Below, one piece after another: positions 1 through 64,000 of a stretch of 64,000 nucleotides of DNA. The first letter of the stretch is position 1. Every line of letters begins with the position of its first letter. The position numbers were made by a program, and so were the translations under genes. A model generated the notes under the pieces. It did no database searches. It had not been told where the DNA came from and was given only the letters and a program-made list of their open reading frames with translations. The stretch covers positions 62,001 through 126,000 of the forward strand of contig WION01000060.1 of NCBI GenBank assembly GCA_015039365.1, written 5' to 3'. Source of the DNA: Amanita rubescens (lineage: Eukaryota; Basidiomycota; Agaricomycetes; Agaricales; Amanitaceae).

Positions 1-1
1 T

Positions 2-3000
2 GCGACGCCTACACCAAGAATTCGTCCTCGTCCAGTTTCGGAGCAATTGTTGGGTAAGGCAAGGCCGCTTGCGATGTACGATAACGACGATGGTAATTAT
101 CTTGTCTTGCTCATGTCCTCGCAAGACGCTAATCCTCCTGCGTGCATAGGTGCCTTGTCTGCATTGGACGCGGCGACGAACGACCTCGCGCAACTGATCA
201 TGACCTTGAATCTAGAAGCAACACCTGGAGCCACACCCAATCCCACACCCCTCAGACCTTCTTATGTTGACCGCGACGCTACGCCAAAGGTATCGAAAAA
301 CCCTCTCCAGAGAACATTGCTCCGGGGTATGTCGTCCATAGCATCTCTCCGACCCTATGCCCAGTCGATACGACGTACCGGGTCTCAATTATTAGGTGGC
401 CCCAAGAATCGAGTTCGTCATGCCACAAATCCCGCAGCTGGCGAGGTCGCCATTGGACAGCAAATTGCGCCGTGGTCGAAGCTGTTGGAAGGAGTTTCGT
501 CTAACAAGAAACAATCCACAAGTTCATTGTCACTGAGAGCGAAGCAGAAGCATTCAGTCTCGCCGCCGAGTACGTTCCGTAGAAGTCATCGAAGGCAGAC
601 GACACCCGCTCCTGAGCCAGAACCAGCTCCCGAGTTCCAGCCCCTCCAGCCAGCTGCAAGGCCGAAGACCGCGCCGTCCCATATGCCGGCTTATGATGAA
701 CTGAGGTTGTCGGAGTCGTCAGAGTCTTCGATTGAAGTAGGTCGTGGCGGAATGACCATGCGCGGCGCGCCGTGCTCGAACACGTTTGGGTCCAGGAAAC
801 GAGGGACGTTCCACTCGGCTGAGATTGAGAAGAACAGGGTCCCCATTCCGCCAGAGACGAGGAAGATGTTAGCTTTGTCTGGTACGGGCGGTTCAGACGC
901 ACCAGCTATCTACTCTGTTCCAGAAATGGACGCGTCGGATCATGAATCGGATATACCTGAAGAATTGCAACGCATACTATCTTCCAACATCGATGGATCC
1001 GCGCCTGTGGACGATGACACGCTGTCGTTCCGCAGGATCGTTAAGAAAGGTTCTGGTTCACCGCCTTCCGTTCCTCTTCCCGTCCCCTTTTCTTCAGAAA
1101 TACCGTCTCTCGCTATGGAATTGGCTACGGAATTCCCATCGGTATTTGGAGCGCACATCATCGACGATGACCAAGATCATGTAGCTGACGAAGAAGAGGA
1201 CACCATTCAGTCGTTCGATTTTACTGGCGAGCTTAGGAAACTGAAAGAAACGGGTGGTTCTGACCGACGAAGCTTCGTCGAACAATTGGAGAATGCCTTC
1301 CGTACGCCTCCCCAGCTCGAGCTAAAGTTTGGAGGCCGGCGAGGATCTGTTGCGGATCAGCTTCCTCTGTCCCGTTTGCCGTTTGCTTTGGTCAAGGAAG
1401 AGAACAAGGATGAAGCCCCGTCAGGATTTAACAGCCAGACGGAAACGGAAGCTACGACCGAAACCGAAGGCTCTGATTTGGAAACTCGATCCATCTTTAC
1501 CTTGCGCAACCGTAAATCTGGAACATTGAAAGCCAAGAGGTCTGCCCTTCTCCCTCGAGGCGATAGTTTGAGTGAAACCGATGATGGCCGGCCGCCGGTC
1601 CCAATCATAACCATCTCGCCCAGTTCAACCAGGCCGTCGAAAGGTGAACTGAATATGTCATTTAAATTCGGCGGTTTGCCGAAACCATCCCCAGCCAATG
1701 TGAAGAAGCGACTTTCTCTCTCGGATATTATACCGCCGCTGCCAGTATTTCCTTCGCAGGCCGAATCGTCGCCCATGTCTGAAGAAGAGTCTATGGACTC
1801 TATTTTGAAATCCATCTTCCCCAAAGACAATACCGCTCCTTCCCAGTCCCGCTCTCGTCTCAACTCGAATACAAGTGCAAAACGATGGAGCAGAATTTCC
1901 GCCAAGTCTTACGTCGGTCATTCAAGGCAATCGTCCGCGTTGACCTTTGCCGGGTTCGACTCTTTTGAAGAAGTCCGGCGCGGTTGGGAATTCGGTGGGG
2001 CTAGACCTGTTTTTTACCCTCCTCCTCCGGCTTCCACAGATGTGAAGGTGGGCAATCAACAGCGAGAGTCGGTTCTCAGCATCCCGTCCATCTCGTCTTA
2101 CGGGCGAGTCATCAATCCGGGCGTAGTCGATCCTTTCGGGTTTTCCCTGCCAAGTCTCCAGGAGAGGCCTGTTTCCGAGGACATCTCATCGGCAACATTT
2201 TCGTTTAGCGTCGACGACACTTTTTCCTTCATGCACCGCCAGTCAAGGCGTATCAGAGTCGAGAGCGACGCTTCCAGCTTCTATTTCCGCCCTCCGCTTC
2301 CTCACATAGCCCAGGATCGCAACAATCGTCGGGAGTCAGCTATTTCTGTCAGCAGCCCTCGCGTTAGCCTTTATAACAACCCGAACTTTACGTTCCACGA
2401 CTTGGGCGCCAATGGCAGCCCGGCGGCGCCTTATCCTTTGCACGGTGCAAGTAATGGACACGGTGCTTGGTCGAGACATCGGCGTGATCCTTCCATCGAC
2501 TCTGTCATGAACGATCTATCAAGATTTAAACTGGCTAGGCCTGGCTTAGGCGACAAGATGTTCGAGACAGAGTTCCATCAAGATACGCAACAGTCGTATT
2601 CGCTGTCCTCCCTGTCCGATTACGACCAATCGTCGCAAGTGCTACCTCCAGAGTTGATGAGGAATTCGATGTGCGATTCTATCATGGACGTCGACGAGTT
2701 CAGATCTCCGGGAGACTCAATTTTCGACAAGACGAATCAACGTACATCCGAGCCGACCACTTCTATCTTTGGCGATACTCGCGCGCAAGGATTCTTACCA
2801 CCATTCAGGCCCCTTTCCGTCCTCAGCACCTTGAGCGTTCAAAGTCCCCCGAAGGAAGACGATACATGGATTAGCGTTAGTACCATACATTTACCTGCGG
2901 ATTTTCTTCTAATGTCCCTGTAGATGATCGGTGGCGGGCAAATACGCCGAAATTCGGTGGCTTCCGTCATTCAAGCCTCTCCTTGCGCAAGAGTAGAGAA

Positions 3001-4470
3001 GCGAAAGAAGGTTTTCCAACCAATGGACCAGCACGAGGAAGAACAGCTTTCGCCTAAGAAAGCGAGGATTATCCAAGAGTCGCCCATCGCTTCCGCATCT
3101 TCCGCCAAACTCAACCGCAAGGAACAGATGATCAAGAATACGCGAGAGATCTTGGAAAGACTAAGCGTGGAAGAGAGCGTTTTAGTCGGTCAGGGCGAAG
3201 ATTCGTCTGTGTCTTGTGAGTGTACATCAACGTTTTCAGCTTCCACTTTTTAACATTCTCGTCTAGTTGGCTCAGTACCTGTTTTCTCGAGGCCGTTACC
3301 AGCAGGCCGTTCTCGTTCAAATACTTGCACATCTAGTTCCGGGGCGGATACTCCTTCCCTCTCATCAGACGGCTCATCAATTTCCGGAGGTTCCCAATCA
3401 AGCATTGATCTCGCTCAACTCAACTCGTTACTAACTAATTCAACTCGTTCTCTAATGTCTAATGGAAGCGCAGCGCGTCGGACCCGACTCCGCGCGCGTG
3501 GACAAGGTCATCGCCGTAGATACTCTGCCCGGGTGTCACGCCACTCGGTATACGAAACAATCGAAGAAGAATCCAACGCTTCTCCTGCCACGGTGAAGTC
3601 CTTCAAGTCGAATACCAAAGATGTGCCAGTCATTGTCGTCAGTTCCGGTTCGATGGATCTAACAGCATCAGACGGTTCGTTGTGGGACGGCGAGCGAGGG
3701 ATTGACGCGCTCGACCGGTATTATACTCTCAGAACAGAAGCAGAAGACGCGGTTGTTGAAAGCAAGCGGATATGGTTGGACACACCGTTTTCGTTATACG
3801 CCGTCCAGAGTGAGTTTGAGCTATTCCTCATAGAAACAGTACTAAGACTCGTCTAGATTTCCGGCCGCCTCATAATCCCGAGAGCATGAAGGCGCTTCTA
3901 CAGCATTCAGTCCAAAACTTTGGACCTCTCCCCTCCGAACTCAGGCCACGCCGTCGTAGTAGGACCCACTCTAGACCATCTCCGTATCCTCTAGCTCGCG
4001 TCAGCAGAGTCTTCCACGCCCCCGAATCGAAATCGGATTCGCCACCAGTTGACCATAGCATGGGCAACGGCTCATTATTATCGCAGCCGGCGTTACAGGA
4101 CGCCCGCACGAACTTGAACGTTCCGCCATCACCCGCTCCTTCTTTTACGTACAAGGCCTTGTCGCCAGAGAAAGATATGCTCAAGAGACCACTACTCGGA
4201 CGGTCCGCAGTGCGTCCTCGCATTAACTCGGGTGCTCGCCGGGTTCCCTCTGGTGGGGCAAAGCGCAACGCCAAATCGTCAAATGGTGACCTGAAAGAGA
4301 ATAAGGAGAACATCAGTACGGGATCGGCCAAAAGGTAATTTCTTACCATAAGCAGATTTTTCAAGACTGATTAAGCCCTACCCAGCCCAGGAGACTCGCT
4401 TCGACTAAACCGTCCTCGTCCCCGCGGCCGCCCTGCTAACTCAACTCTATCACACCCTATCCGAATCTAA
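2..4470 (+). CDS. Ser/Pro-rich nuclear-type protein, 5' partial; tandem paralogue 1
   Basis: The frame is open to the left edge, so the start lies outside the window. Exons that fit: <2-2875, 2924-3215, 3267-3809, 3857-4334, 4386-4470 (GT-AG introns of 47-51 nt; total divisible by 3, about 1423 residues visible). Most of it is low-complexity Ser/Pro/Arg sequence with basic patches. The C-terminal part has a conserved block with YYTLRTEAEDAVVESKRIW followed by DTPFS, then a phase-1 intron, then a GPLPSELRPRR-type stretch and a tail beginning PGDSLRLNRPRPR. The gene at 4902-6239 repeats this block, this intron and this tail, so the two are tandem duplicates. I do not recognise the family; a nuclear or cytoskeletal scaffold is only a guess from composition. 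The last acceptor could be 4390 instead of 4385; homology to the paralogue favours 4385. Confidence 0.72.
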
Positions 4471-4901
4471 CTCGACGCATTCGCCATCTTTGTATGCCGA
4501 ACCGCTACTGCTTATGCTATGCCATGCTCTATATGCTCTTTTCTCAATCTCTCAAGACCTTGTAACCACTGCATCAAATCTCGCAACGTCGCCTCGCCAT
4601 CTATCGCGCAAGCTTCATAACTGTACAATCGCAATTTCGGAAACGATTCAAAGTTGATGGCAAACCTGACTTTCTTGTCCGTTAAGAGGTCTTGTCTGTT
4701 TTACTAGGTTTACGATGTTCTCTTGCCTCGAGCGTATTGCGCTCTCGATACCCGGCCTTTCCCTCGATTACTTTCATGCGTACTGTGTACCCTTTTTGCT
4801 TAATTCTTCTGATGTACAAAGTAGTTGCTCCAATTTAGTTGTTGATTTTGTCTGTATTGGCTGTGTGACTTTGTGACGTGGCATTCGATTCTGCGGCTGG
4901 C

Positions 4902-6239
4902 ATGAACCACAACATGTTTCCTTCAACGCCAACGTCCAACTTGACTCCCAAGGGCTTTTTGCGCACAGATGGTCTCGCTGAACACCACCCAACACGCCCA
5001 AGAATCCCGCTTGCTGAACGAATACAAAGGCGCATCAACCAACTTCAAGGCAGGGACGAAAACGAGTCTCCGAGCAAAAATAAACGCACTGAAAGAGGTC
5101 CGTCCAAGTTTGGAAGGGAACGCATGACGCGCGCGAGAAGCGGACATTTTAGGAGACTTAGCTTGGAAAGGGCTTGTTTAAGCGCTCGAGGGGAAGACGC
5201 GCTCTCTGTTTCCTCAGGTCAGCCTTTGTCTGGAAACTCTTTGGGCTTATGGGAAGGAAGTTGTCTGTCGGCTTCCGGCGGTGTAGGACGCGTCAACCTC
5301 AACTATTCTGGGACCGGCTCGTCTCGTATCAATGTCAACGCTGAGCATCCGCTACCTGGAGCATTCAGTACTCCGGTTGAAAACAATGTCTCAAGGATCC
5401 AAACTTCAGCATCCACGACCATGTTGCCCCAACTCAACTCTCCAGACGCTTCGGTCAACATGCGCAAGAACCCTTTACATGACTATTACACGCTAAAGTC
5501 TGAAGCAGAAACGGCTCTTTTGGAAAGCAAGAAACAATGGGTCGACACACCCTATTCTGTCTCTGTCGTCCAAGGTAAGCACGCCATGATCGTGGTAGCG
5601 CTTGTCTCTCATGCCCTTCTTTCGGTAGACTTCGAGCCCCCTGATGATGCGGAGATCATAGAATCCATTCTTCAAGAGTCCTTGACTAACTACAAGCCGT
5701 TGCCTTCTGAGTTTCTCCGCCGCCGAAGCACCTCTAGAATCTCTTGCCGAATGTCCCCTTATGCCAACGTACGAAAGAGTAGGTTAATGTCTCCACAGGA
5801 TATCCCCCCATCTCCGTCACCTTCATTAAAGAGGAAACGTAATGCGGTCATTCCCAAGGCGAACTCTCCTTTATCGGACGTGTTGACTAATTGGAACAAC
5901 TGCTCGACGCCGGCTCTAGCAGCAAAATCAAAATCTATCTTGCGCCCAGCATTGCTTGATATACCTCTTGACACCCCATTAAGAACCAAGTCACTTGGGA
6001 CGCCAACAGGCAAGCGGACTATTTCCGCTATTGCGTCGGAGAAACGCGCCAAGAACAAAGAAAATCTATTTCAGGACCCGCCAAAGACGTGAGTCGTTTG
6101 TTCCTTGCTTTGGACTCGAGCGTAAGGGTGCTGATGTACTGATTCTAGTCCTGGTGGCGGTCCGCTTAGAGTCGATCGCGCTCGGCCTCGGTATCAGACT
6201 CCCACTCCTGGTCGGAAACGACGCCCAGCAAAGGAGTGA
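4902..6239 (+). CDS. Ser/Pro-rich protein, tandem paralogue 2
   Basis: Three exons, 4902-5574, 5629-6088 and 6149-6239, give 407 residues. The first ATG in frame is at 4902 (MNHNMFPSTPTSN); codons upstream in the same frame have no ATG. The 54 nt first intron has no stop in frame, so unspliced RNA would also read through. Residues from about 190 carry YYTLKSEAETALLESKKQW plus DTPYS, interrupted by a phase-1 intron at the same codon as in the upstream gene, then KPLPSEFLRRR. The phase-2 last intron is also shared, as is the tail (PGGGPLRVDRARPR). It is much shorter than its neighbour because it lacks the ~900-residue Ser/Pro N-terminus. The function is unknown to me; the conserved C-terminal block is the only probable folded or binding module. 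Confidence 0.7.
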
Positions 6240-6777
6240 CAAGCATGCATCTCTTTATCGTTTTGTGATTGTAATTGTTATACAACCCATGTTACAATAT
6301 TATCATCTATATTGCGTATTTCAAATGATAGCGACGCATGGGTAGTCATGGCCCTCATAACACAAATGAAACATTGTAGGTGAATGCGAGACCGTTGTGC
6401 CTTATCTCCTCAAGCAGCTGCTCATAGGAGATGGAACCAACGACGTCGGTATTCACATGATCTCGACTTTTCCAACAAGCAGACTGTATGTATGCCGCGT
6501 TCAAGTGTAAAGGTATTGAGCCTCGGTTTTGGTATGGTTGCGTCAGTATGTAACTTTCCTGTACCCCTGCTATATTCAAGGGTCCCCTCCGGTGCCTCGT
6601 CGTCGATCCTGATCTCGGGTCGAAGTATTGAACGTGAACTTTGAAGGAGATGGTAAGGCCCGTATTGAAATTGGCCGGATCCTTTGTATTCTTACACTGA
6701 ACCGGTGAAGCTGGCGCCGAGAATAGGGCGACGGCGGCCAATTTACAAATTCCCGCGCTTCCTCCACCACACCCAAA
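6240..6777. other. Intergenic, promoter side of the Utp16-like gene
   Basis: No coding exon that I can support. It holds the 3' flank of the second Ser/Pro gene and the presumed promoter of the gene at 6778. Open frames here are short and without protein character. Confidence 0.5.
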
Positions 6778-7688
6778 ATGCCGAGGAAAAGACTCAGACC
6801 TACTAGCGACCCTTCCTCAGACTCTGACGACGCTCCCGAAGCATTCACTCTAGCCGAGTCCAAAAAATCAGTCAAGCGCAAGAGCGAAGAAATCGAAAAG
6901 GCTCATGCGGCAATAAACAGGCAGAGTAAACTAAAGAATCAGGAAAGGGACCGGGTGTTGAAGGAACAGGCGAAAAGACGGAAAGAAAGAGTAAATGCTG
7001 AAGGGGATGAGGATGGGCGTGTTGGCAGTTTGGAGGCGCGTATGGAACGTGCAATGAAGGAAGCGCAAGACGAAGAAAGTGTGGTTGTGGACTCGGAAGG
7101 GGAACATCATGACGGCGAACTCGCTTCAGATATGGACCTTGACGTTCAAGCAGAGGATGAAGACATGGAATTTGGTGAAGATGGAACAGACGACGACGAC
7201 CTGGAGAAAAAATCCACGAAACATCTTCCGGATCACCTCTTTGAAGCTGCGTTTGCTTCTCAAAATGCTCAAGTAGAAGATGCGTCCAAATCAACGACAA
7301 AAAGCTCGAGCCTTAAGCCTAAACCATCGAAAAAGAAAAAACGGAAAACACAATCCAAAGACATCGTCCTCGGGTGCGTTTCTTTTCATAACCGCTGGCC
7401 GTGTTGACCTTATGTTGTTCTTGAAGATCACGGACAATCAGAACGCTCCTGTCGACGTCACAGATTTCAAGAGAAGGCTCGTATGCGCCCATGCGAAAAA
7501 CCCAAAAATACATCGATAGATCGCTCGCTCTCAAAGGCGGGAATTCGAGGGTGAGAGGATGGCAACGCAAAGCTGGTATGCACCCGTCCTACTCCAGCTC
7601 TTTCTAATCTCATCGTCGTTGACTGCGGCTAGCAAACATTGGCGTAATGAGGCATAGCGGGCCCGCAGCAAAATTCTCCAGATCTTAA
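6778..7688 (+). CDS. U3 snoRNA-associated / Utp16-Bud21-like ribosome biogenesis protein
   Basis: Exons 6778-7373, 7427-7575 and 7633-7688 encode 266 residues. The N-terminal half is a highly charged coiled region (SESKK.., KEQAKRRKERV) followed by an acidic run (residues ~95-145). Then comes the HLFEAAFAS motif, a Lys-rich stretch, and a C-terminal segment after the first intron with RTLL..SLALKGG.SRVRGW and ANIGVMRHSGPAAKF. The FEAAF box and the W..ANIGV ending are what I associate with the U3 snoRNA-associated family (yeast Bud21/Utp16), part of the small-subunit processome in the nucleolus. Both introns are canonical GT-AG (53 and 57 nt). The assignment rests on remembered motifs, not on a search. 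Confidence 0.6.
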
Positions 7689-8965
7689 ATTTACCCCACA
7701 CTTGAATGTATCTATAATCAACGTTTGCAACGGCATTTCATAATGAACTATCTAATGTGACAAACTTCCGATTCGTGTTTAGTAGCTTTCCGATTCCCAT
7801 AAAGGAGCGAGGAACTAAACCCGCCTCTTAGACGTACTGGGGACATTGTTATGCACCTTCTTCCGACGCTCTGACAGCATTGTTCAAATTGAAACCCAAT
7901 AAGTTTCCGTATTGGAAAGCAGTTCGCGCTTCGGCGTTGCTGGACAACGTTTCGCAGGCTCGGTAGATAGCAGGAGTCAGAGTATCTCATGTTGACTCGT
8001 TTGAGCGACGGTACAGGAAGACTCGCGTTCCCCGGGCGACACTTCCGATCGAACGCAGACGTACAATTGTCAAAACGCCCGGGCCAACGCACGTAGGGTA
8101 CGCTCAAATGGGTACGACACAACTTGAATCCACCGCTACTAGAGCAAGCCAAATTGACTAGTATAGTTCTGATGTGGAGCATGAGAAATGCGCGATAGTG
8201 ACTGGGGGGGGTCGTCGTAGCAATGACTCCCTGTTGTCGACAATCAATACTCAGTCGAGCTGCCATATGGGGATGTTGGTGTCCAAATATATAAACTACA
8301 TTTTTGAATCCCGTATTCCTCTTATTATTTCTATAATTGATAGCAGAAATCTAATGAGATATGATTGGTATTTCCTCTCGATAATGAGTTGAAAAAACAG
8401 CCTTACCTTGTACGAGAATAGACAATATAAGTGTCAAAAGTGAATGGCAAATGATAAGAATTTTCGACTGTGAACGAAAGATAATGAAAGCCCTGACATC
8501 ACATAATAAAACCGTTTGGTATTAAGAGAAAATTCCCGATTAAGTACAAAAAGTAGGGGTTGATCGGATGAGTCAAAATCCGGAGGGATTTTCAGTCCTT
8601 GATTCAACCTCTCGTTTCACGAATTTCCGCACCTCATGGGTGCAGGAGTACTGACGTATATCGAGTTATTTAATACTCTCATTTATGTGTTTTTCACCAA
8701 ATTTGTAAGCTAAATTTCACGCAAAATACGCTGGCATAAAATGCCTTCTATGTATGATTACCCTTCGCACGATGCTCAGTGCAGGGAAATTGTTTGGTGC
8801 ATACATTATGACTGAGCGCGTTACGCGAAGTGACTTATATATTATGACAGTGTTCCATTGGTAGAGTGCAGACTCGTCACCCGACGTGTCCCGCGACGAA
8901 GAAGCAACGACGCGCGCACCGTTGGGACGGGGTAGTCGCTCTATGTAATTGTGCTGAGCCAGTAA
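7689..8965. other. Gene-poor stretch with one copy of a direct repeat
   Basis: No gene that I can support. Positions 8050-8285 are a diverged copy of 10590-10805 (listed separately). The stretch from 8300 to 8860 is AT-rich with no recognisable structure. Confidence 0.5.
8050..8285 (+). repeat. Direct repeat, copy 1, 3' side of the HNH gene
   Basis: It aligns in the same orientation with 10590-10805. Shared blocks include AGAGCAAGCCAAATTGACTA, then GTATAGTT, CATGAGAAATGCGCGAT and GTGACTGGG, ending near GGTGT. The two copies differ by substitutions and small indels. Together they bracket the HNH gene at a spacing of about 2.5 kb. Confidence 0.75.
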
Positions 8966-10288
8966 TTAAGTTACAAATTGAAGCCATTTTTGAATGCTCT
9001 CCCTGGTTTGCTCCTCCTCCATCATACGTGCCCGATGCATGTCCTTCCTTGCATTATGCTTCCACAATCCCACGACCACGTCTAAAATATCAACTGCCTT
9101 ACTGTCTCCTGCCTTCTCCAGCGTCTCAGTCTGCGAATGACGATCTGCTTGCTTAGCTCGAACCGTCTTATTCCGACGAACCATCGCCCGTTTCCCTGCA
9201 CCCCTAACTGAATGACCGTCGTCACTGTCGTCACCATCATCGTCATAGTCCCCATCGTGGTAGTAAAACTCCTTGGTTTTTTCCACAGTAAATTGCACAA
9301 ATTCCTTCACTCCCCATGTCTTGAGGGCAGCACAACCATAGGCGACATCGAAGAGAAAACGCGGCGGCCAGTGATTATTTGATTGCACCGCAACCGAGTT
9401 GTGAGGTACTATGAACTGGACCAGAGGATCACTGCAACTGAAGTTGTGAAAGGTGAGGCGACTGTTCGCGACTGATGGATGCACAGCGAATTGAAGATGG
9501 TCGACAATCGAGGGGTGTTGCATGACGAGGGGTACATCGTTGACGTTCATCGCGAAGTTGGGTGTCTAGCAAATCAACTCAATCACATTGAAGATAACTG
9601 CGTCGAGTAGCTGACCTGTAAAAAGGCGACCTGGGAGGTTCCGAATGGGGGGTGCAACTGTCGATTAAGCAGGATCCCATTCCGCGTATCGTTGATACCT
9701 TCTAAGGGTGGATCGACGACTTCTTTCCTGTAGGCGATGAGGTTCTTTATGTACTTCGTCTGGAATGAGCGACGTGAACGGTACAAAGGGCCGGAACGCA
9801 CCTGGTCTCCATTTGCATGCGGAATTATATGACACGCCTCAAATAGTGTTGCGCCAGTCATCACGCAACACCTATCACGATTGACCACATCCTGCTTGAA
9901 GTTCGCCCGGCGACTAGTGACTTCCGATGCGTAGGAGGTTCTGTCGTCCATCACCTTCGGATCAACCAAACGAAAGTCGTTGTCTATCAGTAAAGATGAA
10001 TGACAGGTCCCGATTTGCTTGAAATGACTCGCCTTGCGATATGTAGTAATAATTACCAGCCGATATAGCCACGTAGTCAGGACGATAATCCGCGACCTGT
10101 TCGCCATCGCGTTCACGGGAGATGTAACCTTCCTTGCCGTATATGGCGTACCCCAGAAAACGTAACCAGGTGAGAGGATGCAATGAGAATCGCTGACACT
10201 CGTGAACGGGGATGGAGAGCGCATGCTGATACTCATCACTGAAACGGATCCAGAGCTGAACGTTAACGCTTGTGGCCATTGCGAACAC
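8966..10288 (-). CDS. HNH endonuclease-domain protein (HNH_2 type)
   Basis: Minus strand, four exons: 10288-10057, 9983-9802, 9759-9616 and 9565-8966, giving 385 residues; introns of 73, 42 and 50 nt are GT-AG and the total is in frame. The middle shows the HNH core: NRDRCCVMTGATLFEACHIIPH (two Cys, then AHIIPH-like His pair), followed after an intron by DTRNGILLNRQLHPPFG (N and H of the motif). This is the HNH protein family common in Agaricomycetes. Its N-terminus resembles a predicate of that family (WIRFSDEYQHAL..RWLGYAIYG style). The C-terminus has an Asp-rich patch (YDDDGDDSDDG). The start could also be the next ATG, three codons in. Metal-dependent DNA cleavage is inferred from the motif only; it is not near any restriction or homing partner. 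It is bracketed by direct repeats. Confidence 0.72.
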
Positions 10289-11210
10289 CTAGCGATCCCA
10301 CATTTTGAGCCTTTTATGGCTGGGCTAACATGAAGATGGCTCACTATTAAGGAGGCTGAAAGCTGCAAATTGTCGACACCGGCATGGAGGTCGAGAGTAA
10401 CCTGCTGATGTAACCATACTAATTTGGGAAATGCTAGTCCGCCATATACCAAATATAGTAACTCCTCTGGCGTTCTCATCGTCGGTGTCAACATTGAACG
10501 TCGCGAAGGCAGATGAAAATGGAACACAGAGCGCCGAGCGCACCTCAATGTTGAGCGCCGGCTGAAGAAGTAAAATTAGTATCTTGCTTGAAAACGCCTG
10601 GGCCAACGCAAGTAGGATACGCTCGAATTGGTATGACACAATCCACCGCTAGAGCAAGCCAAATTGACTAGTATAGTTGGGATCGGGGAGATGGGGCATC
10701 ATGAGAAATGCGCGATGGTGACTGGGAGGGTCTTCAAGGAAGAACCAGAATGGCCTGGTATCCGGGTCGAGAGTGAGGCTACCAAATGGGGAAGTTGGTG
10801 TGCGCGCCTAGTTAGCACCGCACCTTGGCCAAACCCACCATTTAGCTGATACCTTTAGGCTACTTGCACCGCGCTCTCACCTCTTGGACGCAGTCTAATA
10901 TACTGTATAGTCGCGCACGACTGGCGACCGGTGTCACTGCGCCGTGCGGCACCAGCATTTGAGCCGATCAAACTCCGACCCAGCCGAGGTTCAACATATC
11001 GTCTACTACCTTTCATACTGGCAGGTTTAGCCCCGGGAGCATTCAATTATGGCGTGCTAACTTACATTCTAGATACACAATCCTTTGCCTCCTGTCACCA
11101 AGCCACACCTCCTCACCTTCTCGAAGCAAATACTTCCTTGAGGGGCCCCAGGATCATTCTATCACCACCCATCAAATACTTCCATTGCCATTCTAGCACA
11201 TATTAATTTG
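10289..11210. other. Intergenic between the HNH gene and the GTPase gene
   Basis: It holds the HNH gene's upstream side, the second direct-repeat copy (10590-10805) and the presumed GTPase promoter. I see no exon that I can support; the plus-strand frame at 10931-11206 lacks an intron pattern or recognisable motif. Confidence 0.5.
10590..10805 (+). repeat. Direct repeat, copy 2, 5' side of the HNH gene
   Basis: Partner of 8050-8285 in the same orientation. The homology stops abruptly near GCCTGGGCCAACGC on one side and GGGGAAGTTGGTGTG on the other. Confidence 0.75.
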
Positions 11211-14200
11211 ATGGCAGATAAAGCTAGCAAAGTTTCATCAAGTATGCCAACTTGAATTCTTGACATTCCCAATGTAATACTACTATACTAATTTAACTCA
11301 CACAAATCAGATACAGAAGAAGCATATGTCAAAGGGCTCCGAGAGCGATATGAATGCCAACATTTTCGTATCCTTGTCATAGGCAGGGCTAATGCTGGCA
11401 AAACAACCATCCTTGAGAAGGTTTGTGGTGTGGCAAAGGGAACAAAACCCATCATATATGGCAAGGATGGTAAGAGAAATTGGATTTTTGCAAATCCTTT
11501 GACTATTGAGTTTCTCTTAGGCAAAAAGCTAAAACAGTCTTTATCTCATCTAATGCCATCAATGGAGGTCAGTCAAATATTGATGCATGAATGAACATTC
11601 ATCAGCAATGATAACAGAGAGGCCTACATGACATTGAGCATCAAATTACATACAAAGGCAGTAATTTCATTTTTCATGACTCTCAGGGTTTTGAATCTGG
11701 TGCAATTGAAGAATTGAAGATTGCTTGGGAGTTCATCGAAAAAAGGTCTGCAGAAACTGAGCTAAAAGATCAGCTGCATGCAATCTGGTATACCACCTTA
11801 GCTCTTGTAATATGTACCTGGCTGACTAACCTTCTTATAGGTACTGTATACCCATGGATAGTCCTCGACCCATTCTAGCCACAGAACTTGAGTTCTTTAA
11901 CAAAGGGACTGGCAAAGGTACATTCTGATGATTAGCAAATTTGGTTTGGTGCAGGAAATTGCCTCTCAGCTTTGATTGACACTTCTTGCCCACTAACCAA
12001 GCCTTCCACATCCCAAAAAATCTATGGTCAGGCCTATAGTGTGCTGATTAGTAAATGCTTTTTTTATACAGTTCCATTGGTGGTCGTATTCACCAAGTTT
12101 GATGGTCAAGTAATCAGTGAATATACTGGCTTGCCTGATACAACAGCAACTGAGGATAAGTGGGAATATGCCAGGAAAAATGCTGAAAGTGTTTTCTGCA
12201 GTGTTTATCTTCCAAAAATCTTGGATACCAAATATGCACCTAAAGCATATGTGCGACTGGAAGGTGAGAATAGTGAACATTTCTGCCTCCAGACTGGAAA
12301 TAATGGTGTTCAATAGACATGGATCTATTTGAGAAGAATTGCCCTGAATTGACTCAGCAAACTGCTGATGCAATTGATGATATCATCTTACATGAGTTGT
12401 TCATCTCAACACAGATGAATAACCTTGATCTCTGTGCTAAAGCTGCACTTCAGTAAGGGCCCATTTAAAATCTTGTTTTAAGTATTGACCTTGCCTAGAC
12501 ACATCTTGGTTTCTAAATTTGACTGGAATGATGCCATCATTGCAGTCTTTGTTAAATTTCCACATTTTTGGGTAAGCATATGGATTGTGCCAATAGTTGC
12601 ATATGATGGATTTGGAACAGATTGACAGAAGTGTAGGTTTCTTGCATTATTGTATATGAAATAATAAATAACAAATTGTGCAACAGGATGTAAATGGCAC
12701 TTCAATTCCTTTGTGTGCAAGCCTGGTTGACAATGCTAGAAATCTGTTGATGAAATACATGTGAGTTGTCATCATCATATATGTATCTGTTGCAAGATTG
12801 CAAGAAAGTATCTGATATGTATGATTGACAGTTGGTGAGTAGAATTCAATCAATATACCTTTAAGGTCTTGTCCCATGATAAATAGTTTGTGAGTGATAA
12901 TCCATGTTAATGCTCAGCAATCTTGTCTTATGATCAACAGGGAGTGAGTGGCATCACTCCATTTTCCTCAGATAATCCCATGCTGAACCATATACATAAC
13001 CAACAGAAAGTGAGTAAATCTATATTTTCAAGCTGCCTTGCCACATTCCATTGACATCTTATCCAAATAACAGGGAGTGAGTGGTGCCACATATTTCTTA
13101 TATTGCCTCATATCCTACTTGAATACAGAAGGTAATGAGTATCCTAATATTTCTGAGGTACCTTAGGCCTGATTAAAGTGACAGAGGGTTAGTGACACTA
13201 TATTTTTATCTGGCAAATAATTTCATCAGATGTCACCTCGTGAACAACAGAAAGTGAGTGATTATACCCTTCATCCTGTCATTCTAATGAAACTGATAAA
13301 ACCTTCATGCATAAAAAGGCAGTAAGTATCAACATGCACATATCCAAAGTAATGACTAATCAGATTTCTATCAACAGGATGTGAGTGATACTTCTCGTGA
13401 AAGCTGGCCTAATCATATCCAGTACAGAAAGTGAGCGACAATGATTTTCTCTTCAAACACAACTTACTATGGTCATCAGGAAGTGAGTGGTGTCACTGGT
13501 GTGGATCACCCCCTCTGATGGGTAAACCCATGACATTTTTATGATCAACAGCTAGTCAGTCACCTGCACATTTTCTGACAGCAGTTTCATGATACATGTT
13601 TCAACTACCAATAGAGAGTAAGAAAATTGTACATTTTCATGAAAGAATGTCTTATTCAAACATGTCTTTCCATGACCAACAGAAAGTTAGTAACACTGCA
13701 CATTTTCATGAAGGGCAGCTTCATCACATCTTTTATGTGACCAACAGCAAGTAAGTGAAATTAGACATTTCTGCACAGTTGTTAAATTGTTGCAATCCTT
13801 CTATGACCAACAGAAAGTGAGTGGCATTGCATGTTTTTATGGAATGCATCTTTAACACATCTTTCATTTGACCAACAGGATGTGTGTGGTATTGGAAATT
13901 ACTCTGATGACCTTCTCAGCACATATCTTTCTATCACCAACAGGGAGTGAGTGACATTGCACTTCCTTTGTAAGGTACACTCACATATTTTTTTCCTTTC
14001 ACCAACAGTTTGTGGGTAACATTGCATGTTTTTCTGAAAGACACTCTTGTCATATCTTTTGTCATAACAAATAGGGTGTAAGTGATGTTGCAAATTGATC
14101 TAAACAGTGGTCTTAGGACAGATTTTCCCATGACCAACAGGAAGTGAGTGATTTCCTTCTCAGAATGCAATCTCATCACTACTGATCCTATAACCAACTT

Positions 14201-16134
14201 AGGTTGTGAGTGAAACTTGTGCACTTTTGTGAATGATGGTCTTGTAACAATTTTTTCCATGATTAAAAGCTTGTGAGTGATATCCAATGTTTTAATGAAG
14301 ATCATGTCACATCTTTTCTTCATCAAAGCGAGTGAGCTATTTTGCACATTTATCAGTCTTATCACATTGTCAATACTTGTAGTTGGTAAGTATCATTTCA
14401 TATTTTCATGAGGGATGGTTTCATCACTTCTTTCACAGGCTGTGAGTGACTTTGGCCATTTTTTGATGCTGGCAGCAACAACACATCCTTTGCATGATCA
14501 CCAGTGGGTGAGTAATGTTCTATGTCATTCTGAAAGGTCATCTCATTCATCTCATTTCCTGCAATAAACAGCAAGTGAGTGAGATTGCACATTGTTTGAG
14601 AACTTTGTCTTATAACATCTTCCTTTTGCCAACAGCTTGTGAGTAATGTTGCAGTTTATGCTCAACAATAATCCCATAACATCTTTATCCAACCAATAGG
14701 GAGTGAGTGGTATGGCATTTTTGGTGATAGGCAGTCTCAACATATTATTTTATGACCAACAGTTTGTAAGTAACATTACATTTTGGGGAAAGGCAGTTTA
14801 TTGAATATTTCCTTATGGCCCACAGCAAGTGAGTGTTATTTCATATTCTTTACAAGGGGCATTCTCATCAATTCCCTTCCTATCAATAACAGGGAGTAAG
14901 TGACATGAACAATTTTCTTGAAAGTCTCATATGATGGTTTTTAATAACAGCATGTCAGTAACAATGAATATCAGTTTTAATAAGGCAACCTAATCACCTT
15001 TTCTGGATCTAACAGGGAGTTAGTGACATTGCACAATTTCTCAAAGGCTCTCACCACCTCTTTTTCTCTGATGAACAGCTTGTGAGTTATATTGCAAACT
15101 TTCTCAAAGGCTATCTCATCACCTCTCTTTTTTTCTGATGAACAGCTTGTGAGTGATATTGCAAACTTTCTCACAGTGCTACAGTATCTCATGCTGCCAA
15201 CAGAAAGTGAGCAATATTGAAAACATTTCCAAAAATCAGCTTAGTGACATTTTTTCCTATTACTCACAGGGTGTGAGTGACATGACACATTTTTTGGCAG
15301 TATCATCACATATTTATATTTTTTATGATCAACAGCTAGTGAGTGACACTGGATATTCTTCTGCAAGGCAGACTTATCACATGGTATGGTTTCTTATACC
15401 CAATAGGAAGTGAGTGTCATTATAATTTTTTTGATGATCTTGATTTACATACACATTTAATAGCCAGTAAGCACATAAGCTTATCCTTCCTTGGTCTAAT
15501 GTAACATCACCCATAGATCGTATGATATCACTACATCTCACCTAATCCTTCTTCCCCATATGAGTGTCTTGCTCTGCAGGTAAGTCTAGTAACTTGGGAG
15601 CTATCAATTGTGATATCAATCTTCTTGCTAGATTGTAGGTCCAATAGTCCTGGCACTGGAGGTTCTTCAACTTCTTATAATCAGCATGAAATTTTCTGTT
15701 GGTTTGGAGATCAACAAACAAATCGAGACACCAGATTTGCAAAAACTGTATGGTCACCATTTTACCTTACATGAAGAAACTGACACAACTACGACCAGCC
15801 TACAACCTGCCAAGCCTTAGTTGGTAAATTATTCCATTCATTCATACTGTTTATGCTAACACTTTCAAGCAATCATTGTTGTCACCCAACTATCATTTTG
15901 GATTCAAAAGCCATTTATGCCAGCAATTAAAGAAGTATTGGACCAATGCAAGGATAAAGGCTATTTTGAAAAACTGAAAACCATCATTACTTCTGAAACT
16001 ATGCATCTTGGTCATTCAGAATTGGTTGCATTCCTGCAGAAGCAAGTTATCCAATTGGTGGTATGTACTTCATTTACTATTCAGGGACTACTTATGCACA
16101 TATTGTATGGCAGGATGAAATACACATAACTTGA
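11211..16134 (+). CDS. P-loop GTPase (G-domain protein) with an array of 45 three-nucleotide exons
   Basis: Exons 1-8: 11211-11241, 11311-11469, 11521-11567, 11618-11787, 11841-11917, 12072-12263, 12317-12452, 12499-12571. They encode a G domain: G1 GRANAGKTT (residues ~35-43), G3 HDSQGFESG, G4 TKFD, in the order of the MMR_HSR1-like GTPases expanded in Agaricomycetes. Exon 8 ends in phase 0 after FPHFW. Then follow 45 exons of exactly 3 nt (listed under 12687-15579), all phase 0. Then come 15580-15747, 15799-15823, 15870-16060 and 16114-16134. The sum is 1425 nt, 474 residues, with no internal stop. The start ATG is the one that puts a phase-1 intron before TEEAYVKGLRERYE. Uncertain points: an optional 72 nt exon (GAAATTGCC.., about 11957-12028) inside the 154 nt intron, and an alternative exit from the array at 15632. 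No cDNA is available, so inclusion of the triplets is inferred. Confidence 0.7.
12687..15579 (+). repeat. Tandem array of intron-like units separated by codon-sized exons
   Basis: About 45 diverged units follow each other. Each starts GTGAGT (about half; otherwise GTAAGT, GTTAGT, GTCAGT, GTGAGC and similar) and ends AG, usually CAACAG. The best-conserved start is near GTGAGTGACATTGCACATTT and the best-conserved end near TATGACCAACAG. Regular introns are 47-69 nt. Between each AG and the next GT lie exactly three bases. Triplet start positions: 12687, 12832, 12887, 12941, 13007, 13074, 13129, 13185, 13251, 13319, 13378, 13428, 13480, 13552, 13615, 13683, 13748, 13814, 13879, 13944, 14009, 14075, 14141, 14203, 14270, 14329, 14383, 14439, 14505, 14572, 14636, 14700, 14763, 14826, 14893, 14951, 15016, 15079, 15146, 15204, 15270, 15336, 15407, 15464, 15517. 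No triplet is a stop codon. Unit interiors have drifted while both splice ends are kept. Confidence 0.9.
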
Positions 16135-16934
16135 TCCCCTGTTAACAACCACATTGCCTCTTCCATTTGAAATGATATTACTATGTATTTGTGCTGTTAT
16201 ATTTTCCCTATGATATGCCCTTCCAGTTTGTTTACAAGTATCTCAAATGTCTCCCTCCTTCCTGAATTTCTTTCATGTACACATACCTGGTCATGATTGT
16301 TTCTCATGTCAATGCTGAGAAAAACAACATTGAAATAATGCTTTACTTAGTAAGCCTTTCAGAAGACTTGGTGGAAGGACAGAGTGCCATGATGTTTCCA
16401 TAGTAAGGGAACTACCATCAACTGAACCAAGACAGCTAGTATGGATACATACATGACAAAACATCAAATAAGCACCACCCAACTCACGGCATAAAACAGG
16501 ATTTTTTCTCTGTATTGTCGACTGCATGCCCATGATGGTAGGAGATTTGGTCACTCACCATATACCGTATGTGTGGGAGAGTACGCTGTACCGAACAGGC
16601 TAGGTCCACTACAACATCATAGACCTCTGGCATGTAAGGATACGGCTGCCGACGAGATGGACTGTCGCGCGTGAATGCGGACCTAAGTTATGCGCGATTA
16701 TTTCCTGCCTCCATAGTTTTGAGAGACACATGAATCGTGCACGCTGCGGCGCCCTGCGAGCGGCTGGATAAGTTGGGCCATCGGCCGAAATCGGTTGAAT
16801 GTAAACGAACGTACGAAGTTGAGGTGACCTCAGTTCTTCGCCTTTGAAAACGCGTCGTCGAAAATTGCCCTTTATCGTCACGGTTAACGTAAAAGGGGGT
16901 CGCTGGTACCGACGTTGTTGAGTATTGTTTGGTC
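16135..16934. other. Intergenic between the GTPase gene and TRM2
   Basis: Nothing that I can support as a gene. A minus-strand open frame at 16309-16554 has no recognisable motif. The last ~300 bases are GC-richer and presumably contain the TRM2 promoter. Confidence 0.45.
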
Positions 16935-18829
16935 ATGCATCGGCGGTTCTTCCACCGTTTGATTCTCGTCAAGCCTTACATGGAGGCTCCAACTGGCTAC
17001 GTCCGCCCTCTTCCAGACTCTGAAAAGGACCTCCCTCCTCCCAAAAAACAACGCCTACAATCCAAGCCAGAAAAAAGGAAAATCTCCAAGAAGGCTCGCG
17101 AGTTCCCTAACAAATACTCCCCCGAAGGCGTGCTATGGGACAACATCGTCTCTGTTCTCGGCAAGGATCACGTAGATGAGGCGATAAAGAGCGAAAAAGA
17201 CTTTGATTCGCCGTACGAGAACGAGGAGGTTTTCCAAGTAGAGATTGTTAGTCTTTCCAGTACGGGTGAAGCTATCGGTCTAGGATTCGGGAAAAGACGA
17301 CATCCGTGGGCCATCGTGACCCGTTTTTGCTTCCCAGGAGAGACTGTCGTCGTTAAAGTGTATTGGAACCGGAGGTTGCATTCCTTTGCAAAGGTTCTGG
17401 ATGTCCTTAAGCCCGATCTCCGGCTTAGAGACGATAGTCGGGTTAAATGCCAATATTTTGGTACATGCGGAGGATGCCAATACCAGGTCAGTTTCGTTGC
17501 GTATATATGGTATAAGGATAATAGCGCGTCTTGCAGATGTTGTCATACGATCAACAGCTCAAGTTGAAACGGGATGTTATAGTTAAAGCCTATAGAGATC
17601 TTTCCGGTGAGAATTTCTTTCGGTATCTGTGCGCATCGCGGTGACGTGTTTGCTTTACTTTTCTCAGAGTTGCCCGAATCTTCCATCCCCATCATCCAAG
17701 ATACGATGCCTTCACCGCTCGAATACGGGTACCGAACCAAAATGACACCGCACTTTGACGCCCCTCCAAAGGAACATAGAGGGAAGGAAGCTGAAGTTAA
17801 AGATGGTGTGGTGCAAAAGCCGGAATGGCTAAAAATTGGGTTCAACGTGGCCGGGACGAAAAAGCCCTTGGATATTGAGGCGAGTGCAAATAATTCTGGT
17901 TCTGAACGTATATTCATGTTATCTGCAACAAGGAATGTCCAATCTCAACACCGACGCTTAACGCTGCCATTCCCTCTATCCGAGAAAGTATTTTCAAGTG
18001 CGTATCCCATCGAACCGATGTGTATACATCGACTTATGATTATTCGATTAGAACTATACAAAGATATCGCAACGGCCTTTCGCTCACAATGCGCGACTCG
18101 CTACAATCAATACCACCCCCCGAAACAAAAGATCCCGTAGACGCATTATCAACCTCTCTAGAAAACCACGTCTGCATATCAGATCCAAAAGCCACCGTAC
18201 GTGAAAGAGTCGGAGAATGGTTATTCGAATACAACGCAAGTTCTTTCTTCCAAACCAACAACTCTGTTTTGAAACCTTTAACCGACTACGTCCGTGACGC
18301 CATCTTTCCTCCCGACACCCCGGGCACCTCCATTTCAAGATCCTCTCCACAGCCAACGCACCTAGTAGATGCCTACTGCGGTGCAGGTCTCTTCTCCATC
18401 ACCCTCTCACCCTATTTCGACCAAATCGCCGGAATCGAACTATCCAGAGAATCCATCAAAGCCGCCCAACACAACGCAAGTTTGAACAACATCCCCCCTT
18501 CTAAAATCACATTCCGAGAAGGAGACGCAGCCAACATATTCGCGAGTGTCAAAGCCGATTTCAACCCTTCTAAAACGGTGCTGATCATCGACCCTCCGAG
18601 GAAGGGGTGCGATGAGTGGTTTCTCCAGCAGGTACTGGATTTCAGGTGTGGGACGATTGTGTATGTGAGTTGTAATGTGCATACGCAAGCGAGGGATGTG
18701 GGTATTTTGATTAATAAGACGAAGGATGATGGTGAAGGGAGGATGTATGTTCTTGAGAGTTTGAAAGGATGGGATTTGTTCCCGCAGACGGCGCATGTGG
18801 AGAGTGTTGCGGTACTCAGGCTGGTTTGA
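16935..18829 (+). CDS. TRM2: tRNA (uracil-5-)-methyltransferase, Trm2 type
   Basis: Five exons: 16935-17486, 17537-17606, 17668-17879, 17933-17997, 18052-18829, giving 558 residues. The protein would make m5U54 (ribothymidine) in the tRNA T-loop using S-adenosylmethionine. Visible features: a TRAM-like beta domain (VEIVSLSSTGEAIGLGF..GETVVVKV), the Cys cluster CQYFGTCGGCQYQ, the SAM-binding strand VDAYCGAGLFSI, the DPPRKGC motif, and the catalytic-Cys segment VYVSCNVHTQARD. The third intron (17880-17932) must start with GC (GAG|GCGAGT) to give the expected ECPISTPTLNAAIPSIRESIF. A GT alternative five bases on runs into a stop. ATG 16935 gives a basic N-terminus (MHRRFFHRLILV), possibly mitochondrial; ATG 16980 is the alternative start. 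Typical length for the family, and it looks functional. Confidence 0.9.
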
Positions 18830-18896
18830 AGTTGTGTTTATGATATTTATGTAAACTAATTATTTAATTACGAGCGCGTCTTTCCCACGCACGTTC

Positions 18897-19494
18897 ATGT
18901 TCACCAGCACGCAACAGGCCCCTTCAACAGGAGGATTTCTCTCCTCTGATCCATATCTTACTCAAACAGGTCCTAACTTGGACCCAAACTCTCCTGAAGT
19001 CTTTCGTCAAAACTTACAACTAGTGCAACAACACACGATCCAAGTCCAATCTTTGGCACGGAGCGCTCTAGCCGGGATGTACGTTTTTTTTTGCAGCCTA
19101 AAATGCCTCTCAGCTAACAACACGAGAGAGACAAAATGCTTATCATCCTGGAACGAACCCATCTCAAACTTTTGCCGATTTGGCCAATGTTAAACAAGCC
19201 ATCCACCTTTTATTAGAAGTGATGCGCCAATCTGGTGTTGGAGCTCTACCCTTGTTGGCGTTGGTACCCTCGTTGCAAGGGACGGATGTGGCGATGGGCG
19301 AACCGTTTGGTCTTGACGCTGCGAGTACCACTGCGAGTGGTAGTACGGGTGGAGGAATAGCGTCGATTAAGGTTCCGAGCGAGGAGAAGTTGATGGAAGA
19401 TACGATGAATGGGATTAAAGTCTTGTTTGAGAGGCAGAAGAGGAGTCAAGAGAGTACGGCGGTGGTGGCGAATTTGTTGGGTGGGATGAGGTGA
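18897..19494 (+). CDS. Conserved small protein of unknown function, duplicate copy 1
   Basis: Two exons, 18897-19078 and 19131-19494 (52 nt GT-AG intron, phase 2), encode 181 residues starting MFTSTQQAPSTGG. The acceptor after GAGAGAG is chosen because it alone gives IQNAYHPGTNPSQTFADLANVK and an open frame. The protein is predicted mostly helical, with NLQLVQQHTIQVQSLARSAL, KQAIHLLLEVMRQSGVGALPLL and a charged C-terminal helix (EEKLMEDTMNGIKVLFERQ). I do not recognise the family. Its duplicate at 44299 differs by a few substitutions and a short insertion (SAVGES region), so both frames have been kept open. It starts 67 bp after the TRM2 stop codon. Confidence 0.72.
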
Positions 19495-19846
19495 ATTGAG
19501 GTGTAGTGCGTATTTGATTTTGCCTATCGTGACGTTCTGACGTGTATATACAATAGATTTATGCGGTTGACAAACTCGTACCAGTCTAATGCGATATGAA
19601 AAATTCGGCTCCTCAGACTCAGCCATAACAGCTGCCGAGTCGGGACGATTTCAGTCGTAAATACTCCCCGAAGGCGTGCTATGGCGCGACCGATCGACGG
19701 CTGTAGTTTGAACACCCGCTTTATCCATGTGTTCAAGACAAAGCTGTGGAGTACGCGCTGTTCAACAACTTCCCCATCAAGGGCTGACGCGGAAGCTTGA
19801 GACGAACGTTCTGACCACCGCCGCCATACGCCTAGCAATAAGCGAG

Positions 19847-20129
19847 ATGTCGGAAACGAAATGTCAGCCTCTGTAAGTCTACATTCCCGCTTACGTCCAC
19901 TTTATCTTACAGCCCCGGGATCGAGGTGCCACCAGTGCCAGACAACTTGAAGAACCGAAAGGCCGAATTCGGGTACCTCATCGATGTCGATTTCCAGCGT
20001 AACTACTACAACAACATCGGAATAGAGAAAGACATGACATTATCAGACTACCACAACAGACATACGAAGGAAGCTATCGTGCGGAGAGCTTGTCAAGTGA
20101 CAAATTTTCCCAGAAACTGCTCGTTGTGA
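19847..20129 (+). CDS. Orphan FGYLID-family protein, truncated copy A
   Basis: Exons 19847-19872 and 19913-20129 with a 40 nt intron give 80 residues. After the intron it reads PGIEVPPVPDNLKNRKAEFGYLIDVDF, then RNYYNNIG. The same arrangement, a short first exon starting MSx and then a FGYLID motif, is seen at 45254, 45703, 59906 and 62517-62998. Compared with the full-length copies it keeps the N-terminal third and a short KEAIVRRA piece, then stops. Function is unknown; this copy is probably a decaying duplicate. Confidence 0.5.
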
Positions 20130-20570
20130 TAATGACCCCTTCAATCCCTGACTTTTACAGCCACTTACATCGCTGAAACCCGTCAAACTGCACAGAGTCA
20201 ACGTCATGCCAACCCTGTGAGTCAAATACCCGCTCGGCGAGCAATGTTGTGACCCTTCAATTCGTAGCGGGAGATATCCACAACAATCGCATCCCCACGT
20301 GACATACATATATGAAACCATCTCACAGATGAAGGGGCCTTTGAACACCATTTGCATGATCCGGCACCTAGCAAGCTCAAGAGTGAGTAAGACCTGAATA
20401 TATGCACAGTAAAAACTTACCCCTCATCCCAATAGCACAAAGGAGACAAGCCATCAATGACTCTGACTTTTTTTATAGATGATAATGTGAATGAATATGG
20501 TCAGTTGATGGATTCTAGCACACATATATGCACTGATAACTCAGCACCTTTGCCAATGGACACTTGATGC

Positions 20571-20806
20571 AGGTTGGACAGCTCGATGCTGATCTTGAGG
20601 ATGGGAAACCAGTTGGAGCATTCCTCTTAGTGATGCAAGCAGTAGCCACACGCTTCAACGCTGGGAATCCGGAGAACTCTCAGACGGCAAACCCAAGCAT
20701 TTTTTGTCCAAGAACTATGGTGACATGAGGATTATGGTGAAGACAGACAGCACTACAAGGGAGGCAAAGGTCCAATGTGCCATGGTCTTTGCCTCTTTAC
20801 ACAACT
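20571..20806 (+). pseudogene. Relict of an Agaricomycete hypothetical-protein gene
   Basis: One frame reads VGQLDADLEDGKPVGAFLLV then MQAVATRFN. The next frame continues as HTLQRWESGELSDGKPKHF then LSKNYGD, which implies a 1 nt frameshift around 20645-20665. The GA-L-LA-QAV..AL..W.SGE..FSKxNYGD pattern is one I associate with transposon-linked or DUF6532-like proteins of mushrooms, from memory only. No intact start or end. Confidence 0.35.
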
Positions 20807-21531
20807 AAGAACTCCCGGAATCAATCACTATCAGCCACTCTCAAGTCATTGCTATTTCACTATCAACCATTCTCAAATCATCACAGTTTTGCTATCATTG
20901 CTTTCCTTGTAAGCCTGTACTGCTACATCGCTATGTGTGGCTCCTGATTCTGCCAAGTTTCTCACACCATTTGAACCACCAATTTCTATTCCTATCACCC
21001 ACTCTCCCCTGCTACATTACTAGTACCATTGGCTCCCATTGTTACAATCAACAATAAAACTGCTTTTTTGCTGCATTTAATATTGTGTTCAGCTTAAGAA
21101 AGATAAAAAAGCCACTGTCAGAGCGTTCAAATAGCTTTCAGAGCCACTGATTCAGCTCTGGGAGTGGTGTACCTTGCCTAAAAAAGCGGACAGCCACTTA
21201 TACGTCTCTGGCAGCATTGACTACTCTGATAAGCCACTGGAATGGCTAGAGCAGAAGTTACCATTTTGCTGATGCATGAACATCATGACATGCAGTATAG
21301 AAACTGGCCTTGTTTTTCATAATTGGAACTCAATGCCAGTTGACAGGTGGCAGATCATTTACACATAATAACTACACATACTACATTCTGGAGTCTGGAC
21401 ATATTGAAATTTACCAAACTAAATACACTTGAATTTCAATGCTTCTTTTTCCATATGCTTTTCAGCCCTTTGAGGAACTTTGAGCCATCCTGAAGTTTTA
21501 CTGCAGTGTCTTGTTTGTCAGATGTAGAAGG
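20807..21531. other. AT-rich intergenic stretch downstream of the NLR gene
   Basis: No gene, repeat or RNA that I can support. It is the 3' flank of the NLR gene on the minus strand. Confidence 0.45.
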
Positions 21532-23433
21532 CTACATTAAAGAATAGATTAGGTATGCCAGTGAATCAAAGAAAACCATATGGATGGCAAACCATATTGG
21601 TACATCTTGGTTCAGTTGTTGCTTGATAGGTTGAAGAATGGGTGACTGGCTATATGAAAGAGATAAATAACTTATGAACTCAAGTGAATTTGGAATGTGA
21701 CCCACTATTGGTGCCATGGATGGGCCAGGCTTTGCTCTTCTTGCATTCATCACATCCATATCCAGCTTATTTGCCTCTTTCCACTTTCCCATTTTCCTGT
21801 ATGTTGTGGCCAAAGTGGTCATGATAGCAAGAGTGCTTGGATGGTCTGACCCCAGCTGTGCCTTTCTGGAATCCATCACATATACTTGCAGCTTCTGTGC
21901 TTCATCCCACCATCCTTGTCTGAAGTATGTTAATGACAGATTGGACATGCTGATGAGAGTAGATGGATGATTTGATCCAAGCTTTGTTTTCTTTGCATTC
22001 ATCACATGCATCTCAAGCCTCTGTGCCTCATCCCACCTTCCCTGACGTTTGTATATTGTTGCCAAATTGTTCATGCTCATGAGTGTGTGCAGGTGGTCTG
22101 ATCCAAGCTTTATTTGTCTTGCATTCACTACATCCACCAGAAGCCTCTGTGACTCATCCCACCTTCCCTGATGCAAGTATGTCATCCCCAATTTGTTCAT
22201 GCTGTTGAGAGTATCTGGGTGGTCTGATCCAAGCTTCATTTTTCTTGTCTTTATCACATCCACTAGAAGCATCTCTGCCTCATGCAACCTTCCATGATGC
22301 ATGAATATTGATGCTAAATTGGCAATACTGGTGAGAATGTGAGGGTCATCTTCAGACAGTGACTCTGATCCAAGCTTTGCTTTTCTTGCATCCATCAGCT
22401 CCATCAAAAGCTTCTCTGCCTTGTCCCACCTATCCTGATTCATGTATGTTGATACCAAAACATCCATGCTGGTGAGAATGGAGGCTTGGTAGTCTGATCC
22501 AATCTTTGTTTTTATTGCATTCATCACATCCATTTGGAGCTTCTCTGTCTCATTCCACCGTCTTTGATTTCCATATGTAGATGCCAAATTGGCCATGCTG
22601 GTGAGAGTGTCTGGGTGGTCTAATCCAAGCTTTGCTTTTCTTGCATCAACCACATCCACCAGAAGCTTCTCTGCCTCAATCCACCTTACTTGACTCATGT
22701 ATGTGGATGCCAATTTGGCCATGCTAGTCAGAGTGTCTGGGTGGTCTAATCCAAGCTGCATTTTTCTTGCCTTCATCACATCCACCAGAAGCTTCTCTGC
22801 CTCATCCCACCTTTGTTGATTCATGAATGTTGATGCCAAATTAGCCATGCTGGTGAGAGTGTCTGGGTGGTCTGATCCAAGCTTTGCTTTTCTTGCATCA
22901 ACCACATTCATCAAAATCTTCTCTGCCTCACCCCACCTTCCCTGATTCATATATGTTGATACCAAATCATCCATGCTGGTGAGGGTGTCTGGGTGGTCTG
23001 ACCCAAGCTTTATTTTTCTTGCATTCATCACATCCATCTGGAGCTCCTCTGCCTCATTCCACTTTCCCTGATTTCCATATATGATTGCCAAATTGACCAT
23101 GCTGGCAAGAGTGTCTGGGTGGTCTGATCCAAGCTTTGTTTTTCTTGCATCCACCACATCCACCAGAAGGTGCTCTGCATCATCCCACCTTCCCTGATTT
23201 CCATATGTGAATGCTAAATTGACCATGCTGGTGAAAGTGTCTGGGTGGTCTGATCCAAGCTGTGTTTTTCTTGCATCCACCACATCCACCAGAAGGTGCT
23301 CTGCATCATCCCACCTTCCCTGATTTCCATATGTGAATGCTAAATTGACCATGCTGGTGAGAGTGTCTGGGTGGTTTGATCCAAGCTTTATGTTTCTTGC
23401 ATTCTTCACATCTATCTGAAGCTTCTCTGCCTC

Positions 23434-23680
23434 CACTGTGAGCCCTAAACCCAACGATTTTAACCCTGCGGTTGGGTTAAAATCACTTTTCACCCGAATG
23501 CCATGCGAACAACGGGTGAACTTGAATCGGGTTACTTTCACCAGTGTGTCCGGGTGAAGCCAAGTCACCTGGTTAACGGTTGATTTTCCATCTGAGACAA
23601 CGTCACCCGCACAGAACGGGTGAATATGATTCATATGACCGGGTGAATATACAATTTTCTACTAGTATAACTACACCCAC
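23434..23680. repeat. Left TIR and subterminal CGGGTGA repeats of the CACTA element
   Basis: After CACTGTGAGCCC the region carries several copies of CGGGTGA or its complement TCACCCG (for example near 23490, 23513, 23550, 23607, 23618 and 23640) in both orientations. Such subterminal motifs are the usual binding sites of CACTA accessory proteins; that role is inferred here. Confidence 0.7.
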
Positions 23681-23708
23681 TACGTCACAGCACCGTAATC
23701 CACTTGTC

Positions 23709-26700
23709 CTATTCATCCCGGCTATAGGTAGACTGCTGTAATTCTCCTGAACGGTCAATTATTACCCAGTTGTTACCAGTTTGTGCACGTCCGACAAGGC
23801 ACTGCACCGTTGTTATATCCACAACCTCCTTCCTACCCATTTTTGAATAGACCGGGAATCCCATTGAGTTTGTCATGTCTACCTCGCACCTATGAATGGC
23901 CGCGAGAATGTACGTTGTGTCCGATTGGAGCGCTGGATCCAGTTCAGGTGCACGTGGTAACTGCACAACAAGGATATGTTCAAGTTGCCCATAGAAGTCG
24001 GCTATCTCATAATGTGGAGCCTTACGTCGTTTGCGTGCGTTTTGGTCCACTAACAAGTCATACTATATGCATTGGTGAATCTCCAGCTCTGCATTACAAC
24101 TCAAGTCACTCACCCTAATAAATGTTGCATCCCTCCTGTCCTCTGCTGCAAAATTAAGGGATGCAGCACGCATATCATCACCATTCAACCGACGCACCCG
24201 AGCCCATTGCTGTACATTGTCCATCTTGAAATAACGTCTTACTGCCTTCAACGGCTTTCCAAATCGCGTGGAAAAACAGATGGCAATCTTCTCTTCGATC
24301 CAAGAAGGTAGGCTTGATGACATGCGGTGTGGGGGCAACAAGATGCATGTCGGGTCTGATTAATGATTGTTGATCAAGGTGTGATATGAATTGAACACGA
24401 GAACGTACAAGAGTGATGAGAAAACGATCCTTTGGCCTCATCTGTCGCTTTGGGCCTCAGAGCAAGCTCGTCTGCCAGTCCAAACTTGATCTTTATCTGA
24501 TCCAACTGAGCGGCGGCAACAACATAGTTATCGATGTTTGCAAATGGGTATCGATGACTCTTGATGATGGGAACCAAATGGCCACAAAACCGTTCGGTGG
24601 GAAATGCCCAACTGGTCCAGACCGGCCCAGAATCCTTGATGGAATCTGCGATATGAAGGAGCGCGTGGAAAGTGACAGGACATGCCGATAATCGTGATGG
24701 ATCATGTTGGTAGTATAGCCTGTCATTGTAATTATCAATTATGTTGATACGGTTCTCAAATGTTAATTGACGTACTTTTCATACTTTTCTATCCATTTCT
24801 GAAACCCGATTTGAATGGTTTGGATGTCGTTCTCAGTCATTTCATATTTGAGACATATGTGTACCAGTTTTGAAAGTTCAATAAAATGTTCAAAGTAAAC
24901 CTGTTTCCGGAAGCGTCGGGAAAGAAATATAGGACCAAGGTATAGCAACCAAAAGGACCAGCTGTCAGCAGTGGTGGCAGATTTATCATTGGCAACATTG
25001 GGCGGTCGAGCGCAGAACACTGATGGAATGGTATTGCCCGATTTGGCTGTCGCAGCGCCAACCGCATCCCAGACTCCCGCATTGAACTCGTACTCTCCAG
25101 TTCCTTCATCCAGACCTTTAAACTCGCTCGTCCACAACAGAACCAAGTTTTTCAGAACATTCTCGAAAACTAGGTGCATGAAGTCATAGGGGAAAGAGCT
25201 TGGGAAGAATAGCGATGGTACGTAGGATAAGATTGAAAGTCCTTTAATTCCCGTTTGCTTTGCTAATCTTTCCGATTCTGCAGCTGAGCGTGCCTGCTGT
25301 ACTTCCCGGGCCTGCTGTAAGAAGCTGGTATGGGAACGGACAGGAAGGTGGTCAGCCTCGTATGCTTTGATGGAATGAGGATCTGTCATGACGTCTGGGT
25401 GTCGAGACCGTTCAAGTGGAACATAATGTGTAGTAGCCCTGGCCCCTGGTATCCGTAACCCTTTGATTGTGCACATCCGGCAGGGAACTACACCGTTGTG
25501 ACCTTTCATATGCATGACCATGCTGATTGCTGGAATGTCCCCGAACACGACAATGAGGAAGGCACGAAGTGGAAATACTTCAGAATTCAAGCTGTCATAT
25601 GCCTTGACCCCTTTCGCCAAAGCAAGAAGCTCTTCAACTAAGGGCCACAGGAACGAGTCAAAATCTGTGGGTTTTTTGGGCCCGGGAATGACACCAAGGC
25701 ATATTATGTGGCGTATCCAAAAGCGGACCTCTGGAGGCAGATTAAAGTTATACCCGAGAAGTGGCCAACACGTAGATTTCCGCCGCTTAAAGGGGCCAAA
25801 ACCGTCTGTTGATACACCAAGAGCAATATCGCGTGGATCCTGAAAATATTTGTAAGGCTGTACACGTCCGTCAACCGTCACATAGGTTTCCCGTAGACGT
25901 AAATAGTTTGTGCTGTCCATTATATCCTTGACAGTGCCTGCCTCGTGTTGAAACTGAGACCGATATTGAAGCTTTTGAGCAAAATCTTTGTTTCTGAAGT
26001 AAGCGACTAGACGTGGGATAAGGGGAATATAGGTGAAGGATTTGCGTGTCTTTCCTTTATTGTCAAAGCGTGGTTGATCGCAGTACGGGCAGTTAGATAA
26101 CTTTGCATGTGGTCCTACAAAGCAACAGCAGGAAGATACACAGCAATCGTAGCGAACAGGCTTGAATGCCGAGAGAAATTCCACACGCCCTTTTGCTTTC
26201 TTGAGGGACACGACAGGAGATTCCGGAAATGCATATTTGAGTTTTCCGTACCCCTTATCAGTCATATGCGTATCAATCTTGAGTGCAAAATGTCTTAGAA
26301 GAGCAAGCTCTTCATCTGTAAGTTCGTGTTCTATGATGATGATGTCAAGCTGTGTAGTATAAACGGCATTTTGGACTTGGACGCACCAATCTCGGCATAT
26401 TCGCGCTCGAAATCTTCATTAATTTTATCTTCGATTGTTAATCCCTGCGAGAAGTCTTCGTCCAAATCATTGTCGTCATCCGAGTCTGAGGAACCAGCCA
26501 CATCCAATTCTTCTCCACTATCATCTCCGTAAGCCTGGTCTTCATTGTGGTCTGATTCGCTGGAGCTCTCGTCATGTAAGGCATGATCCCTTCCCAACCA
26601 AACAGAGTTCTGCAGGTCCAACATTGAGTCATCAGTAATTGGACCAGTTAGTGTGACGCTCTGAGGTGCCTCTGGAGTATCAGGAGTTAAAGCCGATTCT

Positions 26701-27017
26701 GTTATCTCTGCAGTGGCTGGATCCACTGTCAACTCGTCAAGCTGCTCAGAGAATGAGAGAAGATCAGTTTCATTAAAGTCAGATTCCTGCTCTGGCTGCT
26801 CCTGGAGGGCGAGCGATGAGAGAGGAATGGGCGAAACACCCAATATCGAAGAAGTCAGCCGACGTCGTTTCGGCATCGGAAATGGTTGTGATGCCTGGAT
26901 ACGGGGGCCAATCCTGCCCTGACGGTGCCGCAAATCAGTCCAGCAACTGACGTGTTGACCACATCCACATGAACATAGATGGAGCTTGGCCTTTGACTTT
27001 TTGGCAGAAATAGGCAT
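23709..27017 (-). CDS. TNP2-like CACTA transposase
   Basis: Minus strand, starting MPISAKKSKAKLHLCSCGCG at 27017. Exon 1 is 27017-26387 and the intron 26386-26331 (phase 1) joins to EHELTDEELALLRH. Exon 2 is 26330-24776, intron 24775-24720, and exon 3 continues LYYQHDPSRLSACPVTFH from 24719. Further exons run to the stop at 23709; their junctions are not all resolved. Features: an N-terminal CSCGCGQHVS Cys/His motif, an acidic linker, YDCCVSSCCCFVGPHAKLSNCPYC (zinc-like), VSTDGFGPFKRRK and GHNGVVPCRMC, YDFMHLVFENV (typical tnp2 core), and a C-terminal RRYFKMDNVQQWARVRRLNG region. It would cut and rejoin the element ends. Confidence 0.85.
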
Positions 27018-27278
27018 GACATAGATTTACGGAGAAGTGAAACAGGTTGAAGTCACACATACTGCACGGAAAAACAAGCAACCGTGCGGCCGACGGCCGA
27101 CAGAAGAGGCGGAACGCGTCGCGACACGATCACCTGACATTGGTCAACAAGTTGAATTGGAAATTGGTCGTGAACGCAATAAATATCGCAGCAGATATCA
27201 GGCGGTGTGATACCGTTCCTTCCCTTATCTCCCCTTATCCATTCCCTGTGTCTGAAGGGACCGTCACTACAACTGACA

Positions 27279-28244
27279 ATGGCTCGTACCACTGTTTCAC
27301 ATACCTCTGGTGTTCCGTCTCATTCATCAAATGCTCCGCGGGGTGGCAAGAAAGGTACTGCATCTTCCAAACCTTCCAATTCTCAGGCAGGGCAGCCACC
27401 GGCATCTGCACAGACGGCGGGAACTGCGGCCGGCGAGCGTGTCCGCTTTGCAGATACAGTCAATGTTGGATCTAGTGATGATGTGTCAGCAGAAGTGGAG
27501 AGGCTCCGAGGTGAAAAAGCTTATCTATGTTCAAGTAACAAGTTACTGATAGCAGGAATCAAAAGCTGAGATTCGGCGTCTAACCCGTGAACGCAATGAA
27601 GCAGTAAATTCAAGTACCACCATCCAGGAACGGCCACGGCCGTGTATGAAAGTTCTTCATAAACCTAAGGGAGAAGCAGGAGACCGGAAGAATGGCTTCA
27701 ATCTGCGTGAGGCAATGGGACTGGAAGGGGAGGAAGGGAAGACCGAGTATCTGGCCATCGTGGTAAGGTCCAATGCGTCTGTGTTTGTCACGTCACACAC
27801 TAATAGCCGCATTAGAAATCTGTTCGCATGCTCACCATTCAAGCCTGTATCAATCTCAAGAATGACTTCCGAGAGGTAGACCCAGCAAAGCTTGCAATGG
27901 TTTATGAGATGGTGAGTCAGAATTTGTTTATTGTTGTATAAACTGACCCAGACCCTCCTTAGACGACAAAAGCACAACCCTACATGACCAAGAAGCGCTT
28001 CCCCAACAATTGGGCGACAGCAGAAATTGTCAAGCAGTATATGAAGAACCACCGTCGTCATGCTGTTCACGTAGGTCGGATGAAGCCAAGAAGCGAGCGT
28101 CGCCTGCACGCAAGAATGGCTGAAGCGGCTGCTGAGCAAGAGCATCGACCTGCAAAGCGCCGGCATAATATTGATGATGCCGATGAAGAAGCGGAACGTA
28201 GCGAAGGCAGCAGTGGGGATGATGATGAGGTACTAGACGGGTAG
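27279..28244 (+). CDS. Accessory protein of the CACTA element
   Basis: Starts MARTTVSHTSG at 27279 and ends at 28242-28244. It has a Ser/Thr/Gly-rich N-terminus, then a coiled region (EVERLRG..), KPKGEAGDRKNGFNLREAMG, a block with MTKKRFPNNWATAEIVKQYM and RRHAVHVGRMKPRSERRL, and an acidic tail (EEAERSEGSSGDDDE). Several exons are needed: frames change near 27500-27560, 27760-27820 and 27910-27960. I could not settle the junction near 27510-27550, so a small defect there is possible. It is divergent from the transposase from a ~260 bp shared promoter region. By position it corresponds to the second gene of plant and fungal CACTA elements, which binds subterminal repeats (inference). Confidence 0.6.
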
Positions 28245-28339
28245 AATTGCGCACTGGGACATTATCAATCTGGTATTCTATACGAGATTTAATGTATATG
28301 TTACCTGATCAATAATACTACTTGTAATTGGTGAAATAT

Positions 28340-28592
28340 ATCCGGAAATGAGGTGAATACTGATCCTTCAGAGATAACCCGGTACGCGAGTGACAGAAAC
28401 CCGATCAAACCTGGTTGGGCTCGACCGAGTGAAATGGTGCAAAATGCTTACCATATTCACCCCCTTTTCACAAGGTGCGCATCACCCAGGATTCGGGTGA
28501 TTCGTGTTATTTTAACCATACTGCCTACGTAAACTACCCCGAAGGGCAGGTGAAAACCGAGAGGAAATTCACCCACGTCGCGCTTTACAGTG
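28340..28592. repeat. Right subterminal repeats and TIR of the CACTA element
   Basis: Mirror region of the left end, with AGGTGAA, TCACCC and CGGGTGA words near 28353, 28461, 28490, 28495 and 28569, ending in ACAGTG at 28587-28592. Confidence 0.65.
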
Positions 28593-30767
28593 CTCATCCC
28601 ACCTTCCCTGATTCCCATGTGTCAATGCCAAATTGGCCATAATGTTGAGAGTGTCTTGGTGGTCTGAGCCAAGCTTTGTTTTGAATACATTCATTACATC
28701 TACCTCTAGCTTTTCTGCATCATCCCACTTTCCCTGATTCCTGTATGTTGATGCCAAATTGGCCATGCTGGTGAGAATCTTTGGGTGGTCTGATCCAAGC
28801 TTTGCTGTTCCTGCATTCATCACATCCATCAAAAGCCTCTCTGCATCATCCCACCTTTTTTGATTCATGTATGTTGATGCCAAATTGGCCATGCTGGTGA
28901 GAGTGTCTGGGTGGTCTGATCCAATCAGTGTTTTTCTTGCATTCATCACATCCATCTGCAGCTTCTCTGCATCATCCCACCTTCCCTGATTTCCATATGT
29001 GAATGCCAAATTGGCCATGCTGATGAGAGTGTCTGGGTGGTCTGATCCAATCTGTGTTTTTCTTGCATACATCACATCCATCTGGAGCTTCTCTGCATCA
29101 TCCCACCTTCCCTGATTTCCATATGTGAATGCCAAATTGGCCATGCTGGTGAGAGTGTCTGGGTGGTCTGATCCAATCTGTGTTTTTCTTGTATACATCA
29201 CATCCATCTGGAGCTTCTCTGCATCATCCCACCTTCTCTGATTTCCATATGTGAATGCCAAATCAGCCATGCTGGTGAGAGTGTCTGGCTGGTCTGTTCC
29301 AATCTGTGTTTTCCTTGCATTCATCACTTCCATCTGGAGCTTCTCTGCCTCATCCCACCTTCCTTGATTTCTGTATAGTGATGCCAAATTGACCATGCTA
29401 GTGAGAGTCTCTGGGTGATCTGGTCCAATCTTTGTTTTGAATGCATTCATCACATCTATCTCTAACTTCTCTGCATCATCCCACCTTCCCTGATTTCCAT
29501 ATGTGAATGCCAAACTGGCCATGCTGGTGAGAGTGTCTGAATGGTCTGATCCAATCTGTGTTTTTCTTGCATTCATCACATCCACCAGAAGCTTCTCTGC
29601 CTCATTCCACCTTTGTTGATTCATGAATGTTGATGCCAAATTGGCCATGCTGGTGAGAGTGTCTGGGTGGTCTGATCCAAGCTTTGCTTTTCTTGCATCA
29701 ACCACATTCATCAAAATCTTCTCTGCCTCATCCCACCTTCCCTGACACATGTGTGTTGATGCCAAATCAGCCATGCTGATGAGAGTGGCTGGGTGATCTG
29801 ATCCAAGCTTTGCTTTACTTGCATTCATCACATTCATCTGAAGCTTCTCTGCCTCATCCCATCTTCCCAGATTGCTGTATGTTGATGCCAAATTGCCCAT
29901 ACTGGTAAGAGTGTCTGGGTGGTCTGATCCAAGTTTTGCTTTGCTTGAATTCATCACATTCATCTGAAGCTTCTCTGCCTCATCCCATCTTCCAAGGCTA
30001 CTGTATGTTAATGCCAAATTGCCCATGCTGGTAAGAGTGTCTGGGTGGTCTGATCCAAGCTTTACTTTACTTGCATTCATCACATTCATCTGAAGCTTCT
30101 CTGCCTCATCCCATCTTCCCAGATTGCTGTATGTTGATGCCAAATTGCCCATACTGGTAAGAGTGTCTGGGTGGTCTGATCCAAGTTTTGCTTTGCTTGA
30201 ATTCATCACATTCATCTGAAGCTTCTCTGCCTCATCCCATCTTCCAAGGCTACTGTATGTTAATGCCAAATTGGCCATGCTGGTAAGAGTGTCTGGGTGG
30301 TCTGATCCAAGCTGTGCTTTAATTGCATTCATCACGTTCATCTGAAGCTTCTCTGCCTCATCCCATCTTCCAAGGCTACTGTATGTTAATGCCAAATTGC
30401 CCATGCTGGTAAGAGTGTCTGGGTGGTCTGATCCAAGCTTTACTTTACTTGCATTCATCACATTCATCTGAAGCTTCTCTGCCTCATCCCATCTTCCCAG
30501 ATTGCTGTATGTTGATGCCAAATTGCCCATACTGGTAAGAGTGTCTGGGTGGTCTGATCCAAGTTTTGCTTTGCTTGAATTCATCACATTCATCTGAAGC
30601 TTCTCTGCCTCATCCCATCTTCCAAGGCTACTGTATGTTAATGCCAAATTGGCCATGCTGGTGAGAGTGTCTGGGTGGTCTGATCCAAGCTTTGCTTTTC
30701 TTGAATTCATCACATTCATCTGAAGCTTCTCTGCCTCATCCCATCTTCCCAGATTGCTGTATGTTGA

Positions 30768-31026
30768 TGTAACGGTCGAGATTTCGTTTTTATTTCATTT
30801 CATTTTCTTTTCTTTTAGTTACAAGAAGTTCCCACGCTTACCTAAGAATTCCGCGGAACGACGGCGTGAGAGTGACGAGTCCGAGTATATATACCTGAAT
30901 ACTAGTTACATGTCCCTTAGTCTTATGATTGTTTCTGTCGTCCATAGACGCAATCTTATTCTCATTTCTCATCCGCGTTTCTAGTCTCGAGTGTCCTAGT
31001 GATTGTGTCGGGATTACCTCCTAACA
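30768..31026 (+). repeat. 5' LTR
   Basis: 259 bp, TG..CA ends (TGTAACGG..CCTAACA). It contains TATATATA at 30886-30893 and the predicted transcript start region near 30919. Confidence 0.96.
30886..30893 (+). promoter_or_regulatory. TATA box of the retrotransposon LTR
   Basis: TATATATA lies 33 nt before AGTCTTATGATT (30919-30930), the segment proposed as the 5' end of the RNA because it is complementary to the primer-binding site. The spacing suits a TATA-directed start. Confidence 0.6.
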
Positions 31027-31027
31027 A

Positions 31028-31039
31028 AATCATAAGACT
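31028..31039 (+). promoter_or_regulatory. Self-priming primer-binding site
   Basis: AATCATAAGACT, one base after the 5' LTR, is the exact reverse complement of AGTCTTATGATT at 30919-30930 within the LTR. No conventional tRNA-end TGG motif follows the LTR. This is the arrangement of Tf1/sushi-type elements, whose RNA 5' end folds back as primer. Inferred from sequence only. Confidence 0.7.
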
Positions 31040-36798
<5,759 letters not shown>

Positions 36799-36803
<5 letters not shown>

Positions 36804-37057
36804 CGGTCGAGATTTCGTTTTTATTTCATTTCATTTTCTTTTCTTTTAGTTACAAGAAGTTCCCACGCTTACCTAAGAATTCCGCGGAACGACGGCGTGA
36901 GAGTGACGAGTCCGAGTATATATACCTGAATACTAGTTACATGTCCCTTAGTCTTATGATTGTTTCTGTTGTCCATAGACGCAATCTTATTCTCATTTCT
37001 CATCCGCGTTTCTAGTCTCGAGTGTCCTAGTGATTGTGTCGGGATTACCTCCTAACA
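36799..37057 (+). repeat. 3' LTR
   Basis: 259 bp, identical to the 5' LTR except one T for C in the TGT(C/T)GTCCATAG segment. Confidence 0.96.
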
Positions 37058-40000
37058 GTTGATGCCAAATTACCCATACTGGTAAGAGTGTCTGGGTGGT
37101 CTGATCCAAGTTTTGCTTTGCTTGAATTCATCACATTCATCTGAAGCTTCTCTGCCTCATCCCATCTTCCAAGGCTACTGTATGTTAATGCCAAATTGCC
37201 CATGCTGGTAAGAGTGTCTGGGTGGTCTGATCCAAGCTTTACTTTACTTGCATTCATCGCATTCATCTGAAGCTTCTCTGCCTCATCCCATCTTCCAAGG
37301 TTACTGTATGTTAATGCCAAATTGCCCATGCTCATGAGAGTGTCTGGGTGGTCTGATCCAAGCTTTTCTTTATGTGTATTCAACACATCCATCAGAAGCC
37401 TCTCTGCCTCATCCCACCTTCCCTGACGCATGTGTGTTGATGCCAAATTGGCCATGCTGATGAGAGTGGCTGGGTGATCTGATCCAAGCTTTGCTTTTCT
37501 TGAATTCATCACATTCATCTGAAGCTTCTCTGCCTCATCCCATCTTCCCAGATTGCTGTATGTTGATGCCAAATTACCCATACTGGTAAGAGTGTCTGGG
37601 TGGTCTGATCCAAGCTTTGTTTTGAATGCATTCATTACATCTACCGCTAGCTTCTCTGCATCATTCCACCTTCCCTGCTGCATGTATGTTGATGTCAAAT
37701 TGCCCATGCTGATGAGAGTGCCTGGGTGGTCTGATCCAAGCTTTGCTTTTCTTGAATTCATCACATTCACCTGAAGCCTCTCTGCCTCATCCCATCTTCC
37801 CAGATGGCTGTATGTTGATGCCAAATTGGCCATGCTGGTAAGAGTGTCTGGGTGGTCTGAACCAAGCTGTGCTTTAATTGCATTCATCACGTTCATCTGA
37901 AGCTTCTCTGCTTCATCCCACCTTCCCTGATCCCCATATATTAATGCTAAATCGGACATGTCGATGAGAGTGTCTGGATGGTCTGATCTGATCTTTGCTT
38001 TTCTTGCCCTTATCACATCCAACAGCAGCTTTTCTGCCTTGTCCCACCTTCCCTGGTTTGTGTATGTTGATGCCAAACCAACCATGCTGTTGAGAGTGTC
38101 TGAGTGGTCTGATCCAACCTTCCTTTTGAATTCATTCATCACATCCATCTCAAGCTTCTCTGCATCATCCCACCTTCCCTGCCCCCTGTATGTTGATGCC
38201 AAACTTAATATGCCAACAAGAGTGTCTCTGTGGTGTGATCCAATCTTCATTTTTTGTGCATTTATTACATCCATCTGGAGCTTTTCTGCCTCATCCCACC
38301 TTCCTTGATCCCAGTATACTGATGCCAAATTGGCCATGCTGGTAAGTGTGTGTTGGTGGTCTGATCCAAGTTTTATTTTCCTTGCATTCATCACATCCAT
38401 CTGGAGCTTCTCTGCCTCATCCCACCTTCCTTGATACTCATATGTTACTGCCAAATTGCCCATGATCATCAAAGTGAATTGTCCATCTGATCCATGCTTT
38501 ATTTTGCTTGCATTCAACACATCCATCTGAAGCTTCTCTGCCTCATCCCACCTTCCTTGATGCAGATATGTTGTTGCCAAATTGGCCATGGTAGTGAGAG
38601 TGTCTGGGTGGTCTGATCCAAGCTTTGTTTTCCTTTGATGAACTCCAATGTGTAATAATTGTTCTTCCTCATCCCAGCTCCCAGCACGATTGAATACAAG
38701 TGCAAATTTTGCATTTTCATCATCATAGTACTTGCTGTTCAATTTTAATTCCAATCCATGGCAAAAGTTTGTCCTAATGTGAGGTGCAAGCAATTGATAG
38801 AATTCATAATTATCAGTACTTGTTTCAAGTGCTATTGAACATGACAACAGTGCTCTTGCTCTGTAATAGCAACCAGTTGCTTCTGCTTTTGGTATGCAGT
38901 TTCTACTCCATTCATTTACTAGGAGGTGCATAGAATACAGGTGATTGTGACTCCTGACCAATGAGAATGAGAGTAAGACTTGGATGCCATCTAGAAACTG
39001 TAGTTTGTTCCACTCCCCATCTTTTCCTATGAACACAGTTTCATCATCCAGTAAACTCAATGATGTTGGAAGATGATCATTCACATCCAAACCCAATGAT
39101 GACAGAAACTCAATTGCATTATCCTCAACACCTTTTTTCAGGTAGTTCTTTGCAGCATCTTTGAATAATTCTTGTGGTATATTAGCATGATTTAGGAATG
39201 CAAAGATCTTCAAGAGCTTGATGGCACTTTGTGCTCCAACAGCTTCTGGTGAACTATCCTTTGCAGCTATATCCTCCATCCTTTTCATGGAGATGTCCCA
39301 TGTCCCATATGTAGATTTTCCATAATCTGAAGCACCTTCAAATCCTGGAGTATCCATCATTAACCTGTTCCTGTATCTTGCATACAACTCCAAATAATCA
39401 TTAAGGCTGCAACCACAGGAATGTATATATGCTCCTGCTTGGTCAATAGCAAGAGGGAATCCATCCAATTGTGACACAAGCTGCTGGGCCAGGTTACAGA
39501 TATCACTGTCTGTGTCATCAAGCATGCCTGACTTCAAAAGCAAGGAAATAGCATCTTGATTTTCCATGCAATGAACCTCCATTGAGTTATTCTGGCTCAA
39601 TCTCTTCAATCCAATATTCCTACTTGTTATCATAACATTTCCTCCATTTCCTGGGGGGAGGAAGTTCTCAACTACTGAGTAATGTCCATCTGCTCCATCA
39701 TACACAATCAAAGGGTTGAGCTTTTGAGATATCCATTTAAGAGCAGATCTGATTGAGGGTCTACCATCTGGTGAAGTGCTGTTGGCCAAGGATATCTGCA
39801 AGAGTGCAAATTCAACAGTTTTCTCTGAAGAAGCATCAATCCAAAACACATCAGAGAACCTTGAATAGGTAAGTTGTTTTGAATTCCTGTATTAATTTGT
39901 AAAATACTCACAGATCAGGATTTTCTTCAATGAATTTAAGGCAAATCTGAGTCTTGCCAATGCCACCGAGACCATGCATGAGAAAGAGCTTGCTTTGGCC

Positions 40001-40276
40001 TCCAATATTGGAAGTAAAGTAGTCCTTCAGCTTCTGCAAGTACTTATCTTGGCCTGTAAAGAAAGCACTAGAATGTTTAATAGGAGGTAAAGGAGGTAAA
40101 TCAACATTGGAAGAGTCTGCAAGATAGTAGTTGATCTATGAGTCTTCAGTATTGACAAGATCCAGGTGAAAAATGATGAAATGCAATACCTCTATGAATT
40201 GGCCACCCATAACAACAACATTCGGGTATCCAGCAAAGATACCGGCATTCACTACCTGAGGTGGATCTGCTGACAT

Positions 40277-42853
40277 TGGTAATCACAGCCTATGAAAGAA
40301 TTAGATATGGAATTGCCAACAGAACGGACCAAAATGAGGTTACCTGAGTGTATGCAATGACTCAGTGTAGCTATGTGGTGGTCAAGAAGGAAGTGAGAGA
40401 TGTAACATGTCACAGCGGAACTTCGTGGAAAAGGGCTCTCGGGATAATCCGGCAGATGGCAGACGTAGCTTACGATCACCAAACAGTCGCATATGAAATC
40501 TGAGGTGCTTCGAGCGAGTTATGGCAGCAATTTGGTTACCCAATGTCACTTGGATACTTAACTCAGATTCGCTTCTTCAGCCCATGGCGAGCGATGCTCT
40601 GCACGTCACGTGTCACGCGTCAACTTGTCTGCGTCAGTACCAATCGGCAGATTGGTCACCTCCACCCTGAACTTATGGTCGCTGTAGACAGCTAGCCAAT
40701 ATTAGTTGTTGCCACTTTCCATGTCCTACACCATCTCGCACGGACTGATCCAGGGAAGCTCTCCCTTCAATATACACAGCAGACGTACCCGCGACCTTCG
40801 TCCAGGATCCGCTCCGCGGTCTCTCCCACTACAGATGGCACTTTCAAGATCGCCTGTTCATCGAGTCCCGGTTGCACTCTCGCCTAGCGACCTCTCGGAT
40901 GTGAGGATACTACGACAGCCTCACGTCGGCCAAGCTATAGGCCGCCATCTCAAGCGCATCCTTCATCTAGCACACCATCCTTCCCTCGCTCTCGTCTCTC
41001 CAAGTGAACACCGTTTCGGACCAGCAAAGTTCGACACTTCCCAGAAACGAACGAGGAAGCAAAGATGAAATAGTACGCTGCGGGTGGTTGCTGCTGCGGG
41101 CAACCACGTCAACTGTTCCTTCTTCAACTACACAATAGGACGACGACAAGATGGAAGCAAAACGTTGCAATGGTCGCGGTTACTACTCCATCTCTGCATT
41201 CTCCCTCACCAGGACCTGAAATGTCATGCGAAATGCCACTCAAATCTCCTTATACACCCTTTTCACAACGGACTTCGCGGCACCCATCGCTGCGTTTTTC
41301 CCGGCAGCTTCAGATCTCACGTATCGGTTAACGTCTGCGGAATGCGGTACTGCAGACGTCTAATAGGCAAGAATAAGGGGAGAATAGCGACAAGACTCGA
41401 TGACCGAGTCTGTATGATGAAGCGGCCCAGCAAGGTCATGTGCAGTTTGGTATGGATGGGAGACTCAGGAATAGGAGAGGAACGGGGATGAAAGCGACGA
41501 TCGACTCTCGGACGGTGAGTGCCTCTCCCTTCGTTGGGGTTACTGGGGAATTTACGCTCTTATCCAGTTACACATTGGAACCATTTGTCATCGAAGACGA
41601 TCGGAGATACGCCAACCTAGACATTTAGGCTATGCGAAAAGTGAGAAAGAACCGCGAGCAAGTTACGGGTCGCGGCCTAGCGTCGCAGTCCACGCTTGAC
41701 CCAATACCCGGCCCGTTTTACCTTTGATTGGGACACAAGAAGAACTCGTCGTCATACACAACATACTTTCATTCTGGATCTGTTGGGGAAGGGTGCACCG
41801 TCTGAGGGATAGGCCTAGCAAGAAGTTGGAAACCTAAATGAAACGGCACAGCGCGGTTGTTGCGCAGTGGGAGCGGACACGCCAACGGTTGTGACCAACT
41901 TTTTCTTCTTCAGTTACAGAACAGGTTGATGGCAAAAAGGCTGAAATGACAGTGGTTGAACTCTGTCTCTGCGATGCTGCCTTCTCCTGCACCGATATCT
42001 GAAAAACCATGATCAGCGCTACCCAAATCCTCCGATTCTCTCAGCTTCATTGAAGTACACTCTTCTCGCGTCAAGCCTCGCGGAGTTCATCCCTGCGTCT
42101 TCTCCACTCATTGGTGTGGCTTCATAGAGCGTTGCACATTGGAAGGGCACCCGAATCAGTTGAACTTTGGAGCGATGGTGCTGATGGACGGACATGACGA
42201 GACGACCTCGAAAGATTGGTCAACAGCGGCAAAATACGCTTCAGCAGGCGTCGTTTACCGACTTATGCTTACGGTGCGATGAAGTTTGCGAATATGATGG
42301 CGATGGTGAGTGCCAGACGTTGATTGAATACAGCGTCTCAATTGGTTTTGTAGGGAAGTGTTTTTATATTTGATAGGAACGCTGGGGAGCAAGAGCTAGT
42401 GTTGTAACAAATGAAGATGCCCGGTCGTCGTCGTTTGCAATCGGGTGAGCAATTATCTTTTCGTTCGGTGTAGAGAATCTCGCTCGCTCACCGAGCTGCA
42501 CAGGTTCAAAAGTGCCGGGATGTCGATGGGGACAAAGAGAAGCGCAATCGCGGCTGTTGCTAGCACCGCCACGAGACTACCTCTACTACCCCCCACCTCT
42601 ACTCATTACCTCCACTTTTACTCAGCTACCTCTACTTCGTCACAGCAATGCATCTCCTGCGCTACTCAACTCATTGCCCAAATACTCTCACTACTTCGGG
42701 ATCGGGGAGAAACGCGTGTAGGGATATACATCCCCGCATCTCCCGACGAGGAATATGCATCCAGAGAGCGGTCATTGGAAACAACAAGAGAAAGTAGTAC
42801 TATGCTGCCACCACCATCTGTGGTTGCACCTGCTGCTGATGTTCAACTATCTC
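40277..42853. other. Long stretch without a supported gene
   Basis: It contains the NLR promoter side (40277-40600). A plus-strand open frame starting near 40721 and ending at 41068 is Ser/Arg-rich with no motif or intron pattern; I do not call it. Short open frames at 41084-41628 are likewise unsupported. No repeats elsewhere in the window match this stretch as far as I could see. Confidence 0.45.
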
Positions 42854-44290
42854 CTACTGCTCTTGGAGCATTCCATCACCTCCCACCTGCTGCTGTGGCT
42901 GCTGATCAAATGGCATAGCACCTCCTGCACGTGCAACAGCTGCCCCAATTGCCCGAGTTCTCAGTGCCAATCCGCGAGTCTTTCCAATCACGGTCTGGTA
43001 TACGGGCTGTGGTGGCCGATGAATCTCTATGACATTCTGGTAATGACCGGACCAATTCAATAACGTGGCCGCTACACACGTAAGACGAACTCACCTTTTC
43101 TAAATCAATCTTGGCATCTGCACCCATCCGTATCTCTCTAATCAGGTTCACGATCCATTTCTCGCCTTCGTCTGGTGAAAGATCAAGTCTCTCCGACAAG
43201 TCCCTACACACGAAAACAGAGTCAACGCCTTCGTCTTTCGAACCCGGACAAACTCACCCAATGTCAATCTTTTGATGGATCCTACAATATATCCAATACC
43301 GAGCGTTGTCCAAAAAGTCATATTTAAACTCTCCCAAAAAGAAATCGGTTCCGACCACCACATCAACAGCTTCCTTGAGCGCCTTTTGCGCAGCTTCAAA
43401 CTCGACGTAGAGCTCCTTCAAAAAATGACGTGACGGGTCTTGGTATTGGTACTCCTCCATCTGGATGACTTTGACGATGTCGCGGATGGCGTTCCGTACA
43501 CGAGACGAGACGGATACGCCGAGAGTTTGTTCGGCGGAGGAGGTTTTGCGGGAGAGAACGGCGGCAGCGGCAAGGTAGCGGTTTGGAGTAGGCGGAGGCC
43601 ATGAACGTGTCAAGCAGGAGCGTGAGGCCATTTGGGTGGTTGAAATAGACGAAGAGCGCCGGGTCACTGATAGCTGTCGAGGATGTGGAAGAAGGGCCGG
43701 TTGTGGAAGAGGAGGCACGGCTGTCAATGGCTTCGCGGAGGCTATTTAGCTCTTCGAGAGCGACTTCCCAGTTGCCGGTGAGGATGTCAGAGGATAGTTT
43801 ACCCCAATGCGCAGAGGTCGTACGTTCGACATCGGTGGAGAAGATGCGAAAGTGGTACAAATAGTTTGCGATCCGCTGTAATTCCCGTATGAAAACTGAA
43901 ACTGGCCAAAGTTGTAGAGGGCATTGATTTGCTCTAGCGTCAACTGTGGGGATGAAAAAAAACACAAAGGTAAGCGCGTGAGATCAAGTAGCACAACGAG
44001 CAAGCACACCAAAGTTATCTTTTAGATACTGCAAATTTTTGAATCTTGTCCTACCGCAATGACTGAGCTACGTCGGGATTTTCAATGACGTTCAACACAG
44101 CTTGAGCTTCCTCAGGTTGCAACCTTTCATTCGTAGACACAACTTCTTCCCTCTTCCCTGCAAACTCTATCAAAAACGGTGTTGTCAATACCAACGTAGC
44201 GGTGGGATAAAAGATAACCGAAAACTCACCCTCGGGAACCAGCTCATCAGGATGGATCTGTTCAAACAGGGACAGTGCCGTATTTCCCAC
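42854..44290 (-). pseudogene. Broken copy of translation initiation factor eIF3 subunit e (INT6)
   Basis: Minus strand. Recognisable pieces: [187 protein letters not shown]. Damage: a TAG in place of the codon after SLR (near 44050), an extra A shortly after it, loss of an internal piece before LFVYFNHP, loss of the piece between TFMASAY and RYLAAAA, compensating indels near 43435, and absence of the N-terminal ~50 residues. The original introns are still visible, so the copy came from DNA, not from mRNA. The functional gene must be elsewhere. Confidence 0.88.
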
Positions 44291-45530
44291 GCACGTTCAT
44301 GTTCACCAGCACGCAACAGGCCCCTTCAACAGGAGGATTTCTCTCCTCTGATCCATATCTTACTCAAACAGGTCCTAACTTGGACCCAAACTCTCCTGAA
44401 ATCTTTCGTCAAAACTTACAACTAGTGCAACAACACACGATTCAAGTCCAATCTTTGGCACGGAGCGCTCTAGCCGGGATGTACGTTACTTTCATCTACA
44501 GCCTAAAAAATGCCTCTCAGCTAACAACACGAGAGAGACAAAATGCTTATCATCTTGGAACGAACCCATCTCAAACTTTTGCCGATTTAGCCAATGTTAA
44601 ACAAGCCATCCACCTTTTATTAGAAGCGATGCGCCAATCTGGTGTTGGAGCTCTACCCTTGTTGGCGTTAGTACCCTCTTTGCAAGGGACGGATGCGGCA
44701 ATGTCTGCGGTGGGCGAGTCGTTTGGTCTTGATGCCGCGAGTACAACGAGTGGTAGTCACACGGGTGGAGGAATGGCGTCGATTAAGGTTCCGAGCGAGG
44801 AGAAGTTGATGGAAGATACGATGAATGGGATTAAAGTCTTGTTTGAGAGGCAGAAGAGGAGTCAAGAGAGTACGGCGGTGGTGGCGAATTTGTTGAGTGG
44901 GACGAGGTGAATTGAGGTGTGGTGCGTATTTGATCCGCCTATCGCGACGTTCTGACGTGTATACAATAGATCTATGCGGTTGAGAAACTCGTACCAGTCC
45001 AATGCGATATGAAAAATTCGGCTCCTCGGACTCAGCCATGAGAGCTGCCTCGAGACGATTTCAGTCGTAAATACTCCCCGAAGGCGTGCTGTAATTTGAA
45101 CCATCCGCTGTTAAAGACAAAACTACTGTACCGCTGTATATGTACCAAACCGTGGTAACTGGAGTACGCGCTGTTCAACAACTTCTCCATCAAGGGCTGC
45201 CGCAGAAGCTTGAGACGAACGTTCTGACCGCCATACACTTAGCAATAAACGAGATGTCGGAAACGGAATGTCAGCCTCTGCAAGTCTACATTCCCGCTTA
45301 CGTCCACTTCATCTTACAGCCCGGGATCGAGCTGCCACCAGTGCCAGACAACTTGAAGAACCGAAAGGCCCAATTCGGGTACCTCACCCACGTCGATTTC
45401 CAGCGTAACTATTACAACATCGGAATAGAGGACGACATGATCAGACTACCGCAACAGATATACGAAGGAAGCTATCGTGCGGAGAGCTTGTCAAGTGACA
45501 AAATGTTATACGGCAATCCTGCCCGTCAGA
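44283..45530 (+). repeat. Segmental duplication, copy 2 (partner 18881-20129)
   Basis: Same content and orientation as copy 1. The left junction abuts the truncated 5' end of the eIF3e pseudogene, so the breakpoint removed that gene's first exon or exons and placed the small gene head-to-head with it. Confidence 0.88.
44299..44910 (+). CDS. Conserved small protein of unknown function, duplicate copy 2
   Basis: Exons 44299-44480 and 44538-44910 (57 nt intron, phase 2) encode 184 residues, nearly identical to the gene at 18897-19494. Differences include I for V in PEIFRQN, A for V in LLLEAMRQ, and a SAVGES insertion. The frame, start and splice sites are all kept, so this copy could be functional even though its promoter is now the remnant of eIF3e. 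Confidence 0.7.
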   Translation: MFTSTQQAPSTGGFLSSDPYLTQTGPNLDPNSPEIFRQNLQLVQQHTIQVQSLARSALAGMYVTFIYSLKNASQLTTRERQNAYHLGTNPSQTFADLANVKQAIHLLLEAMRQSGVGALPLLALVPSLQGTDAAMSAVGESFGLDAASTTSGSHTGGGMASIKVPSEEKLMEDTMNGIKVLFERQKRSQESTAVVANLLSGTR

Positions 45531-45571
45531 ACAACGAGGTGGCAGCATCGTACAAGACAGGAAACAATTAG
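45254..45571 (+). CDS. Orphan FGYLID-family protein, copy B with an exonised intron
   Basis: From ATG 45254 (MSETECQPL) the frame runs to 45571, 105 residues. In copy A the corresponding site is a 40 nt intron starting GTAAGT. Here the donor is GCAAGT and one C is missing after the acceptor, so the former intron reads through as VYIPAYVHFILQ and stays in frame with PGIELPPVPDNLKNRKAQFG. The C-terminal half is unlike the full-length members (YEGSYRAESLSSDK..). It may be a decaying gene or a new short protein; GC-AG splicing is the alternative but leaves the frame. Confidence 0.45.
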   Translation: MSETECQPLQVYIPAYVHFILQPGIELPPVPDNLKNRKAQFGYLTHVDFQRNYYNIGIEDDMIRLPQQIYEGSYRAESLSSDKMLYGNPARQNNEVAASYKTGNN

Positions 45572-45702
45572 AAATACAATAACACGTTTCTTTTTTGTTG
45601 CCTAGTTGGCCTTTTAGAACGAAGTGTATCCGTGATGCGTGACACTGAGTGACAGTTCGACGTTCTGCCTTCACCGTCCAACTCGCAATAAGTGAAAAAA
45701 AA

Positions 45703-46174
45703 ATGTCAGCGACGGATACACTGTGAGCCTTTGCGCGCAGGGCAGAGATAGCGCTTTCACGCTTACTTCTCCACCAGGATCTTTGAATTGCCAGACTTGG
45801 AGGATGAAATGAAGGGCCGAGAAGTTGCGTTCGGTTACCTCATCGACGACAAATTCGTACACAAGTTCTTCCTGAATCGGGTACGCAGTGAAGGACTGCA
45901 AGATGTCACGGTATCGGAAGGACCCTTCAAGCGATATGTGAAAGCGTCTCTCGGACGGGATGCTGCATTGGAGGCGGGATGTCCAATATCAACTCTGAAT
46001 GTCAGCGTACCAAGAGGGAGTGGGGGAAAAGAAGAGGCGGTTATTGCCGCTTTTTTCATGCGTGGTCCCACATATGTTGACAGGTATCCCCCCACTGTCG
46101 ATGACCTGGACAGGTTCAAGGAGTGTCTGTTCTTAGATGTGGATGATAATCCTAAATGGCATATATTGAGATGA
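45703..46174 (+). CDS. Orphan FGYLID-family protein, full-length copy C
   Basis: Exons 45703-45722 and 45778-46174 (55 nt GT-AG intron, phase 2) encode 138 residues. It reads MSATDTL, IFELPDLEDEMKGREVAFGY, LIDDKFVHKFFLNRVRSEGL, then a middle with GPFKRYVKASLGRD, LNVSVPRG, EEAVIAAFFMRGPTYVD and ends LDVDDNPKWHILR. No signal peptide or membrane segment. The copy at 62517-62998 has the same gene structure (20 nt first exon) and clear similarity along its whole length, so the family is real. I do not know a named domain for it. Confidence 0.7.
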
Positions 46175-46297
46175 GGCCCGCATACTTATCTCTTCGTCGC
46201 ATGTGTGTTGCTTACGAGTACATTCAGTGTGTTATTTACAGATACCCTGGTACTTTTAGGTAACATTACACTGCATATGCACATAGGCAATACGAGT

Positions 46298-46690
46298 TGA
46301 GGAAGCGTCTATATTCATGCATAATCTCCCTCGTAATTTTGGTAATGGCTCTCTCCGTACGATAGAATTTGGCGAATTTGAGTCGAGACGCAATAGAGTC
46401 CCCTCTAATCGCGTAAGTGGCTTTGTTGATAACCCTTCGCCATTCACTAATTTAGCTCGCAGAGGGTGGCCGAGGTCAACGTAGACGTTGTTCAAAGTGG
46501 TGATCATGACGAGGCTACACCGATACAAACTCTCCCAAGAGTCATCCGAGGTAGCATGCTCTATGCATACAATAAGTTTCGCAGAGTTACGATGGTCATG
46601 GTAAGAAAACTCACGATCGGACCGTAGAGGATTTGATTGTACGATCCCTCGTCCTCTTTCTGGAATTCAACCTAGGAATATAACCTGTCA
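46298..46690 (+). repeat. Repeat with inverted core, copy 1
   Basis: The left flank (GAGGAAGCGTCTATATTCATG.. to CTCTCCGTACG, 46298-46361) and right flank (from CATGCTCTATGCAT at 46555 to about 46690) match 56871-57305 in the same orientation. The core 46362-46554 matches 56940-57157 in the opposite orientation. It encodes nothing recognisable. Confidence 0.8.
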
Positions 46691-48113
46691 AAATCGAATA
46701 CGGAAGGACCTGCTCGGTTTTTGCGTTTTCTCCTCGCATTTCAATGCTCAGGCATCAAAATCCAAACAAAGACCACGGATACTACCCCTCACCAAAACTA
46801 GAAGTGAATCTGCAGCTCCCGGCTGACGCCGTTGAGGAGCTCGAAGTGTTTTGTGGCTTGGCTTTCCTTTTGCCGGCTCCTGACGCCATCGCGTCGATAT
46901 TATTATGTTGGGGTTTGGTTTTCGTGTTCAAATGTTTCTTTGGCTTGAATATTACTCTGCACTTGTGGAAGTGCAAAAAAAGTGTAACGGTTTTACTTGA
47001 ATGGAAGCAGAGGATGGTTCCAACCTGATCACACTCCTTGCGCCATGCACTGAATCAACCTCTATTTGAAGACCATACGGGTACATATAATACACATGGT
47101 AAAGACCGGGACTACATGACTAGCATGTACTAGTATATGTAAACAACGTTACAACACCCCTTTTTTAATCCCCACAAGGAACACAGTCGACAAGTCGTAT
47201 GGTAGTGATGATAAACGCCTGCGTAATTTTAACCCTTCCCGAGGGCTGGAAGTGACTGAGGTATCAAACCCCTATGTAGGAAGGCTCAGAACCGAGTCTG
47301 AACTGCCAGAGGGAACGTGTGGTTCCAGTCTAGCTGGAGCTAGAAACCGCCAGGGAAGTCGAAAATAAAATAGGTATAATTTAGTCCATACGCTTGAGCT
47401 GTGTTCGGGAACTAAAATAAGATGACGATAGACTGAAACAACAGTAGGTGATTCAGCTTTGTCTATGAATCAAATTATATCAGATAATCGAGACAGCAGC
47501 GAATGCAAAAGGGTGAACACACTTGTATTCGCGACAGTTTCTCAGTTACATCAACATTGCTAGCACTGGTAACTTCAGTGCGCACTATAGTAGTGATGTA
47601 AGGCCGCGCAGCGAAGCAATTCAATCCAAGCACTGACCGATATGCACGTTCTCGGCGTTGTAAAAGGTCCCACTTGTGAAATCCAGATTGCGAGAACGTT
47701 GGAACATTTCTGTCAAAGTACACAAATCAGACCGAAGAAATTTCAGTATAAAGACAACAATACGCACGAGAACCACCTCGATTGTGATCTTGCTGATCTT
47801 GTTGCATATGACTGGGAGGGGGTTTAGCAGGTGGACGATCGTGATGACAATTTACGTCTGTAGTCACAAGTCGTTCTTCCGCCGTAATCTTGGGAATGCT
47901 GTAATTTAGTCAGTTGACTTGAAGGTAGGATATGAGCAACCCACAGCAAAATACCCATGTGCTTCAACTAGCCGTTGCTCAAAGCGGTTCAGGCTACCGT
48001 CCCTTCCAAGTCGGAGAAAGGAAAGTATTGCCCTTGATTGGCTTACCTGCACCGCCTCTTGAATATCGGTGAGAAGCCTATTTCACAGATAATCAAATGC
48101 TGTGCACGTTGAC
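46691..48113. other. Gene-poor stretch
   Basis: No gene that I can support. A 94-codon open frame at 46744-47028 and a short frame at 47642-47827 lack introns, motifs and similarity to anything I recognise. A possible coding start at about 47932 (MSNPQQNTHVLQ, with a GT donor after LEYR at 48069) has no continuation that I could find. Confidence 0.45.
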
Positions 48114-48674
48114 TTATATTACGACGTACACCTTGAAGTTGTCGATTCTTCGACGCAAGAGAGGTGCAGTGTTTGATGGATCAGGTTGAAGAGCACCATT
48201 CAAGACTTTCACAGCATCAATGCAGCGATGCAAGAAGGCCCGTTGCGCAAGTGACATTTTCGGGTCCTGCATGGATATCTCGATCAGCAGAATGATGTGG
48301 TCGACATCGTATAAAGAACATTCTACCTCCACTTTATCAAGTATATCAATCGCTGACTGAAGGACCGGGTTCAAAATAGGTGAACCAGTCCAGGTCGATG
48401 CCAGGTTCAGGAGGATACCCCGGGCCTGAGCATTGACGCGTGAGGAGCTGTGATCAGATTCAGGATTATCTTGAGAGTTTGAGAACATGAGATGAGAAGT
48501 GAAGGGTGAAAAGGGATGCCAGAGGGTTGATACATGTATAGTCTCGGCCATGTGCCTCGCCGCATGGTGAACACATTGTACGCACGGCCTCCAATCCGCC
48601 ATTATGTAATCCACCTCCTGGACCTTCTCCTGCCATCCGAACTTGGAGGGCTGGTGTTCATTTCTCAGAGAGCG
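48114..48674 (-). CDS. Hypothetical protein
   Basis: A minus-strand exon can begin after an acceptor GACAG at 48675 (RSLRNEHQPSKFGWQEKVQE) or at ATG 48614 (MDYIMADWRPC). It runs to a donor at 48131 (..NFK|GTGTAC) or to the stop at 48114. It has a CVQCVHHAARH cluster and a helical second half (NPVLQSAIDILDKVEVEC, SLAQRAFLHRCIDAV). Protein-like over about 180 codons, but I recognise no family and the gene ends are unknown. Confidence 0.35.
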   Translation of the reverse strand, partial: RSLRNEHQPSKFGWQEKVQEVDYIMADWRPCVQCVHHAARHMAETIHVSTLWHPFSPFTSHLMFSNSQDNPESDHSSSRVNAQARGILLNLASTWTGSPILNPVLQSAIDILDKVEVECSLYDVDHIILLIEISMQDPKMSLAQRAFLHRCIDAVKVLNGALQPDPSNTAPLLRRRIDNFKVYVVI

Positions 48675-48887
48675 CTGTCACGATAGAATGCCGCATGGAT
48701 GCATGTTGTTATTCTAATTTTATCCTCGGTCTCAAAATAGTACACGATTCTCACGACAAATTGTGTCTGGAGAGATCAGTTCTACCTTCTGAATCCTGAC
48801 AATTCCTTAACAACGAAAAAGCGATTTGCAACCAGGATACAGCACTGACACCGGTGATGCGTCGTCCGACGGACGGCGTTGCCACAC

Positions 48888-49045
48888 CGTTACCCGCCCC
48901 GTTACCAATTGCGGCATACCCGTAGTGGCGGGTGCGGGTTGGTCGCATGCGGGTACGGGTCACGTCTGGGTACCAGAACTCAGACCCGGACCCGTACCCT
49001 CAATACCCTTACCCGTGTACCCCTCAGGTTTCCCATACCCGTGCC
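48888..49045. repeat. ACCCGTACCC / GGGTACGGGT low-complexity tract
   Basis: About 160 bp composed largely of ACCCGT, GTACCC, CGGGTACGGGT and close variants on both strands, which allows several short hairpins. Not telomeric in sequence. Possibly the remains of a minisatellite. Confidence 0.6.
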
Positions 49046-49205
49046 GAACACTAAGCCAGATACATGTATATCAGGCTAAATTACGGTGGAATTAGCAGGC
49101 ACACACTGGAGCATGAGCCTAAGTCTGATATATCAAGGTGTGTAATACATATCTCTTATTAGCGCTGTAGATATATAACCATTTGTCTCTCCAGTGCTTT
49201 ATACA

Positions 49206-49373
49206 TCATTTGGACGGTTCTGCCTCACTATCACTATCACCGGCAGGATCACACCTTTGCAAGTGACGATCAAGTTGTTTCCGATTTGTGAATTGCGCTC
49301 CACAGTTGTAGCAAGAGTAAACAGTGGTCTTATCGGAAGGTTCAGGGCACATCATGCCTGATGGTAGCGGCAT
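49206..49373 (-). CDS. Short C2H2-type zinc-finger protein or terminal exon
   Basis: Minus strand, 55 residues from ATG 49373 to the stop at 49206. It contains YSCYNCGAQFTNRKQLDRHL followed by QRC, a C-x2-C-x12-H-x3-C finger, and an acidic Ser-rich tail (DPAGDSDSEAEPSK). It may be a stand-alone micro-gene or the last exon of a gene whose upstream part I cannot find. Confidence 0.4.
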   Translation of the reverse strand: MPLPSGMMCPEPSDKTTVYSCYNCGAQFTNRKQLDRHLQRCDPAGDSDSEAEPSK

Positions 49374-49529
49374 GTCAACACCAGTGTGGAGAAGATGTCG
49401 AGAGACCAGAAGAATTTCTGTGTAACATGTTAGAGTAAGTGCAGTTGAACCGTGGAGAAGACGAGAGTTTCAAAGAAATAAACGCACATGGGGGAATCTG
49501 ATAAACAGACAATGAACCGTTCGATGTAG

Positions 49530-49690
49530 ACCTGCAAGTTATATAAGGACCCCTGACAATACCTATATAGGTCAGATCCAAAACCGGACAAAATGACCTC
49601 AAAATAGCCTCAAAAAGTTGCCATGGTGGATCCCCATATTCGGACAGATTTTGGGCAGGCCACGTTTCGGACACATCGCTGAGTTTCGGG
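49530..49690. repeat. Imperfect inverted repeat, left arm
   Basis: It pairs with 50575-50735 in reverse orientation. Shared words: CCTGACAAT followed by CTATAT and TCAGATCC-AAAA, CGGACAAAATG, CGGACAGATTTT and GGCAGGCCA-like. The arms are ~160 bp and diverged, with ~0.9 kb between them. Confidence 0.55.
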
Positions 49691-50226
49691 CAATTACGGA
49701 GGCGACAACAGCTCTACAAACGAGTCAATATTCACTTGCCCCCGATCCGATTCCTTTGTTTGTTCGACACAACAATAGCGAAGAATTCCGAGGCCGAAGT
49801 AAGACGAAGGACTCGGTTTATGCCGAATATCCATGGTCAATGTAACGCAGTTAAGTTGCCGCAATGCCGAGCTGCGACTTGTCAAACATCAACAAATAAT
49901 TATTCATGATCCGTCTCTTACTAGTGTATCCCCCAAAAGAATATGACTGAGAGAGAGTCTAATGTTATATTATATGAAATCTATTCAATCCCGTATGAGC
50001 AAGACCTCTTACACCTGGCAGTGTCTTGCATTCATGCGCACTCGCCAAGTGGCAATCATGTGGAGCATCTGACATGCTGACTCAGCATAACCGCCGCGTC
50101 CGAGTCCGCAACATGAGGCAAAGCCTCGCCTATGCCTCATGACTATAATTAATAATTTATTATAGCAAAAAATGGCCTCGGACATGCCACGCAAAGCGGT
50201 GGCCCACATCACCAAGTGCTAGTGGT

Positions 50227-50480
50227 TTGACAGTAGTCTCCAGAGAAACAGTTGAACGTTTCAAGCTTCTTCAAGGCAGCGGCTGGAGTGCATTGAACCA
50301 GGTCGCCAAGAAATTCCTCAACCGAGGTAAGAAGGCTGGTCTTTCTGGCAAGGACGGTGGCCAGAGGGGCCGTGGTCGGAAGGCTGCGAGGGGTGGTAGG
50401 AATGTCGCAAAAAGGTTACCGACTCGGAGGCGGGCGAAGATGATGACGAAGGTACAGAGGTTGAAGATTAAGACTTCACA
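50227..50480 (+). pseudogene. Fragment with basic then acidic C-terminal tail, frameshifted
   Basis: A frame with SRETVERFKLLQGSGWSALN, NQVAKKFLNRGKKAG and a Gly/Arg-rich tract (GRGRKAARGGRN) runs to about 50415. The next frame continues TDSEAGEDDDEGTEVED and a stop at about 50472. The two parts look like one basic-acidic protein tail separated by a 1 nt shift near the AAAAA run at 50408. It lies between the inverted-repeat arms, so it may be cargo or a remnant of a mobile element. Confidence 0.35.
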
Positions 50481-50574
50481 CTGGCATTGACTACCAAAAT
50501 ACGTAAATATCTCTCTTAGACATAGCACAAGTACACCAAAGTCATTCTAGTACATTTTACGGGGCTTTGGGCAC

Positions 50575-50735
50575 TTCCAGAGGCTGGATCTGGGTTTTCG
50601 GACAATTTGGCCTGGGGAAAAAACGGACAAAAACGACGAAAATCTGTCCGGACAAAATGGTCCAAAATCGGCCATTTTGGGATCAGACATATATGGGCAT
50701 TGTCAGGGTGTTATATACGTTTCAAGGGGTGATAC
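50575..50735. repeat. Imperfect inverted repeat, right arm
   Basis: Reverse-complement partner of 49530-49690. Confidence 0.55.
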
Positions 50736-51377
50736 ACATGTTCTGTGAAGGGGCGAAACAGGGGGTTGTCGGACAGTTAGGGCACTCTCACACGGCCCAT
50801 TATGGCAGTTCAGTGCATTTGCTCCACTATAGGAACCCCACTTGTCCTAGTTGGATCCTCGGATAGGTGAATTGACTGATTTAGCCGAAAATAAAATGCG
50901 GAGACGAGTCAACCGCACAGCATAAACGACCATGGGCTCCTCACATTGATCGTTTTATGCCATTGTCCTCGCTCGCACGTACTAATACTAATAGTAGCTA
51001 TATATATGACTTACCGTATCGGACATACGTGCGGTTGTATAGAAAAGGATGATGTGCACCAAGAAATACAGATCATCAGTGAATGAAACATGAGTACTTG
51101 AGTGTTGTGCCGCATGCTTGCCCTGAAAAGCCCAACATCCTAATATCTAAATTCACAATTTATTCTACAATTCTACGGTGCAACACGTTACACAGCTAGT
51201 CACTACCGTATTTTACTCCAATTTGATCGACCAAATGTCCGGCTAGGTACTTCATTGCCTGCGGTTTTGTTTGGGGTGGTTTCTGCACTCAGCAGTATTG
51301 AAGATCTCGATTGGCACTGTGGTTGTGGGTTTTGAGTTACGTGTCACCACGGCGTGACTGACTTCGACTCCCTCACG
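50736..51377. other. Intergenic, promoter side of the kinase-like gene
   Basis: No gene or structured element that I can support. Confidence 0.45.
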
Positions 51378-52717
51378 ATGCCCCCAAAGTGGCTCGCAGA
51401 TATCAACCTGAAAGAACTACACAGTCGTGTGGAGAAATGTACATCCCGCTCCCTAGGACCTCCAACGCTGATGACGCAGGGTGCATATGCCAAAATCTTC
51501 GTTCTCTCCAGTCAGGAAGGGTCGGGAGATATCATTGTGCGAGCGATCAAGAGAAGACAAGGCAAGGAGAGAAAAAGCGAGCCTCGAAAGATAGCGAGTC
51601 AGATCGCCGTAATGAAGTATATCCAAGGTTTGTGTTTTTCCCCTTTCGCTGAACAGTTGGTTTTGAATTCATCTCACCCTTTTTTCAAGAGAATTCAGAG
51701 GTTCCTGTACCCCGTGTATTCGGATGGGATCCCGATCCTTATAGCGACGTCGGCACTGGCTGGATCGCCATGTCTCGCATGGACGGTTCTGTCCTGGCGA
51801 GCGTCTGGGCCACGTTGGACTCAGATAGCCGCCGCAATGTCGCTCGAACACTTGGTCGAGCCGTGACGAAGCTCTGTTCTCTATCGTTTCCATCCATCGG
51901 TGGTTGTTACTACGACACCTCCACCTCCGTCCCATCCCCTTATTCCGTCGGACCTTTGAACATGTCCAGGGCCGCATTAAACGGTCGAATGTTGATGAAT
52001 CTGGACGAAGGGCCGTGGAACACGTCCTTGAACTTCATCCTAGCTCTCATCGAACAGGAAATCAGCTTCCTCCGTGACCATCAATACGCTGCTGCGGCAT
52101 CATACAACCGCGATGCAGGCCAATGGAAAGTTTCTCGCACCAGTTCCAAATATCGCGAGCAGCTGGCGTCGCTCGGGCAATTCGCGCGCCTTGTCGTATC
52201 GACCCATGACCATCGAGAGAGTCTGTCCACCTTTGTCGTTTGCCATGGCGACTTGAACATGGACAACGTCCTCGTGCGCGATGACGGAGAGGTCGTCGGT
52301 CTACTCGATTTCGAGTTCTCTGGGTCATATCCACTGTGGTTCGCGGTCGGGGCTCCGGATTGGATGAGCGATGAATGGCTCGATGACGAGGACGGGAAAG
52401 AACACGAACTGGAAGGGATGGAGCCTGCGTCGCCATTTGAGCTTGAGGAACTTCGGTCGATCTATCGCGAAGAAGTGGCGGCAGGCGGCGAGCATTTCCG
52501 CCGCGCTTTTGCTGAGGGTCGCGAGCTGCGTTTGTTGTTGCGGGCAGCATCGGCTCAGTGGACCGAGCTGCCCAAGGTCGTGCGTTGGATGGCCAATTTC
52601 CGCGACGGGTGGGACGTGGCGAGGAGGGGACCGTTCGCCGTCCATATTCCTGAGGATGCAGAAGATCCTGCTTCATCGGAAGAAGATATTCCTGGGACTG
52701 TGTACACTGGGTATTAA
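51378..52717 (+). CDS. Aminoglycoside-phosphotransferase-like (APH/choline-kinase fold) protein
   Basis: Exons 51378-51627 and 51690-52717 with a 62 nt GT-AG intron (phase 1) encode 425 residues. The first ATG in frame is at 51378 (MPPKWLADINLKELHSRV). The joined exons read KYIQENSEVPVPRVFGWDPD, then DVGTGWIAMSRMDG, the usual N-lobe/hinge of APH proteins. The catalytic loop is CHGDLNMDNVLV (HxDxxxxN) and the metal-binding segment is GLLDFEFSG, equivalent to the DFG/IDWE position. The C-terminal ~100 residues are acidic (DDEDGKEHELEG; EDAEDPASSEED). Many such proteins are found in Agaricomycetes and their substrates are mostly unknown. It is intact. Confidence 0.85.
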
Positions 52718-52924
52718 ATCTTGAAAAATGCCGTTCCTCGAGCAATGTGAGCCCATTTGATACACCAGTGCTAATCCTGAGGGTGCCGAAGCGTACTACA
52801 TCAACAAAAGGTCTCGGGCATTGAAATCGATTACAACCGGCCCGTTGAATTATAACTGATTGGAATACAAGTATGAACACACACCCCGCGTGATTTTAAG
52901 AGAATACAATCAGCTTAACCGATT

Positions 52925-54037
52925 TTGATGTCAGATACAGATGTTGTTCTTTCTCTAAAAGACGTTTACAATGACTTTGACATGATCCGAAAGCAACTCA
53001 ATATTAAATCCTGGAAAGCCAAATTCGTCAAACGAAAATACGCATTTGGAGAAAAGAAAGTACCTCGAGGCGAATCGCAGTGGCTCAAAGTTGTCTGGGT
53101 TCATTGGTCAGTTCCTCGAAGTTCTATTTCGCGGCCAACCCAAAGTTGATGATAGTGACCAGAGCCCCAGATACCGACGTCTGCGTGCAGCCCGTCAATT
53201 GAGCAGATGTTTGGTACAAACAAGACCACCTTCAAGTCATTCGTTCTGAAACGGAAGATTATTGGCCCATGTTGGCTTCAGGTTAAACATCCAAAGATCG
53301 AGAATCAAGGGGTAATACGTCATCTTACTAAATACACAGCAACTAACATGTATCCTAGATATCATGGTGCAAAGTAGATGTTGTCATTTCTAATCCCAAA
53401 AATATCAATCCGTTTTCCGAGACTGATCCTGACGCGCCAAAAGACTTGCCGCCATTGACTGTTCTGAACTTGAGCGTTCGGACGATCGTCAATCACAAAG
53501 AGAATCGACGGGAAATCGGCATCACTTCTCGAATTTGGCATAATAGTGAGTGCTTGCGATCCTCATGTCCACCCCAGCCACTTAATCGGACGCTAGTGAA
53601 CATCCATGACCCTACACCACCTGATAAGCTCCCTTGCACGGTGCAGACCTTTGTACGGCCGCTACTTCAGTTTCCACCCAACTTTGAAGCCCGAGCGAAG
53701 GCGGATGGAAAGGGCACGATATCTCCTGCGAAGAACGAGCGTATGCTGCTAAACACGTTGCTAAGTGCGGTCACCCCTTCCTCTACGATACATAATCTCA
53801 ACAAGTCTAAAATATCTATCTTCAAAGTGGATCCCGACGTTATCATCGGGCACGAATTTCTCAATCTTTCCCTCGATGTCTTGTTACATCGCATGCGAGA
53901 ACTGAAAACCGACCATTGGTCCCGCCTAGGTCGGTTCAGACGTTCCAAATGGCCATCTATTGGGACGTAAGGCACAAACATAAGGTCTCTCAACGGTCTG
54001 TTGCTTTGTGATTTGGCAAGCGATAGCGCAAAGGTAA
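52925..54037 (+). pseudogene. Fragment of the DNA polymerase alpha catalytic subunit gene
   Basis: Recognisable POL1 segments in order: DVYNDFDMIRKQLNIKSWKA, KFVKRKYAFGEKKVPRGESQ, FGTNKTTFKSFVLKRKIIGP and KHPKIENQG (one frame later), ISWCKVDVVISNPKNINPFS, PPLTVLNLSVRTIVNHKENR, HDPTPPDKLPCTVQTFVRPL, PPNFEARAKADGKGTISP, DPDVIIGHEFLNLSLDVLLH, RMRELKTDHWSRLGRFRRSK, then TNIRSLNGLLLCDLASDSAK. This covers roughly 330 residues of a protein of about 1450. Damage: frame loss at about 53095-53215, and a TAA (53969-53971) where the Gln of GKQG is expected; the frame continues open after it. Introns are retained, so it is a genomic duplication. Nothing of POL1 follows 54037. Confidence 0.88.
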
Positions 54038-54852
54038 GATTCTTTATAGATAAGACCGGGATCTACCCTACGCTATGGCCTCGGGATATCAAACATCATG
54101 CATACAGATACTGAAACCAGCAGCGGCGGGATCCGGGAACTCGGAGGTGGCGCAGCGGCCTGCGTTGAACTGTCGACAAATATAGATGGGAGAATGAACT
54201 TGAGTTGAACGCGTTTCGGCACCGGCACTCCGACTCGCCGAGCTGAGCGCATTCTACCTTAGCGACCACCATCCGCCACTGGCAAGTCCGTCGTACACGC
54301 AAGACGCGCTCAGGCTGTCGCCTGCTCGAACGTCAGCTTTATTACGCCTGCTCTAATACTAGGTCAAACGAGACATTTTCACCCCCGCGTCGTCGAACTT
54401 TTGCACCGACTGTGGAATAATTCTGCCTCTTAGTCTGGAGCTCCTTCGTTCTGATAGGGCCATGAGTGGAACCGATAATGCTTCATCTTATATTTGCTCT
54501 CGTGATTGCCCCCAGTTATATATGCTATCTACACGAAATGCGGTTCACAGAGTCGAGTCCCTCGTGGGAATCGTTTCAATGTCACCTAGTGACTGGCTAT
54601 GATCCAGTGAGCGCCAATCAACGCTCTCTAACCCCCAAATGCATGGCCATTCGCACTTCAACCCTAAATAACAGAAAACGAAATCTCCTCCGAGGCAATG
54701 AACCTTACATATCTATTATTGCAATCAGCTTCCCTGGAACGTGCTTCATTGTCCGCACACACCTTTTACACGCCTCTGCAAGGCAATCAAAACTCCCCCT
54801 CACTCGTTGACTTTGAGCCGTCGAGTACACTCCAGTGACTTACTAGGATAAG
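54038..54852. other. Intergenic after the POL1 fragment
   Basis: No supported gene. The open frame at 54466-54810 lacks motifs. Confidence 0.45.
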
Positions 54853-56583
54853 ATGCCAGCGATGCTGCGTCTCGGCGATTCTCTTTCATCCGACTCGGCC
54901 AATGCGCCGAATCTGGCACCTACGATGGGAGCGACGTATCTCGGAGCTATGGGAGCGGCAATGTACGTATTTTCGACGCATCTGCTATGTCCCATTGCAG
55001 GTGCCGTCGTCCCTTGAATACTGGTTCTGACTTTTTTATGCAGACTTTACGGGTGTACCAATGTTCAGACGTATCTATATCTCAACAATTATCCGGACGA
55101 TCCACTGTTCCAGAAACGCGCTGTGAGTGAACCTGCCGATGGCTCGAGCAAGTAAGGCATGCTCATTCGTTTCGTCGCGCGTCAAGGTCGCAGTTCTTTG
55201 GTGAGTTGTCCAGCCCGTCTTAACACGCGCTTTGTCATTGATTCGAATTTCGTAGGTTATTAGATACGTTGCATATGGCTTTGACGATCACTGAAGTATG
55301 GCACTATCTAATCGATTCGGTCGGGAACTATGCAACTCTCCTCGATATAACTTGGTGCGTTTCGGTTCGTACCCCTTGACTTGTTGTCGTGATACGTTCT
55401 TTCAGGTCTTACAAGGTGAACCTATTAGCCGTCCTAACATCTTCGTCTCATGCGTTGCCAGTTGCAAATTCTAGTCAGCGTACGTACGCCTTATCACCTG
55501 ATCCAGTGGCGAAGTGTGTTAATTGGTATTGACAGATCCTTCTCATCGCTGCTATACAATTGTACGTCTTTTCGACTGCCCTTTTGGTTTCTCGATATTT
55601 GACGGGTTAACGTACTGCTAGCGCGTACGCGGTGCGATTATGGAAACGTGGGTGTCCTTCCCCTGGTCTACTATTTGTTGGTTTGTGGCTAAATTTTGTT
55701 GGTTTGCAGTCGGCTCGAGCTACACCAGAATTTGGGCGTGGAGCTTGGTGCGTGATACCGAGAGTGACTTGCCAATCTTTCCGACGGAATTTACGATAGA
55801 CCCTCATTCTTATAATTGGATATTGTGCGTGTCGTTTTTCCGTCTTTCTTCCGGCCATTCTGATCCTGTTATCCGTTAGCCGCTGTTATTAGTGCGTTCA
55901 ACGACTACATAGATTTGTATATGCTTTACCGTTTCCTTTCAATTAGCCTTCCTCGTCAAGATGTGAGTAGAGCATTTGGAGCGCCTTCCGTGACGTGACT
56001 CCTCCACAGGTATAGCGTTTCCACGTTTTCGCAACTCGGTCAGCTCCGTGTATGTTACTTGTCTTCATCCCCTGCTACGGATGCCTCTGATCTCGTCGCT
56101 TGCAATAGTGGGAGATTCTAGTTTCTTTCGCAATGTCAACTCTCAACGATTTTGTTCTTTCCGCCGGAATTTGCCATTTACTTTCTCTTTGGCAGACAAC
56201 GTTTGCGCAGTAAGTTCATAACTTGTACATACCCTTCGGCAGTCCGCTAAGGTTCGATGACTTCAATGCAGGACGAAATCGAGGATATGGGTCATCATGT
56301 GTTATGCTGTCATCTCTGGAATGATAACAAGGTACGTAAAGGCATATCACACGTACATCATATCCTGACGCCAGTTTGTAGCATTTGTTCATTAACGTCT
56401 TTGATTACAGTAAGTATACGATAACTAGCTTTGCTCTAATTGAAATTGAGGTGGCGAAAGTGCGCCGTCATGCCGTACAATCTTATATTCCAGAGCATCG
56501 GGTTATTGCTCCCAAAACGCGAGGTTTCTCCTCTTTATTTCAAGGCATGTTACTAATACCATTTTTTAGTCTATTTCAATAGT
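54853..56583 (+). CDS. DUF6534-like multi-pass membrane protein, copy 1
   Basis: Starts at ATG 54853 (MPAMLRLGDSLSSDSANAPN). Exons 54853-54962, 55044-55122, 55187-55200 (14 nt), 55256-55354, then 55406 onward. It reads LAPTMGATYLGAMGAAM, LYGCTNVQTYLYLNNYPDD, VAVLWLLDTLHMALTITEVW, HYLIDSVGN, then weaker exons with ILLIAAIQL, STLNDFVLSAGICHLLSLWQ, TKSRIWVIMCYAVISGMIT and SICSLTSLITV. This is the pattern of the seven-helix DUF6534 family of Agaricomycetes, of unknown function. Exon junctions after 55480 are uncertain, and the segment 55430-55520 looks degraded, so it may be losing function. Its first exons match those of the gene at 59025 on the other strand. Confidence 0.55.
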
Positions 56584-56870
56584 TATCTGGCAATGTTAGT
56601 GTTCGATGGCATTCCATACCGAGTTTCTCTTTGATTTCTTTTTAGGTTGAACGCCAGAAGGGGAGGAAGAAATTATGCCACAACTGTCCCTTTGGCGGTA
56701 ACACGTACAATACAACAAAGAGAGGTTCAAGTGATGACATGCCTTAAAACGTATATCAGCTAGGATCTTTGTCTGTGAACAAACGCTTTTTGATGCCCTG
56801 ACAGCTGCGCTAATAAGTGGAGGTTCGTAGGGCAAAGGAAGTGAAGAGTTGTCGAAAATAGATAGTTGAG

Positions 56871-57305
56871 GAAGCGTGGGAAGCGTCTATATTCATGCAT
56901 AATCTCCCTCGTAATTTTGGTAATGGCTCTCTCCGTACGCTACCTCGGATGACTCTTGGAAGGGTTTGTATCGGTGTAGCCTTCCTCGTCATGACCATCA
57001 CCTTGAACAACGTCTGTGTTGACCTCGGCCACCCTCTGCGAGCTAAATCAGTGAATGGCGAAGGGTTATCAACAAATTCACTTACTCGATTAGAGGAGAC
57101 TCTATTGCGGGGATCGGGGATCGTTAAGTGTCTCGACTCAAATTCGCCGAATTCTATCATGCTCTATGCATCGGTACAATGAGTTTCGTAGAGTTACGAT
57201 GGACATGGTAAGAAAACTCACGACCGGACCGTTAGAGGATTTGATACGATCCATCGTGCTCTTTCTGGAATTCAACCTAGGAATATAATCCGTCAAAATC
57301 GAACA
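56871..57305 (+). repeat. Repeat with inverted core, copy 2
   Basis: Flanks 56871-56939 and 57158-57305 match copy 1 (46298-46690) directly; the core 56940-57157 is inverted relative to copy 1 and ~25 bp longer. It lies between the converging DUF6534-like genes. Confidence 0.8.
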
Positions 57306-57499
57306 CGTGCAACGTAATCACCACTAACATCGCGAGATAACTGTTGACATAAAGTGATTGACAAAAAACATTAACTTCTCTCTGAATGCGAGAAAGATCA
57401 CGTTTTGGAACAGAAAATTCAAAAGGCCTGAAATACCAGATTATTTGGCATCACAGCCAACTTAAGAATGTCATGTTCACTTCGGTCAAACAAAGTTAG

Positions 57500-59025
57500 C
57501 TTCACGGACTTACAGTAACCACAAAGATAAGCGAGCAAATACTAGAAATCATTACATCGATAGAAAAGATCTCTGATGCGCAATCACAAACCTCGTCAAC
57601 GCTCCGGAGATGACGGCATACGTCATTATTGTCCAGACTATAGACTTTGTCCTACAAGTTAGAGAAGGTCAAGAGGTTACGTTGAGTTATGTATGGACTG
57701 CAAACTTACTCTTTGAAAGGTGTCCGCCCAAGAGACAAGAAAACACAAAGAGTGATGGCGAGGATAAAATCTTCCAAACTGCAAAACGAAAAACCAAGGA
57801 TCGTTAACCACTATGGACAGCACCGACATCAGATATCCACGGTACATTTGCGGGAACAGGGAACATACGCGGATCCGGGTCAGTTGCAAAAATGTGGTGG
57901 TGCGATATCTGTTAAGGGAATTCAAATCCCCGCAAAGCCACCGTCTATGCTACTCACAATTCGACGAAAAAGACTAATTCAAGAATTTGAATGAGAATAT
58001 AGAAATAAGGTCATCATTGAACCTACAGAATCCCCCGGCTGAACAGATCAAAGATCAGCGTGGCTGCAAGCATGTAGAAATTGTATATACATACCATATC
58101 CGGTCAACAGGACGAGGACCTACAGGCTCATTGGGGAAAGTAATTGAGACTCTTTGGACATACGTACCAGAATCCATGACCAAATTCGTTGGTAACGGTT
58201 CATGCTGACTTGAGACGATAAGCTCTATCTGCAGGACCAGCTCATACAAAGCAGTCAGACACTTACGTATCCATATTCGCCGTGTGTACAAACTTCGAAG
58301 CGTCAAATTTCAAGCAAGTGAAAGACATGCGAAAGACATGCCTTTGTACAACAAGAATGATGACAGCCTGAGCGTACCAATAGGATTTAACGTTGGGCTT
58401 AAAACCACATTAAGAAACCCACGCTGATCAGAATTTGCAACTAATATCAGGCGTCAGGAAACTACATCATGCTTAACGCATCAGATAGCTCACCGAAAAT
58501 GACCTAAGAATGCATTATGATTGAGTTTCGACGAGGGCCTGTTAAAACATAGCGCACCAATGCAACTCGAGGAGGGCAGGATAATCTCCAAAGGAATCGA
58601 TAAGATAGTGCCATAATTCGATAATGGTGCAGATCGCGTGCAACGAGTCCAAAAGCCTATCGCCATTCTTGCCTTAGTATTCGGAAAAATGCCGGGTGCT
58701 GTGGAATACATACCAAAGGAGGGCGACCTTGACGTCCGAAGAGCGGAAATTCTAAGTGCCAATCCCAATCCAGCCATGCACGCTCACTCACTGCACATTT
58801 CTGGAACGTCTGATCATGAGGGAAGTTCCTGTAGTACAATAAGGTCTGCACGTTTGTAGATCCATAGAGTCTATGAAACGACTCGGAGTTAGCAAATGAT
58901 TTCGGTAAGTGAACGGTGATAAAAACGTACATTCCAGTTAACATTGCACCCACACATAACCCACCCATGGTTGGCGCTATGTTCGTTACCTGTTCCACTA
59001 CGAAAGAATTCTCTATCGCCGGCAT
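57500..59025 (-). CDS. DUF6534-like multi-pass membrane protein, copy 2
   Basis: Minus strand from ATG 59025 (MPAIENSFVVEQ). Exons 59025-58931, 58870-58792, 58727-58714 (14 nt), then from about 58650. It reads NIAPTMGGLCVGAMLTGM, LYGSTNVQTLLYYRNFPHDQ, TFQKCA, VALLW, LLDSLHAICTIIELWHYL, IDSFGDYPALLELHW. Later pieces include a block with WIRKCLTALYELVLQIELIV at 58100-58290 and TKSIVWTIMTYAVISGALT near 57600-57660. Exons 2 and 3 and the 64 nt intron between them have the same lengths as in the gene at 54853, so the two are paralogues. The 3' end is approximate. Confidence 0.55.
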
Positions 59026-59905
59026 GTTGGAACGGCCAAAGTCGAAATGTAGGAATGGCACAAAGGCAGCGTGCTTGAAGAAAACCGAGCGCTATAATAC
59101 CGGCCTATAATTGAAAGCAGTGCAATCATCGGTTCCTTGTCCATGCCGAGCTCATATAATAGCCTTCCTATCAATCTAACCATTTGTGACTCGCCTAAAC
59201 GATTTACTTCGGCGGAAACCTCAACTGTCACAATGGCCCACTGTAGCCTTCCAGTCTAACAAGACCCACTTGCCGCTGACGACCTCTCGAGGGATTGGTA
59301 AGAAATGCCCAAGTCTTCAGCTGGTATCTCGGCGGCCGATGGCACCAACGCGTGCTACTGTTCTCACCGTCATCTAACTCTGAGGTTAAGTTTACCAGTT
59401 CCAAAATAGAACTTGAACGTTACTCCGATACGAGACTGATCGATCGTGGATGGACTCATCAGATAACTTATCCCATCTCAAGCGTTCACATATCCGTGAT
59501 CGCAGTGGACTGCAGGTCAAGAAGAACGGTCTACTGAGTGTGCAAGACGGCAAGTCACGGAGCGGTCACGCCGTTGTTTGTTTGGTCAGCGTAGAAGCAC
59601 CCGAGTCGGCTGCCTTTCCCGATCTTGCATATGGCCAATCACGCACGTCGCCGAGAAGAACACAAATTACTACGGTTTTTTCTCCCAAGCTATAACGGTT
59701 AGGGGTACTTGTCTGCCAAATCTCAGCACGGTGACGTTATCCATGTGGGACTCGGAAGTTTGAACCACCCGCTCTATAAGTATAACCCTGTGCAGTCTTC
59801 TCACACTCACGTTGCCCCTCAGACCCAATACACCTTCTGAGAGTTCCATCACCGTATAATTAAAGCCTGACACAGTTTACCGTTCACCAAGGAACTACAA
59901 GAGAC
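59026..59905. other. Intergenic between the DUF6534-like gene and orphan copy D
   Basis: No supported gene; presumably holds the promoter of the minus-strand gene. Confidence 0.45.
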
Positions 59906-60320
59906 ATGTCAGCCACATATTCCCCGTAAGTTCAACTCCAGTCAGGAGGTGCATTCACGCTCACGTCCGCCCAGCTCATCTTCCACTAAGGTTCACGTGG
60001 CCGAGGTGCCAGTCGAGATGAAGGACCGAAAATCTGTATTCGGGTTACATCGATAGGAACTGGTACTCGAAGAAACAAGATTTCAGCGAATTTGACCAGT
60101 ATTTCGACGCGCGGGGTGCCGGAAGGACCCATCTGGAGAGATAGTCTTTGCTTATTTTGCCTCTTACAAGCCCCCGTATATTTTAACCACCACCCAGATC
60201 AACTTCAAAAGTTCAAGGATTATCTGTTATTGGATAACGATCCAACGTGGCATTCGTTGTTGATACAAGGTACGTGCAGATTTTTTCACGTCTCTCCATT
60301 GCATATCGCTCCAGTGTAAT
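59906..60320 (+). pseudogene. Orphan FGYLID-family, decayed copy D
   Basis: MSATYSP at 59906 is followed by a GTAAGT donor, then EVPVEMKDRKSVFG. One extra T (near 60047) moves the expected YIDRNWYSKK out of frame and creates a TAG. The C-terminal signature survives as HPDQLQKFKDYLLLDNDPTW (about 60190-60250), matching FKECLFLDVDDNPKWH of copy C. The middle is largely lost. Confidence 0.6.
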
Positions 60321-60708
60321 GTTACCCAAGCATTTTTTGTACAATAAATGATTCAGCCGCTTCTCGTGATGAGGGCAAGATTTTTGGAAGCTTTGTGCCT
60401 GTGTGATTGACCTGTAGCTGATCCGTTCTTGCCTACAGCGCATTTCGCTAGCACCGCTCCATCCCGCCATTCGGCAATACGACTCGGCCCCGTCGAAATA
60501 CACCCACAGTACTGTAATAGTCGTATGCGTCATCACATATAGCAACCCCATTAGGTTCTCAACGCGGTATTATCGCGCGTGCTTGGAGTGTACTTGGCCG
60601 TCAAGATTAACGTGATCAATGTCATTAATAGAAGTGGGGCCCCGACTCCAAACTGATGCTCGAAATAAAATACATCCGAGACCTCGATTCAACGCACAAC
60701 CAGACACT
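60321..60708. other. Intergenic, promoter side of the SDR gene
   Basis: Nothing supported beyond a likely promoter for the gene at 60709. Confidence 0.4.
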
Positions 60709-62228
60709 ATGCCAGTTGTCCAACCAGGCTCCAGAATTCTCGTTACAGGCGGAAACAGCTACATCGGTGTTGGCGCCATTCGTGCCCTACTCGACCAGGG
60801 GTTCGCTGTTCGCGCTACCGTTAGGTCGAAGGAGAAGAATCTATGGCTTGAAGACCTCTTCAAAGAGTATAAGGATAAGTTTGAACTGGTTGTTGTTGAA
60901 GATATCCAAAAGGTGTGTGGGTTTTGACGAGGTCCGAGTGGATTGCTGACCGTGGTGGCGGTCTACAGGAAGGAGCATTTGACGAGGTTATAAAAGGCGT
61001 AGATGCGATTGAGCATACGTCCTCGCCGGTTACGTTTAATCTTGAGGATCCAGACGGTGCGGTCGTTTTTTTTCTTTATAGAGGCGTTGGTAAAAGTTAA
61101 TGCCATCAGAGATTATCGGGCCTGCCGTGAAAGGTACACTCGGGATATTGAAGAGCGCTCTCAAAGTGTGCGTGCATTTTCCAGGTCTATCATGTCTTTG
61201 TGTCGACCCGACCCCATTGACCCTGTTGCAGCCCTGCAATAAAGCGCGTCGTTGTTGTTGGTTCGATTGCTGGGGTTGCTTCGCACCCTCGTTCAAGTGG
61301 AGAACCTAAAAGGTTCACTGAAAATGATTGGAACGACGAGTCCGTGAGGCAAGTGGAGCGGCTCGGGAAAGGGGCGATGGGTGCAGACAAGTATTCCGCG
61401 TCAAAGACGCTCTCGGAGAAGGGTAACTGGGTTGCAAGTTGCTTTCGTGGAAAGCGACTGACACAAGCGCGTAGCTGCGTGGGCTTTTTACAGGGAACAC
61501 CAGAAGGACGTCAATTGGGACATGGTGGCCATCCTCCCTGCATATGTGCGCATATCCTCTCCAGATTTGAAACATCCCATGAACTAATTATATCGTTATA
61601 GGTCTTTGGGGTAAGTTAGGCCTCAATTGCACCCCGGGCGGCTAATGCACCATCCGTTCACAGCTAACTTCTAATCCTGTTTCAAAACCAAAAGATTTAA
61701 ACCTGTCCATGAGGCACTTTTACGAGATGGTGATAGGACCCGAGAATGATAGGACAGAAGAGGCAAACCAGCTCGCTTCTCTAGGTTATGGAGGTGTTGA
61801 TATCAAAGACGTTTCTGAAGCGATGGTGAAAGCGTTGATTGTCCCTGAAGTGGCTGGGGAGCGGTTTATCGTTTGTGCTCGTGAGTAAAATGCGAACCTG
61901 CGCAGTAGAATGTCAAATCTGACGTGCGTTCCCAGTTAATTTTCGTTGGCAAGATTATCGTGAGTGGGAAAACAATCTCGAAATCCGGAGCTGATTTGTA
62001 CTTGAGGCAGGTGATGCGGCTAATCAAATCGCATCATCTGCGATTCCCTCTCGTGCATCTGGTACAACTAACCCTCTGCCTGTTGGTGAGCCAGGGTCGG
62101 GGAAGAAAGAGCCATATTACGTTGGGTTTGATGGATCCAAGGCGGCAACGGTTCTAGGGTTACATTATCGGGGGATGGAAGAGACGATGAGAGACATTCT
62201 AGTCCAGTGCGAGCGGAGGGGATGGTGA
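60709..62228 (+). CDS. Extended short-chain dehydrogenase/reductase (GRE2 / dihydroflavonol-reductase-like)
   Basis: NAD(P)-dependent reductase of aldehydes or ketones in the atypical/extended SDR class. Exon 1 is 60709-60912 (MPVVQPGSRILVTGGNSYIG: Rossmann TGGxxYIG). Exon 2 starts at 60969 (EGAFDEVIKGVDAIEHTSSP). Later exons read LMPSEIIGPAVKGTLGILKS, KRVVVVGSIAGVAS, the catalytic YSASK in DKYSASKTLSEK, AAWAFYREHQKDVNWDMVAI, LNLSMRHFYEMVIGPENDR, and a last exon ending MRDILVQCERRGW at the stop 62226-62228. An intron from GTGAGTGGG to GGCAG (about 61952-62010) removes an apparent TGA and restores DYRDAANQIASS. The junction at 61060-61098 is unclear (only a 36-41 nt intron fits). About 350 residues, normal for the family. 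Confidence 0.8.
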
Positions 62229-62516
62229 ACGCTGCAACTGCTAAAATACTGAGGTCGTCCCTGACTCACGCCGCCTGTTTCATAGTGCAAAAACTAATGC
62301 AATCTGGAGGAATCACCATTGATTGTAGTTTATATTGAATGGCGAGGAAGCCGTGAGGGGTAATGCTACAATACTAATACGTAAAACGACAAATTGAACG
62401 GCACCAGTGAATAGTGTCTGAGTGTATTGGAACTTGACGTGATCGAACTTGAGGTCTGAGCAATTGCTCGTAAGCAACACGCATGCGACGAAGAGATAAA
62501 ATATGCGCACCTCATT
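62229..62516. other. Short intergenic stretch between convergent genes
   Basis: 3' flanks of the SDR gene and of orphan copy E, which converge here. Nothing else seen. Confidence 0.4.
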
Positions 62517-62998
62517 TCAACATATATGCCATGTAGGATCATCATCAGCATCTAGGAACAGCTGCGCCTTAAACTTGGCCATCCGACGGGCAGTGGGGCG
62601 GTGCGTGTCAGAATATGTGGGACCACGCCTGTAAAAAGCGGCAATAATCGCCTCTTCTTCCATCCCGCTCTCTCTTGGTAGGCTGACATTCAGAATTGCT
62701 ACTGGACATCCGGCCTCCTGAGCAGCATGCCGTGCTATAAACGCTTTCACATGTCGCCTGAAGGGGCCTGCTGATGTTTTGACATCATATAGTCCTTTAC
62801 TGCGTGCCCGATTCAGGAAGAACTTTTGCATGAACTTGTCGTCGATGAGGTAACCGAGTACAACTTCTCGGCTCTTCATTTCGTCTTCCAAGGGTGGCGA
62901 TGGAAAGAACTTGGTGGAAGATGAGCTGGGGAGAATCAGCGTAAATGACGTTTCTCTGCACTGTGCGCAGACGCTCACTGTGTATCCGGCGCCGACAT
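62517..62998 (-). CDS. Orphan FGYLID-family protein, full-length copy E
   Basis: Minus strand, exons 62998-62979 (20 nt, MSAPDT) and 62925-62517, intron 53 nt, 142 residues. It reads PSPPLEDEMKSREVVLGYLI, DDKFMQKFFLNRARSKGLYD, then GPFRRHVKAFIARHAAQEAG, LNVSLPRESG, EEEAIIAAFYRRGPTYSD and ends LFLDADDDPTWHIC. It is collinear with copy C (45703-46174) with the same intron position, phase and first-exon length. Soluble, mixed-charge, no known motif. It is the second apparently intact member of the family here. Confidence 0.7.
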
Positions 62999-63560
62999 TT
63001 CACGTATTGCTAAGTGGACGATGAAAGCAGAACATGTTCTGGCTTTTTATAGTTGAACTGTCACTCGCGAGTCACGCGTCACGCGCCAGGCGTGCGACAT
63101 CGAAACAAAAGGGAAGCTTATGAGTCATTTGTCAGAAGAATCGCCTCCCGTCTTGCACGATACTAGCTAAGACCCATTCTTTTGACATTGTCCGCGTCCT
63201 TATTCGTATTTATCTCTAGATTTAGACTATTGTCCACCACGAGATGCTGATGCGTTGCCGTTTCCGCAGCTCCGAGTCTTTTGTTTTGTGAATCGGTACC
63301 TCCATTTAGAAAATTCAGGGAAAGAGAACAATGGAAGGATGACGACCTCCTCCAGCGTACTTAAACGCGCTGGTTATCCATCCTCTCTGTCCTCGCACCC
63401 TCTCTTTCTGCCATTTTCAAGTCATTCCAACGTTGGTGTCTTTCATCCGAGCCATCGGCTTTCCTATCATGTACGCTCCTGAATCTCTCACTGTCCCACA
63501 CCCGGAACTGACCAGTTCGAGTATACAGTCTTCACATTTTATCTTCCCCACGAACAAATC
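62999..63560. other. Intergenic
   Basis: No supported gene. An in-frame upstream extension of the next gene (FEYTVFTFYLPHEQ) is possible from about 63510, but I see no ATG for it without a frame change. Confidence 0.4.
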
Positions 63561-64000
63561 ATGAAACAAAGGTCTCATGAGGAGCCTGTACCTGAAAGCG
63601 ATGTGAATCACTTTGCGATTGTATGAACAGTGCCAGTACTTTCAATTGCCGGAAAACATTAACTATTCCAGGACGAGATTACACTCTTGTATGACGGTCC
63701 TTTTTATCTCAACAAGAAACTTTTCGACTTCTTTGGGATCTTATTTCGCCGGGCACTGAAATACACATCAAACCCTCGCAACCTAGAAGCACTTTGGAAA
63801 CCCGTGTACTTTGTGTGGTTGGATCGAATGGCGTCCAAATATGCGAACCTTGTCTGCTTTCAAGAACAACCAGTCTGGTCGACCCCAAAACCACTGGACC
63901 CTGATCGGAGCATAACGGGAGGCAAGGGTCAATTTATCACGCTGTTCCCTGACCTTGGGATCGCTAGAATAGGCGAAGACACAGATGTATGGCTACTGCT
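63561..64000 (+). CDS. Unrecognised protein, 3' partial at the window edge
   Basis: Exon 1 63561-63620 (MKQRSHEEPVPESDVNHFAI), 51 nt GT-AG intron, exon 2 from 63672 open to the edge: DEITLLYDGPFYLNKKLFDF, FGILFRRALKYTSNPRNLEA, LWKPVYFVWLDRMASKYANL, ending near IARIGEDTDVWLL. About 130 residues visible, globular composition, no stop. I do not recognise it. The true start may lie upstream, since FEYTVFTFYLPHEQI precedes the ATG in frame. Confidence 0.6.

Follow-up and report, generated by a model that had tools for sequence, protein, structure and literature searches.

Schistosomes and tapeworms carry micro-exon genes (MEGs), in which many short exons follow one another (PMC10526429, PMC7653826). 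The MEGs of Schistosoma mansoni have 10-20 short exons (3-81 or 6-81 nt, mostly 15) and introns of 0.1-5 kb (PMC10526429, PMC7653826), and a gene is operationally a MEG when it has at least seven exons, of which at least half are shorter than 70 nt and divisible by three, in a run of at least four (PMC7653826). A single 3-nt microexon is described in the homothorax gene of Drosophila (PMC7392893), and the lipS gene of Dactylellina haptotyla has two exons of this length (PMC5639578). Introners are introns found as many near-identical copies in one genome (PMC9860276), and ratchet points of recursive splicing have been described in long Drosophila introns (PMC8605326).

The window, that is, the whole 64,000-nt stretch of Amanita rubescens DNA analysed here, holds a gene with 46 exons of one codon each. 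We conclude with high confidence that such arrays of single-codon exons are spliced into a continuous frame; their units probably turn over whole, with the introns homogenised apart from the codons.

The GTPase-like gene and its exons

P-loop GTPases are recognised by a Walker A motif, GxxxxGK[ST], together with a TKxD-type motif. Both are found in the window model as GRANAGKT and TKFD, which lie with HDSQGFE in exons 1-7 (11211..12452). Within our overall explanation, the locus very probably belongs, as an intact copy, to a large family of P-loop GTPase-like genes in A. rubescens. Several relatives, found with a gene model that was later dropped as the query, carry PF01926 as a precomputed domain, and the Pfam MMR_HSR1 scores of P0027 and P0032 were 16.1 and 18.1 bits against a curated cut-off of 21.9. 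In our own model, the gene has 59 exons plus a zero-length AG|GT exon, its frame of 467 residues is intact from ATG to stop, and it aligns with JGI proteins on both flanks of the array. The features are as follows.

11211-11241, 11311-11469, 11521-11567, 11618-11787, 11841-11917, 12072-12263 and 12317-12452, forward strand: exons 1-7 of the GTPase-like gene; spliced frame open from the ATG, JGI alignment
12499-12571, forward strand: exon 8, ending ...KFPHFW in phase 0; model and JGI alignment
12621-12632, forward strand: exon 9, 12 nt, IDRS; aligns with VDRA (P0008) and VGRD (P0075)
12687-12689, forward strand: exon 10, single codon GAT (D), the first triplet of the original array finding
12740-12760, forward strand: exon 11, 21 nt, KSVDEIH; missed in the earlier note
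12832-15519, forward strand: the 44-triplet array, every exon one codon long and in phase 0; peptide LFGKGKRKADKELRKQKDGFGEVLRLAWQLGFQGHGLLKGLEPI
Array exon starts 1-15: 12832, 12887, 12941, 13007, 13074, 13129, 13185, 13251, 13319, 13378, 13428, 13480, 13552, 13615, 13683
Array exon starts 16-30: 13748, 13814, 13879, 13944, 14009, 14075, 14141, 14203, 14270, 14329, 14383, 14439, 14505, 14572, 14636
Array exon starts 31-44: 14700, 14763, 14826, 14893, 14951, 15016, 15079, 15146, 15204, 15270, 15336, 15407, 15464, 15517
15579-15580, forward strand: zero-length exon; AG ends at 15579 and GTAAGT begins at 15580
15632-15634, forward strand: a further single codon, ATT (I), the 46th such exon; paralogues have CTT, TGT or TTT
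15685-15747, 15799-15823 and 15870-16129 including the stop, forward strand: C-terminal exons; model and JGI alignment

All 45 AG-NNN-GT triplets reported between 12687 and 15519 in the earlier note are present: GAT at 12687 and an uninterrupted run of 44 from 12832 (TTG) to 15517-15519 (ATC). Its measurements of 47-69 nt between neighbouring triplets of the run and 142 nt between the first two were reproduced, as was its view of the segments as diverged tandem copies, since the units proved to be diverged copies of each other. Joined end to end, the 44 triplets of the run have no stop in frame 1 and stops in both other frames, much as claimed for all 45, and the exon ending in FPHFW at 12571 keeps its phase 0. 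The gene model around the array had to be revised. The 142-nt segment, taken as intron-sized, consists of an intron of 50 nt, the 21-nt exon at 12740-12760 and an intron of 71 nt. The FPHFW exon does not directly precede GAT, as the 12-nt exon lies in between. Position 15580 was taken for an exon start and is the GT of a second intron immediately after an AG, the next ordinary exon beginning at 15685, and the complete model shrinks from 474 to 467 residues. An initial model of our own (a 74-nt exon at 12687-12760 and a C-terminal exon from 15632, IVGPIV...) was dropped because paralogues and JGI proteins show the 21-nt exon and another C-terminus. Several paralogues have a single-codon E or D at the place equivalent to exon 10.

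The introns, each of roughly 60 nt, all possess a donor resembling GTGAGTGAC and an acceptor resembling ATGACCAACAG. TRAY lies 4-45 nt from the 3' end in 50 of the 59 window introns, compared with 39.5 in shuffles, which is a weak branch-point signal. At a spacing of 44-75 nt the longest AG-NNN-GT chain is 44 in the array; none of 500 order-1 Markov sequences exceeded 5, and none of 34 tiles of the remaining window exceeded 3. When both splice-site scores were required to be at least 4, AG-k-GT occurred 36 times in the array with k=3 and at most twice with any other k (0-40). The scoring matrix was trained on the same window sites, and therefore the independent tests are this comparison of run length with random sequence, the spectrum from 20 further stretches and the genome-wide count of strict units.

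Arrays in paralogues and their coding nature

Single-codon arrays were found in all 20 further stretches, which were picked by GTPase hits or by the array signature. Their AG-k-GT spectrum, which includes three near-identical copies of the window gene and at most five triplets double-counted in overlaps, has 727 sites at k=3, at most 34 at any other k up to 45, and 15 at k=3 in antisense. Across the genome there are 2,461 strict units and 2 of the reversed pattern. A rough estimate of ~14,000 single-codon exons in the genome is obtained from 9,685 AGNNNGTGAGT sites less 2,701 of the reversed pattern, divided by a GTGAGT fraction of 0.496. Every array read sits in a GTPase gene, 18 of the 20 stretches having been picked by GTPase hits alone; clusters of strict units also occur on contigs C2 and C3, with no GTPase match there among the matches listed.

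Arrays have 34-77 triplets per copy, excluding the truncated L044 (29 triplets) and L048 (8), and L049 has an unbroken run of 75. Paralogues of the WFEQGKK subfamily share about the first 15 codons, beyond which they differ strongly in codon sequence and number. An AG|GT stands at the array end in 15 of the 21 copies read (four of them near-identical) and is thus juxtaposed and conserved between copies; in L032 and L038 an AG|GT of unsure equivalence lies close to the last decoded triplet, and none was seen there in L033, L035, L044 and L048. Automatic decoding also put a zero-length exon ahead of the first W in several paralogues, but this most likely marks where a ~30-nt exon ends. A few of the copies are perhaps degenerate, since L038 and L049 have one in-frame stop each in automatic decodings, L032 had one in an earlier decoding, and L050 has one 4-nt unit and a likely frame change 3' of the array.

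Stops are strongly depleted in the triplets, with 2 among 887 compared with 57.2 expected from position-specific base frequencies. Genome-wide, CAACAG-[CAA/CGA]-GTGAGTG occurs 555 times, and TAA or TGA in the same strict context twice (TAG was not counted). In addition, the triplets can be read in proteins. P0027, an intron-free protein of 478 aa on a 1,486-nt JGI contig, reads the triplets of L050 in order over 42 of 50 aligned residues (score 231, compared with at most 52 in 300 codon-order shuffles and at most 22 in the other frames), and P0017 matches L037 with 33 of 51 residues identical (score 159; shuffles at most 61). These proteins and their like are presumed to be cDNA solely from being intron-free ORFs on short contigs. 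None of these proteins matches the window array strongly: the best is P0008, with a score of 47 that was reached in 3 of 1,000 codon-order shuffles; six other intron-free proteins scored 20-30 against it, and P0074 did no better than shuffles against any array read. A search for an exact A. rubescens transcript of an array, with 8,000 candidates scored at E up to 1, brought up P0027 only, and no locus identical to P0008, P0017, P0027 or P0032 was among the exon matches listed. P0029 and P0032 are identical at 302 of 322 and 87 of 92 flanking residues and at 11 of 50 in the variable part.

Triplet identity exceeds intron-core identity in eight of nine closer paralogue pairs. It is lower in 7 of 15 pairs, namely six distant ones (triplets 0.50-0.63, intron cores 0.60-0.75) and, marginally, WIN/L040 (0.993 and 0.996). 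Among 15 NCBI Amanita models read, 10 end 0-28 residues past FPHxW and 2 before it, and P0020 and P0121 extend 52 and 50 residues past it with no recognisable array peptide, so that this protein segment has probably been overlooked. In P0088, an NCBI model from A. rubescens, FPHYW is followed directly by the C-terminal part and the array peptide is absent; an array-less copy or isoform may therefore exist.

Genuine exons of one codon each are the best explanation of the triplets, judged from the genomic and protein sequences. The earlier note had offered this as its first alternative, which the in-order paralogue triplets in a JGI protein, the stop depletion and the triplet identity of closer paralogues support; its remark that no described gene was known with so many consecutive codon-sized exons agrees with our literature search, in which no earlier description of such single-codon exon arrays was found.

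Splicing, turnover and alternative readings

Splice sites only 3 nt from each other could scarcely be bound at the same time; each ~60-nt intron would therefore be recognised by intron definition and the introns taken out one after another, and sequential splicing is plausible. The product would be a continuous frame in which the array forms a linker, presumed to have a biological role, that joins the GTPase part to the C-terminal one. As a unit is one phase-0 codon and one intron, unit gain, loss or skipping never breaks the frame. The arrays probably evolve by whole-unit gain and loss, and their introns appear to be homogenised independently of the codons between them. Near-identical intron copies occur at many positions, as in introners. 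In one young array the introns are up to 98% identical and codon likeness is at composition level only. No array-specific intron consensus was found among L036, L043, L045, L046, L047 and L049.

We give about even chances to an origin in which blocks of codon-plus-intron units were duplicated inside the arrays, the introns being homogenised by gene conversion and the codons kept by selection. Array size changes by whole units (34-77 triplets), and two-codon repeats in L038 number 13 against 4.3 expected (0 of 500 shuffles), although the excess is not significant in 11 other arrays tested. On contig C13, 7 of the 8 listed codon pairs at a distance of seven units agree, but this is weak evidence (p 0.04 by shuffling, at one lag among many, solely CAA/CGA units listed). 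Near-identical introns without shared codons argue against block duplication, as do equal neighbouring codons, which show no excess at lag 1 in 12 arrays (40 against 36.0 expected). Growth by single-unit duplication was rejected for the same lack of a lag-1 excess.

Possible, if unlikely, is an introner-like origin in which a mobile ~62-nt intron was inserted between pre-existing codons, boundary after boundary. It is favoured by the 62-nt intron consensus that is exactly the same in five arrays (L036, L043, L045, L047 and L049) and 98% alike in L046. In L036 (37 distal units), introns at least 94% alike share codons at 0.125 upstream and 0.104 downstream, compared with 0.134 and 0.128 for all pairs. 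However, this origin leaves unexplained why exon length is precisely 3 nt and very seldom 6, 9 or 12; the array region was never one uninterrupted exon in the 20 decoded stretches, and within the DNA read the arrays were met in this GTPase-like family only.

Given exons that are real in the family, it is improbable that the window copy is silent or dead: a transcript-like protein for this copy was looked for and not found, but its 467-codon frame is intact across 59 exons, and compared with copy L039 the 45 triplets differ at one synonymous site while intron cores are 94.8% identical. Hardly credible is a reading in which a single intron, or an intron array in expansion, spans the whole stretch and is spliced out or kept entire, with the triplets as spacer outside the mRNA: its units are indeed copies of each other and the 15 NCBI models have no recognisable array peptide, but 3-nt exons would in any case be expected to escape gene finders, stops are depleted, the other two frames are closed, triplet peptides stand in order in intron-free proteins, and P0027, if cDNA, already carries the triplet codons of a relative of L050.

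With the triplets as genuine exons, the arrays might be a codon-by-codon diversity generator, the near-identical introns serving as recombination and splicing cassettes around single codons; we regard this as tentative and rather doubtful. If true, DNA turnover and exon skipping would vary a protein segment residue by residue with the frame kept, and single genes may yield many mRNA variants.

Comparison with known systems

This extreme gene layout is apt to be missed by ordinary gene prediction and poses a hard question for splicing. As 3-nt exons are known singly, a succession of dozens probes how close together spliceosomes can operate, and an array would make splicing order and fidelity measurable within one transcript. 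Near-identical introns around unrelated codons offer a direct handle on intron multiplication.

The arrays resemble introners in having many near-identical intron copies per genome. Introners are scattered over many different genes, and ordinary exons separate their copies; the array copies, in contrast, are 3 nt apart and, as far as read, in one gene family. The AG|GT at the array end resembles a recursive-splicing ratchet point, but unlike those described in Drosophila it lies between two introns of ~50-80 nt and is a candidate site from its sequence. Homothorax and lipS indicate, as the arrays do, that the spliceosome can include a 3-nt exon, whereas they have one or two such exons per gene and no long arrays. 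By the operational definition (PMC7653826) the window gene falls among MEGs, with 49 of its 59 exons qualifying, all consecutive (46 single-codon exons and those of 12, 21 and 63 nt). MEGs share with the array consecutive exons that are mostly multiples of three nt, so that exon skipping keeps the frame, and both are hard to annotate. Unlike the S. mansoni MEGs, the arrays consist of one-codon exons in runs of 44 (window) or 75 (L049), separated by ~60-nt introns, and belong to a GTPase-like family of a fungus.

Structure of the window gene

The P-loop GTPase-like gene in the window, modelled by comparing it with its paralogues and with JGI proteins, comprises 59 exons, runs from an ATG at 11211 to a stop at 16129 and encodes 467 residues without an internal stop. 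We found all 45 of the successive AG-NNN-GT sites that the earlier note had placed between 12687 and 15519. Position 15580, which it had taken for an exon start, opens another intron. The array and its borders are built as follows:

12571: end of the FPHFW exon
directly after the FPHFW exon, before the GAT codon: 12-nt exon
12687: single-codon exon GAT
12740-12760: 21-nt exon
after the 21-nt exon, before the AG/GT junction: 44 single-codon exons
15579/15580: AG/GT junction, a zero-length exon
15632: single-codon exon ATT
after the ATT codon: three C-terminal exons

Every single-codon exon is in phase 0; the introns total 3,515 nt and the coding exons, including the stop, 1,404 nt. From 12832 the triplets form an unbroken chain of 44 with introns of 47-69 nt, compared with AG-NNN-GT chains of at most 5 in 500 random sequences of matching order-1 composition and at most 3 across 34 tiles from elsewhere in the window. 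Of the well-scoring acceptor-donor pairs in the array, 36 are separated by 3 nt, and no other distance from 0 to 40 nt occurs more than twice; these scores were trained on the same sites, and the weight therefore rests on other loci and on pattern counts.

Other ORFs in the window include:

21532-23634, minus strand: TPR-repeat ORF with 126-nt tandem units
28569-30719, minus strand: TPR-repeat ORF with 126-nt tandem units
37045-39849, minus strand: TPR-repeat ORF with 126-nt tandem units, also matching NB-ARC, as NLR-like genes do
31354-36803, plus strand: retrotransposon-like ORFs, the second (32643-36803) with reverse transcriptase, RNase H, integrase and chromodomain
24763-26265, minus strand: ORF with a tnp2-type transposase domain

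Paralogous arrays and the coding nature of the triplets

The best-matching named proteins are gene models of A. rubescens. Copies of the gene are numerous in the A. rubescens genome, with at least 290 exon-level matches to the first protein model of the window gene. Among 20 further stretches (L031-L050), 18 were picked from GTPase matches, one on contig C1 from a GTPase match together with an array place, and the remaining one, also on C1, from array places alone; the last turned out to follow a GTPase. All 20 carry arrays, the smallest with 8 and the largest with 77 single-codon exons, and the longest single run among the copies is 75 triplets (L049). Good splice-site pairs in these stretches are 3 nt apart 727 times. 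The second most frequent distance, among those up to 45 nt, accounts for 34 pairs, and the antisense strand yields 15 pairs at 3 nt. Three near-identical copies of the window gene (L039-L041) are included in the 727 pairs and excluded from the counts over 887 triplets. The arrays of L044 and L048 stop short, running into unrelated sequence that we read as insertions. A GC donor replaces GT after 15 of the 887 decoded triplets (L031, L032, L038, L044, L045, L047, L049 and L050).

Stop codons occupy 2 of the 887 triplets, where independent columns predict 57.2, and 2 of 1,006 when all 21 copies were included in an earlier decoding. Genome-wide, the strict unit CAACAG-NNN-GTGAGTG occurs 2,461 times and its reversed pattern twice; this context holds CAA or CGA 555 times and TAA or TGA twice. 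In addition, the intron-free protein P0027 (478 aa, from a 1,486-nt JGI contig) carries the L050 triplet amino acids in order, with 42 of 50 aligned residues identical and a score of 231. Codon-order shuffles never exceeded 52 in 300 trials, and neither of the other frames gave more than 22. P0017 scored 159 with L037 (shuffles up to 61), and P0029, P0032, P0008 and P0075 scored 92-109 with their own best arrays, above every shuffle (up to 46); P0074 reached 34 with its best array, not above codon-order shuffles (up to 41). Since these proteins are without introns, we infer that they derive from spliced RNA. The array of the window gene itself is matched best by P0008, with a score of 47 that 3 of 1,000 shuffles reached; the other six proteins score 20-30.

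The third base of the triplets is A in 56%, T in 36%, G in 8% and C in 0.1%, and only 33 of the 2,461 strict units genome-wide have C in this place; in the window gene's ordinary exons, the last codon base is T 147 times, A 130, C 74 and G 70. CpG arising from NNC before GT and decaying synonymously to T may explain the rarity of C, but would not account for the low G at the last exon base. In the triplets of 12832-15519 and of L031-L050 each amino acid is written with few codons, and almost all of these have A or T in third position. At the array end, 15 of 21 copies, including four near-identical ones, keep a zero-length AG/GT exon, and P0027 has no residue at this junction relative to L050. 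Outside the window, contig C3:126930-135642 holds an unusually long single-strand cluster of strict units (about 8.7 kb, with a gap near 131937-133300), which may comprise two arrays or more than 100 codons.

Fifteen NCBI Amanita gene models were examined in sequence: 10 stop 0-28 residues past FPHxW and two before it, and P0020 and P0121 extend 52 and 50 residues with no recognisable array peptide. In P0088 (A. rubescens), FPHYW is joined to the C-terminal part without the array peptide; either the gene finder skipped the array or this copy has none. Predictions from Lyophyllum and Mycena and one JGI protein (P0114, P0115, P0117, P0118 and P0119) also stop about 25 residues or less past FPHxW, and similar arrays may therefore exist more widely in Agaricales.

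Evolution of codons and introns

Among 15 paralogue pairs, eight of the nine closer ones show higher identity in the triplets than in the intron cores: L034 with L033, L035, L037 and L042, L037 with L042, L045 with L044, and the window copy with L039 and, by 0.001 only, with L041. The ninth, the window copy with L040, is marginally reversed (0.993 vs 0.996). The six distant pairs show the opposite, with triplets at 0.50-0.63 and intron cores at 0.60-0.75, a result of turnover among the distal codons. In seven pairs of the WFEQGKK subfamily, with upstream DNA 87-91% identical, 11-14 of the first 15 codons match and aligned distal codons agree at 27-35%. Similarly, P0029 and P0032 share 302 of 322 and 87 of 92 residues outside the variable part and 11 of 50 inside it.

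Within arrays the introns behave differently. In L036, 35 introns match a 62-nt consensus at 77-98% identity, with pairs up to 98% alike; exactly this consensus is common to L043, L045, L047 and L049, and that of L046 is 98% like it. Nevertheless, among the 37 distal units of L036, the 48 pairs whose introns are at least 94% alike have the same codon upstream in 12.5% and downstream in 10.4%, compared with 13.4% and 12.8% over all 666 pairs. Neighbouring codons over 12 arrays show no likeness beyond chance (40 vs 36.0); L038 alone among them has repeated two-codon words in excess (13 vs 4.3). These comparisons show that the histories of introns and codons are largely separate. Block duplication of units with intron homogenisation is a possible origin of the arrays, hinted at on contig C13 by codons that recur at seven-unit spacing in 7 of the 8 pairs listed (p 0.04 by shuffling, for one of many lags). 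Introner-like insertion is likewise possible.

Splicing and comparison with micro-exon genes

Each short intron would be recognised singly, by intron definition, with no requirement on exon length. With 3 nt between neighbouring sites, two introns in succession probably cannot be committed at the same time, and removal would be stepwise; a skipping error on one unit would cost one codon only.

By the operational definition of a micro-exon gene in PMC7653826, 49 of the 59 exons of the window gene qualify, all consecutive, which places it among such genes. Schistosome micro-exon genes are described as having 10-20 short exons, mostly of 15 nt (PMC10526429), and single 3-nt exons are already known (PMC7392893, PMC5639578). 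Neither single-codon exon arrays nor this Amanita family was found described in searches, mostly of listings, of a library that includes only a minority of subscription papers and preprints. We therefore regard the window gene as a micro-exon gene of a new and extreme form.
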